Positions 1-63,662 of a stretch of DNA of 63,662 nt are shown piece after piece. Source of the DNA: Chytridium lagenaria (lineage: Eukaryota; Chytridiomycota; Chytridiomycetes; Chytridiales; Chytridiaceae); contig JAHLKC010000182.1 of assembly GCA_025449115.1 (NCBI GenBank), positions 1 through 63,662 of the forward strand. The letters run 5' to 3'. Made by a program: the position numbers and the translations under genes. Numbering within the stretch: the first letter of the stretch is position 1; each line of letters opens with the position of its first letter. The notes below the pieces were generated by a model, which saw nothing but the letters and a program-made list of their open reading frames with translations, was not told where the DNA came from and ran no database searches.

Positions 1-419
1 TAGTTTTGAACACCATCTGCTGAAGGATTTGGTTGCGGAAGCGGGTGAGGTGGTGATGGGTACTTTGGGGCGGCAGACAAGGCGTTTAATGCGGCGGCGG
101 AAAATTGTGATGCTGCAGGCTGTCCAGTTGGCGCCCCGTAGTGTGGTGGATATTGTTGTTGATGATGTTGTTGTTGAGGGTGGACCACGGATTTATAGCC
201 CTGTGATGGCTGAACTGGTGACGACTGTTGTGAAGTGGAGAAGAAGGGATCCAGGTATTGCTGATGGTGACCTGCTGCCCTCATTGTCACTGGTGATGGT
301 GGTGGAGGGGCAAAGCAGTTTCTCGTGTAAGAAAGCCCATCTGCAGTATAGAATCCATATCCAGTTGAGTCCATTGGCGGAGCAGGCGCAGTGAACTCGA
401 ACGTTGCTCCTCCTGACAT
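1..419 (-). CDS. N-terminus of a Gln/Pro-rich protein, truncated by the window edge
   Basis: An open minus-strand frame starts at the ATG at 417-419 and stays open to base 1, so the 3' part lies outside the window. The predicted start is MSGGATFEFTAPAPP. It is followed by Pro-rich stretches, a His/Gln run around HPQQQHHQQQYPP and an Ala/Ser/Pro-rich segment. Such composition is common in N-terminal activation regions of fungal transcription factors, but no DNA-binding domain is visible here, so function is not assigned. Sequence upstream of the start (420 to about 1150) is C/T-rich when read on the minus strand, as expected for a 5' leader. The call of a real gene rests on the clean 139-codon frame and biased composition; other frames in this stretch are shadows. 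Confidence 0.6.
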   Translation of the reverse strand, partial: MSGGATFEFTAPAPPMDSTGYGFYTADGLSYTRNCFAPPPPSPVTMRAAGHHQQYLDPFFSTSQQSSPVQPSQGYKSVVHPQQQHHQQQYPPHYGAPTGQPAASQFSAAALNALSAAPKYPSPPHPLPQPNPSADGVQN

Positions 420-2610
420 AGTTGCTTTCGTTGCTTCCGGTTGTTGGTTTCGACTCACCCCACACTTGAGTGAGGTAAAAAAAAAATCGGGGGCGGACTG
501 CACAGAGAATTCAACACTCCCGTCTCAATCAGTCCTTTCCCAGAGGTTTGAGATGGGGATTGCCCCCCGTTCTCAAAATGACTGCCCTTCAATCCGAATG
601 GCTGTTTCGATAATCAGCTTTTGACTTTAGAGTAGCTTTAAGATCTGTTGTCCTCCTATCGTTCCCAATCGCAAAGTCGAGAATCAAAGAGGAATGGAAC
701 AAGGACAAGTGGTACCCGTCCAGAATCGATAAAATGGAAGGTGGTGGAATGGAGGTGGTGAGTGAGAATGGCAAGGGGGTGTATGCCAGAATGCCAGAAT
801 ACGACTGCAGATGTTTGAATCCGCGCAAATATTGAAAGACAATGGTTCAAGATAATCCTTTTTTCTGTCTCCAACCTCACACGCACAAGCACTTTTCGTT
901 CAGTGCAGCTTGCGTCCGAAGACCGAAGGAGGGACAAGATGGTGGTTGTGGTGGTGATGGGTGTGTAAAAGACGGAAGAATGAGAGAGAGTGTGTGTGTG
1001 TCTCTTTTCAAAGTGTAAAGAAACGGCCTCCTCAGAGTCGAAACATCAATTGAGACCAGCCAGCCAATGAGAAGCGCTTTCTCCTCCTTTACCCACTCGT
1101 TCAAAAAAGCACCGTCATCCATCCATCTGTGTCATTTTCTTTTTTATTTTTTTATTTTCACTTTCAATGCTCCGTATTTGAGCCATCTATTATGAAAAGA
1201 CAGTTCATTGGCTGTTTTCAACCAATGATGACACTAGGTGATACCTGCCATATGCTTTGTGCACCCATGAGTGCTGGCATGGAAAAAGGATGGATAAAGT
1301 CGAGAGAAAAGGCGGGAGAGAGGAAGGGAGGTCCCTTCTTTCTTTCTTTCTTTCTTTCCACATTATTTTATTATTATTATTATTATTACATATCCTAGGG
1401 GGTTAAAGAAATTTAAAAAAATATTAGTTAGCGTAGGGTAGTACACTGCCAAAAAACAAGTTAAATCGAATTAACTTCAGACCGCGTATGAACATATCTG
1501 TATTTGGGGGCGCATATTCGCCCCAAAAAAATTTTCAAATATGTAGTGTAGTTAATTTTTACGTTAATTTTTAATATATTTGTGTAGCACGATCGGCTAA
1601 ACCAAAAATCCTGGCATTTTGTGCAGCTCCGACAATTTAGTTTTCCAGAAAGAAAAAATTGCCAGGAATTTTCAACTCCATCATGTGACTATATCCAATC
1701 ATTTTTTTTCCGATGATTCTTTTATTGAGTATAAATTACCAAACGGGTGTAACAATGCTTTTATTAAAACTAAACTTTTTTATTTTATTTATCATTGACT
1801 ATGTAGGGGCGCCGTATTCGTTCCGTCGTTTGCCTTCCGCTCCGCCGTCGTCGTCCTCGGTCATCGTATCGCTGGAACCCCAATCCCCCCTCCACATCAA
1901 CTCTTCTACTCCACCGCCTTGGCCCTACTCGTTCTCCTGCCTCGCTGTCGTCCTCACCTGCTACCGAATCGCCGGACGCCATATCCTCAGCTCGATCCTC
2001 CCACCGTCGCCTCCTGCGCACCTCGATCCTCCCCACCGTCGCCTCCTCACCTCTCACCTCGATCCTCCTCACCGTCCACTCCTCACCTTTATCTCCCCAC
2101 CGTCGCCTCCTCACCTCGATCCTCCCCACCGTCGCCTCCTCACGCTCCCATCTGCCTGACGTCGTATCTTAACACCGGCATCCTGTTTCCACCACCTATC
2201 TTCACACCGCCGTCGTGACCGTCGTCGCTCTTGATTCAGCACCTTGAAATGGTTCAACTCCGTTTCAGTGCATTTAATGCTTGACTAAAAAAGAGGCGAT
2301 AGATACCTGACTGAACGGACTGAACGGATTTACTGCAATTACAAGAGTTCGTCGAATGTAAAAAAGGCATTTATGATTGAATTTATATAACAAAGCTCAT
2401 AGGCAGATAACTGTTCAACATGGAATTCGAACTGATGACTTGACGATGGGTTTTCCACAAAGGACAACTTCGATATTTCTCATTTTTTAATTTTCAGAAA
2501 AATTTTAGTGAATATATATTTATAAATTGTTTTTAAAATAGTATAAATTCTGAGACGCTAACTGCAGAAGCTTGTTTTGAAAGTCTCATTTTAAAAATTC
2601 AACTCTCCAT
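420..2610. repeat. Intergenic region with simple repeats, a hairpin and a C-rich minisatellite
   Basis: I see no convincing gene. The region holds a TTTC microsatellite (about 1337-1360), an ATT microsatellite (about 1368-1388), a GGGGCG/CGCCCC hairpin with loop CATATT (about 1507-1524) followed by an A run, and a degenerate C-rich minisatellite (about 1995-2150) built on units like CTCGATCCTCCCCACCGTCG. The open frame across the minisatellite (1713-2159) is low-complexity and is not called as a gene. Confidence 0.6.
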
Positions 2611-5534
2611 ATGAATCCGCTGGCAACCCCAGCAATGACGCCTGCTGTGACAACGAAAAACTCTTCGGCACCTGCAAAAAAGAGAGGACGGCCTCGCAAA
2701 GATCCGGCGCTCTCATCATCCGCGAAGAAACCAAGAAACGGCGCATATTCTCCATCACTCTGTTCACACCCTGAACAAACCCTTCAAACGAGCAAAGGAA
2801 GGCAAACCCACACAGAGCTGCTGAGATAGCTGCGGTGATGAGAGCACCGCAGATGTCCAGTGGAGCATTCGTGGCGCAACTCCCGCCTGCCTCAACACCG
2901 CAGAATTCTGTCGATTATGTTTCCGTGAAAACGACCGAAAAAGCCATCGATTTCGACATCATCGCTGAGGCAGCTCGCAAGTCAAACTCAGAATCAATCA
3001 AGTCTGGACGGGGGGCCTATCAGACGACATGGGATGCTTTCATGAAATGGTTAAGAGATGAACATAGTGACCGCGCTGCCGTCTACGAAAAAGCACCGTA
3101 TTACGATAACAACTCACCACAAGACATTGTTGTTTATATGACGGTGAGATGCGATCCTGTACATCATCGGAATGGGTCTCGCGGTCCCTTGACTTACAAA
3201 ACTGCTGAGGCTTTTTACTCTGCTTCTAAATGGTGGTTTCGGTATGTCTTTTCCCTACAATTTTTTTATGCGTATTTCTAACAGAAACTTACTCTCTTCC
3301 TTGTAGAGGTAAAGCAAATTGCCAGAACGGATGGACGGAAGGTCTTAATGAAAAACAAGAACGAGTGTTTCGAGGGAACCCGTGTGACGCCGCAATCGTT
3401 GTTGAACGCAAAAAAGCCCTCCAAACGTACGACAAGCAATCCGGTCGTGTTGTCAAGCACGCAACAGGCTTCTCGTACGAAGATCTTGAGCGAGTCACGG
3501 CGTTTTTACAGCAAGATACAAATATAAATTCAGACTTTAAGGTATCGGCATTAATTATTTCAACCTTTAATCTTACAATATTATCCATCCGTCATCAGGC
3601 CTACATGTTGGCGGGCATCACCATACTCTTTTACATGATGCTGCGTATTGAAGAGCTATTTACTCTTACGATGTATGACATGCAGGTTCGTTCAGCATTC
3701 TGTCTTCTTCCTTACTTTTTTTTTGCTTTTATTAATTATCGTTGTTTTTTTGTTTTTTTTAGCCTTTAAGCGTCGATGCAGCGTACGTTTACGAAGGTTC
3801 TGAAACATACGTGATTAGGCCGAAATTTCGCAAGACCAAGCAGTGCGACTCCTGTTGGCAAGAATTACTATTTAGACGACGACAAGAAATATACGGCGTT
3901 GTCGTGCTACACCAACCTCAAGAACTGGCTTGAAAAGCGCAAGATGTATTATTCTTCTGGGGCGCGAAACAAAGGCTACATTTTCCCCGCGGTACGAATG
4001 AAAGATGACAATATTTTCGCTTTCCCTCAGTTTTTCCCCCCGGATAAAACGGTCGCGAAGTCCTTTGTAAGATGGACAAATCAGATTCTTGGGCTCGCTG
4101 GTGTTAGTGTTGACGTTGAGCCCCGCCAAGGCCATGGTTTCCGCCGTGGTGGGGCTCAGTTTCGTTTTATTCATTGTCTGCCACGATGGGATCTGAATAG
4201 ACTTCGCTGGTGGGGAGAATGGGAATCTGATGATGTGGTAATGACTTACGTTTTCTCGAAAATGGTAAGCAGTCTTTCGTTATTTTTGGTTTCTTGTCAC
4301 TTTAATTCTAAAATATATTATAACCTACTACTTAGGACGAAATTGACAACAGCTATTCTTTTGGTTCGGCACCTGGGGGATTTCACCGGGGAATTATGCC
4401 TGGAGATGCTCAAGGCGCCTCTACAGCGGAATCGACGCATGAAACGTCATGCAGATCGATGTTGGAAGAGTTGCAAACATCTGTACAGATGATTGCGTCA
4501 AGCGTGCAATTATTACACGTGCAATCGATGAGGAACCCTCGGCCATGTTTGTTTTTTTTTTTTTTTGATACCTTATTAATGCTGCCGCGTTTTTTTATTA
4601 ATTTTTTTTTATTAGATCACGAGTCACCACCCACCGTGCAACCCCCAGGTTTTCGATTGAGCTATGACGCCCCGCCCATCCCATTCCATCATCCCCATGC
4701 CCACCATCACCCTTTACAAGCCCCGCATCATTACCATCCTTCCCCACACCCTATCCCCCACACCCTATCCCCCCACACCCTTTCAAGCGCAAACTCCCGC
4801 ATCAGCACAACCACCCACTCCGACGCCACCAACCGCATCAGCACGAATAATGTTTGAGCAATCAGGAAGGTTCTACAAGAATCTCTACGAGGCCAGGTTA
4901 ATTAGCGGTCCAGTTGCGGCGTATGAGGTGGCCGTCAATGTCGTGCCATTGGTGTTAGATTCCCCAATGACCATGCAACGTCTTAATCGCGGTAAAGGGG
5001 AGGACAAGGACTCTTTTATTGTTAACGGCGAAACTGTATACGAGGCCATCTACCGCTGTTGGTACCTTGGTGATCCTACATCTCTGGGAGAAACTGTGCC
5101 ATGGTGGCAAGTGGTAAGCTGAAGATTTAAAGCCCATAGCTGATTTTTTTTTTTTTTTTTTTTTTCTCTAGAACATTAGCAGCAAAGGGAAGAACGGAAT
5201 CCGGGGAATGGACTCAGGGGCAATGCGATGCCAACGGCTGGGCATCGTTAATTTGATTGACTTTGCTGGTAGCATCATGGCGTACGAGCGTGCCCTATCA
5301 AAAGCAACGGGCAATCCTATCGAAGTCGTCAGGAAGATGTCATTCACCGCATTGCGGAATGTGGTAACGGTAATGAAAGAAACTTTGAAATTTGACGAGC
5401 GTATTCTTAAGAAAAGGTGGGCTGCTTCACCAAGAAGTGTGCCCATTATTGTTCCAAAGTGTCTCTGGCCTCCTACCATCAAAAACTGGAATTCTTTGCC
5501 TGTTATTGTTGTTGTTTCTGGTACTGTTAAATAA
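2611..5534 (+). CDS. Crypton-type tyrosine recombinase with introns and a Pro/His-rich C-terminal region
   Basis: The protein should cut and rejoin DNA by a tyrosine-recombinase mechanism, as in Crypton transposons. It starts with an AT-hook-like basic segment (KKRGRPRKD) at 2611. Exons continue through an N-terminal SAM-like domain (about 2900-3240), then the catalytic part: first Arg in YMMLRIEELF (Arg codon 3643-3645), the H-x-x-R motif in HGFRRGGAQF (His codon 4133-4135), and a Tyr nucleophile candidate in WWGEWESDDVVMTYVF (Tyr codon 4247-4249). Introns have clear ends, for example GTATGT...TTGTAG near 3241-3306. A frameshift near 3845 breaks the frame between the beta-hairpin region and YLDDDKKYTALS. 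After the catalytic domain come a Pro/His-rich linker (about 4620-4850) and a C-terminal domain (about 4850-5530) with no family that I recognise. No terminal repeats are visible, as expected for Cryptons. Product class is well supported; activity is uncertain. Confidence 0.8.
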
Positions 5535-5610
5535 ATTGAAATAAAGAGATCTGTTTAAATGAACATATGTAAACTTTTTTTTAGTAGTTTTTTTAGGCCC
5601 AGCGCAGCGC

Positions 5611-5628
5611 GGCGCCCTGACGGGCGCC
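5611..5628. other. Perfect 7-bp GC hairpin in intergenic DNA
   Basis: GGCGCCC and GGGCGCC flank a 4-base loop (TGAC). It sits about 77 bases downstream of the recombinase stop, in a short GC-rich island (about 5595-5680) inside AT-rich DNA. It could be a remnant end of a mobile element or a structured 3' element; no function is assigned. Confidence 0.4.
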
Positions 5629-6124
5629 AATTTTCGGACCCCGTCATGACGCCCGTCAACAGCCGTCGCCCAGGATCCGCAAAATTCCCTCGACATTTCA
5701 TGACATTTCCCGTTGCAGAAATCTCCGTGACAACCCGTATGTCGGTGTATCGGTCAGCGATGCATGGTCGCACACAATAAATTGTAATAAAAAATAACCC
5801 AAATTTATTTCCTCATTTACCGTCAAGTAAACCACTCCTTTCGTCGCACACATAGTGAGGATTAACCAAATGGCGATATGGTCTACATAATAAATAATAT
5901 TACACTGGGCGGCAAAGGCGCTTACCTAGGTAAAAGCCAATGTAACACAGCGGATAGTCCTTTTATGGTGGTGTGTTCATCTAATAATAAGCATCAAAGA
6001 CAATTTATTATTCCACAGAGTGACAGGACTGGGGTCATTTATCAATTACATATGTAATAATTAATTAATTAATTATTAATAAATATATGATGTTTGCACA
6101 CCTCTTGTCTAATAATATGTTATA

Positions 6125-6150
6125 CAGTGCGTGACACTAAGAGTCATCCA
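6125..6150 (+). repeat. Left terminal inverted repeat of the IS630/mariner-type element
   Basis: This 26-base repeat is the exact reverse complement of 11387-11412 and is preceded by TA. Just inside it lies an A run and then AT-rich subterminal DNA. Confidence 0.95.
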
Positions 6151-6456
6151 AAAAAAAAAAATCTTTGAGGGTCAAAATCCCAGGAAATTATTAACAGACC
6201 CCCCCCAAGTTACTAAGACCAATCGATGCAGCATAGAAAAACGAAGATATTTGTAAGGCGCCAATTTTTTGGGTATTCTTGTGTAACATTGGCCTACAGG
6301 GTTGGTTGATGGTTCATTCAGATCGCTGCGATGTTGCCGAATTTTCTTCGAGTGAGTGTAACGGGCCTTTAATAAATGCAATAAAAGAGAAATAGAGGTC
6401 AAATGCTTTCATGAGATTTCGGACAAAAAATTTTCAAAAAAAATTAACTGGACACT

Positions 6457-6990
6457 ATGGAGCTGGAATTTTCGAAGATCACTATAGTTGGCCTTGACGC
6501 AACAAATGCGGGCCGCATTTGCGCTAAACATCAAGAAGGATGCGGAAAGAGTCTTAGACCAGGGGACCAAGTTATCATTGAGAAGGGAACATACCTGGAT
6601 GTGGACTACAATCCTAAGCCATGTTTCAAGTGCTGCAAGCTGATAAACGGGAGGTCAACATGTATTGTCGGAATGGTTGCAGCACTTGATTTGGGGCTCG
6701 AAGGAGGTCTTCATAACCGGGTTGGGGTGGTCAGGTTTATTAATAAGCAAGATCAGTTGAAGTCAGTTAGACGAGCATCCGTGAGTGAGTGACTTCCATG
6801 CAATTTCTATATGCTTCACAGTATCAGAAATACTCGACCGCAACGGTATTTGTGCTTGAGGGAACCCCTTTGGAGCACTCAAGCTGGTCAGTTGATACCT
6901 TTACACAATGTAAGCTTCACCATTTACATGCAACTTGTATTGATTTATTGTTGATTAGTGGATTACCTCTGGACATATCTAAACCAGTGA
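6457..6990 (+). CDS. Small Cys-rich accessory protein of the transposon
   Basis: Exon 1 runs 6457-6780, an in-phase intron with GTGAGT...TTCACAG ends covers 6781-6821, and exon 2 continues in frame (YQKYSTATVFVLEG). A second intron at about 6909-6959 would lead to the stop near 6990; without it the frame ends at 7004. The protein has a Cys/His pattern in its first half (CAKHQEGCGKSL, then CFKCCKLINGRSTC), which could bind zinc, and a hydrophobic second half. I do not recognise the family. It lies inside the terminal repeats and converges with the transposase gene, so it is probably a transposon-encoded accessory gene rather than a host gene. Clean splice phase supports it being expressed and coding. 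Confidence 0.65.
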
Positions 6991-7397
6991 TGTTTTTTTT
7001 TTAACGAGATGTTTTCTTTATTGATTGGAATAAAAACATTCAATGAGCCCAGACGATTCCTTGTCTCCTTCTTTCCTGTTGCCTCTCCTGTATCACGGTT
7101 CTTGCTTGGGCATTTCTGTTTGTTGTGACCAACAGCGTTGCATATCTTACATCTATAAATACGTTTTGTCCCAGCCTCGTTTGAAGTATTAACTTTTCGG
7201 ATCCTCCGTCGGATGGCAGCCTCTTTTGTGTCCACATCCGCTTCTCTCTCCGCCACTGAGGCTGCTGAAGCATAATCAATGCTTCCCAACAGTTCCATGG
7301 CCATGTCCATTCCACGGCGGTTTTTGATCACCACATCCGCCTTCGTTTTCCGACGCTTGCTGACAATATTCGTAAAATCTTGGCCGTTCGGAACCAC
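6963..7397 (-). CDS. Zinc-knuckle ORF, separate or C-terminal extension of the transposase
   Basis: This minus-strand frame has a basic N-terminal half (SKRRKTKADVVIKNRRG), an Ala/Glu-rich helical segment, an Arg-rich stretch (IRRRIRKVN) and a CCHC zinc knuckle, CKICNAVGHNKQKC. Similar knuckles occur in several transposases. The frame begins 24 bases after the transposase stop, with no good ATG at its start. Adding a single A to the A6 run near 7434 would join it to the transposase C-terminus (VKKYHSHR), so it may be the C-terminal extension of that protein. The 3' end is followed by AATAAAG read on the minus strand, a possible polyadenylation signal. Confidence 0.55.
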   Translation of the reverse strand: MVPNGQDFTNIVSKRRKTKADVVIKNRRGMDMAMELLGSIDYASAASVAEREADVDTKEAAIRRRIRKVNTSNEAGTKRIYRCKICNAVGHNKQKCPSKNRDTGEATGKKETRNRLGSLNVFIPINKENISLKKKHHWFRYVQR

Positions 7398-7420
7398 TGG
7401 GTGCAGCCGCGCTATACACC

Positions 7421-10400
7421 TCAGTTGCAGGGATTTTTTCGGTGGGAATGGTATTTCTTAACCGTTGATTGCAGCATTTTTCCTGTCAACCCCAATTTGT
7501 AGCCATCCATCCACCGATGCACATGCCGAAAGCACCTATAAGATGTGTTTTATAAAATACGCGTCTGGCATTGGGTTACCTTCTAAAGTAATGAAGTGGA
7601 ATATCAGCAAGCTTATCCTGAATTTCTTTAATGAAACCCTCCGGATCAACGTTTAGAAATCGTCGGTTACGTAGCCGTCGTTTTAATTCTGCCCACGTAA
7701 ATTCAATAGGATTTAACTCACAGTGATACTTTGGAGTATCGTCAACATTGGCCGTTGAAGGTCGCGATTTCTTCAATGGTAAACCATAGGTACTCTTGCA
7801 AAGTCGGGTTCGAGCTCGAGAATACGATATCCACAACAGTTGTTGGAAACGGCATGATTGCGTAGGTCGGAGATGGGACGCAGTTCTGCATTCTGTATTT
7901 AGACCAAAGAAATAAGTCAATAGGGCAAACGATTGAGCATCGGCAACGATATATCATAAACTTACGTTCGCATTGAAACCTTAAGCCATCTCTTAGCAGT
8001 CCTCTTTCTCCCAATATCACCTGGCATCCTTTTGGCTGTCCCTTCAATACACCTTCTGTGAACACGAGGTCTTGTTTAATCTTCACTTGCAGGGCTACTG
8101 GTAGCTCTCGCTGGCTAGCATGAACATACTCTGTGGCGCGCATCACACTCTGTTGACCCCCCGACCTCCAAGCCACTCTCGACACCACCAAAGCATCACT
8201 TGGAACGGAACAGTGATTGGTGCTGTTATCGTAAATAAAATTCCCGATGCATCCAGGAAAAGCCTTCTTGAAGATAGTGATCGCATGCTGTAGCTGCTGG
8301 CACACGTCATCGCCTTTGAAATAACCATCTTGGCCATTTCCAATAACCATGGCCACCCTCGCAGATTCACCGATGCCGTCATGGCTTGTATATTGCAATA
8401 ATCCAACGTCTTCACAAATAAAGTCTGATATCATGACGCCAACACCGGGGGTCTTTGGTTCCAGAATTGTGTCGCCCTTCTTTCCCCAAAAGAACTTCCC
8501 GCTGTCATTAAAGTAGCACACGGTTTCATCTTGATAAACATCTATGATTCGTGGCCCGTTCTGAGGGAGCGCGGCCAAATCAAGTTGATCGGAAGATGAT
8601 GATGAGGAAAACAGCGCCTTCTGGGGCTCCATCGCTGCCATTCGGTCTAGGTAGTGGCCGCGAGCTCTCACAACATCAGGTCTCTCGTGACCATCAATAT
8701 AAATCCCCTTCTTCTTCATCATTTTCATGTAGCCGAGACCTTTGAGTTTGCGCCGTACGGTTTGTTGAGTTACAGACTCCTTGTCACTCAACAATCTACA
8801 CTCTCGCAGGTAGATGTTCACCCCACTTTGTCGCATCTTCAATCGTAAATTTGTGGCGAGTCTCTAACCACGCGTCCAACCGGCTTTGACACCTCAGGTA
8901 TGTTTAAGATAGACATTCGGTTTCCGTGCTTGCCACGCTTATCAGGAAGAGCCCTCCGATTGACGAGATAATAAAGGACCATTCGGCGAATGCGGCGAGC
9001 ACTCCAGGGTCCAGCGTCCAGGAATGAATATTGAGCAACATATCTGTTTAAGATTAATTAAAGGTGACGAAAATAAACATGTTGAATATCACTCACTTAT
9101 ATACTTCATCTCGAGATGTTTGTGGATCACCCAAAATAAGGGTTAATGCAGTTTTGACTGCATAAATAATCCAAATAGTCCTCCCCTCCTCATTTTCCTT
9201 CTTTAACGTCTCTATATCTTGTGAAGTTTGCATAAGAGCATCCTCCAGGCAACGTGAGCCGCGAGGGGATGCTTGCAGAAGCGCCGAAATTTTGTTGTTC
9301 ATCACGTTTTCATCTTCTGCAGCCATAGAGGGGTTTTTAGCGTCTACCCCAGCCTCGCCATCGTTCGAAAATGTCGGCAATTGCACTTGTGATGTCAGAG
9401 GCGTGATTTCAAACCCTTGGGTGGCCTCATTGAAATTTTCGAGACGAGCGTGTAAAAGGGAATAAACAATACGTATTTGATGCGTTCGAAGATTCATAGC
9501 CCCCCATGGAATTATTGGAGTAAAGCTCCACTGAAGACCATGAGCAAAAAGCAGACCACTCTCTAATGCAAAGGCTCCGCAACTACTAGAGTCCAACTGT
9601 CGCGGCATAAAAGCAACTTTTGGCTCCGTAAATGTATATGACGACATCGTTCTAAAGTTGACCCATGCTTGTATATGTTCGAAACAATGGCGACGATAGA
9701 ATCCAGACAGAAGATGGGTACTATCACAGGAATTCCATATTTCAACGTCCCAACGCTGGTTTTCTTCGTCAAGAACCCCCGAAAGAATAATCCAGTGACT
9801 TTCTCGATTAATTGGGGTTAGGAACTTTTTAAATCCAGCGGTACGGTTTTGTGGGCGGTTCAACGATACTAAAGAGTATTATCAGCTTGAGCTTTAAAAT
9901 GAAACAGCTTACTTTTTGGAACGGGATGGGAAACACTCAGCGAATTAATAAAAGCGATATTTTGCTTCTTGCAAACGTATTCGAGGGGAGCATTGATGGC
10001 GGAATCGTTGTACCAGCTTGTTTCGCCATTCATGGAGTCAATAGCCGCGCTACCCTCCTTCGTTAGGTGATGCAGGTGGTTATTTTGAACCAATCCAGGC
10101 TCATAGTCCATGTTAACGTCGAAATTCATAGCATCAAAAATCGTCTTGTTATCAACATCCAACGACTCCGTCCCCACAATTGCATTTCCATCTCCATCTG
10201 GCACGTTGTTCGGAATTGTTGCATTTTCATCGAACTCGAACTCAATGCGCGAATCCTTTGGATCCACAGCCTCCTTAACGGTGTTTTCACTTCTTTTCAA
10301 TCGTTTCATGTATTGTAGGATCCCTCCACCAGTTTCCTTCAGCCCCCTTTTGATTGCCTGACGATGTCGTTGGTCCGTTCTTTGAGTCAATCCTGTATAG

Positions 10401-10941
10401 CGAAGGCCTTGTCGGTTTTCACGAGTCTCCTTAATTTCGTTTTTGGGTTGTCGTGTTGAAGAAACAACTTTGGTTAACGTAGTTTGGCGAACGATATCTG
10501 ATGACGTGAGACTGGTCGAGCCAAAGCCTGTATGCTTCTCTAGCGCGTTTTTCTTTAAAAGGTGAAGTCCGTTTGCGTTTGACTCTGTAGCCAAAATCCA
10601 AGCAGCCATCGTTCCAGCGCTTCGATGCGTCGTAATAGGGCCATTCAAAGTGGTTTTGGTGCCCATAATAGCCTTCTCATGAGCACTTCGTATCTCATCC
10701 TCATCAGAGTCTTCCAGGTCGCTTTCCGAAGAGCATGATAAGCTCTTGTATGAGTAACTCGAAGTTAAATCTGACTCGGAAGAGCAATCACTGTCGTCAT
10801 CCGGCTGTTCTGCACTGAGTATGACTTAGATTGGAACTGTGCGCACGCGCCTTACCTCTTCACTGCGTCGCTGATCAAAAGAGAATGTCGACTAGTCCTC
10901 GCTTTCTGGGTCTGTCTCTTCTGCCTCTGTGGAGGAGGCAT
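7421..10941 (-). CDS. Fusion of Ulp1/C48-like cysteine protease and DDE transposase
   Basis: Start MPPPQRQKRQ at 10941. An acidic Ser/Asp-rich exon and a basic segment lead to a Ulp1-like entry motif (WYNDSAINAPLEYVCKK). An in-phase intron (acceptor near 9874) joins it to the protease core: catalytic His in SHWIIL (9792-9797), an acidic candidate in WNSCDS, and Gln/Cys in PRQLDSSSCGAF (Cys codon 9579-9581). A second intron joins RDEVYK in phase to YVAQYSFLDAGPW, the transposase DNA-binding region. DDE residues follow: YQDET (8528-8530), YDNSTNH (near 8228) and CELNPIEFTW (7702-7704). The C-terminus, VHRWMDGYKLGLTGK, ends at 7421. Frameshifts occur near 7750-7850. C48 proteases cleave SUMO from proteins, so the protein may act on sumoylated targets during transposition; that is inference. 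Ulp1-like genes are known beside transposases of other superfamilies; an in-frame fusion with an IS630-type DDE is unusual to me. Confidence 0.8.
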
Positions 10942-11386
10942 GTGTCGGTTGTTCTGATATTAATAAATGGTGGGCAGGGCTGGAGCAAGTGGGTGAGGGA
11001 TTGAACCATCTCCACTTGAACGGCAAAGCGTTGAGCTTGTCAAAGAAATTGTCATAAAATGATGGTCACACAAACTTCTTTTTGGGATTTATCTAGCCCA
11101 TCGCCTTATTCAACCACTCTTAAAAAGGCCCCCAGTCGATTCCCTCCATCAATGCAAGCACATTGATACCCATATCTCATTTTTTGAGGCGCCAAATTTT
11201 TGAGCCCCACTAAGTAATAATTAATAAAATTTTAACCGCCCATAACTTTTTATTCTGCCGTCGGATTTCAAATATCTCTCTGTCATTCGAAAGCTCTCGA
11301 CGAGTTCTATCGAATAACAGAGAGTTTTTTCAAATTAGTCTCCACCCCAACGAGGAGATATCCCCGGAAATTTTGGGGAAAATTAA

Positions 11387-11412
11387 TGGATGACTCTTAG
11401 TGTCACGCACTG
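11387..11412 (-). repeat. Right terminal inverted repeat of the IS630/mariner-type element
   Basis: Exact reverse complement of 6125-6150, followed by TA at 11413-11414. Confidence 0.95.
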
Positions 11413-11710
11413 TACGTAATGTTTTGCACACCTCTTTGTGTTTACTACTATTATTCTTATTAATAGTAAATATATTAAATTGTTGTTATTACTTGTTCCT
11501 CAATTATTCTTTTATAATTTTATTATTCTTATAATTTTAAGAGAAAAAGTTAAAAAAAAAAAAAAGAGGAGAGCATCGACGGATCCTTCAACGTCCCTTC
11601 ATCTCTTTGTTTTTTATATAGACATTGCGTACATTCATTCATAGAATAGAACAAAGATTTATAAAACACCTTTTCACATATATACACACTACACTGACTG
11701 CTGCAAAGCC

Positions 11711-14700
11711 ATGGTCAACCTCACATCCCTTCTCTTGCTGGCTGCCGCTATCGCTTCTTCTTCTGTGATCAATGCTCTCCCGCTGGAAAGAAATGTCCTC
11801 CCAAGGGCGCTTCCGCCATCTACGCCTCTTCTAGTATCATCAACGCCAGCAGCGTAAAGCCCGTCGTCACCTCCTCAAACGCTGTCTATGCCTCCACAAA
11901 GCCAGTCTACGATAATGACATCAAGACCTATGGTGTTCCTCCACCCATTGGTACAGTTACCACGGGTGAGTACTTTTTCTTTATTGTCAGTCTATGCATT
12001 TCTTTATTTGGTTGTTCTTCATACATGATGGTGGCGAATAGGATCATTTGGAAAGGACGATGATTGACGTGGAGGGGACGTGGAGGAGTGGAAAGAGTCA
12101 AATCGAGTTAGGGACATGCTTTTGACAGTAGATATGGTACGATGGAATGTGTGTAGACCGCGCTCTGGGCTGGATTGACGCCAATTTTCAAAGAGATGTG
12201 AAAAAGGATATGGAATAATGCATCAAAGATTATTGACTGACGCGCGCCTCTTCTGCATGGTCAAGCCGAGACAATTGCAAATTCAGTCCCCATCCATTTT
12301 TTGCTAATACTTGATGGGGGAGCTTCTATGTGGTAGCAAGTAAAGGATTAGGATAGATGAGGGGACATCCATCTTGGAGAGGTTGTTTCTAATTAGGAAT
12401 GTCCATCCCCTTGATTTTGTCATCCATCACCATCCATCCTACACACTTCTCGATTTTGTCCATCCTACACTTGATATCTCACATCTTTCATTAAACACCA
12501 TTCTCACCCTTCACCGTCATCCCTCTCTTTTCATTGCAGATGCAAAGCCTGTCGTCACTTCTATCGCCACAAAGCCTGTGGATGTGCCTGGAACCTACGG
12601 GGGAGATGCACCTAAATCCGTCGTCACTTGTTGCCTCTAAGCCTGTTGATGTGCCTGGAAGCTACGGCGGGATATGACTACGGGAGTGAAGCCTCCTGTC
12701 ACTTTCTGTTGCCACTAAGCCTGTTGATGTCCCTGGAACGTATGGCGGTGATATGACTACTGGAGTGAAGCCTCCCGTTACCTCGACTGCTACCGGCCCC
12801 GTTGAGGCCACTGGAACTTACGGAGGAGATATGACTACTGGAGTGAAGCCTCCTGTCACTTCTGTTGCCACTAAGCCTGTTGATGTCCCTGGAACGTATG
12901 GAGGAGATATCACTACTGGAGTGAAGCCTCCCGTTACCTCGACTGCTACCAAGCCTGTTGAGGCCACTGGAACTTACGGAGAGACCTCACCACCTCAGCC
13001 ATGCCCGTTATCGTGGAGACAACCTCAACCAAGTGTGCATCATCCACCTCTGCTGCGTTACCACCCTTACCGCCTCCAAGCCTGTTGAGGCTACCGTAAC
13101 CTACGGGGAAGTGACCACCACTGCAACTGCTTCAAAGCCTGTCGTCATCACCACTCGACTGCTACTAGCCCGTTGAAGTTCCCGAAACCTACGGAGGAGA
13201 CCTCACCACCTCAGCCATGCCGTGACCGTGGAGACAACCTCAACCAAGTGTGCATCATCCACCTCTGCTGCCGTTACCACCGTTACCGCCTCCAAGCCTG
13301 TTGAGGCTACTGTAACCTACGGGGAAGTGACTACCACTGCAACTGCTTCAAAGCCTGTCGTCATCACCACCTCGACTGCTACTAGCCCCGTTGAAGTTCC
13401 CGAAACTTACGGCGGTGACGTGACCACTGGAGTGAAACCTCCCGTCACCTCGACTCTTACCGGCCCCGGGGCCACTGAAACCTACGGCGGTGACATTACC
13501 ATGGAGTGAAACCTCCCGTCACGTTGACTCTTACCGGCCCCGCAGCCACTGAAACCTACGGCGGTGACGTGACCACTGGAGTGAAGCCTCCTGTTACCTT
13601 GACTCTTACCAGTCCCGGGGCTACCGAACCTACGGCGGTGACGTGACCACTGGAGTGAAGCCTCCCGTTACCTCGACTCTTACCAGCCCCGCAGCCACCG
13701 AAACCTATGGCGGTGACATGACCACTGGTGTGAAGCCTCCTGTTACCTTGACTGCTACTGGCCCGTTGAGGACCACCACTGTCGCGGAGACCACCGCCGC
13801 TACCACTGTTGCGGAGACCACCGCCGCCACAACTGTCGCGGAGACCACCGCTGCCACCACTGTCGCCGAGACCACCGCCGCTACCACTGTTGCGGAGACC
13901 ACCGCCGCCACAACTGTCGCGGAGACCACCGCTGCACCACTGTCGCCGAGACCACCGCCACAACTGTCGCGGAGACCACCGCTGCCACCATGTCGCCGAG
14001 ACCACTGCCGCCACACTGTCGCCGAGACCACCGCCGCACAACTGTCGCCGAGACCACCACGCAACTGTTGCGGAGACCACTGTCGCGGAGACCACTGCCG
14101 CCACCACTGTCGCGGAAACCACCGCCGCTACCACCGTTGCGGAGACCACCGCCGCCACAACTGTCGCCGAGACCACCGCCGCTACCACTGTTGCGGAGAC
14201 CACTGCCGCCACATCTGTTGCGGAAACCACTGCCCGCCACCACTGTCGCGGAAACCACCGCCGCTACCACTGTTGCGGAGACCACTTGCCGCTACCACTG
14301 TCGCCGACACCACCACCGCCACAACTGCTGCGGAGACCACTGCCGCCACATCTGTTGCGGAAACCACCGCCGCCACCACTGTCGCCGAGACAACCGCCGC
14401 TACCACTGTCGCCGAGACCACTGCCGCCACAACTGTCGCCGAGACCACCGCCACAACTGTCGCGGAGACCACTGCTGCTACCACTGTTGCGGAAACCACC
14501 GCCGCTACCACCGTTGCGGAGACACTGCCGCCACCGCTGTTGCGGAAACCACCGCCGCTACCACCGTTGCGGAGACCACTGCCGCCACCACTGTTGCGGA
14601 AGACCACCGCCGCTACCACCGTTGCGGAGACCACCACTGCCACCACTGCTGTGGAGACCACCGCCACAACTGTCGCCGAGACCACCGCCACAACTGTCGC

Positions 14701-16303
14701 CGAGACCACCACCACCACCGTTCCTGCGGTGACAACCTCGACGGTCGCCCCCATTACCATCAGCACCAGCACCACTACCGAGACTATTCCTACCTCCACT
14801 ACCACTGCCATTACCACCACCACCGTTCCTGCGGTGACAACCTCGACGGTCGCCCCCATTACCACCAGCACCACCAACCACTACCGAGACTATTCCTACC
14901 TCCACTACCACTGCCATTACCACCACCACCGTTGCTCCCATTACCACCACCACTCCTATCACTACTACCACAACCACTTTGACGACCACTACCACCTCTG
15001 TCCCACACCGTGACCCCTATTCCTAACCGCAAGAACAAGGTAAAATTTCTCCTCAGTTGAAAAAGCCTTATATCCAATCTTTTCTGTTTTTTTCCTAACA
15101 AACCCCTTTCCTAACCCTTTTCCAAATCAAAGCTCGTCGGTACTGGGGTCAGAACCAAAGCCTCCAAAAGTAAACGGCGTCTCCCAACTTTCCCTCCGCG
15201 ACTACTGTGTTTCGGGCAAATGGGCACGCTGTCGTTGTCTCCTTCCTTGCCGACCTCTCTGTCAACAGCACCGCCAAGACGGTCGCCTACCGCATTGGTC
15301 ACGCCCAATCTCGCCGGATTCCAACGTTCCGCCACTGGCGCCATTCTTGACGATTACGGCATGGAGAAGGTTGGACTTGATGTCAACTTTTGCCGGAGCA
15401 TGGGGTCAAGGTTGTCTTGTCGTTGGGTGGTGCGAGGATTACTCGGAGTTGGAGTTTGTTGGGGATGGGGTTGGGAGGTATGCTGGGATGATTGATTGCG
15501 CAGCTTTTCTTGAATGGAAAGACGAACCCTGTGATTAATGGACCGTTTAATGGAGCGCCTTACTGGGCGGGTGTGTTTGATGGCATTGATCTTGATATTG
15601 AGGAAAAGTATCCGACGGCTGTTGAAAACATTATTGTGGATATGGTGGCCGAGGTTGAAGGAGATTAACCCTTCTTACCTTATCTATGGTAAGCCTCCCT
15701 TTTTTTTTTTTTCTACCGTCAAATTCATTAATTAACCCATACCCTTTTTTTGCAGCGACCCCTCAATGCCCCAACACTGTCCCGATCATTGGTACCCCCG
15801 GAGAAGAGAACCTTGGTGCCATTTATGGATAAACTTGCAGCGCGTAACCTTCTCGACTTGATTCAAGTCCAGTTCTACAACAATGATGGGTACGGTTGCA
15901 ACATTAACAATGTGGAGACCAATGTGCCTTATTATAAGGCTGGATTTAATTTCAAGGAGTGGGTCAAGATGTATAAAAGGTACCCATTCAGATTGGGATT
16001 TTGGGAAACCCGACGGCGGGTGGAAGTGGGTTTATGGAGAATGTGGAGGATGTGGCTGGTGTTATTAGAAAGATTGGGACTGCGGATTATAAATCGTTTG
16101 GTGAGTTTTCTTTTCTTTTTTTTTTGGGGGGAAGGAATTTTTTTTTCGTGTATTCATCAGGGCTAACTCGTTTGTTTTTTTTTCTTTTTTCAGCTGGTAT
16201 CTTTATTTGGGACGCCTCAGCTGCTGAAGTGACTCTCTCTAAGCCTGGAACCGTTGAAACCTACGCCTCTGGTATCCGCAGGATTCTTGACGCGCTTCCT
16301 TGA
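11711..16303 (+). CDS. Secreted GH18 chitinase with long Thr/Pro/Val repeat stalk (frame interrupted)
   Basis: This enzyme should hydrolyse chitin in the wall or outside the cell. Start MVNLTSLLLLAAAIASSS at 11711 is a typical signal peptide. After an intron (about 11967-12538) come about 26-residue repeats ending TYGGDMTTGVKPPVTS (12540-13760). A 9-residue TVAETTAAT minisatellite follows (13770-14720), then a Thr/Ser-rich stretch. The catalytic domain is C-terminal: the GH18 signature DGIDLDIE lies at 15579-15602, with downstream LKEINPSYLIY, IQVQFYNNDGYGCN and GIFIWDASAAEV typical of class III chitinases. Introns with AG acceptors lie near 15755 and 16193. At least seven frameshifts are needed to read it through, several in repeats or homopolymers. 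It is either a gene with consensus errors or a recent pseudogene; retention of the catalytic acid and surrounding motifs favours the former. Confidence 0.85.
12540..13765 (+). repeat. Coding minisatellite: about 26-residue Pro/Thr-rich units in the chitinase
   Basis: Units of about 75-80 bases encode variants of TTGVKPPVTSTATGPVEATGTYGGDM. Within the array a longer segment beginning CCTCACCACCTCAGCCATG is duplicated at about 12983 and 13200, showing higher-order expansion. Confidence 0.8.
13770..14720 (+). repeat. 27-bp coding minisatellite (TVAETTAAT) in the chitinase
   Basis: About thirty copies of a 27-base unit such as GTCGCGGAGACCACCGCC. The frame shifts several times inside the array, as expected from repeat collapse or sequencing error. 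The Thr-rich product would be a heavily O-glycosylated stalk. Confidence 0.85.
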
Positions 16304-17486
16304 TGGATCCTATATCTACCCCCCAACCTCCTGTTTTGTTGTCTCTCATTATCTCGTTTTCTGGTTCTGTTCTTTTTCCTTTTTTAGTGTTTGGGTTGCT
16401 AGCTTTTAACCGAGTTATTTGACGGTCATGTCCGTTTTTTTTTGTTTATCGATCTTTTCTTTTTTTTTTCTTTTTCGTTTGTTTTAGCGTTTTTTGACGA
16501 TTTTTTTTTTATTCTTTGTTTGGATATGAAAAGGAATGTCTACTTTTTCTTAATTTTTTTTTTGCATTTTTCATACCAATGCTTCTTTCGACGGTTTTTT
16601 GCTGTTTGATGTCTTTTTCGCTTTCGTTCCCGTTGTAGAGGTGTTTCTCGGTTTGTTTTTTTTTTTGAGCGGTCTTGCATTTTTTGGCACTGTTTTTCCT
16701 TTTAAATAAAAGGGTTCTTTGAATTATGACCCTTCTTTTATATTAAAGTGAAATGGTGATGCTTTTTTTTTTTTTTGATGGGGTTGTGGACTTGTTTGTT
16801 GGGGCGAAGCTACAGTAAAGGAAATCGACTAAATGGTGAAGATGAAGTCTTTTTTTTTTTTAATGTAACTAAAAAAGATGTTTTATTGGTATTCTAGCCC
16901 CGCTTTTCTTTTCGACATGTTTATTGACCTTTTTTTTTCGCAGAGGCACAACAAATGTAATCTTTGAAAGAAACTTGGGAAACTGCCAACATTGTGGATG
17001 GGTTTGTTTTGGTACGAGTATTGAGCGTGGGAAGTTTTGATGGTGAGAGAGGGAACGTGCAGGAAAAGGTGGAGGATGGTTACGGAGGGGTAAGAGTGTG
17101 GAGTGTGGGAGGGTCATTCGTTAAGAATAATGGAAGAAGCGGAGTGTAAGGTAAGCTTGGTGTATATATGAAGTCGGTCGTGGTTAATATGAGAATCGCA
17201 AAACAGCATTCCATAAAAACAGAACAAACTCAACAACCACTCTCTTGCAAATCTTTTTCATCCCCACAAAACCTTCTTCTGTTCACTAACCACGACATGA
17301 CGATCCCCCACACTTTTTCGCCAACCCTTAAACGTCGACACACCTTGTACCAAACCAACGACTTTCGGAGTCACTGGAAGTGTCCACAAAATGACAGAGG
17401 TCATTGTATCATCGACCGTTTGTTTGGTCAATAGTGATGGAAACGGTTTTATGGCGTTCACTAAATCAGCCGTTTGTTGAAGTGAT
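16304..17486. other. T-rich 3' flank and intergenic DNA
   Basis: 16304-16960 is dominated by T runs, probably 3' untranslated and intergenic sequence of the chitinase (AATAAA at about 16705). Nothing convincing is coding up to 17486. Confidence 0.5.
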
Positions 17487-18737
17487 TCAAGTGATGGATC
17501 CTTTGGGTGTCAGAGCTTGAAGTTGACGGATGGTAAAACGCCACTTTTCGGGATCATCCATGATGAATACGGTATTCGAGTGTGGAATGGACGATGAGGT
17601 CAATGGGGGTGTTGGAGAATGTTTGGGAAAATCAACATCGTTGGTGAACTTTGAGTCTTGCTTCATGATAGAGAATCCGGGTGGCGCGAGAACGGGATCT
17701 TTCGCTCGCCATACCTCACTAACATTATCTACAGCATCAAGAACGTGCTCGACTTTTTGCTTTGCCGCATCGGTAACGAGAGACATGCTGTCACGCTCAA
17801 CGCGGCTTTCCTGCTGCACGGCTGATTTTCGATCGTTGATCTCCTTAAACTGCTCTCGAACGCTCTGAGGTCGGATTTAAACGCCGGAAGGTCATCTTTA
17901 AGATTCTCAGGTTTCGCCATAGAGACTGGACGTCTGGAAACAGCATGATGTTGGGAGGCGACTGTCGTTTTGCCGAGTCGTCGTGATGACTGCTTGCGAG
18001 ATCACAGAGCTAGGAGTTATGGAGGGTATGGGATTGCTCAGTGGGAGGTGGGGTTGAACCATTGTTCGTAGTAGTTCCAGTAATAAGACCTGAAGTCGCG
18101 TTGGGCTGCAAGCAGCTAAGTCGTGACTTTCAAGTCCAGCTACATTGTCAGAATTGACGAAACTCGAGGTTAAATCAGTGGGATCACTGGATGTGGGAAG
18201 GTTGTTGTCAATGTTTACAAGCTCAGTGGGACGCGGACTGAGCCTTGAGGTTATCGTTGGATTCGCGATGGAATTCTGGGAAGAGGGTTATTTTGATCTG
18301 TCTTGTGTTGAGAGCGTCTGGGAAAGTGGCTTTGTCCTCCACGTTTGGCGCGGCGCTGGGTGAATCCAAGTTGTTTTCCATCGTAGGTGCAGCGGCAGGT
18401 GATTCCTGGTCTTCCATCGCCAGCGTGGCGGCGGGCAAGGGGGGAATGTTTTTCATCGCAGACGCAGCACCAGGCGAACAATCGCTGTCAACCATCGAAG
18501 GCGTAACGGTGGGCGGGGTAGGGTTTTTTCTATCATATTCGCAACCTCATCCACATTGTTGATAGCGACAAGTTCGCTGCTGCCTCCATGGCCAAAGCCA
18601 GTTTTTTCTTCAAGGCGTGTTTTTGGCCTCTGCTTAGCTTTTACTTTCTTCTGGGTGTCCTCTGGATTAACCGCTGGGACAACAGCGATGTTCTTGGCAG
18701 CTACTGTGGATGCCGGAGTCTGCTTCTTTGCCTCCAT
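17487..18737 (-). CDS. Unrecognised protein, repeat-rich middle, frame interrupted
   Basis: The frame starts MEAKKQTPASTVAAKN at 18737 and contains a basic stretch (KKVKAKQRPKTR) and a segment GGSSELVAINNVDEVANMIEK. After a frameshift near 18510 come degenerate repeats of AAPTMEN/AAPNVEDK type, and later a helical-looking part (MAKPENLKDDLPAFKSDL, then DAAKQKVEHVLDAVDNVSEV). It ends PEKWRFTIRQLQALTPKGSIT at 17487. I do not recognise any domain. Continuity across three frames with consistent amino-acid bias suggests one gene with indels, but separate small genes are possible. It lies divergent to the next locus. Confidence 0.4.
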
Positions 18738-19320
18738 AACACTTTCCTTCCTCCAGCCATATCTGTTGATCGGTTTGCTACGGGAGAGATTAAAAGTCGC
18801 TAATGATATAGGGCTTACCTTGAAGTTTAGATAAGAAGAGTGGTGCTTTAGTATCAAAACGTGAAGAAGTTTGGCTCGGTTGACGACGTCGTGCGTTGAC
18901 GAGTATTCAAGATGTTGGTGAGAAGTACAGAACAAAAGAGTAAATGTAAGAGTAACGTATGCTATTGATAAGGTGATGACCGTTTCCTCGACGCAAAATC
19001 CACGTTGGCGAAACGTCGATCTCTGAGAAAGACGACTCCAGTGTCCATCACCAAAGATTGGGTTGTTTCAAGGGAATTCATTCAAGAAAAAACTTCGGGT
19101 ACTTTAATCATGTTCATCACGTTCATCACTCTCTTACACTCGCGAGGGATTCACTCATGACCTATATCGGATTTACATAAAATGGACGCTTACTCCTTCA
19201 GTCACAATTCTTTTTAACCAGCAACACTTCCTCCATCCCTTTCTTGCACAAGTATCAATCTTCATTTTCAACGTCTATATATCACCGTTCCCTGTCAGCC
19301 GTACCAGTACTATCATCAGC

Positions 19321-20399
19321 CGTTATTGCTCCTTATCACAGCAAACAGATCAAGCAATATGCTAGAAATCAAACCTGCAAGCTCCCTATGGACAGGCTTA
19401 TGACCTTTGCGAGCAACACAATCCTTCCAAACTCCCCAACTCCTCCTATGGACCCACTTGCTCATCCTCAGAGATCCACGAGCCTGATAAGTCTTTCACA
19501 GACGAACTCCATCGTATCTTCCCCCCAACTCATCGAGCCCATCACAATCCCAAACGAGGGTCAAGTCTCGAAAACACCCTTCACCCTACCCCTAGTAAGC
19601 CATTGTGATTCTTCGTCGAAGGTCGAGTCTCGTGAATCGTTTGAGTAGCGCCACTCTTGACATTGGCAATGGCTTGCTCAACGATTTGCAGACGGCCGAC
19701 ATGTCTTCTAATGTTAATGGTCGCGAGGTTGACGCTGAGAGCGATCGCGGCAATACGCTTGCAGTGGTCAAAATTGACATCGTTGACAAGCAGCCAGACA
19801 TCACGGAGAAAGAGTCGAATATCGTGGCGTTGCAAGGGAGAGTGTCGCTGAGCGTGACAGTGACCAACTGCCTGCGTTGATGGAGATCCCTCTTGATGCC
19901 GAGTTTCAAACAAAAATCCTTCAAAACGAGAAGGCTTCTGCTCTGCTACCAGCTGCGCCTTATTGACATCCATTCCGGACACTAAAGCTATTGAGATCGC
20001 TAAAGTTATAGATTCTCCCTCACTCTCTCCAGCAAATTCTTTATTGTCTCCGCAACCTTTGCCCACTACCCTTCAATCACAAAAGGTTTTCGTATTTGGT
20101 CCTGATGGGCGCCTATGTCGAGACGCAAGCACACCATTCATGTTGTCACCGTTACGCCGTCTTCAACGTCCTGTCAAATTAAGGATACGCCTATTGACCA
20201 TAATGACGCCAACTCCACTGCCGCTCAACTCCAAACCCTACCTTCAAAGACAGAACCTATCACGTCTCTCAAGTCCGTGACTTCCTTGTCGAGCCCCATC
20301 AAGCTTTCTACCGCCGCGTCGACGACTATTACTGTGAATCAACAAAACTACGATCCCGACATCATTATTTCTATCCCTCCCCTGAAAACCCCCTCTTGA
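19321..20399 (+). pseudogene. Unrecognised, frame-broken gene or pseudogene
   Basis: Coding-like stretches on the plus strand need several frame changes: APYGQAYDLCEQHNPSKLP (about 19380-19440), then TLDIGNGLLNDLQTADMSSN (about 19654), then LMEIPLDAEFQTKILQNE (about 19878), then a Ser/Thr/Pro-rich end. The middle looks helical and charged. No family is recognised. It is divergent from the gene at 17487-18737, with about 600 bases between them. A degraded gene or one with several consensus errors are both possible. Confidence 0.35.
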
Positions 20400-22603
20400 C
20401 TTCCACCATCCCTGACGCTAACATCCCCCAAAAACTCATCACCGCTGACCAAATTCGGGAAGATAATGAAGAAGTGCGGATTGATCTTCAAGTCTTGGAT
20501 AGTTGAAAAGAAGCAGAGGATGCTTCCGTAAGAAGAAAAATTACTAAATTGTGAATGTGTTTTATCCTTTAACTTTAAGTTCATCGGAATTTGCCGCAAC
20601 CCTACTACTAAGTTTCATTACACTATACGTTAATTTCATTATTAATTGCTCAACCCTACCCCCATTCAACCTCCCTCACGTGTGCTCCACTCTTTTCATT
20701 TTCAAGAATTAGAATCAGCATATTTTTTTGTCTGGTTGCAAAACAAATCGCATATATCGAACCCAAAGCATATAAACATTACTTAGGATCACACTTTTTT
20801 TTTCTCTTTTATGGATTCTACTATTACCATAAAATCAGGAAAAGCATTCCTTGAGAGGCACGGAATATGCTTCGTCGTCCATAATACAAGAAACACTCGC
20901 TTTGAAGTCATTTTTCCTGTATCATTTTCTCATCCGACCTCCCACAAATTCAAGTCCACATCTTAAATCACCTCTTCGGGTAAGACTTGAGTGAGAATCG
21001 GGTTATCTCCGCCTTCCAAATGAATCTGAAGGAATTGATTTCTGATGAAGCTTAAGCCAGCAAGCAACCTATCGGCTGACACACGAATGCCCACAAAGAA
21101 AGGTGAAAAAAGTCTTTTTCCACTTTTCTATGCTTTTTATTTTAATTATTATCCTCTCATATATTCCTTAATGGGGTTTTCATAAAGCTCGCCGTTATAA
21201 TTTCAGTCACGCCTGTTGTTCAAGTCCTTTATCTGTCGTTTCCAGATGGTTGTAGGTATCAAAGTTGTGCAGTGTCGCCGAACTTTAAGTGTAACGAGAC
21301 TTACTCCTTTGGAAGAACGAGCTGTGGGATTATGAGAAATCTGTAGGGGATACATGTACATTGAGGAGTTGAGGCTGTTGAGCAGTAGTATTAGGGCATG
21401 CATGGGCATCAATGTTCCTTGCGGTGCGAATATAATAATTATTTTGCTAATTGAGTGCTTTTTGAGATAGCAAGGGATCATGAGGAGTGGTTGAAGAAAG
21501 TCCACCAAAGCTAACCCTTTCCTCCTGCAGGATAAAGTTAACGACACGTTGCTTTAACGACTTAGTTATTTCGAAAGCGACAATTGCTTGAGCGAAGAAG
21601 AACCTTGACGACTGCAGAGAGAAGCTCTTCAGGCGACTAGCTGCAGAATGGGAATTAATTAGGGAAAAAACGGAGAACATAGTCGATACGGTGGGGGGGA
21701 GGGGGGGAAGGTGGAGGAATTGGATGTGAGGAAAAAACCATTGTGAGAGCCATGTTCGAGATATTCATGATGAATCGGGCATTTGCAGTTTATAATCACT
21801 TTGGTTACCCATTGATGGCCCAGGGCCATCGAGACGCGTCGAGCATTTGATACTGTTACGTAGGGTCGTTAGTTTTTAATGGGCCGCCACCACCCAAGCG
21901 CAACTACCAACGTCTTTTTTTTTATTCAGATACCCCAACAGTAATAAATATCTGTTCGCGAACAATGATAACATCCCATCAGGAGTCAAGAGTCAGGACC
22001 ACGCTGGCCACTGTCAACAACAGTCATAACTCATAAACAAATTGACCCTTGATGACGTAACGTCATACTTCAAGTTTCAGCAAGCCAAAATCACTTTGAT
22101 GGTAAGGTACATACACGATAAAATGGACTGTTGCAAGTTCAGACACTTTATGCCTGACAGGTGAAAGGGCTTCAAGGAGAATTAAAACTTGTCAGGAACA
22201 ATAGGAAGAACGGGAAAAACAACGCCTAAATAAATAAACCCTTGACAATTCCGCGCGTAAACACAAACGCGTGAATTGTTCCTGCTTCCCCAAGGAAACC
22301 CAACCAAAAAAAGAAACGGAAGAATGGCACTTGGGAAGGTGTGAGGTGGGAAGCCCCTCACACCTCCATTTAAGCGAAAGCCTATACGTCACAACTCAGC
22401 ACAAGAACAAAATAGTGTTTGCTTACGTGAGATCGTAAAATCGACAACGATAAAACCCAGAGCTTCCGTTTTCCCCCCTTCTCCGTAAACAAAAGAAACC
22501 TCATCCCTTTTTCCCCTGCCCCAAGGTCGCGCTCCTTTAGATCGACGGCTCTTGATTCAAAAACAACGAACCTCCTCCTCTTTTCCCGACAAAAACGTTA
22601 AAC
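20400..22603. other. Long intergenic region upstream of the desaturase
   Basis: I find no gene that I can defend. Minus-strand frames at 21203-21680 (including FFAQAIVAFEITKSLKQR) are weak. The last 400 bases before 22604 are C/T-rich and look like the desaturase promoter and leader. Confidence 0.4.
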
Positions 22604-24259
22604 ATGACTACTGTTACTGCGACTGTGACTGAGAAGGGATCCGCGAAGGCGGCATATGTTCCGCTTACACCTAAACCTATTACGTTGAAGGTATGAATAT
22701 GCTTGATGAAAGATGCATCAAGCTAAACATGGACGCTGGATAGGATATTCGATGGCTCCACGTTATTCTCCTCTTCGGTACCCACTCATCGGCTTATACG
22801 GCCTCCTCACAGTCCCCCTCCAAATCAAAACTTTCATCTTCACCCTCTTCTACTACTTCCTCACCGGCTTTGGGATCACGGGAGGCAAGTCCTCACATTC
22901 CTTTCCCCCACCCCTCTAACCACCACTCCAACAGGCTACCACCGCTACTGGTCTCACCGTTCGTTTGACGCGTCCCGTCCCTTCCAATACTTTCTCATGT
23001 TCATTGCCTCGGGTGCTGTGGAGGGATCCATTCGATGGTGGTGCAGAGACCATCGGGCACATCATCGGTTTACGGATACATCAAAGGACCCCTATGGCGC
23101 TCAAAATGGATTGTTTTGGAGTCATATTGGATGGATGTTAGTGAAGCAGGATAAGCAGACGATAGGGAGGGTGGATATCTCGGATCTAAACAGGGATAAG
23201 ATGGTGATGTGGCAGCACAAGTATTATCTCTAGTGAGTGTTCGTTCGGTTTTTGTCTACGGAGGTTAGGATGGCGATGTTGACTATTTTCGCTAGCATTG
23301 CGTCGTTTATGGCCTTTGTTCTTCCGACAGTCGTGGCGGGGCTTGGATGGGGAGATTGGGCTGGGGGTTACTTTTATGCTGGCGTGCTTCGTCTTGTGTT
23401 TGGTATGTATTGCTTCACCTTGCATACCATTTGCTTACATCCATCAAAGTTCACCACGCCACCTTCTGCGTCAACTCACTTGCTCACTACCTTGGCGAAA
23501 CTCCTTTGACGACAAGCATTCCCCCCGCGACCACTTTATCACCGCCATCGTCACCCTCGGCGAAGGTTACCACAACTTGTGAGTCTCCAAAAAGCAGTAA
23601 CTCTCTTTTTCTAATCTTATCCAGCCACCATGAATTCCCCTCGGACTACCGCAATGCTATTCAATGGTGGCAGTATGATCCTACCAAGTGGACCATCTGG
23701 TTTTTTTCGCTGTTTGGGTTGACTTCGGATCTTAAGGAGTTCCCCCATAATGAGATTGTGAAGGGACGTGTGATGATGCAGCAGAAGAAGATTGATGAGA
23801 TCAAGAAGAAGCTTGACTGGGGTGTTCCGTTGGAATCTTTGAAAGTCTTGACTTTTGATGATGGTAAAGCCTTTATCCTTATCCCCCTTTTATACAATGT
23901 TGATTAATATCGGTTATGGTTTTTCTTCTAGTTACCCGTGAGATCGAGCAGACGGGTCGCCCTCTTATCATTATTGGAGACGTGGTTTACGATGTTACCA
24001 AGTTCATGAATGATCATCCTGGAGGGGCGGGATTCTTGAAGAGCGGTGTTGGGCGGGATATGACCCAGGCTTTTAATGGTAATATTTTTTGCTCATTCTT
24101 CGCTTGGTCATCATTCGCATGCTCCTGAACTGTCCTAAAACTATTCTCTTAGGTGGCATTTATGACCATTCAAACGCAGCACGAAACTTGATGTCATCCA
24201 TGAGATGGGCAAAGTTCGCTGGAGCTGTTCCAGAGTCTTACAAGTCGAAGGAAGAGTGA
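22604..24259 (+). CDS. OLE1: Delta-9 acyl-CoA (stearoyl-CoA) desaturase with C-terminal cytochrome b5
   Basis: This ER membrane enzyme inserts the first double bond into stearoyl- or palmitoyl-CoA. The three histidine boxes are present: HRYWSH (near 22942), HRAHHRF (near 23060) and HNFHHEF, the last split by an intron (donor near 23580, acceptor near 23627). A C-terminal cytochrome b5 domain supplies electrons, with the haem motif HPGG at 24015-24026 and the second haem ligand in [10 protein letters not shown]. Introns include a GC-AG one at about 22885-22935. Start [15 protein letters not shown] at 22604 is preceded by CAAAAACGTTAAAC; stop is at 24257-24259. Two single-base losses break the frame: in the CCC run near 22783 (GTPLIGLYG) and near 23505 ([13 protein letters not shown]). 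Length and order match fungal Ole1 proteins. I treat the breaks as consensus errors because motifs on both sides are conserved. Confidence 0.92.
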
Positions 24260-24596
24260 TGAAATTTATTCTTCTTATTCAAGCTCTCCTATCCTGTGCT
24301 CGCTTTTATTGTTTTGAGCTGCCCTCACCTTCTTCGCTGACGGATTCACGTTTGCGTAGAATCACACGTACTTCAAGCCTGTCGCACTCCCTTTTTTTTA
24401 TGATTAAATATTTTAGCTCTATCGTGCTACGGAATAAATAAATAAAAACGTTGTTTATAAAATTGGAAAATGGGATTTGCCTTATTTATTTAAATATTTA
24501 TTAATATCTCTTTTTATCTTTCACGTCCCAAACCCTACTCAGCATGTAAATGCATTTGCAGCCGATTATTTAATTTTTCAAGCACTTTTCTCATTC

Positions 24597-25526
24597 ATGT
24601 CCAACAACCCTAACGACGTCCCTAGGGACAAGAAGGCCGACGCATGGGGCGACCAGGTGCGGTTGGAGCATCGCATCGTTTACATGAAATACCTAACTAT
24701 GAAGGAACTGTAAAACAGGCCGATATCTACGATTCCCGTCTTGCAAACATGATGTCTGCTCACTGCAGGGACGCACTAACTCTTGGAGGTGCCTTTGAGA
24801 ACGCCTCCACCAGTGTCTCTCTTCTTGACGTCGCGTGCGGGACCGGCGCTCTCACCTTTGAGGCTCTCCGTATACCCAATTGCACTGTCACCGCCACCGA
24901 CTTCTCAGCCGGCATGATTGAGACTCTCAAGCGTAAACTCAAAACAAACCCCATTTACTCATCCACCAACATCGCCACTCACGTCGAGGACGGCCAAACC
25001 CTTGCTTGCTTCCCTGACGAAAGCTATGATTATGTAACCTCGTCGTTTGGTATTTTCTTGTTCCCTGATCGTAACGCTGGATGGACTAGCGCAAAGCGGG
25101 TGCTTAAAGCAGGCGGAACCCTCATTGCCACAAGTTGGAAGCACGATCTTGGTCTCATGGTGCTCAACAACCATCTCATCACAAAATTTCGGTCTCCCTG
25201 TTCCTCCCGTTCTTGACAGGAATAAGAATCAGACGTTGGAAAAGGAAACATTCAAGGCAGAGGTTGAGGCGAACGGTTTTAAGCATGTAAAAGTGTTTGA
25301 GATTAATCACGAGTTGGTGGCGTCAAAGGGGTCGCATCTCATGGACGTTTACATGAACAACCCGGCTTTCCACGGCATAAAGAGTGCGGTTGGAGAAGAG
25401 AAGCTGGAAAGGTGCATTATTGACTGGTTCGCGGCGAAGATGGGCTCCTCAGGTGACAAAGAAGAGTTTATGGCAAACCCCGTGCAAATTACGACGACCT
25501 CCTTGGTCTGCATTGCCAAAAAGTGA
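24597..25526 (+). CDS. Class I SAM-dependent methyltransferase
   Basis: The protein transfers a methyl group from S-adenosylmethionine to an unknown substrate. Exon 1 (24597-24656, MSNNPNDVPRDKKADAW...) joins exactly in phase across a 62-base intron (24657-24718, GTGCGG...AAACAG) to ADIYDSRLANMM. Motif I is LLDVACGTGALTFEA, a following acidic strand is TATDFSAGM, and the motif II/III region is YVTSSFGIFLFPD. This resembles UbiE/Coq5-like or small-molecule methyltransferases. A frameshift near 25180, in an AAAATTT run, separates HLITK from FGLPVPPVL; the C-terminal part ends VCIAKK at 25526. It lies about 340 bases downstream of the desaturase on the same strand. Substrate cannot be inferred. 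Confidence 0.8.
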
Positions 25527-26173
25527 AGCAGCATGCAATTATGTCCGTATCAGCTTGAAATTATATCAGTTCTAAACAAAGTTTTCTTTTTTGTTAAGAC
25601 TGAATGCAGAGCTAACCACACGGCAAGTTTTAGTTGCCCATGTTCTCTATCGACTTCAATAATCCATCGCTGTCGTCAAAATGTTTGAAGCTCTTGTTGA
25701 AGTGCATCATACTGCACAACCTAACCCACGTGCACACCATGACTATTTTTTGACATCACCTGTCCTCCACCTTGCACACCATCCCACGGGTGCATGCAAG
25801 CATTACTATTGCAACAACAAAAAGAGAAACAACAAACCAGGAGAGCGGCAGCAAGCAGCAGTAGCCAGAATACACGGCACATCCATTCAACAGAAACATA
25901 GACGGGGAAACAATAAAGTCTGCTAAATTTAAGCTAAGAAGTTAACATACCGACAAGCAAGCATTCCATCCATCTTGCATCTTTATTGGCGGTCACCCTA
26001 CAGCAGCACAAACCTTTCACCTCAAGGCTTTCTTTGCCCATACGGCCCTGACCTCACTTCCTCCGTCTTTTGATTATCAACACTCAAGAATTTTATTCTA
26101 GTAAATAAATAACGTCCGATTTCTGTTTTTTCTCTCATTTTTTTCAACTGTTTGTTTTCAAGACATACTTCCG
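25527..26173. other. Intergenic region
   Basis: No supported gene. It holds the 3' end of the methyltransferase transcript and the C/T-rich promoter of the zinc-finger gene. Confidence 0.5.
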
Positions 26174-28184
26174 ATGCTTGCATCCGACATCAACCTCCAT
26201 CCGGATATGATTCCGCTGCTCAATGCACCCAGGGAGGACATTCTGCGCAAGATTCTGGAAACCATCTCTGCCTCTCCAGAACTTTCGAAGCTCATTCAGA
26301 TTCCTGTGTCTCCCCCTTCTAGCGCCAAGCAGCCACCCGCAAGAGTTTTTGAAGAAAAGGGTTCAGTTCCCCACAATGATATGGTCAAGAAAGAGGAACA
26401 CATGGATGGAGATTGGCGTGTGCCTTCTGATCGTTTGGAAACTGGCGATGCCAATAAGTCTTCTGGTACTTTGAAATCAGACACTTCTGTTGAGGCTGGT
26501 GTGTTGCTGTTGCTCTCAAAGGTTGCCGCGGCCTTTCCTCCTTCTTCTGCGAAATCTGAAGCAGCAACCGACTTTGATCTAAGGCACTTTCCTCAAGCCT
26601 TTTCTTCCGCCATTGGTAAAGAACTTTGTTTTTTCTTTCTTCGAATTCGTCATCTATGTGTCTTATTAGTATGAGTCTTTTTTGTGATGACTCAATATTC
26701 CTTTTTTGTCACGCACTGTTAAATCAGCCTTTGCACTTATATCATTTAAAAACTAACAAGAATCTAGCGGGCCCGGCAGATGCTGCACTCAAGGAGCGTC
26801 CAAGTATTTATCAGCTGGAAATTGAAGAATCTTTCCTGACGCGGCTAGAGCGAGAGTACGCAGACGAAAGAAAGGATCTCCTCGGTCAGGAAGATCGACT
26901 AAAGGAGATGAAGCTCGGCGTTGCGCGACTAGTAACTGGCGTCGAGGAGCTTCAGAAACAGCTTACACAAAAGAAGAATGCTCTTGAGGATGCCAGGATG
27001 GCGCTGGAAGAGCTTGAAGCCGCTGTTCATTATTCTACTGATCGCGTCGAGGCCAAAAAGTCTTGTGTTCGACAAACACAAGACCGAGTTGCCGATCTCC
27101 GTTTATTAGTAAAAAAGTCAAGCAGCCGAGGGTATGCGAATGATAGCTATGGGCGGGATGCCTACTCGCGTAATGGAAACATTAGAGTACAGCGCGATCG
27201 CGATGGGGGTGCTGGACGATTGGGTGGGAACGATGGGAGGGGTCGCGATGATGAGTACCGTGGCAAGAGAGACTATGGACATGACCGTCACAGGCGTGAT
27301 AATGGTGATGGGAGATTGTCTCGGGATGGCGATGTTGACAGCGAGAAGGGAGGTGATTCGAGAAAGCGTGGACGTGATGATGATGGTGGGGCGAGGTATA
27401 GGCCGTCTTCGTATTCTCCGACTTTGGAGGAGAGCGGGTCGTGCTATAATTTTAATCGGATGGCGTGTAGGGAGGGACGTTCATGCTCTAAGGAACACAT
27501 TTGTATATTGTGTGGGGGAGTGCATGGGATAGTTGATTGCCAAAATGGCCGAAATGTTTGCGTGCGATGGAACATGACAGAAGAGTGTGTTGGTGCATGT
27601 AACCGCGACCATCGATGCCTTCGATGTATGTCGAGTGGACACAAGTTGGGTGAATGCCCGGTCCACCGCTTCTTGGAGCCGAGTTTTGTTTTGCTTACAA
27701 CTCTTGTGGGGTTTGTAAGTTGAATGATGGGTGTCCTCGACAGCATAAGTGTATGAGATGTCGGTCGTCACATCCTGCTACGTTGTGTCCTGATAACGTT
27801 GAGGTGTTTTTTGTAGAAAGGGGGAAAAAGAATGTTAGAGAACGGATTGGTGCGAAAGTGGAGGGGGAGAGAAACCATCACCACAGTTCTCATTATAGGA
27901 ATACAGGTGGGGACGGTGGATATCGAGATGTCAAACGTACCAGGCTTGAGGAGACGCCGCCTCCAGCTGCTTCTTCTGGACAAACCAAGGCGTTTGATAA
28001 GGGGATGATTTGTAGGGATTTTAATAATGGACGGTGTACAATGGAGAGATGCAAGTTCAAACATGTTTGTATGAAGTGTGGGAGTCAGGATCATCGGGAG
28101 AGGAGGTGTGGGGTACCGCCGGCGGGGGGGACTGGGGCTCCAGCGCCCGGGGTTTCTGCCGCCGTTGCAGCTACTTCGACTTAG
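26174..28184 (+). CDS. Protein with coiled coil, RGD-rich linker and four composite CCCH plus zinc-knuckle modules
   Basis: Start MLASDINLHPDMIPLL at 26174. An intron (about 26616-26767) joins in phase (AI, then AGPADAALKERP). A Glu/Lys/Leu-rich coiled coil covers about 26810-27110 and an Arg/Gly/Asp-rich linker about 27120-27400. Four zinc modules follow, each a CCCH finger running directly into a CxxC-H-C knuckle. They begin at SCYNFNRMACREGRSC, NVCVRWNMTEECVGAC, FCFAYNSCGVCKLNDGC and MICRDFNNGRCTMERC, with second halves such as HVCMKCGSQDHRERRC. A single frameshift near 27660-27680 lies between modules two and three. CCCH fingers and knuckles usually bind RNA, so an RNA-associated role is likely but inferred. 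Some mobile-element proteins use the same module; no integrase or transposase lies next to it. Confidence 0.75.
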
Positions 28185-29194
28185 TTTCTTCCTTTTGTTA
28201 ATTTTGTCTATTTCATTATTGTGAATTTATTTTTTGTTCTCGATGTTGCAGCTCCTTATTTCTGCGCTGCTTGTCTGCACTGTTTTTCTTCTCTGTGTTT
28301 TTTTTTGTTTTGTTTTGTTGATGTCCATGATATTGTTGTGGTTGCTCCGCCTTCCTCCTTTAGGCCCCCCCTTTTTATTTGAATGTGCCTTAATTACGAT
28401 TTTCCCTCTTTTCATCCCAATTATTCTTTATTCTATCGTTTGGTTGGCTATTTTACTTCTTTTTTGTCGTGTCAAGGTGCCTGCACCTTTGTAAAGTTGT
28501 TAATAATAAAAAACAGATATTAAGACGAGTCATCGTAGAAGTTGTAGGTTTAGTAGAAGAAACCTTTGGCGACGTTAGCAACCCATCAATTTGGCCTGCG
28601 GGAAAGAAAGGTAATAACTTTTGTTCAATTAACACCGAAAGACGAGACACCTCAAATTGCTATAACTATCATATTTGAAGCTTTGGCCCTCGTTTACGGC
28701 ACTGCCTCAAAATCCCCCGCACCCACCTTAACCCTTTACCTCGCTAAGCCCCTAACTTTTTATTTTGCTTTTTAGGTATTCTTCTCTATATTACATATTA
28801 CAATAATTTCTTTATTAAAAAAAAAAAAAAAACTGGGAGTGTGCGCACCAATTCTTGTCTCGCGTCGATTCTGATGTTTTTGTTTTAATTGTTTTTGCGT
28901 CTTTTGTTGTTGTCGCACTTCCTTCTTTTCAACAAATGGAAAAAGAAAAAAGAAAGTGTTGTTGTTGGGATTAAATAGGGATTAATATCCATTAGGATAA
29001 CTATTCATATCTTCTTTTTTTTTTTCTTTTTTCTCCTTAACATTGTCGTAAAAGCTGACGTGAAGGCCTTTTTTCAAATGTTCAAAATGGAAAGGCTAGA
29101 GATTCGCGTACGTACCATGCTGGAGTGCCCGAAAGAACAGAAGTCACTAGGATCACACTTTCTTTATTGTAAATGAAGCAAGAATATCATTGTT
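28185..29194. other. Intergenic region between convergent genes
   Basis: T-rich and A-rich stretches, likely 3' ends of the two convergent genes. No gene is supported; short hydrophobic frames at 28234-28494 are artefacts of T-rich DNA. Confidence 0.5.
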
Positions 29195-31499
29195 CTACTT
29201 TTTCTTCTTTGGGGTTGAAGGAGTCGACGCTCCTTTAGGAGAAGGAGGCTTCTTGACGGGTGCTGCATTCTTGACCGGGGCTTTCTTTGCCGGGGCATTC
29301 TTTGCTGATGGTTTCTTCACGGGTGCAGGCTTATTTGCGGGGGCCTTACTTGCGGGTGCTTCCTTTGCGGGTGGTTTCTTTGCAGGTGGTTTATTAACGG
29401 GTGCCTTCTTTGCGGGTGGTTTCTTTACGGGTGCCTTCTTTGTGGGAGCCTTACTTGCGGGTGCTTCCTTTGCGGGTGGTTTCTTTGCAGGTGGTTTATT
29501 AACGGGTGCCTTCTTTGCGGGTGGTTTCTTTACGGGTGCCTTCTTTGTGGGAGCCTTACTTGCGGGTGCTTCCTTTGCGGGTGGTTTCTTTGCGGGTGCT
29601 TCCTTTGCGGGTGGTTTCTTTGCAGGTGGTTTATTAACGGGTGCCTTCTTTGCGGGTGGTTTCTTTACGGGTGCCTTCTTTGTGGGATCCTTCTTTGCGG
29701 GTGGTTTCTTCCCGGGGGCCGCTTTTTTCACAGGAACCTTCTTCTCGGTACCAGTCTTCTTCACAGGTGCCTTGGTTCTGACATTAGCTTTCTTGGTCGG
29801 AGGTTTCTTCTTAGCAGCGGTCTTAGTAGTGGGACTTTTTTTTCGAGTATCGGTAGGAGTCTTCTTCGGAGCAGCCGTTTTCTTGGTGACAGGCTTTTCC
29901 CCGGCACCAGTCTTCTTTGCAGGTGCGTTCTTTTGCGCAGTGGTCGCCGCTTTTCGACTAGAGGCCTTGTTGAGGGAGTTCTTCTTTGCCGCCGTTTTAC
30001 TCGCGGGGGCTTTCTTGCTAGCATCGTTCTTCTTTGCGGGCGTCTTCTTTCCGGCGGCGTCTTTCTTCGAAGGTGACTTCTTTTTTTTGCCGCGGGAGTC
30101 TTCTTCTCAACACTCGCGGGTGCTTTCTTAAACTCTCGGTAACAGGATCCTTCACCCACTTCGTGGCCTCCTGTGTACTCTTCGATTCAATGGCCTTTTT
30201 TTTCCCCGCTGCTCGGTCAGCGTTGGTTTTAGCGAGCGAGACTTTGCTCATCTTGGCTGCGGCGAGGGTAGCCTATTAAAGTAGCTTCACGTTAGCTAGA
30301 AACAGGAAAGAGGTTGCCATTAAAAACACACCTGCACGTTAACAGTACCATCGTCGTTGAAGACAGTGGTTTTCTTGGCTTGCGCGTTCATGTTAGCGAC
30401 TCGTTTCTCGCAGTTCTTCGCAGCTCGACGGTAAAGTTGGACACCTCCTTCGAGAGATCGACGGCGAAGTTCGTCCGAGCATAGACCCGCAAAGATACGG
30501 TAGGAGTCGGCGTTGTTGGCCATGTCTGAGACACCATCTGTAGTTTTCGCTATGTATTCATCGCTTACTGTTTTATGTCAGTTTGTAGACGTTCGCAGAA
30601 GGAAATGTTAAAAATATATGAGACTCACAGCCTTTGCTCTTTAACTTCCTATAATTCAAGTTACCGGCATCTTCAGAAGATATAATGTAAAATTTTGTTA
30701 ATCAAGTACAAGTCACTGCAGTTAAAGAACACCAGATAATCACAGCACTCACATTCGATATCGCCTACTTTGGTAGTTCTCTCGTTATTCTCGTTCCTCT
30801 TTATTCCACCGACAGCATGGCTCGACTCGTGGATCAGCGCACCAGCTCTATCAGCAACAGTTGCGTCTGGAGCATAAACGGAAGTGCCGAAACCAATGTT
30901 TTGCTTTTCAATGCTATAATACCCGCCGCTATTGAAAACATCACCGCTGGGTAGTCTGGCGTCCTGACCATTTTAGACCAACTTCCACTCTCCCATTTTC
31001 AAGTTTATTCACCACCTCTTTGACGCGATCAATGTTAGCATTGGCGCCAAAAGCTTTTGCTAAATCTGGGATCGTTTCTGAGAGTTGCGTCGTCTTGTTG
31101 TAAGACCTCTTGCATTTTTCCGATCATTTCGTTTGCTATCGCAATAGGTGTAGGGTCAGGAATGGAAAAGAAGACAAGTCTCAATTTGCACTGCTGGTGA
31201 AGCTGTAAATACGCACGAACCTTTTTTCCTTAGCTTCTCTTATCTTATCACAATTGTCCACGTTGCAATCGCCATTGCCTGCAAAGTCAACGTCCAGCGG
31301 AGAAGCTATATATATAGAACATGTAAAGTAAATAGGAGGAGTGAGTTGCGACTGGTAAGCATATATATAGTGACGAGACTAGTGACAAGACTAGGGGAAG
31401 GGTGTAGCCAGAGACGTTCTCACCTTGGATATGTACCAAAAGAGTTGCTGAGGCTAGTAGCAGCGAAAGGAAAAGCATCGCAATGGAACGACGCGGCAT
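29195..31499 (-). CDS. Secreted M35-like zinc metallopeptidase with long Lys/Pro/Ala (histone-H1-like) tail
   Basis: Start MPRRSIAMLFLSLLLASA (31499) is a signal peptide; an in-phase intron joins it to GNGDCNVDNCDKIREAKEK. Later exons give LSETIPDLAKAFGANAN and the zinc motif ALIHESSHAVGG (HExxH at 30817-30831). GDIEY, which could carry the third ligand, spans an exon junction; the next junction gives KGLSDEYIAKTTDG, then NNADSYRIFAG, a C-terminal hallmark of aspzincin/M35 and lysine-specific metalloendopeptidase families. After one more intron (donor at 30332, GTGCAG|GTGTGT) the frame runs into about 350 residues of KKAPVKKPPAKK-type sequence ending at 29195. At least five single-base breaks occur: about 31215, 31085 and 30975 in the domain, 30139 and the A8 run near 30092 in the tail. 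Domain and tail share one exon (30251-30140), so the linkage is direct. A secreted protease with a polycationic anchor is my inference. Confidence 0.72.
29330..29700 (-). repeat. 105-bp coding repeats in the basic tail
   Basis: A 105-base unit (35 residues) recurs with starts near 29382, 29487 and 29622; the last interval carries an extra 30 bases. Each unit encodes alternating KKAP, NKPP and KEAP blocks. The opposite strand is also open over 942 bases because of the repeat composition, and I regard that frame as a shadow. Confidence 0.85.
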
Positions 31500-32600
31500 C
31501 TTCCTTTTTTTTTTGTCTTAACTTCTAAATGCTTTAGGAGTCAATAGTAATTCACGCGGATTTCATATACCTTAAAAAACAGTGTCTTGCGTCTTTCGAA
31601 TCACAACAAAGGGGAATACCACGCCACTATGGCTAACGCCATGAACGCCTTGAATGACGATTATGAGGCGCAAGGCTATGTGTTAGATACTCTGGGACAT
31701 GAAGCCATAAGTTGAACGCTATCACTTGTTATTCATTATCTCACTGCCTCGCATTCCTTGATTAGGCTGTTAACGAATCACTTTTTTGTTAAGTTGCAAT
31801 AAAAAAGAGAGCGCCGAGTCCGAATCGCCCGATACACAATTTGTACAAATCTCGGCCCAAGCCGTTTTCATTCAAAATTGGACAGTGTCACCACGTGGGC
31901 ACCACTCACACCGCTCCTTAAAGTCGAGATCTATGAAACTTGAAGCAAACCTTGAAAGAGGCGATATTTTTACTCTCGCGAGACAAAGAGAGACACTTGT
32001 GGGTTGCCTATGACATCTAAAGGCATATTCATCTTCCAAGACACTACAAGTGATAAATGACATGTTGGGCTATTTTAACGCTTAACAGGGAGGTGGCGCT
32101 TTTCTTTCTTCAACGGCTAAGTAATATATCTAGCCAAAAAACTTTATCACTGATAAGTTTAGCTGATTTGTGCATAAAGGTGGAAAGAAAAGATGACTTG
32201 CTGAACCATATCTTTATGAATAAGGATATAACTTTTATTCTTGCAAAATGTCGAATGAACACAGGATATGTCTTTCCTAGCCGCACAATTTATTGATAAT
32301 TACAAGAAGGATTGACGGTATTGAGTCATTGACGCAGCTTCCAAATCTATTCCAAAAGAAAAGTAATTTATTTATATGTTTGTATCAAATTCAAATTCAA
32401 AAGACTTTTAATATGGAGAACGAGTGTAAGGTATATGATTTGGAGAAACAAGAGGGAGTATGTACGTAAACATGAAAATAATGAATATTATTGCAAAGGA
32501 TGTTGTGAGCTCATTTAAGAGCTCATTTAAGGAGTGAAAGCTGAAGTGCAGGTTACGAAGTGAAAAATAAGATAAAGATATAAATAGAATAATAGTAAAC
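31500..32600. other. Intergenic region
   Basis: No gene supported. Contains the metallopeptidase promoter side and the 3' end of the deacetylase gene. Confidence 0.5.
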
Positions 32601-34776
32601 TTAAGCCGCTTCCTCGTCCTTAACCTCAACGACAACAGCATTCGCATTATATTCATGCGGCATGACACCCAACGATTCAGTGGGTCTCGCGTCATCCCTC
32701 ACAAAACTTGCAAGCGACCTTCCCAAAGATTTCGGTGCCTCAGATCTCGAAGGCGAAGTTCCAGTCAAAATACCATTATCAATTGTGGAGATCGATCGAG
32801 GTAACGACGACAAATCGAGGGAAGGTACAAGCGAAACACCGAGTTCAGGGTCATCGCGAAGAGCGGCAGAACGGATAGTACGAGTAGATTTGCTGGACAT
32901 GGCACGGCCCAAGCTTTTGACCGAACGTGGGAGTGTTATGGTCGCGTTGGAAAGGGAGTGGGAGTGGGGGAAAGGAATAGGGACGTCGGTTTTGTTGACG
33001 AGAACAGCGCCAGTCATGGATTGCGTCGTAAGGGTGATACCGGAGGCGTCGCGGGGCTGGAGTTGAGAGTCGCTTTTGATCGGTTTCGTGAAGGGAAGGG
33101 ATTGGCGGTTGCGACGGATGATGCAGATGATTAGAAGGACGATGAAAAGGAAGAAAACAGTAATAGCGGCGAAAATTCCGGCAAGAATTGGAGTTGGAAG
33201 AGAAAGGAGTCCTGATTTCATGGCGAGAGGAGGAGAAAAAGGGGTCCCGATAATTGTGGATGAGGAAGGAGCTGTAGACTTTGTAGCAGAGATTGCGGAA
33301 GTCGTGGTGATATCGTTGGATATTTCTGTTTTGGTTTCTGACACAGAAACCATCACTGAGGTCGGCGTGATGGAGGGTCGTGGAAAAGGTTCAACAACAT
33401 CTGGTGCAAGAGATCGAACCAGTTCGAGTAGAGGTTTCTCCGTTGCTAAGGTATGCTCCACCAGCGTCCAACTTATCGCACTCTACAACTGGCACGTGTT
33501 GAAATTCGCCTCCTGCACCATGGGAATAACCGTTTTAGCGGCCTCGACTTGATTTAAACGAATGTCGTGTTCGAGAGAGATGAAACCAGGGAATGACGGA
33601 TCTGCGGGAAGCCATTCGGTACCATGTTGTCTGCCGTCGCGGATGGTCTGACGGAAAGTGTTTGCAACGTTGCGGACAAAATCTCCGTTGTCGGGGAGGC
33701 GGGAATCGTTGGAATCGACGTTCCAAAGAACTGGACGAAGGCCCATGGCGAGGAGGAGGTTGCGAACACGGTCGTCAATATCACCATCTATTAAAGAGAT
33801 AAAGGTGGTTAGCAACGTTCTCAAGTAAATAGAGCGAAGGGCTACTTACAAGGTGGGCGGTAGTAGCGAGGGACTAGACCGATTGCACGATAGATGGCAA
33901 CAGCAGTCCATACAATCTCGGAAACAAGCTCGTCATTGGTGAGGGTGCTGGAAGGGCGGTGAGTCCTGTAGTGATTAATTTGTTAGAGAGGCTGTAAGCG
34001 AACCATGAAAAGTAAAATAGATGATAAAAGCTCTAGAAAGCTTACCATGCGTGATAGCTAATTTTGAAAAAAGGAGGTGACAAAAAGCGAATGACGATGA
34101 AGAATATATTATTAGTCATTATTCCAGAACGAGTCAACGACTTGTAAACAAAAAGATGACACTTACCCAATCTGATGACCGTCCTGGTAAGCTCTACGAA
34201 GGGCCTCCATACCACCCTCCTGGTTAACGACACTGGATCCAACGACAAAAAAAGTTGCCTTTACATCCCTTAGCCTTAAAAAATCCAAAAGATCCTGTGT
34301 AAAAGAGGATGGACCGTCGTCAAATGTAAGGGACCAGGCATTCTGCTTGCAAGCGTATAGCTCAGTGTTTAAACTACGAGGATCACCCCATGGAATGCCG
34401 TTGAACGAAGATCCGGGCTGCCACTGGCGAATAGATGAGGACGGGTTTGGTGGAGATGAGGGAATGGGATAGTCTGAGTTTTGGTTGGAGAAAAAGAGAC
34501 GAGTCCATTCGGTATTTGTGGGTGGAATGGGGACACGCCATATGCCGTTGGTGTTGATGGAGGTACAATCAGGGAATCGAGGGTCATGCTGGCATCTGTT
34601 TTGTTGTAAGGTATGCAATATTAGATAGGAATAGCGAGGGTCGTAAAGGTGTCGTCATGCGAGAATATAGTGAAAAGCACTTACTGCTGTGCGCTCGCTG
34701 TGGATAAGGATGATGCCGCCAGTAAAAGGATGGCAGCGGATTTTAAAGGAAAAGCTGATGTGAATGACATATGCAT
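32601..34776 (-). CDS. Chitin/polysaccharide deacetylase (NodB domain) with possible transmembrane segment and cytosolic tail
   Basis: The enzyme should remove acetyl groups from chitin or a similar wall polymer outside the cell. Start MHMSFTSAFPLKSAAILLL (34776) is a signal peptide ending near ASAQQ, joined in phase to CQHDPRFPDCTS. NodB motifs are in order: TFDDGP (34310-34327); HxxxH as HAWTHR, partly in a 12-base mini-exon near 34042-34053; RYYRPP; VLWNVDSND; and ISLEHDI. The mini-exon needs one more base to keep frame. After the domain an in-frame TAG (33483-33485) is followed by a 286-codon open stretch. This has a Ser/Thr-rich stalk, a hydrophobic segment (ILAGIFAAITVFFLFIVLLI), a basic stop-transfer (RRNR) and about 140 polar residues. 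A frame change giving VVECDKLDAGGAYLS just after the domain looks like the usual end of such domains, so two indels rather than a true stop are likely. Most fungal homologues carry a GPI anchor. Confidence 0.82.
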
Positions 34777-35657
34777 GAATGAAAGCGAGAGGTATATTTT
34801 GCACGCGGGTAGATGGAATGAGGCGACGTTGTCTCTGGAAGGTGATCGAGTGTCATGGACAGAAATGACCACCACGCTTTTATCAAGACCATCCCGTCGT
34901 TGACCAACTGGCCGCCATTCTAAAGAAGAACATGTTCGACCGCCACAGTTCCAGCAGCTTGCTGTCAGCAGATAACCGACAGGACTGAGCAAAGTAACAG
35001 CGAAAAGAGAATGGAACAAACGCCAAAAAGAAAATCTTTCAAAACAAACTTGTCGTGAACGTCGAAACTTCTTTTTGGTGACAACTTCAGCCTCAAGCCA
35101 TTGTTTCCGCCAAAAATCATTTTCTTTAGAGAAAACCGTTACCGGGGCGTAAAACCAAGATTGAACTTTGAGGAGATGGGGTTGGTCAAGCGCAAAGTAT
35201 ATAAAAATAAAGTTTATCACCTGATTTCTAGTATGTTTCTTAACGACGCGAAGTGTTATTGTATGCATGACACCCGCCGGCGTCTCTCAACTAAAACTCG
35301 AGTTCAACAATTCAGCCAACGACTTTAAACGATGTCGAACCTCTTAATCCATTTGCTTCTGCTAAACCTCTGAGGACGGCATTGCTCCTTCATCGTTGTA
35401 CCTATAATTGCCTAAAGTCCGACAACGGTCATTCCAGGTTTTACTTTTTCATACATCAAACAGATGTAGGTTTACGTGCAAAGCTAGCATAGCCGAGGAT
35501 CGGAATAATTAAACCTTCATGCCTTCTATAAGATGATATTTAAAATATTAGACAGTGATGTCAATATCACAATCTAAGTCCTTCATTCGTCAACATCGTC
35601 TTAAATTCAAACTCTACATCCATTTCCGACAAAAAAGGGAAACAAAACCTCCTGCAC
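34777..35657. other. Intergenic region
   Basis: No supported gene. Holds the upstream region of the deacetylase and the 3' end of the acyltransferase gene. Confidence 0.45.
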
Positions 35658-37685
35658 TCAATGCAAAATCACATTCTCCAAATGTCCCTTAACAGCCCCC
35701 CCAACATTGGTCCTATCGATCAAGAAAGTGTCATGTCCGTAAATCGCATCCAATTCATAATAAGTGACGTCCTTATTCCCCGCCTCCCTCAAACACTCTG
35801 CAATCTCCCTTTGCTGCCAACACGGAAACAATATATCACTCTGCACTCCAAGCACAAGCGCCGGCATCGTGATCCTCGACACCCCCTTCACAAGTGTCGC
35901 TCTCGTATCCTCTTTCATCGACACCGCAGGTGCGGCCGTGGCGCTGCATGATGCGGTAGCGGTAGGATTGGTGGTCGCACTTTGAGCTGACATGGAAAGG
36001 TTGAGACGACGGAGGACTTTTTCAGTTTCGGTTTTATCGCTTTGGATGGCGTCGAGCCAAACTGGTTTTTCGCCCTCTTCAATCGCGTCGAGTGTGTGGA
36101 CGCGTTCAATCATGGTTTCGTCAGACATGTCAAACATGTCCATAGCTTTTGAAATGTAGATAAAGGAGTTGGCGTCATATTGCAGGCACCATTTCTCACC
36201 CTATATAACAAAAGTTGATTTAGATTAATAATAAAAAAAAAAGAACGCGAGAAGAGAATTTAAGTTAAAAGTCAAATATACCTGATGGTCTAAATAACTC
36301 TCGATCAAGAAATCCGCACACATAGCAGGAGGTGCCTTAGGATCCGCCTTCTTCCTCCCAACCTCTCCTCCCACTCTGGCCCAGACCGATAAGTGATCGT
36401 AGCAATCTGCCTCGCAAGCTACCCAAGACGATTAAATTCATGGAAAAAAAACAAAGGGAGTACCTTCATCCCAACATGCGGTGGAACACTATCGTAGTAA
36501 AATCCTTTTGCCCAATTGGGATCCGACATCAACACTTGTCTTTGGCGAATACCTCATTGCAATTGAATAGGGATGCGACCGGGCTGCAGCAGAGATCGAG
36601 ACGACTCGTCCAACACGATCAGGGTACATGGATGCAGCGGCAAGACTCTATTAAATGTTTAAAAACAGACTCAAAAACGAAAAAAACGGAGTCTACCTGC
36701 ATTCCTCCCATAGACGATCCAACAACTGCATGAACCTTCCCAATCCCCATCTCATCTAACATCCGAAATTGCGCTCTAACCATATCCCAGATAGTCACAA
36801 TTGGGAACCTCGTCGCATATCTCTCCGCCTGTCCCTCCACATCCATGAACGAAGAAGGACCAGTAGATCCGTAACAACCGCCAACCACATTCGTGCAAAT
36901 AATATGGAACCGATTGGTATCAAGAGGGTACCCAGGCCCTAATAAATATCAGCAATGTTAATGTTGAACAACTCTTACCAATAAACTTTTCCCACCATCC
37001 TGCACCCTCATTCTCTTCATGGCTTTTCGCATGGGAACTCCCGGATAGACCCGTGCACAACAAAATCACATTATCCTTTGCCTCATTCAACCGTCCCCAC
37101 GTCTCATACGCAATGTTGATCCCTGGCACTGAGCCTCCGTGCACAAACCGAAACTCTCGCTCGCTCTTAAAGATTTTATAGCCAGACACGATATTCCGTA
37201 CGATGGTTCAGGCCCTTCGTTCGGTGCCGACGGAGTTGCGGGTGGTCAGACGAATCGTGGATAAGATGCGGGATTCACGCTCAGCATTTTTGTCGACACA
37301 TGGGAAATGCAGCTGGGGAGGAGTTGGTTTGGATGAGCTTCGACGACGGGGTTGCTGGGGGGACCTGTGAAAGTAGGTTGAGGGGTTGATCGGAGAGGGG
37401 CTTGGGGGGTTGAGGAGGGAGGGATGAGAGGAGGACGGATGTGGCGAGACGGGAGAGGGTGGATGATGTTGGGGTTGTAGAGATGTGGTGTTCGAGGTAG
37501 GTCCGGAGACGGGATGTCCACGGTTGGGAATCGGACGTTGTTGTAGCTGTCGTGGCAAAGGAGGGGACAAGGGGTTGGAGGAATGACAAGGGGTTTGGAA
37601 GTGAAGGGGGTCGTTTTGAAGATGCGTTACGTATGGGTGTGGATCGAAGGCATGCCTGCGTAATGGCTTTCCGAGTGAACATCAT
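35658..37685 (-). CDS. MetX-family acyltransferase (homoserine O-acetyltransferase or mitochondrial Cys2-like serine acyltransferase)
   Basis: The alpha/beta-hydrolase fold enzyme acylates homoserine or serine on the route to methionine or cysteine. The N-terminus, [19 protein letters not shown] (37685), is Arg/Ser-rich and lacks acids, as in mitochondrial leaders. A Pro/Ser-rich linker leads to [16 protein letters not shown]. The core contains [51 protein letters not shown] and the nucleophile elbow [10 protein letters not shown]. Catalytic Asp and His are expected in [14 protein letters not shown] and YGHDTFLID near the C-terminus (stop 35658-35660). Several introns are visible, and a short low-complexity insertion ([14 protein letters not shown]) sits in the lid region. 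Frameshifts occur near 37290 and 37200. The [11 protein letters not shown] and FPC-type leader resemble the fungal mitochondrial Cys2-like subgroup more than cytosolic Met2, but substrate is not certain. Confidence 0.85.
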
Positions 37686-38268
37686 CGTTTTACTATGAAT
37701 CCTGTTGACTTCAGAGCTCAATTCTTTCAATGGCCAGGGATAGTGAAGGGATTGGTGAATGACGAGATGATCGACAGATGGTTCTCTGCTTACACCCGCG
37801 TCGTCTTTAACGAAATCAGTAGAAATGGATTTGACTGAAGGAATCAAGCGATACGCTCCTGCTGCGTAATAATGATTTGTCAGTAGCAAAAAAAACCCTA
37901 TCCTGAGATGAGCAAATCATTCACCAATTGGAAATGCTGGAAGAAAGCAGACACGTAATTTCCTCTTCACGCCGTTATCACTTCTGGCTCACACGCGATC
38001 ATTGACGCGACAGATGCGAGCTCTGTCGCTACTTGAGTGCTTGAGTTTACCTTGGGTTAAATAAACACGCAACGGCAACGAGTTATGAATCACCTTTCGG
38101 CTCACTTTAATCTCATGCGGGAACGGTCATCAAACAGCGCCTTTACGAGTGCGGATCTTGTTCATTTTTGCGCAAATCGAATGATTCGGTCTTGAAGTAA
38201 GAAGGCTCTTCAAAACGGAATGACTTTTTTTTTGTGACGATGATCAAAAAAATTGTCTTCAAATTAAA
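37686..38268. promoter_or_regulatory. Shared upstream region of a divergent gene pair
   Basis: The acyltransferase (minus) and dioxygenase (plus) are transcribed away from this 580-base region. No distinct binding site is identified. Confidence 0.4.
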
Positions 38269-39184
38269 ATGAAGACCAACAAGCGAAGTTTCAACGATGA
38301 CACCCACCCATCCCCTAACTCGAACAAACGCATCCGTCGCCCCCTCGCTTCCCCACAACTCTCAACGCCGGCATTGGTAAAGTCTTCGTCCAGGAAATGC
38401 TGTCCACCCCCTCCACAAGCACAGACGCCCATCTCCGCCAAACCCTCAAAACCCAGGGCTACCTCCTCCTCCGCAACCTCCTTCCCTGGCGTCTCGTCAA
38501 CAACGCAAGAAAACTCATACTGGAAGATATGAACAAAAATGAGTTTATCCGCACTGGTACTGTGGATGGGATAAAAGTTAAGGAGGATGGAACGATACCG
38601 TCTTTATTGAATCGTCAAGATCTCGCAAACCATCCTACCATCACAGCTTTACTGGAACACGATATTCTCTATCAAACCGTCTCAAAAATCCTCATTCCAG
38701 ACGCATCATCAACAAAAGACTCGAAAATCCTCTCTATCCCGTTCAAATGGCTCCGCGCAGTTCCTACAAACCTCAACACAGGTCCACATCTTGACCGTGT
38801 CTACCTCGGCGCAGGAACTCCCCACCTCCTCACTCTCTGGATGCCCCTCCTCGACGTCCCCGCTGAACTCGGCACACTCGTCATATCCCCGGTTCTCACA
38901 TTCATCCCTCCTTCCATCGTCTTCGTCAAGAATATGGGTTAAAACCTGCAGGCAAGGATGGGACAAAGAGTGGGTGGATTACTGAGGATCCGGCAGAAAT
39001 TGCTGGAATGTATGGGATTGAGGAGATTAAGTGGGTCGCTGCCGATATGAAGATGGGGGATGTGGTGGTGTTGGGGTTGGATGTGTTACATATGTCGAGT
39101 AATAATGATACTGACAGATGGAGGGTGAGCGTGGAAACGAGATGGCAGAAGCTTGGGGATCCTTATCCGCCTTGGTGGAAATAA
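38269..39184 (+). CDS. Phytanoyl-CoA dioxygenase-like Fe(II)/2-oxoglutarate oxygenase
   Basis: The family hydroxylates carbon centres with iron, oxygen and 2-oxoglutarate. The PhyH N-terminal pattern is clear (LKTQGYLLLRNLLPW), followed by IPSLLNRQDLANHP. The iron ligands are in GPHLDRVYLG (H-x-D, near 38787) and in LGLDVLHMSSNNDTDRWR (distal His near 39090 and the Arg that binds 2-oxoglutarate). The end is PPWWK with the stop at 39182-39184. A basic Pro/Ser-rich leader (MKTNKRSFNDDTHPSP) is in a different frame from the domain, so either the true start is the ATG at 38397 or one indel lies near 38380. A second frameshift lies near 38935. Substrate is unknown; the WMPLLD and RW motifs are usual for this family. 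Confidence 0.8.
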
Positions 39185-39459
39185 ATAATGGCGAAAAGCA
39201 ATCTTGCAGGCGGACATTTAGGCGACTAAAGAAAAAGATGAAAGTAACCGAAGTTCAAGGGATAAGGCGTATAAAAAGTATAGTTTACTTGCTATATGGG
39301 TTCTATGTGTGAAGGGAGTAGAAAAACTGAAACGAAAACGAAAACAATGGACATAAATAATACCCAGCGACTTAATAGACACACGTCGCTTCTATCCTTC
39401 AAAATCGCAACTGCAAAGATAGAAAAAGGGGAAGAAAAAATAAAGAAAAACAGAGAGGC

Positions 39460-40706
39460 TCAACCCTTCCCCATCGCCACTGCTTCACCCACGTCGTCAT
39501 CGTCTTCATCATCTGTATACTCGAAATTCGGATGTAGCGCTACAGTGTGAACCATTTTTCGAACTAGCCCCCAACCCCCACCTCCGCTTCTCACCGGAAC
39601 AGCCCCACCTCCACCGCCTGCTCCACCCACGCCAACTATCCCAGATCCAATCCCACTACCAGCAACCCTACAAATTTTACTGTTCGGCCCAATGCTCGCA
39701 GCAACCACATTCGGCTGCACCACAACACTTCGAGGCGGTCTCATAATTCCTTTGCTCTTCACAGCAGGTTTCGCAGTCTCAAACCAAGGATGATCTGAAC
39801 CTCCACCCGCGAGAAGTTGATCGACTGGCCCGTCGTCAAGCTCCCCATCGAGCTCTCTTTCGAGCCATTCAATTTCATCGTCTTCTACTTCTTCTTCGTC
39901 AGTGTCTTCATCGTCGTCTGCATCGTCGTCTCCGTCCGATGGGTGATCAGGGTCATAGTCAAAGACACGGCTTGTGGATCCACGAACGAGATGGGGCGTT
40001 TACCAATGTAGTAGGGAAGTACTTGAGCTGTGGAAGGTGATACACCGTTTTCGTCAGCGAAACCATGGTGGTGCTCGTCTGTTGGGTGTGGGGAAGGGTA
40101 ATAGTGAGGAGAGGATGAGGATGGCGGTGTGGCGAGTTGGGAGAGACGGTGGTGCGATGTTGGAGGGGTTGTAGAAAAATGATTAAAATTGGAAGATGAT
40201 GCGGATGGAGGTTGGCGGTATGTATGGGCAGACGATATGGTGGAGGAAGATTGTCGGTTTGTGTTGATAAGGGGTGAAGGTTCATCAATCTCTGTATCTC
40301 CGTCCGTATCGTCGTCTTCAGGTGGGAGATTCAGTTTGAGATCCATAAAGTTTCTCGAAACCCTGGATTGAAGGAATGAATGACGCATCAAGGTCGAGTC
40401 AACAGAGGGAGCTTCGGAGGAGATGCTGCGGGTTTCTGCGGATTTCGAGGCATCATCCGAAGAGTCGGAGGAGGTGTCATCGTCGTCCAGATCAAAGCCG
40501 TAGGAGGTTGTGGAGGGATCTGGAAAGCGGTAGCTGGTGAAGGCGATGGCGAGTTGAGGATCGAGGGTGCGGGGTGTGTTAGGAATTTGGACATGGAGAG
40601 AAGATGGAGGCGGAGGGGATGTTGTGTAGGCATAGGAGGAAGGTGAGGGTGATATTGGCGAAGCTTTTACTGTATCATTAATGGGCATCATCATCAACGA
40701 TAACAA
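39460..40706 (-). CDS. Acidic, Ser/Pro-rich low-complexity protein of unknown function
   Basis: Start MLSLMMMPINDTVKAS at 40706. The sequence is rich in Ser, Pro and Asp, with acidic clusters (FDLDDDDTSSDSSDD; EDDDTDGDTEIDE) and a His-rich stretch. One frameshift near 39975 leads to a strongly acidic segment (DGDDDADDDEDTDEEE), then EIEWLERELDGELDDGP, a conserved-looking LLAGGGSDHPWFETAKPAV, a Gly-rich stretch and an acidic C-terminus. No domain is recognised. The mostly disordered composition suggests a regulatory or scaffold protein, but this is inference only. It is transcribed divergently from the HMG-box gene. Confidence 0.55.
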
Positions 40707-40737
40707 TGCAAAGGTAGGTAATATTTAGAGTGTGATG

Positions 40738-40800
40738 ATGACGATGCAATGACGATGATGATGTTAATGCTGACGATGATGGTGATTGATGATGACAGTG
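40738..40800. repeat. GAT-rich microsatellite
   Basis: Imperfect GATGAT/TGACGATGA repeats upstream of the low-complexity gene, followed by CTC-rich repeats near 40843-40870. Confidence 0.6.
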
Positions 40801-41041
40801 GTGATAGGTGATGGTTGATGGAAGACTGTATGCCGTTTCTTTTTCCTCCTCCTTCTCCTCCTCCGTCGTTCGTTCGTTTCGTTCGTTTGTTCCTTCGTCT
40901 CCACTGGTGACCACCTTCCTTCCTCTTTCCCCCTTAAAAAAAATCACAAAAAAAATAAATAATTTGTGGCGGAATTGTAGTACAAACTATAACAAACTCT
41001 TTCCCTCCATCAGAAACAGGGAAGCGGACATCCCCACCAAG

Positions 41042-42491
41042 ATGTCCACCTCCGCCATTGCTCTCAACGCAAAGCTCTCATCCTTCATCAACACCACTTC
41101 AACTCCATCCGCCTTCTCCATCCTCCGACCATCCCCACTTCTCCTCCGCGCGTTTGCTTCTAAATCTGTCCAAAAGACAGCAGGTATGAACCGTTTGTTC
41201 CTTCACCATTATCTAAACTCCTACCCTCAATCAAACATTAGAGCAAGAAGAAGCAACGAAAATCCGACGAGCACTCCGAGCTCTTCCGAAAACATCCACG
41301 GAACCTCCGAAGCGGCCTTTGACCTCTTATATTTTGTTTTTGGGGGATAAGAGAGGGGAAATTTCGGAGTTGGAGGAGGTGAAGAGGATGGAGAAGAAGG
41401 AACGCGCTGTTGCGGTTGTAAAGAAAGCGGCCGAGATGTGGGGACATGCGGATGGGAAGGTTAAAGAGGTACTTCTTTACTTAATGTAACGTATATTGAC
41501 TTTAATTGTTTTTCGACGCTTTCCCAGAAATACGCTTCCCTCGCCCAATCCGCCCGTGAAGCCTACAAGAAGTCCCTCAAGGAGTACCTCGCGAACCGCA
41601 CGCCTGAAGACCTTATCATTCAAAAATCCACTCGTCGTTTTCAGAAGAAGTTATCACCTCGAGCTAGGGCAAAGGTGCTGAGTGACCCGAATGCTCCGAG
41701 AAGGCCTGTGAGCGGGTATATGAAGTTCTGTATGGATTTGCATAAGGGTGTTGATGTGGAGGGAGTTGATAAGGGGGTTATTATGGAGTTGGGGATTGGG
41801 GAGCGGGGTAGGGAGATGGGACGGTTGTGGAGGGGCTTGAGTAAGGCTATGAAGGAGGTAGGTTTATAAAGGGTGATTGCAGAACATTTTATTTATCATT
41901 CCTTATATTTTCCTGACTGTAGAAATACATCAAAGCTTCGGATAAGGATAAGGAGAGGTATAGAAAAGAGCTTGAGGCTTATAATAAGGTAGCTCACAGT
42001 TTTTTTGTGTAAATTTTGTTTGCTCATCTGTAAGGGTTATTTAAACGTTTGTTGTTGTTTGGTTTTTATATTTAATTGCTTTTTTTTATAGAAATCTGGA
42101 ATGGGGGATGCCAAAGAGGCTGTCAATGAGGAAAGACGCAAGAATCTTCAGACGATGAAGACGAGGAGGAAGGCTGCAGGACGGAGGAAAGTTGTTGCAA
42201 AGAAGAAGGTTCGTTATGTTATTTCGTTTTCTTTTGTTGTTTTCGTTTGCATACAACGGTTTCTCGAGATTTAATGCAACATTTCTTTTACTTTTGTAAT
42301 TTTTCATTTGAAAGGTTGTTGTAAAGAAGAAGAGTGTCAAGAAAGCGGTTCCGAAGAAGGCGGTGGCGAAAAGCGGAGATACGAAAAAGACAGTTGCCGC
42401 GAAGAAAAAAGTGACAGTTTCTAAGCCTGCTGCTAAGAAGAAGGCGGTTGAGACTAAGGGCGCCAAAAAGGCTGTGGCGGGAAGGAAGTAG
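41042..42491 (+). CDS. Two-HMG-box, probably mitochondrial DNA-packaging protein (Abf2/TFAM-like)
   Basis: The protein should bend and compact DNA, most likely mitochondrial DNA. Six exons read without interruption: 41042-41183, 41242-41468, 41528-41857, 41923-41988, 42092-42208 and 42315-42491, all introns GT-AG and phases consistent. The N-terminus (MSTSAIALNAKLSSFINTTS...LLLRAFASKS) is a mitochondrial-type leader. Box 1 begins PPKRPLTSYILFLGDKRGEI and box 2 PNAPRRPVSGYMKFCMDLHK, each with the expected Trp (AAEMWG, GRLWRG) and ending KYASLAQSAREAYKK or KYIKASDKDKERYRK. Unlike yeast Abf2, it carries a long Lys/Ala-rich C-terminal tail (KKAVPKKAVAK), like a histone H1 tail. Mitochondrial location is inferred from the leader. 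This gene has no frameshift, a useful contrast to its neighbours. Confidence 0.88.
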
Positions 42492-43840
42492 AAGGGAGTG
42501 GCTTGAGTTCATTGCTCTAGGTGGGGTGATTGGGTGATTCTGTAAAAGTGTTATTCTTCGTTGTTTTCCTCCCCTTGAAAGTATTGCGACTTTGCGGATG
42601 ATTCTGGATTTCTTGTGATTCTCGTATACCATGAATTTATTTTTTGGGGCTATGTTATGTGTTGTGAAAGACACTTGGAATCTGGAATTTTTTTATTTTT
42701 TGTTCACTTCCCCCTTGCCTTTTTTTTTTTTTTTTTTTTTTTCTCTACCTTTTTTACGTGTTCGCGTCATTTGTGAAGTATATCCCAACCCTTTTTATTA
42801 TTTAGTCGTGATGGTTGTGTTTGTGGAAGGGAGTTTCAGTTGCGATACTTGTTTCTGCTGTTGGAGGATGCTATGGAAATATAAGCGAACATGTTTGGGA
42901 TTCTTCGTTTTGATGGATGCGTGAAAGAAAAGGATACACTTGTTGAGGTGATAATACATGTGTTGAAATCCCGACTTTGGAAGTTATTTGATAAAATACC
43001 GGCCCGCAAACGATGCTTTGGTGTTTCAAAGTACCTTCTTAAATCGCATTGCTCATTTGGATTTCTGACCTATTGACGTTCGTAAACTGAAACTATTCAT
43101 TTAACAGTCTGCCAAATCATCCTTCTCAACCTTCCACAGCTGCGTCTCGATTCACTCCTCGAATTCCTCCACTCTTTTGCCCGCCGATCGATACCTCCAT
43201 ATAGTGGAGCAGTATGCCATAATCAGGATTTGTATGATCCGACCCAGAGAAAGTAAAAGATCAGGTTGACACGTCAAAGATATAAGCAGAGTTTCTATTT
43301 TGAAGTCCATCAAGAGACGAAGAGGGGGCCTACTTGGTCAGTACTTATTTAGTACATATATTTAAGATAATCATCACAGACACCCAGGTCGATTAAAGAT
43401 GACGAAAATACATTCCGTTTGCTACTTAATGATGACGTGATGACGGTGCCAGCTGGGAGGGCCAGCGTATTAGTATGACTGACTTTCATGGTTTAACGCG
43501 CTTAGGGTCTGTACTGACAGTGTCCAATATGTGCATGGATAATATGCACTACGTTGGGAAAAGAAATAATCCAGAACAAAGAACAAGAGACCATCGTGAA
43601 ATGGAAGCGACGAGGAGCTGTCTACTTCAGATACCTATGTGAAGTGGGCTCGAAGATGAATCGCCACTATTCCCAAACGCTGGCTTAATTGGTAGAAGCA
43701 ACCTGCAGCATCATCAAGAATAAGTTTTTAACTTAAAGTGATTGTGAATGATGATGTTAATGCTACTTCGAATCCTTACTTTATGGCAAGATTCATATCT
43801 ATGACAAGCGTTCGTTTGTTACATATCCTGTAGACTTGAG
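42492..43840. other. Intergenic region
   Basis: T-rich 3' flank of the HMG gene to about 42760, then unremarkable DNA. No gene supported. Confidence 0.5.
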
Positions 43841-44690
43841 ATATCTGAACCCAACATTCTGGCGGAAGCAAGGTCGAAAGTACTGTAATCCGAAGACTTT
43901 GTGGTATAATCCAGCCTCTCTCTCAAATCTTCGTGGATGCAGAGGGTCTAAGATTCGTCAGCTGCGATAGACATCTTGACCCAGTTGCACATACTGATAA
44001 ATTCAATTGCAGCTCATTTAGAGATGCGACACTGTGTCAACCTCTGCAGACGTATTTTACATACATAGAAAGTTTAAAGAGTAATATATGTAGATGTATA
44101 TCAATATCATCCATTCATGAGTTATTTACATCAAAATCAGAGTCGAATTGACGAATACTATAAGAGATGTAGATACAATAAAAGAAAGTTAAGCGTTCCT
44201 GTACTAAAATCCAGCAAAATGAAACAAAGAAAAAGCCATCTGAGTAAAGACTGAACAAGATTTAGACCATGTGGATAAAATGATGAGCTCGAGGAAGCGT
44301 CGGGTTCATCCAAAAAAAAGGATTCACTCAGACTTCTTTCGGGTGAGGGCAGTATAAACGCCAGTGATGTTGGTCTATGTAACAACAATTTGCACCTAGC
44401 CTTTCGCATATATTGCAGTGTTTTGGCGCAGGTCCAGACATATCATAGAGCACTCTACGATCAATTGTACAAGAGGTCTTGACCCTACTAGCTGTCCAAT
44501 TGCAGCCGGGTCCAACTGCTATGACGTCACCTGTGGGAGAGTGAGCGATGGCTGAATTTGATATGGTATGGAATAATTGGAACTTGTTGGCGAGTCGGAG
44601 TTGATGGATCCGCTAGGCTGAGGCCAGACAAAACGGTCGCGATACGGAGTGCTATGATGAGGATGTCTGGAACAGTAGCGAGGTTTTGAA
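43840..44690 (+). repeat. Segmental duplication, copy A
   Basis: This stretch is a diverged direct copy of about 46070-46900. Shared landmarks are CTGGCGGAAGC (43860 and 46095), GATAGACATC (43969 and 46182), ATGAGTTATTTACATCAAA versus ACGAGTTATTTACATCAAA (44117 and 46338) and the coding block ACAGGTGACGTCATAGC on the minus strand. It includes the 3' part of the Cys/His gene. Confidence 0.75.
44328..44690 (-). pseudogene. Truncated paralogue of the Cys/His-motif gene
   Basis: The minus-strand frames contain [19 protein letters not shown], then after a one-base shift [12 protein letters not shown] and the C-terminal motif CNICERLGANCCYIDQHHWR followed by LYCPH (stop 44328-44330). These match [31 protein letters not shown] and the C-terminal motif of the gene at 46583-47466. 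The Ser/Asp repeat half is missing; plus-strand LRR-like coding sequence lies in its place. The copy is probably a pseudogene. The preserved Cys and His positions show which residues are under constraint. Confidence 0.55.
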
Positions 44691-45590
44691 ATCTGGGGAT
44701 TTGAGTCGATTGGAGTCTTTCGACTATTTCGCAGAAGATTGCTACGCAGCTGCAGGGGAACGAGAAACCGGGCTTTTCCATCTTTTGAAAGATGGGAATG
44801 CACTCAAGAGATTTAGACTCGTATGCCCTGAACATTATTGCCAACAAGAGGACGTGATGCCCGCATTGGATGAGATATTTGCCGATATGATTCCAAACTA
44901 AAATCTTGAAAGCATGCGCATTGTGTTTTATTTGGATATGGCTGATCTCAGGCTGCTTCGTTTCGCAAAGTTCATATCTGGTTTCAGAAAACTTAACGGA
45001 CTTTACCTTCAAATACCAATTCGAGAGGACTTGTTTACGAATGAAGCCGATAGGTATCAGTTTCTTTCGAACATCACCTCAGCCCTGAGCTTGGCCACAC
45101 TCTCTTCCCCTCAAATTCCCGTCTGGTCGATTGGAGTTATTGGACCGTTGTGTTCTGCAGAGGCCTTTAGGACAACAACGTCTAAAAGAAATGACCTTGA
45201 AAGTAGCATTGAACTCATGCCTCTTCCACGACCTCACAGTTTTCCTCGAACGACCGTCATATTAACCCTAAGTCGTTTGAAATTGACATGGAAGATAGTG
45301 GGGACCGCTTCGGCCCTCATCTCATCAAGTTCTTTGAGTGGCTGACTCTACATTAACCTAACCTCCGAACCTGAAGTCTCTACAGCTGACCAAGTTTGGG
45401 CTATCTAGAAACGGGTACCGTCCGAACTTGAGGCAAGGCGCTGCTATGCTGCCCTGGAAATGTTTGCGTAAACGAGTAAGCTTCTCAAGGCCTTGCACCT
45501 TTACGGCATTAGTATCACGGATGAAGAACATGCTGTTGCGCACAGGATTTGGAATGCAAGAGAAAAGAATGGGTTAGGGGATTTTGCATG
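44686..45590 (+). pseudogene. F-box/LRR-like gene remnant
   Basis: Coding-like plus-strand sequence reads LSRLESFDYFAEDCYAA, ALKRFRLVCPEHYCQQEDVM, then after a stop MRIVFYLDMADLRLLRFAKF, FRKLNGLYLQIPIRED and later LLKALHLYGISITDEEH. The spacing of Leu residues resembles the LRR part of fungal F-box proteins. Several in-frame stops remain (for example near 44899 and 45343), and no F-box is visible upstream. I read it as a decayed LRR gene next to the duplication. Confidence in family is low. Confidence 0.35.
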
Positions 45591-46069
45591 TATCTATTGA
45601 CGGGTATGTTCGTTGATTAAGTAAATGTGTCACTCTCCACCATTACCATTTCCATAAATTATCTTGAAGACGGAGGGTCTCCTGAAAGGCTTTAGACTAT
45701 CCCGTCCAGTTAGAGGGCCTTGAACTCGGTGACGTTGAAGTCAGCATCTACCTCGACGAGCCCGAAACATATGTGATAATATAGTTTTCTATAAAAATAG
45801 AGAGTTTCCCACGTCTTGACCTCTGTTACCATGGACGTGGAGGAAGCCGTGAAAGCCACAGTCTGGCCCATGTCGCCAACGTTGCCACCATTCCGGCAGA
45901 GGATCCGATCATGTGTATATTGTTATTTGAGACTCTGCATAGAATTTAATTAGTAAAGTTTGGAGAAGACGATGAGTTTTCGCTTGGTGAGAATATCGAA
46001 TTATCCTGATTCTTATGCATGTAATGAGGAGAGTGAAGACAAGGCATTTGACCTAGATTCTGCCAGAGT

Positions 46070-46900
46070 GTACTCTCAACCCAAGTACGCTCTGGCGGAA
46101 GCTAGGTCGAATGTACTATCCAAAGACTTCGCAGTATCCCCATGATCTTCGTGCATGCAAACGGCCTAAGTTTCGCCGGTGATAGACATCGTGACGCAGT
46201 TGCACTTAGTGATAAGTTTAGATATTGTAGCTCATTTTAGAAAATGCGACACTAAACCTTTTTGTGTCAACCGTAGACGTATTTTATATAGGTATAAAGT
46301 TAAAAAAGTAAAATATGTAGATGCATTTACTATCCATTCACGAGTTATTTACATCAAATTTGGGGTTTTGAATTGACAACACTAGAAGAGATGTAGAAAC
46401 ACAAAAAAGAGAGTAAAAAGGTTCCTGTAATAATCCCAGCAAAATGGATCAAAGACAAAAGCAGCTGTCATAGTAAAGAGTCAACAAAAACTTAGGCGAT
46501 GAAGATAAAATGATGATGAGCTCCAGGAAAATAGGGTCATTCAACAAAAAATATTAAATCAAGATAAACGTTAACTTAATGCTTAGGAGTGAGGGCAATC
46601 TATACGCCAGTGATGTCGGTCTTTGCAATGGCAGTCTTCACCAAGATCAACGCAAGTAAAGCAGATTTGTGGCGCGGGTTTAGACATATCATGAACTACT
46701 TTGCGCTTTGAGTGATACTTCCTGGCGCTGCTAGTAAATTCATAGCCACCTCCAACTGCTATGACGTCACCTGTCGGTGATCGACAGATTGCTGAGTTTG
46801 CGAGATGTGGAATCACCGGAATCACCGGGAGTTGTTGCCGAGTCGGAGTTGATGGACCGGCTAGGCTGAGACCAGACAATGCGGTTGTAACACTGTCTTC
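46070..46900 (+). repeat. Segmental duplication, copy B
   Basis: Direct copy of 43840-44690 (see landmarks there), about 2.2 kb downstream. It carries the intact-looking C-terminal exon of the Cys/His gene. Confidence 0.75.
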
Positions 46901-47466
46901 AACGCGTGACTCTGGTTCTGAGGGGGATGAGAATAGACGAATATCAGTTATAAAAGCAAAGAAGATGTTAGTATGATAGCAGACGTTGATGATTCAAAGC
47001 AGAAATAGATCATAGAACCATTTGCTGAAGCGGCGCCGGTGTCGGAGCCGGAGTCGGAACCAGATTCGGAGCCAGAGTTGGAGCCAGAGTCGGAGTCAGA
47101 GTCGGAGCCAGAGTCGGAGCCAGAGTTGGAGCCAGAGTCGGAACCAGATTCGGAGCCAGAGTCGGAGCCAGATTCGGAGCCAGAGATGGAGCCAGAGTCG
47201 GAACCAGATTCGGAGCCAGAGTCGGAGCCAGAGTCGGAGCCAGAGTCGGAACCAGATTCGGAGCCAGAGTCGGAGCCAGATTCGGAGCCAGAGTCGGAGC
47301 CAGAGTCGGAGCCAGAGTCGGAGCCAGAGTCGGAGCCAGAGTCGGAGCCAGAGTCCGAGCCAGAGTCCGAGCCAGAATCAGAATCAGAGCAAGCCTCAAC
47401 GGAATGCTTGTGCGCTTTCTGAGCCTCGAGAGCGTCCAGCCTATCCACACAAGTACAAATCCGCAT
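46583..47466 (-). CDS. Ser/Asp/Gly-repeat protein with a Cys/His-rich C-terminus
   Basis: Start [20 protein letters not shown] at 47466. About 110 residues of [12 protein letters not shown] repeats follow, from a 12-base unit (GAGTCGGAGCCA on the plus strand). Exon 1 ends at ...AASAN and joins in phase, across an intron of about 110 bases (donor GTTCTA, acceptor CCCCCTCAG), to [19 protein letters not shown]. The C-terminus ends with [20 protein letters not shown] followed by IDCPHS (stop at 46583). The C-x2-C-x6-C-x-C-x3-HHWR-x2-C-P-H pattern suggests a small metal-binding domain that I cannot name. A truncated paralogue lies at 44328-44690. The donor is weak, so the intron is moderately supported. 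All other long frames across the repeat are shadows. Confidence 0.55.
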
Positions 47467-47823
47467 GAAGTGAAATGAAATGCCGCAGGATTTTGTGTTG
47501 AGAAATAGCGGATCCGTGTGACAACTGGGAAGTTAATTTGTCGATGCTGGGTTGCTGGGACTGCTGGGGTTGCTAGGTTGGATGCTGTTGGTGCACAAAG
47601 TTAATTAAGGGGGTTAATAGGTTTTGTGATTACTTTATTCTTGTTATTAGTGTTTACAGTATCTGAGTTTAAACCCAGATACCGTGCTTAGTTGATATTG
47701 AGTGCGGTATAAAATGGCGACTGTTTACGCCATAATACACTTACTTGCAAATCTTCTTAATTCTCAACAGATTAAGAGTCTGATCCGCTATCCAAAACAC
47801 TTACAAACAAAAACAAAACAAAA

Positions 47824-48920
47824 ATGACTGCTAGGCCCTCAAATGTTAACTACGTCCTTCCTCTTGACCATGACACTGATTATGGTACTTGGGAAACCTC
47901 GTCATGGGTCTCATCGGCGCTGATAAAGCCACTCAAACCATTAACAAGAGTTACATCAACAACACGATTAATCCTGGTGTCAATGATGCGGCGGCCGCTT
48001 TTGTACTTGCGACCCCCAACGGACTCGATGATTTCGTCGAGACTCGCGCTAATCGTCTGTACACTTTCGCGTGTGCGACCGCACCCACCAGAGTCCCTTT
48101 CCGGGAAGGCTTCCCGACAATGACCTTGCCATGAAGGTTATTCGCCAATACGTTTCCTCTGGGGCTCAAAGCATTAAAGGCGTTGTTTTTGGCTTACGAC
48201 GCTTTAAAGCGCTTGCGTGAACACTACGGTGTTAACACCATTGAGCAGCGACAAGCCATTATTGCCAATTTCAGCAACTTGACCATGACTGACGGTGAAC
48301 CCCTTGATAGTTATATTAACCGCTTCTATCAACTTTTGAGTAAGGTTCAACATGTTGTCAACAATCCTACACCTACTAGACCGCAGTATCAAGACTACCG
48401 CACCTTTGAAGCCGCCGTCCATGTTCTCTACCGCGGCCTCCCGGCGTCAATCTTCGGCCATATTCGCAATAATCACCGCAGCAGAACTGACATTAACACC
48501 ATCCACAAGGCTATCAATGCATTGAGGAATGCAGCCCGAGACATCAATTACCACGGTACCCCAATGATCAACAATCCCAACGCCTTAATTGCTCTTGACG
48601 ACACGGTTCGCAATAGAGGACCACGTGGGCCAACCAACAACATCCCGGGTCGTGGAAGAGGTGGTGCCCGAGGAGCACAACGCCCTGGCATTCGTCCAGG
48701 ACATCAACGCCATCCTACAAAGGAACCACTGATTTGTTACCAATGTGGAGGACGAGGACACTTTGCTGGTGATTGTGCAACTCCAGATACACGTGAGCGA
48801 GTTCACGTTACTTTGGAGGACTCCGAAGGAGTCATGGATGTGGAACATCTGGGTGATGATGTTGACAATGACGATCTTGAGGAATACGTTGATGATGAGG
48901 AAGAGGAGGATTTTTATTAA
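47824..48920 (+). CDS. LTR-retrotransposon Gag with CCHC zinc knuckle
   Basis: This is the capsid/nucleocapsid protein of an LTR element, probably Ty1/copia-like. A TATA-like GTATAAAATGG at about 47706 and an A-rich leader precede the ATG. MTARPSNVNYVLPLDHDTD is followed by a frameshift near 47900 into GADKATQTINKSYINN, and a second near 48130 into YDALKRLREHYGVNT. The rest is open to 48920: capsid-like segment, an Arg/Gly-rich linker, the knuckle CYQCGGRGHFAGDC (about 48736-48777) and an acidic tail (EEEEDFY). The element continues as pol-like sequence (DFAGLTISSSSSS) in another frame up to about 49032, where a LINE interrupts it. Confidence 0.8.
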
Positions 48921-48939
48921 GCCCGGACACGATCCGGGC
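48921..48939 (+). other. Perfect hairpin abutting the gag stop codon
   Basis: GCCCGGA and TCCGGGC form a 7-bp stem around CACGA, starting on the base right after the TAA (48918-48920). Gag and pol are in different frames here. A role in gag-pol recoding or RNA packaging is possible but unproven. Confidence 0.55.
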
Positions 48940-49020
48940 ATTCCCATTTGCAATCAACGCTGACTTTGCTGGACTTACCATTTCATCCTCATCCTCTTCC
49001 CCACCTCTCACTCATTACGA

Positions 49021-49032
49021 CCTATTATTATA
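49021..49032 (+). repeat. LINE target-site duplication, left copy
   Basis: CCTATTATTATA, identical to 54807-54818 at the other side of the LINE. Confidence 0.8.
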
Positions 49033-49482
49033 ATTTCAATATATTCTGTTAAGCCCCCGTAGGTTAGTCTTAACTCCAGAACAAAGTATACATGACGGGG
49101 TAGAGGGGATATAGGTTTTTGAGAAAAACAGACAAGGGGTGAAATAATCCAAAACATAATGGTAAGAAGGAACACAAAGGTAGAAAATAGGGTAGATGAA
49201 AGATAAAAGTAGGTAACGGTAAGTAAGTAAGAAACGGAAGCAAGCCCTGTTAACCCTCAGCCTCAGGATTGAACCATATCTAGCCGGGCGACAATCCGTG
49301 TACATACATGAAAAGAGGGAGAAAATTTATGGAGAATGATAAGAAGATATGGAGGAATGCTTGTCCTATGGGGTTGGGTCGTCCATCCGGTGTGTTGGGG
49401 TCCTGTCAATTTACTAATAGCTACGACTAAAAAGAATACAAATACTAAGGGAGTGTGGGGAGTGGGGTTGAATGTTATGGGG

Positions 49483-52400
49483 TTAGTTCGGTGGGTCTGC
49501 GTATTCCGGTATTTGCTCCCAGTGTTGGTTAATTGCTGCTACTGATAGGAGTCGTTGGGCGTTGGCGAGGATTCCCGGAGCAGAGGCTTCAGCCAGCCAT
49601 TCCGCTGTCTCTTCGGCCACTGAATTGTAAAGGATGTCACGGGTGCGGGTGAGGTCGAGGAGAGTGGTGCGGATTCGTTCGATGGCTTCAACGACCAGGC
49701 GGATTTTGGGAATGTTGTGGGCGGTGTATTTGAGGGAGGAGATGGCGGTGTCGAGGATAGTGGAACCTGGGGATGGGAGGGGCTGGATGTTTGGGGAAGA
49801 GAGGGGCAAGGAGGTTGGAGATGTTGGCGCATATGATGGCGTGTGAGCGGGATACTTCAACGTTGGGGCCACATCGGGAGCATGTCTGGTGTTGGGCGAC
49901 GGCTCCTAGAAGCCATTGGATGAGGGGTCGTTGGTGGTGTCGGGGGAGGAATGTAGAGGAGGAGATAATGGGGTGTGGCTTGCCGCGTTTGAGGATGGGA
50001 AGGAGGCGTCCGGTGCGGCTGGTGGATTGTTGTTGGAGGGTAGTGAGGTCGATTTGGTGAAAGGTGTCGAGAAGGAGGGGGGGAAGGGCGGCGGTGAGTT
50101 TAGGGGGCCTGCCTACCACAAACACTCGTTGCGGCACAATAAGCGGGTTTTGGTTGAATGGGGTGAGTGAGGGTGTAAGGAGGGGCCAGAGTGGGGTTTT
50201 TTCGTCTGGATTGAGAGATGAAGGATTGATGGAGGTCGGGGAGGATGGTGCGGCCGCGATAGGAGGTCACGGCCAGGTGGGTGATATCGTTGGATTGGTG
50301 TAATCGAAAATAGAAGGAGGCATTGAGGGTGTGGTTACGGGAGGCCATGGTGGGAAGGTTGGAGAGGAGATGTAGGGCGGGGATGCTGGTTTTAGAGGAG
50401 ACACCGAAAAGACATCTGAGAGCAGCGTTTTGTACGCGTTGCAGTTGGTCGGTGTGTTGTTTTTGGCAGAGGCGTAAGGGCAAGGCCATATTCCATCATG
50501 GGTCTGATAAGAGTCTTATAAATCCGGATTGACATCTGAGGGCGCCATCCCATACTGTTCATCCCAATAGCGCCCAGCCATCCTACCATTCGTCGAGCTG
50601 CCCCAATGCGTGGAAGGAGCGAGGCGTCTACGTCGGCCCCGCGCCCTCCCATCATCATCCCTAGATAACGTGCTAGTTCCTTCTGTGTGATGGGGTCCAA
50701 GACGAAGGGGAGGTGCTATAAGTCTCGTCGCGACTGAAATGGTCTTCGTCGCGTTAAAGCAGATTCCCACCGACTCATAACATTCATTAAGAAGGATTTG
50801 GAGGATGGGGAGTAATACGTGGAAGAGAACAATATCATCAGCAAAGAGGAGGGAGTTTAGACGGGAGTTATTTAATAGTACGGATGTGGGTGTGAAGGGG
50901 AAGATATTTATGGGGAGATTGCGGAGTCGGGATGGGAGGGGGTTGATAAAAAAATTAAAAAGAACCGGCGCAGCTAGAGTACCTTGAATAAGACCCCTCA
51001 ACACCAGTATTGGTAACGACTTGTGCCCGAGGACCAGGAGAAAGGCTAGATTGAAGTCAAAAAGGGCTCTGAGGAGGGGTACAAGAGTAGAGTCAGTTTC
51101 ATCTTTTTCTAAAACAGTTCCAAGGAGTTAAGAAAAACGGGACCAGAGTATACGGCGGTCCACAGTGTCATATGCGGCCTTAATGTCGAGGTAGACGCAG
51201 GTAAGATCTGGTTTTGTGGCGATGGCTTCGTTCAAGACCATGACTTGTTCGAGACTAGATCGGCCGGCGCGGAAACCCCCTTGGGCTTTATCAAGAGTGG
51301 GGACGATACGTTTGTCGAGGGGAGGTCGGATGATGGCTTCGAAGGTCTTCCTGAGCATGGACATGAGGGAGATGGGGCGATAATTGGCAACATTAGTATT
51401 CGGGCCCTTGCCTTTATAGATAAGGGCGACGTTTGCGTGTTGCCATGGGGAGGGAATGCATAGATAGGAGACGATGATCTGAAAGAGGGAGGTAATGGCT
51501 GGAGTGAGGGTGGTGGCGGCAATGGATAGCATTTCACCGTAGACGCCGTCGTCTCCGGCAGCTTTACCGGATGGGGAGTGTGTGAGTGCGGTTTTAGTGA
51601 TGTCGGGAGATATCCAGGGGGGGAGAGCGGCTGGGGGGCGGGAACGTTGTGGATCGGTGAGGTGGAGGTATTCGTTGTCGGGAGGTTCTGTGCCTGATGG
51701 TGGTGCGCCAAAGGTAGTCGAGAAATAGTTGGTGTAGTCTTCTAGCTTGTTGGGGTCAAGGGCGCAGGAGGTTTCTTTCTGTTCTGGCCTTCTTGCAGGA
51801 GATGACTTTGATGGCGGTGGTGTGGTCTCGTGCGAGGTCGTCTACGCGAAGTCGGAAGTGTTTTAGGCCTCGTCTGCGCGCCGCGGTACGGTATAAGCGG
51901 TTGGCGGAGGTACAGCGGAGCCAACAGTATTGGCGGTCGGCGGGTGATGCATGGAGCCAGGCGAGGTGGGCTTCGAGGGCTTTTTTGGCGTAGGTCGGAG
52001 AGGAAATCTGTTTTGAAAGGCTTTGGGGGCGTAAGTTCCTGAGTACTTGAAGATGCCTCCTGCGGCTACGGCAGCTTCCGTGATGGCGTCGGTGATGAGG
52101 GTGTTGGCGTGGTCTACAACGGTTTGGCGGGTGGCGATGGGGAGGAGGGTCTGCTGTTGGCGTTGGATGTGGATGGTGTTTAAGGTATCGGTTAGTTGGG
52201 TATGATGGAGAGGAGTAGTTGGGTGAGGGCGGTGTTGAAGTCTTCTGGGATTTGTCGAAGTTTCTTAATGTTGATGCGTTGGAACGGCGGCTTATGGGCG
52301 TTACCTGGTTGGGAAATGGAGAGGGAAATAAAGCAGTGGTCGCTGCCATGCGTTAGATGTTCATGTATAGTAAGGACAGGGAGTAGGGTGAGGGCAGCGG

Positions 52401-53049
52401 CGTTTGCGAATACATAATCCGTAATACTTTTCCCATTCTGGGAAAAGGTAGTCCAGCGTCCTGTTGTAGGAGCTATCCAGTTCCAATCCGGGTCGTCCAA
52501 CCAGTCCATCATCCATTGACGTCGGTGTTGGTGGGGGCACATTTGATGATCGTTGGTGTATAATCCCATGCGGGTGTTAAAGTCTCCTACTATGATGCAG
52601 GGAGCGTCGGGGTGTTGGGCCAGGATGTTGTCACGGAATTGGTTAAAGGAGGTGAGGAGGAGGGGAATGATGTGAGGGGTTGTGATGAGTGGAGGGAGGT
52701 AGGCGGTGATGAGGATGAGGTTGCCGACTTTGACGGCGGTCCATTGGCCGCCGTCAGGTGAGGCAAGAACTTGGGTTGCGAGTGGTCGTGGAGATGAGTT
52801 GACGGTAAGGACGCCCTTCTGGGCGAGGCGACCATGATGGAAGTTGGGTGGAGGAGTGTGTGTTGAGTTGGCGATGACGTTGGATAGCGGTGGGGTTTGT
52901 GTTGGGAGGAGCCAGGTTTCTACAGTGGTTAGTATATCAATTTTGAGTTGTTTGCAGGTGTCCGACAGATCATCAGCGCGCCCCGAGAGGCCTCTAATGT
53001 TCTGGAATCCAATGCGGAGGAGTGGTTCTTCAGGGTCGTGATTAAACAT
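49483..53049 (-). CDS. LINE ORF2: APE endonuclease and reverse transcriptase (frame interrupted)
   Basis: The protein nicks target DNA and copies the element RNA at the nick. The APE domain is at 53049-52290, with IGFQNIRGL, TTVETWLL, IIVGDFNTRMG, ITDYVFAN and THGSDHCFI; this is the LINE-type endonuclease. The RT domain covers about 51530-50500: ANYRPISLMSMLRKTFEAII, GGFRAGRSSLEQV, VYLDIKAAYDTVDR, LIQGTLAAPVLFN and the catalytic box LLFADDIVLF (FADD at 50834-50845). The thumb-like part includes RPMMEYGLALTPL and VQNAALRCLFGVS. A C-terminal motif TCSRCGPNVEVSRSHAIIC (C-x2-C-x9-H-x4-C, near 49860) is usual for LINEs. Frameshifts lie near 52250, 51720, 51130, 51000, 50700, 50480 and 50130. It is probably a dead copy or one with consensus errors. 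Confidence 0.85.
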
Positions 53050-54666
53050 CGGTATTCATCCTTGTGCTCGAGGAGGAGGAGGAGGTTTGGGGTCGGGAGG
53101 TTTCTGCAGCGATGTTGGAGGGGTAGGGATGGAGGGGCGTGGGATGAAGGATCCAATACTGAGGCGACGGCGGGGGTACGTGGCGAGAGTAAGGCCAGCC
53201 ATTTCGAGAGCAGCGGTCTGGATCGAGGACGGGAATTCTTGGAGTACGCCGATGCGTTTAGAAGGTCCAGCTCTTTTAAGGAGAACGGCGAGACGTTTAA
53301 CGCAGAAATCCCGAGCATCATTTTTGAGGAGTGCAGTGGTGTCCTGGTCATCTTTGTGCGCTTCAGCAATATGGGGGGGAGTTCGAGGGGGTCAAAGTTG
53401 CGGAGGAGAAGCATTTGTTTTGAGAGTTGTTCTTCAATGTGGTCACGTTGCATTTCGTCGATAAGGAGGTGGACGACGGAATTCCCCACGAAGCTCATGT
53501 CGATTACGCCATTGGTGATGCCGAATTTACGTAGGGCTGAGCGGATAAGTTGTACGCGGACAGGTTTAAAGGTGGCGGGGAATGTTGGCCTCGAAGTATA
53601 TATTATGGAGGTGTTCTGCGAAGTGTGGTTGAGGTTGTTGGGGTTGCTGGTTGTACGGAGTTGACGATTGGCGAGGCTTCGAGCAGCGACGGTGTCATTG
53701 GCTGTTCCGTGGTAGACGCTACGTACCGCGTCTGCGTAGGTGAGCTCAGCAGGGTCTCTGTCGTCGGGAGGGGTCTTTTTGAATATCTGTGATTTGTTGT
53801 TAGTAGCGGGCGTGCTGTTAGTTGTGTTAGTTGGGGAGTGATGATCGATAGCAGGTCCTTTGCCCTTGTTCAATGGGGTTGAAGTGATACTAGGAAGGGC
53901 GTCTTTCAAGATGGATTGTATGAGGGCGGTAATGGATTTCTTCCAGGAATCGGGGAAGATGGGGGTCTCAGGGTTCTTCTCGAGGGGGTGGTCAGTGACA
54001 GGGTGGGAGGCCGTTTCGCGAAGTTTGGCGAGTTCGCGGTCCTGTTCTTCGCACTTGCGAATGAGTTGTTCGTTAGTTTGTTGGAGCTCATCAACTCTTT
54101 TGGTGAGGGCAAGTATGGTTTGATTGAAAGTGACGAAGGCGGTATCCATGGTAGTGCCGTCGGTGTCAAGGTATGTCGTGGTGGGTGGGGGGTTGCCTTG
54201 TTGGTTTTGAGGTGGGGATGGGGTGGAAGATGTTGATGATGGGTTGGGAGGGGTTTGTCAAGTGATCCTTTGAAAAAGGGATGGAGGGGTTTATGGGATG
54301 CTGTGTTGGATGGATTGAGTTTAGGTTGTGGGGTGAGGAAGGAATTGGGGGTGGTTGTCGGGGGGGTGATTCTGGGGGGCGTAGTTGCGGCGGATGCGGT
54401 CTTCGGGATTGAGGATGGGGAGGTTAAGTTGGGCGTCGTTTATCTGTTTGCTGAGGTCGACGACGTTGGGTTGAGATGAGTTGTGATCCAGGATAATTTG
54501 AAGGCTGGTTTTTTCGTTGCAATTGGAACAGAGGAAGACGTGGTACTGGACACCGCGGATATTGTGGGTTCCAGCTCTTCCGGATGAGGACCAGGTGGTA
54601 GGGACTTTTGAACACTTAGGGCAAGTGATCGATCGTTTGTCCAACTTCTTCCAGAGACTTAGTCAT
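52929..54666 (-). CDS. LINE ORF1: zinc-ribbon and coiled-coil nucleic-acid-binding protein
   Basis: The likely start is MTKSLEE at 54666, one base out of frame with what follows. The N-terminus has a zinc-ribbon-like pattern (TCPKCSKVP ... VFLCSNCNEK). After a frameshift near 54240-54320 comes a Leu-heptad coiled coil (ILALTKRVDELQQTNEQLIR, near 54090), a Thr/Asn-rich linker and a conserved-looking region (RKFGITNGVIDMSFVGNSVV, QLSKQMLLLRNFDPLELPP) that may be an RNA-binding fold. The frame reaches 52929 and overlaps the ORF2 start at 53049 by about 120 bases, so the last part may be a wrong frame after an indel. ORF1 proteins usually coat the element RNA. Confidence 0.7.
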
Positions 54667-54751
54667 AGAGAGTAGAAGTCCAGTACAGGTTTAGATGTGA
54701 GCTGCCTGGCTTTGCGAGGTGCAGGGGGTGATGGGTCTGGGAGCGATCTCT

Positions 54752-54962
54752 TCCTCGTGTCCGAACTCACTTTGGTTGGATTTTGTGTGAAAGAGAATTT
54801 TCCCTCCCTATTATTATAGATAGTGGTGCCAATGTCACCGTTTTCTGTGATAAATCATTCTTCACCTCCCTCACTCCATGTAGTATTCCTATTGGCACGT
54901 CATCCATACACTCATCATTACAAGCCGGGATAAATACCGAGGTCAAAAACGACGACAAGTAA
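54752..54962 (+). pseudogene. Remnant of retroviral-type aspartic protease of the interrupted LTR element
   Basis: From about 54807 the frame reads PIIIDSGANVTVFCDKSFF, with the DSGAN catalytic motif at about 54817-54831, and ends at TAA (54960-54962). It is the continuation of the gag/pol of the element starting at 47824, separated by the LINE. Bases 54752-54806 are LINE 5' sequence. No further pol (integrase, RT) follows, so the host element was already truncated or was cut off later. Confidence 0.75.
54807..54818 (+). repeat. LINE target-site duplication, right copy
   Basis: CCTATTATTATA, identical to 49021-49032. Confidence 0.8.
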
Positions 54963-56071
54963 TAAAATTTCGACGATTTTTTCCTAAGACGGTAGGATGC
55001 GCTTAGCTACGGTCGTACACACTTTGATGTAAAATGCAAAATCCTTTCCAATTAAAAATTTACACCAGTACCCGCCGGTATACCAACCGACGTTATTCTC
55101 CATTCTTTGCGGGTTGTAAAAAAAACGTGAAAAACAATATACCAGCGTAATTTATACAATATTTAAATAAAAAAGGCTATTGTATCAAAAATGTAGTAGC
55201 CAAATGGACGGCATACCGGCGTATACGTCCGTCACCAAAAAACATTGGACGTTGTCCGCCGTGTACGCCGGTATGCGACGGTATGAACATTTATGGAGTG
55301 AACCGGAATACCCAGTATTATGCCATATTACTTTCCTATGACCTGCGCATGATACCACAGCTAGCTGAGATGTGTAGCAACAAGTATGCTTTGTAACAGC
55401 ATCCCTTTCGCGCTCAACCGCATGGATTGAGTGTTATGCGCAACGCTTGGCCCTGTTAAATCCTGTTCATACGCAACCAATTTAATAAACTGCTTTACTT
55501 AAGTCGTCATGTTTAAACGTTTATTGATTTGGTTAGATGAAAATTCTCACGCCATTTGGCGTAAGTTTTCTGAAAGACACGCTAATCATCTCTGCTACTT
55601 AACTACATCACATATTATGATTTGGGCCCAACTTACACTAACTATCGTTGCAAAGTAATCATCAACCTCGGTGATATCCACCGAACTAAGTGTTGTAGTT
55701 TTGCAAGGGTATGTTAGTGTAAGTGAGGAAATCATATTATCTGCATGAAAGTCATTAGTTAAAAGAACTTAGTAAAAATCAGAAATTTCTGGTTACACAA
55801 ACATTTTTTGACCGTAAATTAATTTGTCACTTAAAGGGTGATATTCCCTTCAACGCGAAGGAGATAAAATAATCTTAGAAGGAAAGAACTTGCACAGTTC
55901 CCCCTTTCAACGAGACTTCCTGTTTAAGCACAAACAGCACACTGTTGCCTATAAAAACGGCCAGTTTGATCTCTTGTTCAATCCAAGATTTTCACTACTA
56001 TTTTATTCCTCTCCTCACTTACACCGACTTTCCCACTCTGACACAAAACTACCTTAAGTTCGGTACATCAC
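54963..56071. repeat. AT-rich intergenic region with an inverted repeat
   Basis: No gene. An inverted repeat of 17 bases with one mismatch (55211-55227 and 55260-55276, GCATACCGGCGTATACG) spans a 32-base gap, with related CCGGTAT/GACGG motifs nearby (55075-55095, 55280). A TATA-like CCTATAAAAACGG at about 55949 precedes the second gag remnant. Confidence 0.55.
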
Positions 56072-56571
56072 CATGGCTACTACCACTTCCCTTTCTTCAA
56101 CTGGCTCTTCATTCTTCGTCCGCCGAGGTTTAAGGGCACCACTTTGTTGAGTTTGATGAACACATGAGGAAAGTGCGTATTTACGCGCAATCCAAAGGTG
56201 TTTCTCATCTTTACGATGCTGGTATTGTTATTCCTCCTCCTGTTGCTCCTCCCGTCATTCCTGCTCCTGGCGATCCACCTGTTGTTCCCGCTGATCCCGC
56301 TGATTTTGAGGATTTCCGACTCCTCATGGCTAACTGGACCGCTCGGTCGAATAGCTACCAACAAGAGCGTGCACACTTTGATCGTGAACTCACGCGTCGG
56401 GAGAAGGCTTTGCAGTCCAACGAGGTTGCAAAGGCTATCCTTGATGAATGTTTTCAATCCGGTGATCGAAAACGTGTTGAAGGATTGGTGAACGCTTCCG
56501 AGCAAGTAACTGCCCTTCGTCAGCTTGGTGATCTTCTCTTGACCCATCCCTCCCTACCTAGCTTCGACTAG
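56072..56571 (+). pseudogene. Second LTR-element Gag fragment
   Basis: MATTTSLSSTGSSFFVRR starts at 56072; after two frame changes near 56135 comes VEFDEHMRKVRIYAQSKG, a Pro-rich linker and a helical region (WTARSNSYQQERAHFDRELT, KAILDECFQSGDRKRVEGL) to the stop at 56569-56571. The GTTFVEFDEHMRKV pattern resembles the start of copia-type Gag proteins. No zinc knuckle or pol follows on this strand, so it is a fragment. Upstream TATA and a leader of about 120 bases resemble the arrangement of the gag at 47824. Confidence 0.5.
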
Positions 56572-57140
56572 GGGGTAGGGGAGAAGAGTAAAGGAGTTGC
56601 TCCAGCAGAGCAAGTCCACAGAGCACCTAGGGACAGGATGTACTCCTGAATCTAAGTGATGTTGTTGTTGTTTGGCGATGGTGTGGGTGAGTGATCGCGA
56701 GATTCTGCTTAATAAAGGGAGAAGGGAACGTGTTTAGTATCTTCTATGTCGACTTACCTTGCTAATAAACCAATATGAGCACCAGATCGTCTCCTGGCGA
56801 TCGGGGATGGCTGAAAGCCTCCTTGCCTTCCTGCTATGGCACCTTTTGGAACGTGATGATCTCGTTGCCTCACGAGCTGGCACAGGGTAACCTCACTCAT
56901 CACCTGCCTGCAGCGTCGATCACCGGCTCGGGGATCATCAGAGGTGGAATGTAGCCGACCAAGCCTAAGCTAAAGGACACTGACAATGAGGAGGACCCTT
57001 GGGCTCCCATCGCAGCCTTCTGCTTCAACAGCTGGATTGCGGCTTCACCAGGTGGCAGGGGGTAGAGGGGTGGGCTGCCATCCAAGAAGGAGTGAAGGGA
57101 GATCACGGCGAGGCCACGCGCGTGAGATAGAGGATGGGGG
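56572..57140. other. Region without supported genes
   Basis: Only short frames (for example a 60-codon frame at 56775-56957). Probably remains of the previous element and the flank of the gypsy LTR. Confidence 0.4.
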
Positions 57141-57462
57141 ATCAACTCAATATCAACTACTTAATTCAACAGGTACAAATTAAATCAAGAAATCTCTCAT
57201 ATTAAAGTAATACACAAAATACAAATAAATAATAGACACAACATATGCACAACACATAAACGGCACATATGCGCGCCACCTCCTTCAATAAAAACCCTAT
57301 AAACGTGGGGAAAAACTATATATAAAAAACCCAAAGGGAAAAGAAGGGAGGATTCAATATGACGCGTAAATATACGCGTCGACGCGGATATAACGGAACT
57401 CAACGGACTTAGGCAAATGTCTTTATGAGCCATAGGCCATGTGAATAATGTAATTCTTCACA
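57140..57462 (-). repeat. 3' LTR of the gypsy element
   Basis: Read on the minus strand it begins TGTGAAGAATTACATTATTC at 57462, right after the polypurine tract, and contains a TATA-like TTTTTATATATAG (near 57315-57327). The inner end is uncertain because the second LTR is not in the window. Confidence 0.65.
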
Positions 57463-57970
57463 TTCTCCCGTTTTTAAGAAAAGACTTACGTAGAAAAGTC
57501 TAACTTAGTTGTCAGAAGTATAGAACTATCTGTAATAATCAGAGCTGCAGTATCGGCAAGTCTATAAGGCCAAGTATTGGCAAGGGTTATGTAATTGTTA
57601 CCGCCTAGCATTTCTATAGCTAAAGGTACTTCAAAGGATTGTCAGATAATCATCATCCAGATTATTGTCTATATCAGGTTCCGACTGAGGAACGTCATTA
57701 TCAATAGCATTCTGGGCATCAGAATCTATTGGTACAGCTTGCGTAAAGTACGTTTAGCCTTGCGCTTACGTTTCTTTATGGGGCTAGGAGGGGTATCATC
57801 AAGGATACCTTCATTTTCATCCTCACTACGATAACCATCATTATCTCCAGGCATCGTGTAGGATATGGGCTTAGGCGCAAGTCTCTTGCGGCCAGCATTC
57901 TTTTCATATACTACTCTGAGAGCATATGCTGTGGGCTGTGTTTTAGCAACGCGGTCCCAGTAATCTTTAA

Positions 57971-60900
57971 CTATGGATGAGGGTAAGGCCCTTCATCCAT
58001 TAGAAGGTTATGCGCGGTTCCATGACCGAGCCATTTAACATAATACTTATACTTTTTGTTATGAGAATCATAAGTATGATAATCCAGTTTCTCAACATAG
58101 AACTCAGGATCATTATAGTCAGCATCAGCAACTTCTTCATCAAATCGTCGAAACAATTCACGATTAACTCCAACTGCTACCTTATTCTTAGGCATCCGTC
58201 TAATAACTTGGAGTTCTTTCCATGCTGCAATCTCAGCAGCAAAGTCATCTGAAGCTACTTCTGCAGATGCAGCATTAGCAGTCTCTGTAGGCGGCAAAGA
58301 CTCAAATGGTCTGAGTCTAGCAGCGTTAGCAAGTCGTGATAAGAGCTGACCTCCAGGGAGGAGCTCTACAACTGTGTATCTATTGCTGTCCATAGATTTA
58401 CTAAGGACACGCATAGGGCCAGCCCATCTAAATTGGAACTTCTTAGTGGGGGCATTCTTGTTCTCTTTCCCTCGACGTTCAGTCTTCAAGGGAACAGAGA
58501 GCCATACCAGGTCGCCAACATCAAACGAGTGTTTGTTGCGACTGGGTTTATTTTGTTGTGCTCGTCTCTTGCGTTTAAGTTCTGCACGCAAGAGTACAGC
58601 CTTGAGTAGGCTAGTCTAGCAGCTAGCTGAGTAACATAATCTTAGCCTCCAAACGATCATCATCATCGTTGAGGGATTCTTTGACAAAGTCCTGCAGGGC
58701 TTGTCGAGTATTCATGAGCACACTCACATGTGTGTCAGTGTCTATATCATCTTCAGGAGGAACATAGTCATCCTGATCGTCATTGACTTCAAGTTCAATG
58801 ATTCTCACATGCCGTGCAGGTCCATCGTCAACAAGGGGACGGCCAGCATTGAGGTGTATAATATCTGGGGAAAGTACCAGAGTGTCGTTGACATATAAGT
58901 TCATGGCGTTGTCAACAAATATGGGGTAACTGTCACGCAAATGGGGCGTTCGGTCATACAGCCATTATGAATAATAGATACATAGGCATCTTTTTCTTTC
59001 CCATGCAAAGTCGTTTTCGCTTTACGAGTTAACGAATGCATCTGGGAAGATTCATTCCTTCCAAAGGATCTCCATTGGAAGGTGTGTCCAAGTCGCTTCA
59101 TCACGTGGATGTGGACAAGGTAAAATAGATCATAACCTATTTCTTAAGGACGTCAGCTATGAGCAAGTAAGGCTCTCGACCATCAGTCCGAGCAAGTCCA
59201 TGAGCGGCTCGCGCTAAGCGGCCGTCAAAGAAGTGTAGCTGTTCAGAGAACATAGCAAGTATTTTAGGAAGAGCTCTGCCAGTATCCTCTAGTAGTGGAA
59301 ACAGCTATCAGAGGTTCTTCTCCTGTCTGAGCCCATAATCGTGGGTCAGGATATTCTTCCGCAAACACATCGTCTGTGGGATAACCAAACTTGAGGTCAG
59401 CCGGCGTAAACGCTTCACGGCCAAACATCATCATGAATGGGGTTTCATTTGTGGTCTGGTGGACCGTTGTTCTGTATGCAAACAACACATAGGGGAGTAT
59501 TTCATCCCAATCGTCATGTGTTCTTTGGTTTATATATGCACGTATCATCTGGCATAAGGTTTTGTTTGTTCGTTCAACTAAACCGTTGGCCTGAGGCCAA
59601 TACGGCATAGAGAAGGATTGTTTCATTCCTAGTACAGTAGAAACTCTCTTAAAGAGGTCACTAGGAAATGGTTGTCCCTGATCCGAGTGTAAGTCAAGGG
59701 AATTCCAAAGCGGCAAAAGCATTGCTCAACAAACTATTCTAGCAATGGTGTTTGCTTCTAAGTCGGGGACGGCAAACGCATCGGCCCAACGGGTAAAGTA
59801 GTCTGTGAGGACAACAATGTACTTGTTGCCACGTTGGCTAGTGTTCATAGGACCAACGATATCGATGGCACACGATCCCAAGGTCTATGACCAAAGGTAT
59901 GGGCCTCACGGCACCTTTTCTAGTCAAGTTATCTTTAGATTGTTGACATGTGGGCATCGTCGTATATATGCCTCTAAGTCTTTTTGGATGTAGGCCACCA
60001 AAACCTATCTAGGGTAGTGGCAATAAGTCTGCGAACACCGAGGTGTCCTCCAGCCATCATATCATCATGGACGGCGTCAAACGCAACATCCTGAAGTCTT
60101 TGGGGACACATAAAGCGACTCGCACTGGCGATCGTCGCATAAGGTAGTCCTTCACGTAGAGTACGCGGTAGAGACTCTACCACGCATCACCATATTCTGG
60201 GCATTCATTAAAACACCCTTTCTTAGATCAGGATCCTCAGGAAGGATTCCTTTCTCTAGAAACTTGATGACGTCGGCAAATCTCAAGTCATTTCTTTGGG
60301 CTTTAATAAAGTCACCAGATATCTGTCCATTAGCCATGAAGGCATTGGGAACAGTATTTGCATTCCTATCATTGCAGAAGGCCCGGGGTTGTTTGGGGCT
60401 TCATGCGGTGGCTCTTGATCAGGTAGTCAAGTGCCGGCAATGAGATCATGTTGTCATAATCATTGTGGTGAGCATCGCTGTGCTCTAAGACCAATTCAAC
60501 CATTTCATGGTCAGTCAGTGACGCCACAAAATGGTGGTTGACATTCCATTTACAAGGAATTCGTTTATCTACAAAGCGTAGTCTATTCTCCAAACAGCTT
60601 TATAGAACTCTGTTGGATCATGCCAAGTATATCCTGGCGTATGCGGATGGCTATGACGAAATCCATCCTTAAAACCTAAGTTAATGAATGAGCTAAGCCA
60701 GTAGCGTTCATCGTTGCGGAATCCAGAGTATCCATAAAATCTGGATGGTTCTCGAACATCAATTGCTTTGTGAGCAATATTGAAATCGCCTACAACAATT
60801 GTATTTGACTGAGCTTTGAGACTCTTTACAAAAGTATGTAGTCGTTCCAGGAACTTCATCTTGTATTCCTGTCTGTGATCATGCCTCGTGCCATTTGGCG

Positions 60901-63662
60901 CATAGACATTCACTATATTCATACCTAAAAGGCAGAGTGTAAGGCACCGTCCCTCTTCAACAAAGTCGTCGAAGTCAGTGCGCATCATATGAGTCCCACA
61001 TATTACTGAAAGTACGGGGATATCTTCGCGGACCATGGTCATAACACCATTGTGTCCATTTCTTTTGTCGTCAGCATACATCTTCCATCCGCGGACGGAC
61101 TTCAGTTGTTGCCAAAACTTTTCATGACCATCGCCGACCATAGTCTCTTGGAAGCAGGCGATGTCACATTCCATTTCATCCAAATATTTAGCAAAGAACT
61201 CTGCTCTATTGGATTCATCACCTTCAATTCTCTTTGCAAAGTGTTTCTTAACAAGAGCTTGAAGGCTGTTCACATTCCAACTTATAATCTTCAACTTGGA
61301 AGAGCGGAATGGTGTTTGTATATCATCAATGGGATATAACTTTTTCATTGACTCTGGTGGGAAGTCGTGGATCATACGAGAAGGAACATCAGGCAGGCCG
61401 TCGTTCTCTCAACGCCATATATCTCGCGTAGAGATGGGGTGAGTCTGCAGTTGTCCTCTTTTCATTGAGGGGTGAGAAGAGCTCACGTATCTCAAGTATT
61501 TCATAAGCAAAAACTACTTAGAGATTTTGGACCAGTGTCAGGCACTGGGTAGTTTACAGCATCTGGTGGTATACCAGCATTAACTGTTATGACATGGGTA
61601 ATTTGTCCAGGTATGTGCCTAGGTGCGCGAGAGGAGTTGACCTCAGGATCAGGCACCTGGCAAATCCAGAATCGGGTAGTTCCTGTGAACTCCCGTTTTT
61701 GATATTCAAATAGTCTGCGTCTCTCGAGAATGTCCTTCAATCGAGATGACTTTATCCTGACAAAGACATTGTCAATGAGCTGTTTCAGGAAGATAACTTC
61801 ACTGGAAAGCAATGGTCGATCAGATCCAAACTCCCGTTTTTGAGAAGGAGAAAAGACATGGGCGGGCGGGTGGGTATAATCAATGCTAATCGCAGAAGTT
61901 ATAGTTTGCAAAAGTTCTTTGTTCTTAACTTTAGCATCTTTTCCGATAAAGACTCGAGGGGCGGTCTCAGGGAAGTCACCAACCTCTGAGTCATCATCAG
62001 GTATAGGCTTTGGGGGTTTGAAGCTGCGTGAGAGAGCGTCGGCAACGGCCTGGCTCTTGCCGGGAACATGAACCAACTCAATCTCATGATCCTGTAGAGA
62101 GTATGACCATCGGGCAAAGCGGCCCTTCAGGTCACCTCTAGCAAACAGGGGATTAAGGCTGAGTGATCAGTCTCAATGCGGTATGGTTTGCGCCATGTGT
62201 AAGTCTCAAAGAGGTTTGAAGACCACACAACAGCGAGACCCTCGCGGTCAGTGTTAGAGTAGTTCTGCTCAGCATCGTTCAACGTGCGTGAAGCAAAAGC
62301 TACAGGATGGTATATGCCGTCGCGATTCACAAAAAGCGCAGCACCAATTGCGTACTTAGAAGCATCGCAAGATATAACGAACTTATCGTCTGGTAATGGA
62401 GTTACTAATAGTACCTCAGATTTGAGTATATCTATCAAGCGTCGAAAGGCTGCTTCACAGGAGGCAGTCCAGTCAAATGAGATCTCTTTGCGAGTGAGAT
62501 CATATAATGGTTTTGCGACGTCAGTAAAGTTGGGTACAAATCGTCGAAAATAATTAGTGAAACCAAGGAATCGTTGAATATCCTTGACTGTTTTTGGTAC
62601 AGGCCAATCTTCAAGCTTCACAAGCTTATCAGGATCTGCTTTTATCCCATCTTCAGAGACGATATGACCCAGGAAGGGTAAGACCTTGAAAAGGAACTGA
62701 CACTTCTTAGGCTTAAGCTTCAGGTTGTACTCATATAGTCTATCAAATACAAGCTGAAGATTTTCGAAGTGGGAATCCACATCCGTTGAGAATATGATAA
62801 TATCGTCAATGTACACCATACATTTGATCCACTTTATTCCAGCAAGGACTAAGTCCATGCATCTCTGGAAAGTTGGTGGACTATTTGTGAGGCCAAAGGG
62901 CATCACGTTGTACTCATAGAGTCCATCTGGGGTAACAAGGCAGTTTTGTGACGATCCTCTGGGGCTACAGGTATTGCCAAAAGCCTGAGAGGAGATCAAG
63001 GGATGAGAAGAGACACATCCCGGCTAACCGATCAAAGGTCTCATCAATGCGTGGTAAAGGATACTTATCCTTTATTGTGATCTCATTGAGGCGACGGAAG
63101 TCAGTGCAGAATCTGTCAGCACCGTCCTTCTTTTTCGCGAGACACACGGGAGATGCGTGAGGAGAGCGTGACTTCCTATGACGCCAGTCTTCAGCATTTC
63201 CTCGACATGGTCGCGGATGATCTTAGCGCGCTCTAAACCAACGGGTAAGGAGCCATGTTGGGAGGGCGAGAATATGGTTTTGTTCAATGGTATGGTAACC
63301 AGGGTCCTTTGTGCCTGTTCTAACGTATTCACGAAAGACATCAGCGTTCTTAGGAATTGACAAGAACTGGATGAGTCGCTCACGCAGTTGCATATCAGTA
63401 ATGTGCTGAAGATCAAACTTCTTCAGAAGATCCTCAGTGGTATAGGATCCATATTCTTAAGGTAATCCATGCGATCCTCATTCGTGGTGTCATGAGGTCT
63501 ATGACGGGAGGGCTCTTCCAAATCAGGGCCATCGTCAGCTGGAGTTTCCAGCAGAGCTTTTGTGACAAAGTCAGGAAGAGGGGGAATATCAGGCATTGAG
63601 CCGTATCCTTCGTCAACGGGATCTAACTCCTTTTGTGAAGTCAGGATATCCGTGTCGGGCAA
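57971..63662 (-). CDS. Gypsy Pol: RT, RNase H, AP endonuclease, integrase, chromodomain (frame interrupted)
   Basis: Reverse transcriptase: [51 protein letters not shown] and the catalytic VYIDDIIIF (62802-62813). RNase [37 protein letters not shown] and [14 protein letters not shown]. Then the AP-endonuclease module (60500-61320; separate entry). The usual pre-integrase segment [20 protein letters not shown] follows (60250-60320), then the HHCC finger ([21 protein letters not shown]). The integrase core has [22 protein letters not shown] and [11 protein letters not shown], the three acidic residues. After an unfamiliar stretch (58620-59260) come [27 protein letters not shown] and a chromodomain-like end ([19 protein letters not shown]; stop 57971). 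The order places it near chromoviruses. At least eight frameshifts, several at homopolymers, interrupt the frame. Confidence 0.88.
58620..59260 (-). other. Unrecognised coding segment between integrase core and GPF/chromodomain
   Basis: Where gypsy integrases usually have a short linker, about 200 residues of coding-like sequence appear across frames: [110 protein letters not shown] and [20 protein letters not shown]. The last piece joins [13 protein letters not shown], normal integrase helix sequence. I do not recognise a domain. Confidence 0.5.
60480..61375 (-). CDS. ExoIII/APE1-type AP endonuclease module inside gypsy Pol
   Basis: This domain cuts DNA 5' of abasic sites in base-excision repair enzymes. 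The module begins near [19 protein letters not shown] (61290-61250) and shows every family hallmark: metal ligand Glu in ACFQETM (61142-61157), [45 protein letters not shown] (60771-60790), [36 protein letters not shown] and WRIDYAL (60577-60592). After a one-base shift near 60590 it ends [12 protein letters not shown] (60502-60515), the Asp-His pair. These correspond to Asn68, Glu96, Tyr171, Asp210, Asn212, Asp283, Asp308 and His309 of human APE1. The upstream link reads in frame from [17 protein letters not shown]; downstream it runs into Pol. It is much closer in style to cellular ExoIII/APE1 than to the LINE endonuclease at 52290-53049. Confidence 0.9.

Follow-up and report, generated by a model that had tools for sequence, protein, structure and literature searches.

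To our knowledge, the textbook view of LTR retrotransposons and retroviruses is that they use a protease, a reverse transcriptase (RT), an RNase H, and an integrase, and that they lack enzymes of their own for repair or proofreading. LTR elements with additional enzymes are nevertheless known as a kind, and published reports describe several of them. In KnitGypsy-Dnmt3, a cytosine methyltransferase with conserved catalytic residues and a Ka/Ks below 0.2 is located in the Gypsy Pol frame (PMC5890265). Ty3/gypsy elements of orchids carry an m6A demethylase domain which is described as recent (PMC9289625). A second RNase H was gained independently by the Archon/Chronos and Tat elements of Ty3/gypsy (PMC5348765), and LTR elements of rotifers and basidiomycetes bear a dUTPase between protease and RT (PMC5408684). 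Exo_endo_phos domains, thought to be host-derived, are "only present sporadically" in the Kuafuorterviruses of animal hosts (PMC11673190). A survey of fungal LTR elements mentions "complex transposons" in which multiple insertions have brought in "many additional domains" (PMC3248453), so that elements such as those described below may have been sighted earlier without remark.

The window (the whole stretch of DNA that was analyzed, 63,662 nucleotides from Chytridium lagenaria) carries a copy of a Ty3/gypsy (Metaviridae) element. Common features are the order of RT, RNase H, H2C2 zinc finger, and rve integrase, LTR ends of the TG...CA type, and a short target duplication. Members of the present family differ in that RNase H and integrase are separated by a domain of the ExoIII/APE1 class (referred to as APE domain), in front of which an ASCH-like domain is often found; the copy on contig C76 spans about 16.1 kb between its LTR ends. 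The family shares with KnitGypsy-Dnmt3 a cellular-type DNA enzyme within Gypsy Pol, which is a methyltransferase in that element (PMC5890265). The orchid elements also have a fixed extra enzyme, but this is an RNA demethylase in a plant host (PMC9289625). An extra nuclease domain is likewise found in Archon/Chronos and Tat, where it is a further RNase H (PMC5348765). The dUTPase, too, is an additional enzyme with a bearing on uracil and on the quality of the cDNA, but it is not a nuclease following RNase H (PMC5408684). The Kuafuorterviruses share Exo_endo_phos, which is sporadic there and is mentioned without a fixed position (PMC11673190). Searches of open-access papers in PubMed Central turned up no gypsy family in which an AP endonuclease is a fixed component between RNase H and integrase. 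In the present family, the APE domain is strongly supported as a fixed feature.

The element copy in the window

The window corresponds to the complete contig C182, which ends at position 63662, so that the 5' part of the element copy is missing. All features of this copy are encoded on the minus strand. The part of Pol that precedes RT (63339–63662) is cut by the contig end, and the alignment to locus L009 extends to 63435. It is followed by RT and RNase H of the Ty3/gypsy type (62026–63338, in at least two frames, identified by domain matches and by alignment to relatives), an ASCH-like (PUA-type) domain (61449–61779, in two frames, 100% to L012), and the ExoIII/APE1-class AP endonuclease domain (60477–61306). 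Next to the latter is the H2C2 zinc finger of the integrase (59980–60105), detected as PF17921 with E 1.2e-7 in ORF 59975–60186, and then the integrase core (59300–59869), which has 93% to the C76 copy and for which rve (PF00665) is found in L009, L010, and L012. A post-integrase region (58758–59283, in three frames) was delimited by alignment to related copies; its roughly 190 aa are conserved among the window copy, L009, and L012 and matched no Pfam or NCBIfam domain in two scans of four proteins each. The C-terminal tail of Pol (57522–58615, in two frames) is 96% and 67% identical to its counterpart on C76 and includes a chromodomain-like stretch, the PF00385 scores of which are below the cutoff of 25.1 bits in L009 (20.7 bits, E 4.1e-4) and in L012 (14.1 bits, E 0.046). 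A candidate polypurine tract, assigned from position and composition (AAAAACGGGAGAA on the element strand, 57463–57475), abuts the 3' LTR (56527–57462, 936 bp), the sharp edges of which are common to the genome copies. The outer LTR edge is TGTGATC in the compared copies, with G replacing the first T in the window, and the inner edge is TTCACA.

The original prediction of an ExoIII/APE1-type domain was confirmed. A frame of 279 aa (60569–61408) matches PF03372 (E 5e-16) and 54 distinct PDB sequences of solved ExoIII/APE1 enzymes at E ≤0.001 (best E 1.2e-27), and the xth model (TIGR00633) scores 158.9 bits over 60530–61294, the cutoff being 99.05. Chance sequence likeness is rejected because these scores are too strong. 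It also proved correct that RT/RNase H and the H2C2 finger plus integrase core (60105–59300) flank the domain and share its strand. The in-frame link to the upstream part of Pol that had been claimed exists in the copies on C76 and C198 and is not present in the window copy, in which the pieces of RT/RNase H, ASCH-like domain, APE domain, and integrase are in different reading frames. Within the APE domain, the frame shifts near 60572, and the last motif (TDHEM) falls in another frame.

Two further observations concern the surroundings of this copy. An open frame of 145 aa on the plus strand (56134–56571) spans the outer LTR edge, so that the element may sit inside another element or gene. A separate LINE-type element (50517–54257, minus strand) is located a few kb from the gypsy element; it has an endonuclease (PF03372/PF14529) in 52193–53055 and RT pieces in 50517–51841.

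Distribution and mobility of elements with the domain

When the genome (42 Mb in 356 contigs) was searched in all six frames, at least 148 APE matches were obtained, many of them at 90–100% identity and others near 44% within very long open frames. With the xth model, 28 of 117 rows were above the cutoff among the matches listed. Many of the genome copies carry stops. The same pair of APE fragments (query 115–170 and 163–242, about 1 kb apart, with identical scores) occurs on C80, C114, C291, and C319 and looks like copies of one rearranged fragment. Open frames that join the domain with other parts of Pol were found on four contigs: 2573 aa on C198 (from the protease to the chromodomain-like tail, running off the contig end, with RT, RNase H, APE domain, and integrase), 1604 aa on C95 (RT, RNase H, APE domain, and integrase), 1308 aa on C324 (RT, RNase H, and APE domain), and 1145 aa on C76 (from the end of RNase H over the APE domain to past the integrase). 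A LINE endonuclease nested in a gypsy element is rejected as an explanation, given the xth-type score and the single frame with Pol domains around.

RT, APE, and integrase places were merged by hand from the genome searches, and the resulting locus lists are lower bounds. An RT scrap (C155:72751–72987) that belongs to another counted locus was excluded. Roughly twelve integrase rows with weak matches (≤28% identity, E above 1e-11) were also omitted; judged by position, none of them would form a same-strand pair with an RT in the count. The group labels were assigned before counting, from RT identity and inspection. Among the matches listed, this resulted in 71 RT loci, 34 of them in group A (to which the window copy belongs), 31 in group N (other gypsy), and six in group B. 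All 27 group A loci that have a downstream integrase among the matches listed have an APE domain in between, two of them with distant integrases (7.3 and 8.9 kb); the rest of group A consists of four loci with APE but no integrase and three with neither. Among the same matches, the domain is found in none of the 16 group N loci with integrase, which usually starts 355–699 bp past RT, and the other 15 of the 31 have neither integrase nor APE. The open group N element L042 proceeds from RT and RNase H through a short linker to the integrase.

That the domain is encoded by the element, rather than being a chance insertion beside a host gene, had been inferred from the window and is now strongly supported: other copies of the family carry it at the same site (27/27 related RT loci with integrase), so that a one-off insertion is rejected. 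We are nearly certain that the APE domain is real, that it is fixed in the element, and that it is under selection there.

In many copies, RNase H and the APE domain are separated by a further domain, predicted to adopt an ASCH fold, which the original prediction had not mentioned. Fold prediction on nine relatives of this stretch matches ASCH (PUA-like) domains, with lower scores for YTH, EVE-like, and McrB, which are related folds and conceivable alternatives. None of the nine members had a Pfam match at E up to 10, and a PDB profile search returned none. Because no ASCH sequence profile is recognizable, we use the term ASCH-like and do not place the domain in the ASCH family. The stretch is doubled in tandem in L018 (5934–5653 and 5416–5115, minus strand) and in L036 (1473–1736 and 1986–2288, plus strand). 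Distances between RT and APE cluster near 320, 600–750, and 1100–1330 bp, which looks like zero, one, or two ASCH-like copies.

The arrangement with RT-RNase H upstream of the integrase and the match of the L009 RT/RNase H to Ty3 (4ol8, E 5.5e-79) identify the elements as gypsy-type; protease-type motifs (DGGAN/DSGAN) are present in L009 and in P0001, a metagenomic relative (see below). When the genome was searched with the LTR, 40 of 43 rows were near-full or partial copies (partial on C234) with the same edges at query positions 29 and 963. Six LTR pairs were chosen by eye from this search, and five of them have exact 4-bp target duplications, each enclosing an APE match (GGAT on C76, GTTG on C3, AGTT on C49, AGTA on C131, and TGGC on C16). 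The flanks of the sixth pair, on C105, do not match and may belong to two different insertions. The LTRs of the C76 copy differ at two of 937 aligned sites, with eight gap columns, and this near identity indicates that an APE-bearing copy was inserted recently. Its RT (L012, L029) has stops, which may reflect recent decay, help in trans, or assembly errors.

The frames upstream in L029 and L030 yielded no significant Pfam match. Two of those in L030, of 752 aa (5839–8094) and 408 aa (4123–5346), both on the minus strand and without Pfam match, are located upstream of gag/pol near the 5' LTR on C105, and the element may thus encode a further protein. Replacement of a dead RNase H or integrase by the APE domain is rejected, as both motif sets are present in L009, L010, and P0001; the integrase motifs are also kept in L012. 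As to the genome itself, it has 23 matches to the fungal-specific transcription factor domain PF04082, with none in 14 prokaryotic control genomes, and it contains multi-exon actin genes; both point to a fungus. A search for fungal hydrophobin as a host marker gave no match here, nor did its control, and thus carries no weight either way.

Class, relatives, and selection of the domain

Four element proteins score 127.8–155.5 bits with the xth model (cutoff 99.05). The columns N, QE, Y-P, D-N, R-D, and DH are invariant in 18/18 aligned sequences; we take them to be the catalytic residues of the family (N, E, Y, D/N, D, and D/H, matched to APE1 numbering). The predicted structure of the L012 domain has the whole-domain fold of APE1/ExoIII, with APE1 exonuclease complexes among the best matches. 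Above-cutoff score, catalytic residues, and whole-domain fold are thus shared with the ExoIII/APE1 family (TIGR00633 xth; APE1, ExoA, Mth0212). In contrast to that family, the element domain sits inside a retrotransposon polyprotein, and in the alignment it has additional segments relative to the cellular enzymes, close to the N-terminal helix and in the middle of the domain.

The proposal that the element captured a host APE mRNA was not borne out. In the APE tree, an intron-bearing APE-like gene (C71) and an Apn2-like gene (C26) of the host group on the cellular side, the host rows being exon pieces joined by eye that have long branches, and the element domains form groups of their own on long branches. 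A recent origin of the element domain by capture from this host's APE gene thus finds no support in the tree. The LINE endonuclease of the window (52193–53055), the only one compared, is a very long outgroup branch (7.4); in this tree with a single LINE endonuclease, and by their xth-type scores, the element domains are not closer to LINE endonucleases than to xth enzymes.

When about 5.8 billion proteins were searched with the L009 APE region, one of 661 candidates was returned. This protein (P0001, 3585 aa, from a JGI metagenome) has 46% identity over 61% of the query and the order protease motif, RT, RNase H, APE domain, H2C2, and integrase. It is placed inside group A in the RT tree (group A support 94/94) and in the APE tree (99/99). 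A second protein search returned two of 4668 candidates, which are weak (29% identity) and not clearly such elements. One scan of IMG/VR for relatives gave one pattern match and none that was confirmed. P0003 (933 aa, from an ENA contig of 3308 bases) is annotated with Exo_endo_phos as well as RVT_1, PF13655, and PF08388 and is a different apparent fusion of RT and nuclease, with RT domains of the group II intron type.

A second lineage of gypsy elements in the same genome (lineage B) has an RT that is only about 30% identical to that of group A. Here, too, an xth-type domain (131 bits on C11) separates RNase H from integrase, but the ASCH-like domain is absent. Its members are L019 (C11), L020 (C95), L021/L033 (C115), and loci on C63, C94, and C137. 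Among the matches listed, all six loci have the APE domain and five also have an integrase; this count is descriptive and not a test, since the lineage was recognized through its APE domain. Groups A and B are joined against Ty3 and the other gypsy rows in the RT tree (91/93), where this is flagged as a long-branch join, and a possible common origin has a support of only 59/0 in the APE tree.

Between close copies, the APE domain evolves under purifying selection, which is what the suggested comparison of dN/dS across copies has revealed (0.014–0.10 in close pairs). Pairwise values, obtained by a simple method, are 0.014 for L012–L016, 0.017 for L012–L014, and 0.096 for L012–L013. The partly broken pair L010–L035 has a value of 0.58, to which a frame-changed tail contributes, and RT-RNase H of this pair has 0.054. 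In lineage B, two stretches gave 0.06 and 0.10 at dS 1.4–2.2, which is near saturation, and synonymous sites are saturated in distant pairs.

Possible roles of the domain

The functions that had been suggested from the window are reasonable candidates: repair of abasic cDNA, removal of uracil-derived lesions, new routes of integration, or blunting of host editing defenses. Our preferred reading is that this Pol-embedded ExoIII/APE1-class domain mends the cDNA of its own element prior to integration, where this has abasic sites or blocked 3' ends, a prediction which we hold to be somewhat better than an even guess. That such repair is the main job of the domain is, judged from sequence, about an even call. 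Pol would carry the domain into the particle, where it would be next to RT, either still fused or cleaved off. There, it would incise uracil-derived or oxidative abasic sites in the cDNA and would clean blocked 3' ends, and the neighboring ASCH-like domain might help to hold the nucleic acid. Once gaps are refilled, the integrase would be provided with usable cDNA ends. Because the integrase and RNase H motifs are kept and copies have target-site duplications, the domain is more likely an addition than a substitute. Several points weigh against cDNA repair. The L010–L035 pair has the elevated APE value noted above as compared to its RT-RNase H, the tail contributing. A cDNA that has not been repaired could moreover be destroyed if its abasic sites were incised. 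The copy in the window is broken, and stops interrupt the RT of the young C76 copy, be it by decay or assembly error; a common origin of A and B is supported at 59/0 only. Further activities known from enzymes of the ExoIII family include those of a 3'-5' exonuclease, a 3' phosphatase, an RNase H, and a uridine endonuclease, and the sequence does not tell which activity is used.

The main rival takes up one of these activities: the domain would mainly be a 3'-5' exonuclease or 3'-end processor which proofreads reverse transcription or trims the ends of a cDNA of about 16 kb, in the latter case by removing primer remnants and untemplated bases. This activity is known in the family, APE1 exonuclease complexes rank high among the fold matches, and the role fits the unusual length of the elements (about 16.1 kb for the C76 copy, 3585 aa for P0001). 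The sequence, however, fits exonuclease and AP endonuclease alike, lineage B also has the domain, and the lengths at hand are those of the C76 copy and P0001, so that we rate this role as possible but rather unlikely. A role against host defense, with the domain undoing an attack such as deamination-based editing of element cDNA or DNA, would explain fixation in two lineages and suits the chain from deaminase via uracil to abasic site; it seems improbable to us, as the host already has enzymes for the later steps (the C71 and C26 genes). AP-type endonucleases nick target DNA in non-LTR elements (LINEs), and the LINE in the window has such a domain, so the APE domain might offer a comparable second way of integration. 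The integrase motifs are, however, kept in L009, L010, L012, and P0001, LTR ends with constant 4-bp duplications are typical of an integrase, and the domain belongs to the xth class and is widely separated in the tree from the endonuclease of the LINE in the window; we regard a role as integration nuclease as very improbable. We give hardly any credence to a passenger or artefact without a role, that is, a host gene inserted beside, or assembled into, one gypsy copy. The broken window copy and the stops in many genome copies would suit it, but the same slot is occupied in 27/27 loci, in P0001 from another data set, and in lineage B, the catalytic residues are invariant, and dN/dS is far below 1 in close pairs.

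A bolder version of our preferred reading, which we put forward as tentative and consider unlikely as a whole, is that an ExoIII/APE domain became fixed in the same slot of Pol on two separate occasions, in gypsy lineages that are only remotely related, joined in one of them by a nucleic acid-binding ASCH module, and that this represents a unit for cDNA repair and proofreading which enables very long elements to copy themselves. If true, LTR elements would have a counterpart to the exonuclease with which the largest RNA viruses proofread. The presence of a selected APE-class enzyme in the Pol of two distant lineages makes the upkeep of retroelement cDNA directly testable, and it marks the junction between RNase H and integrase as a slot for the uptake of extra modules.
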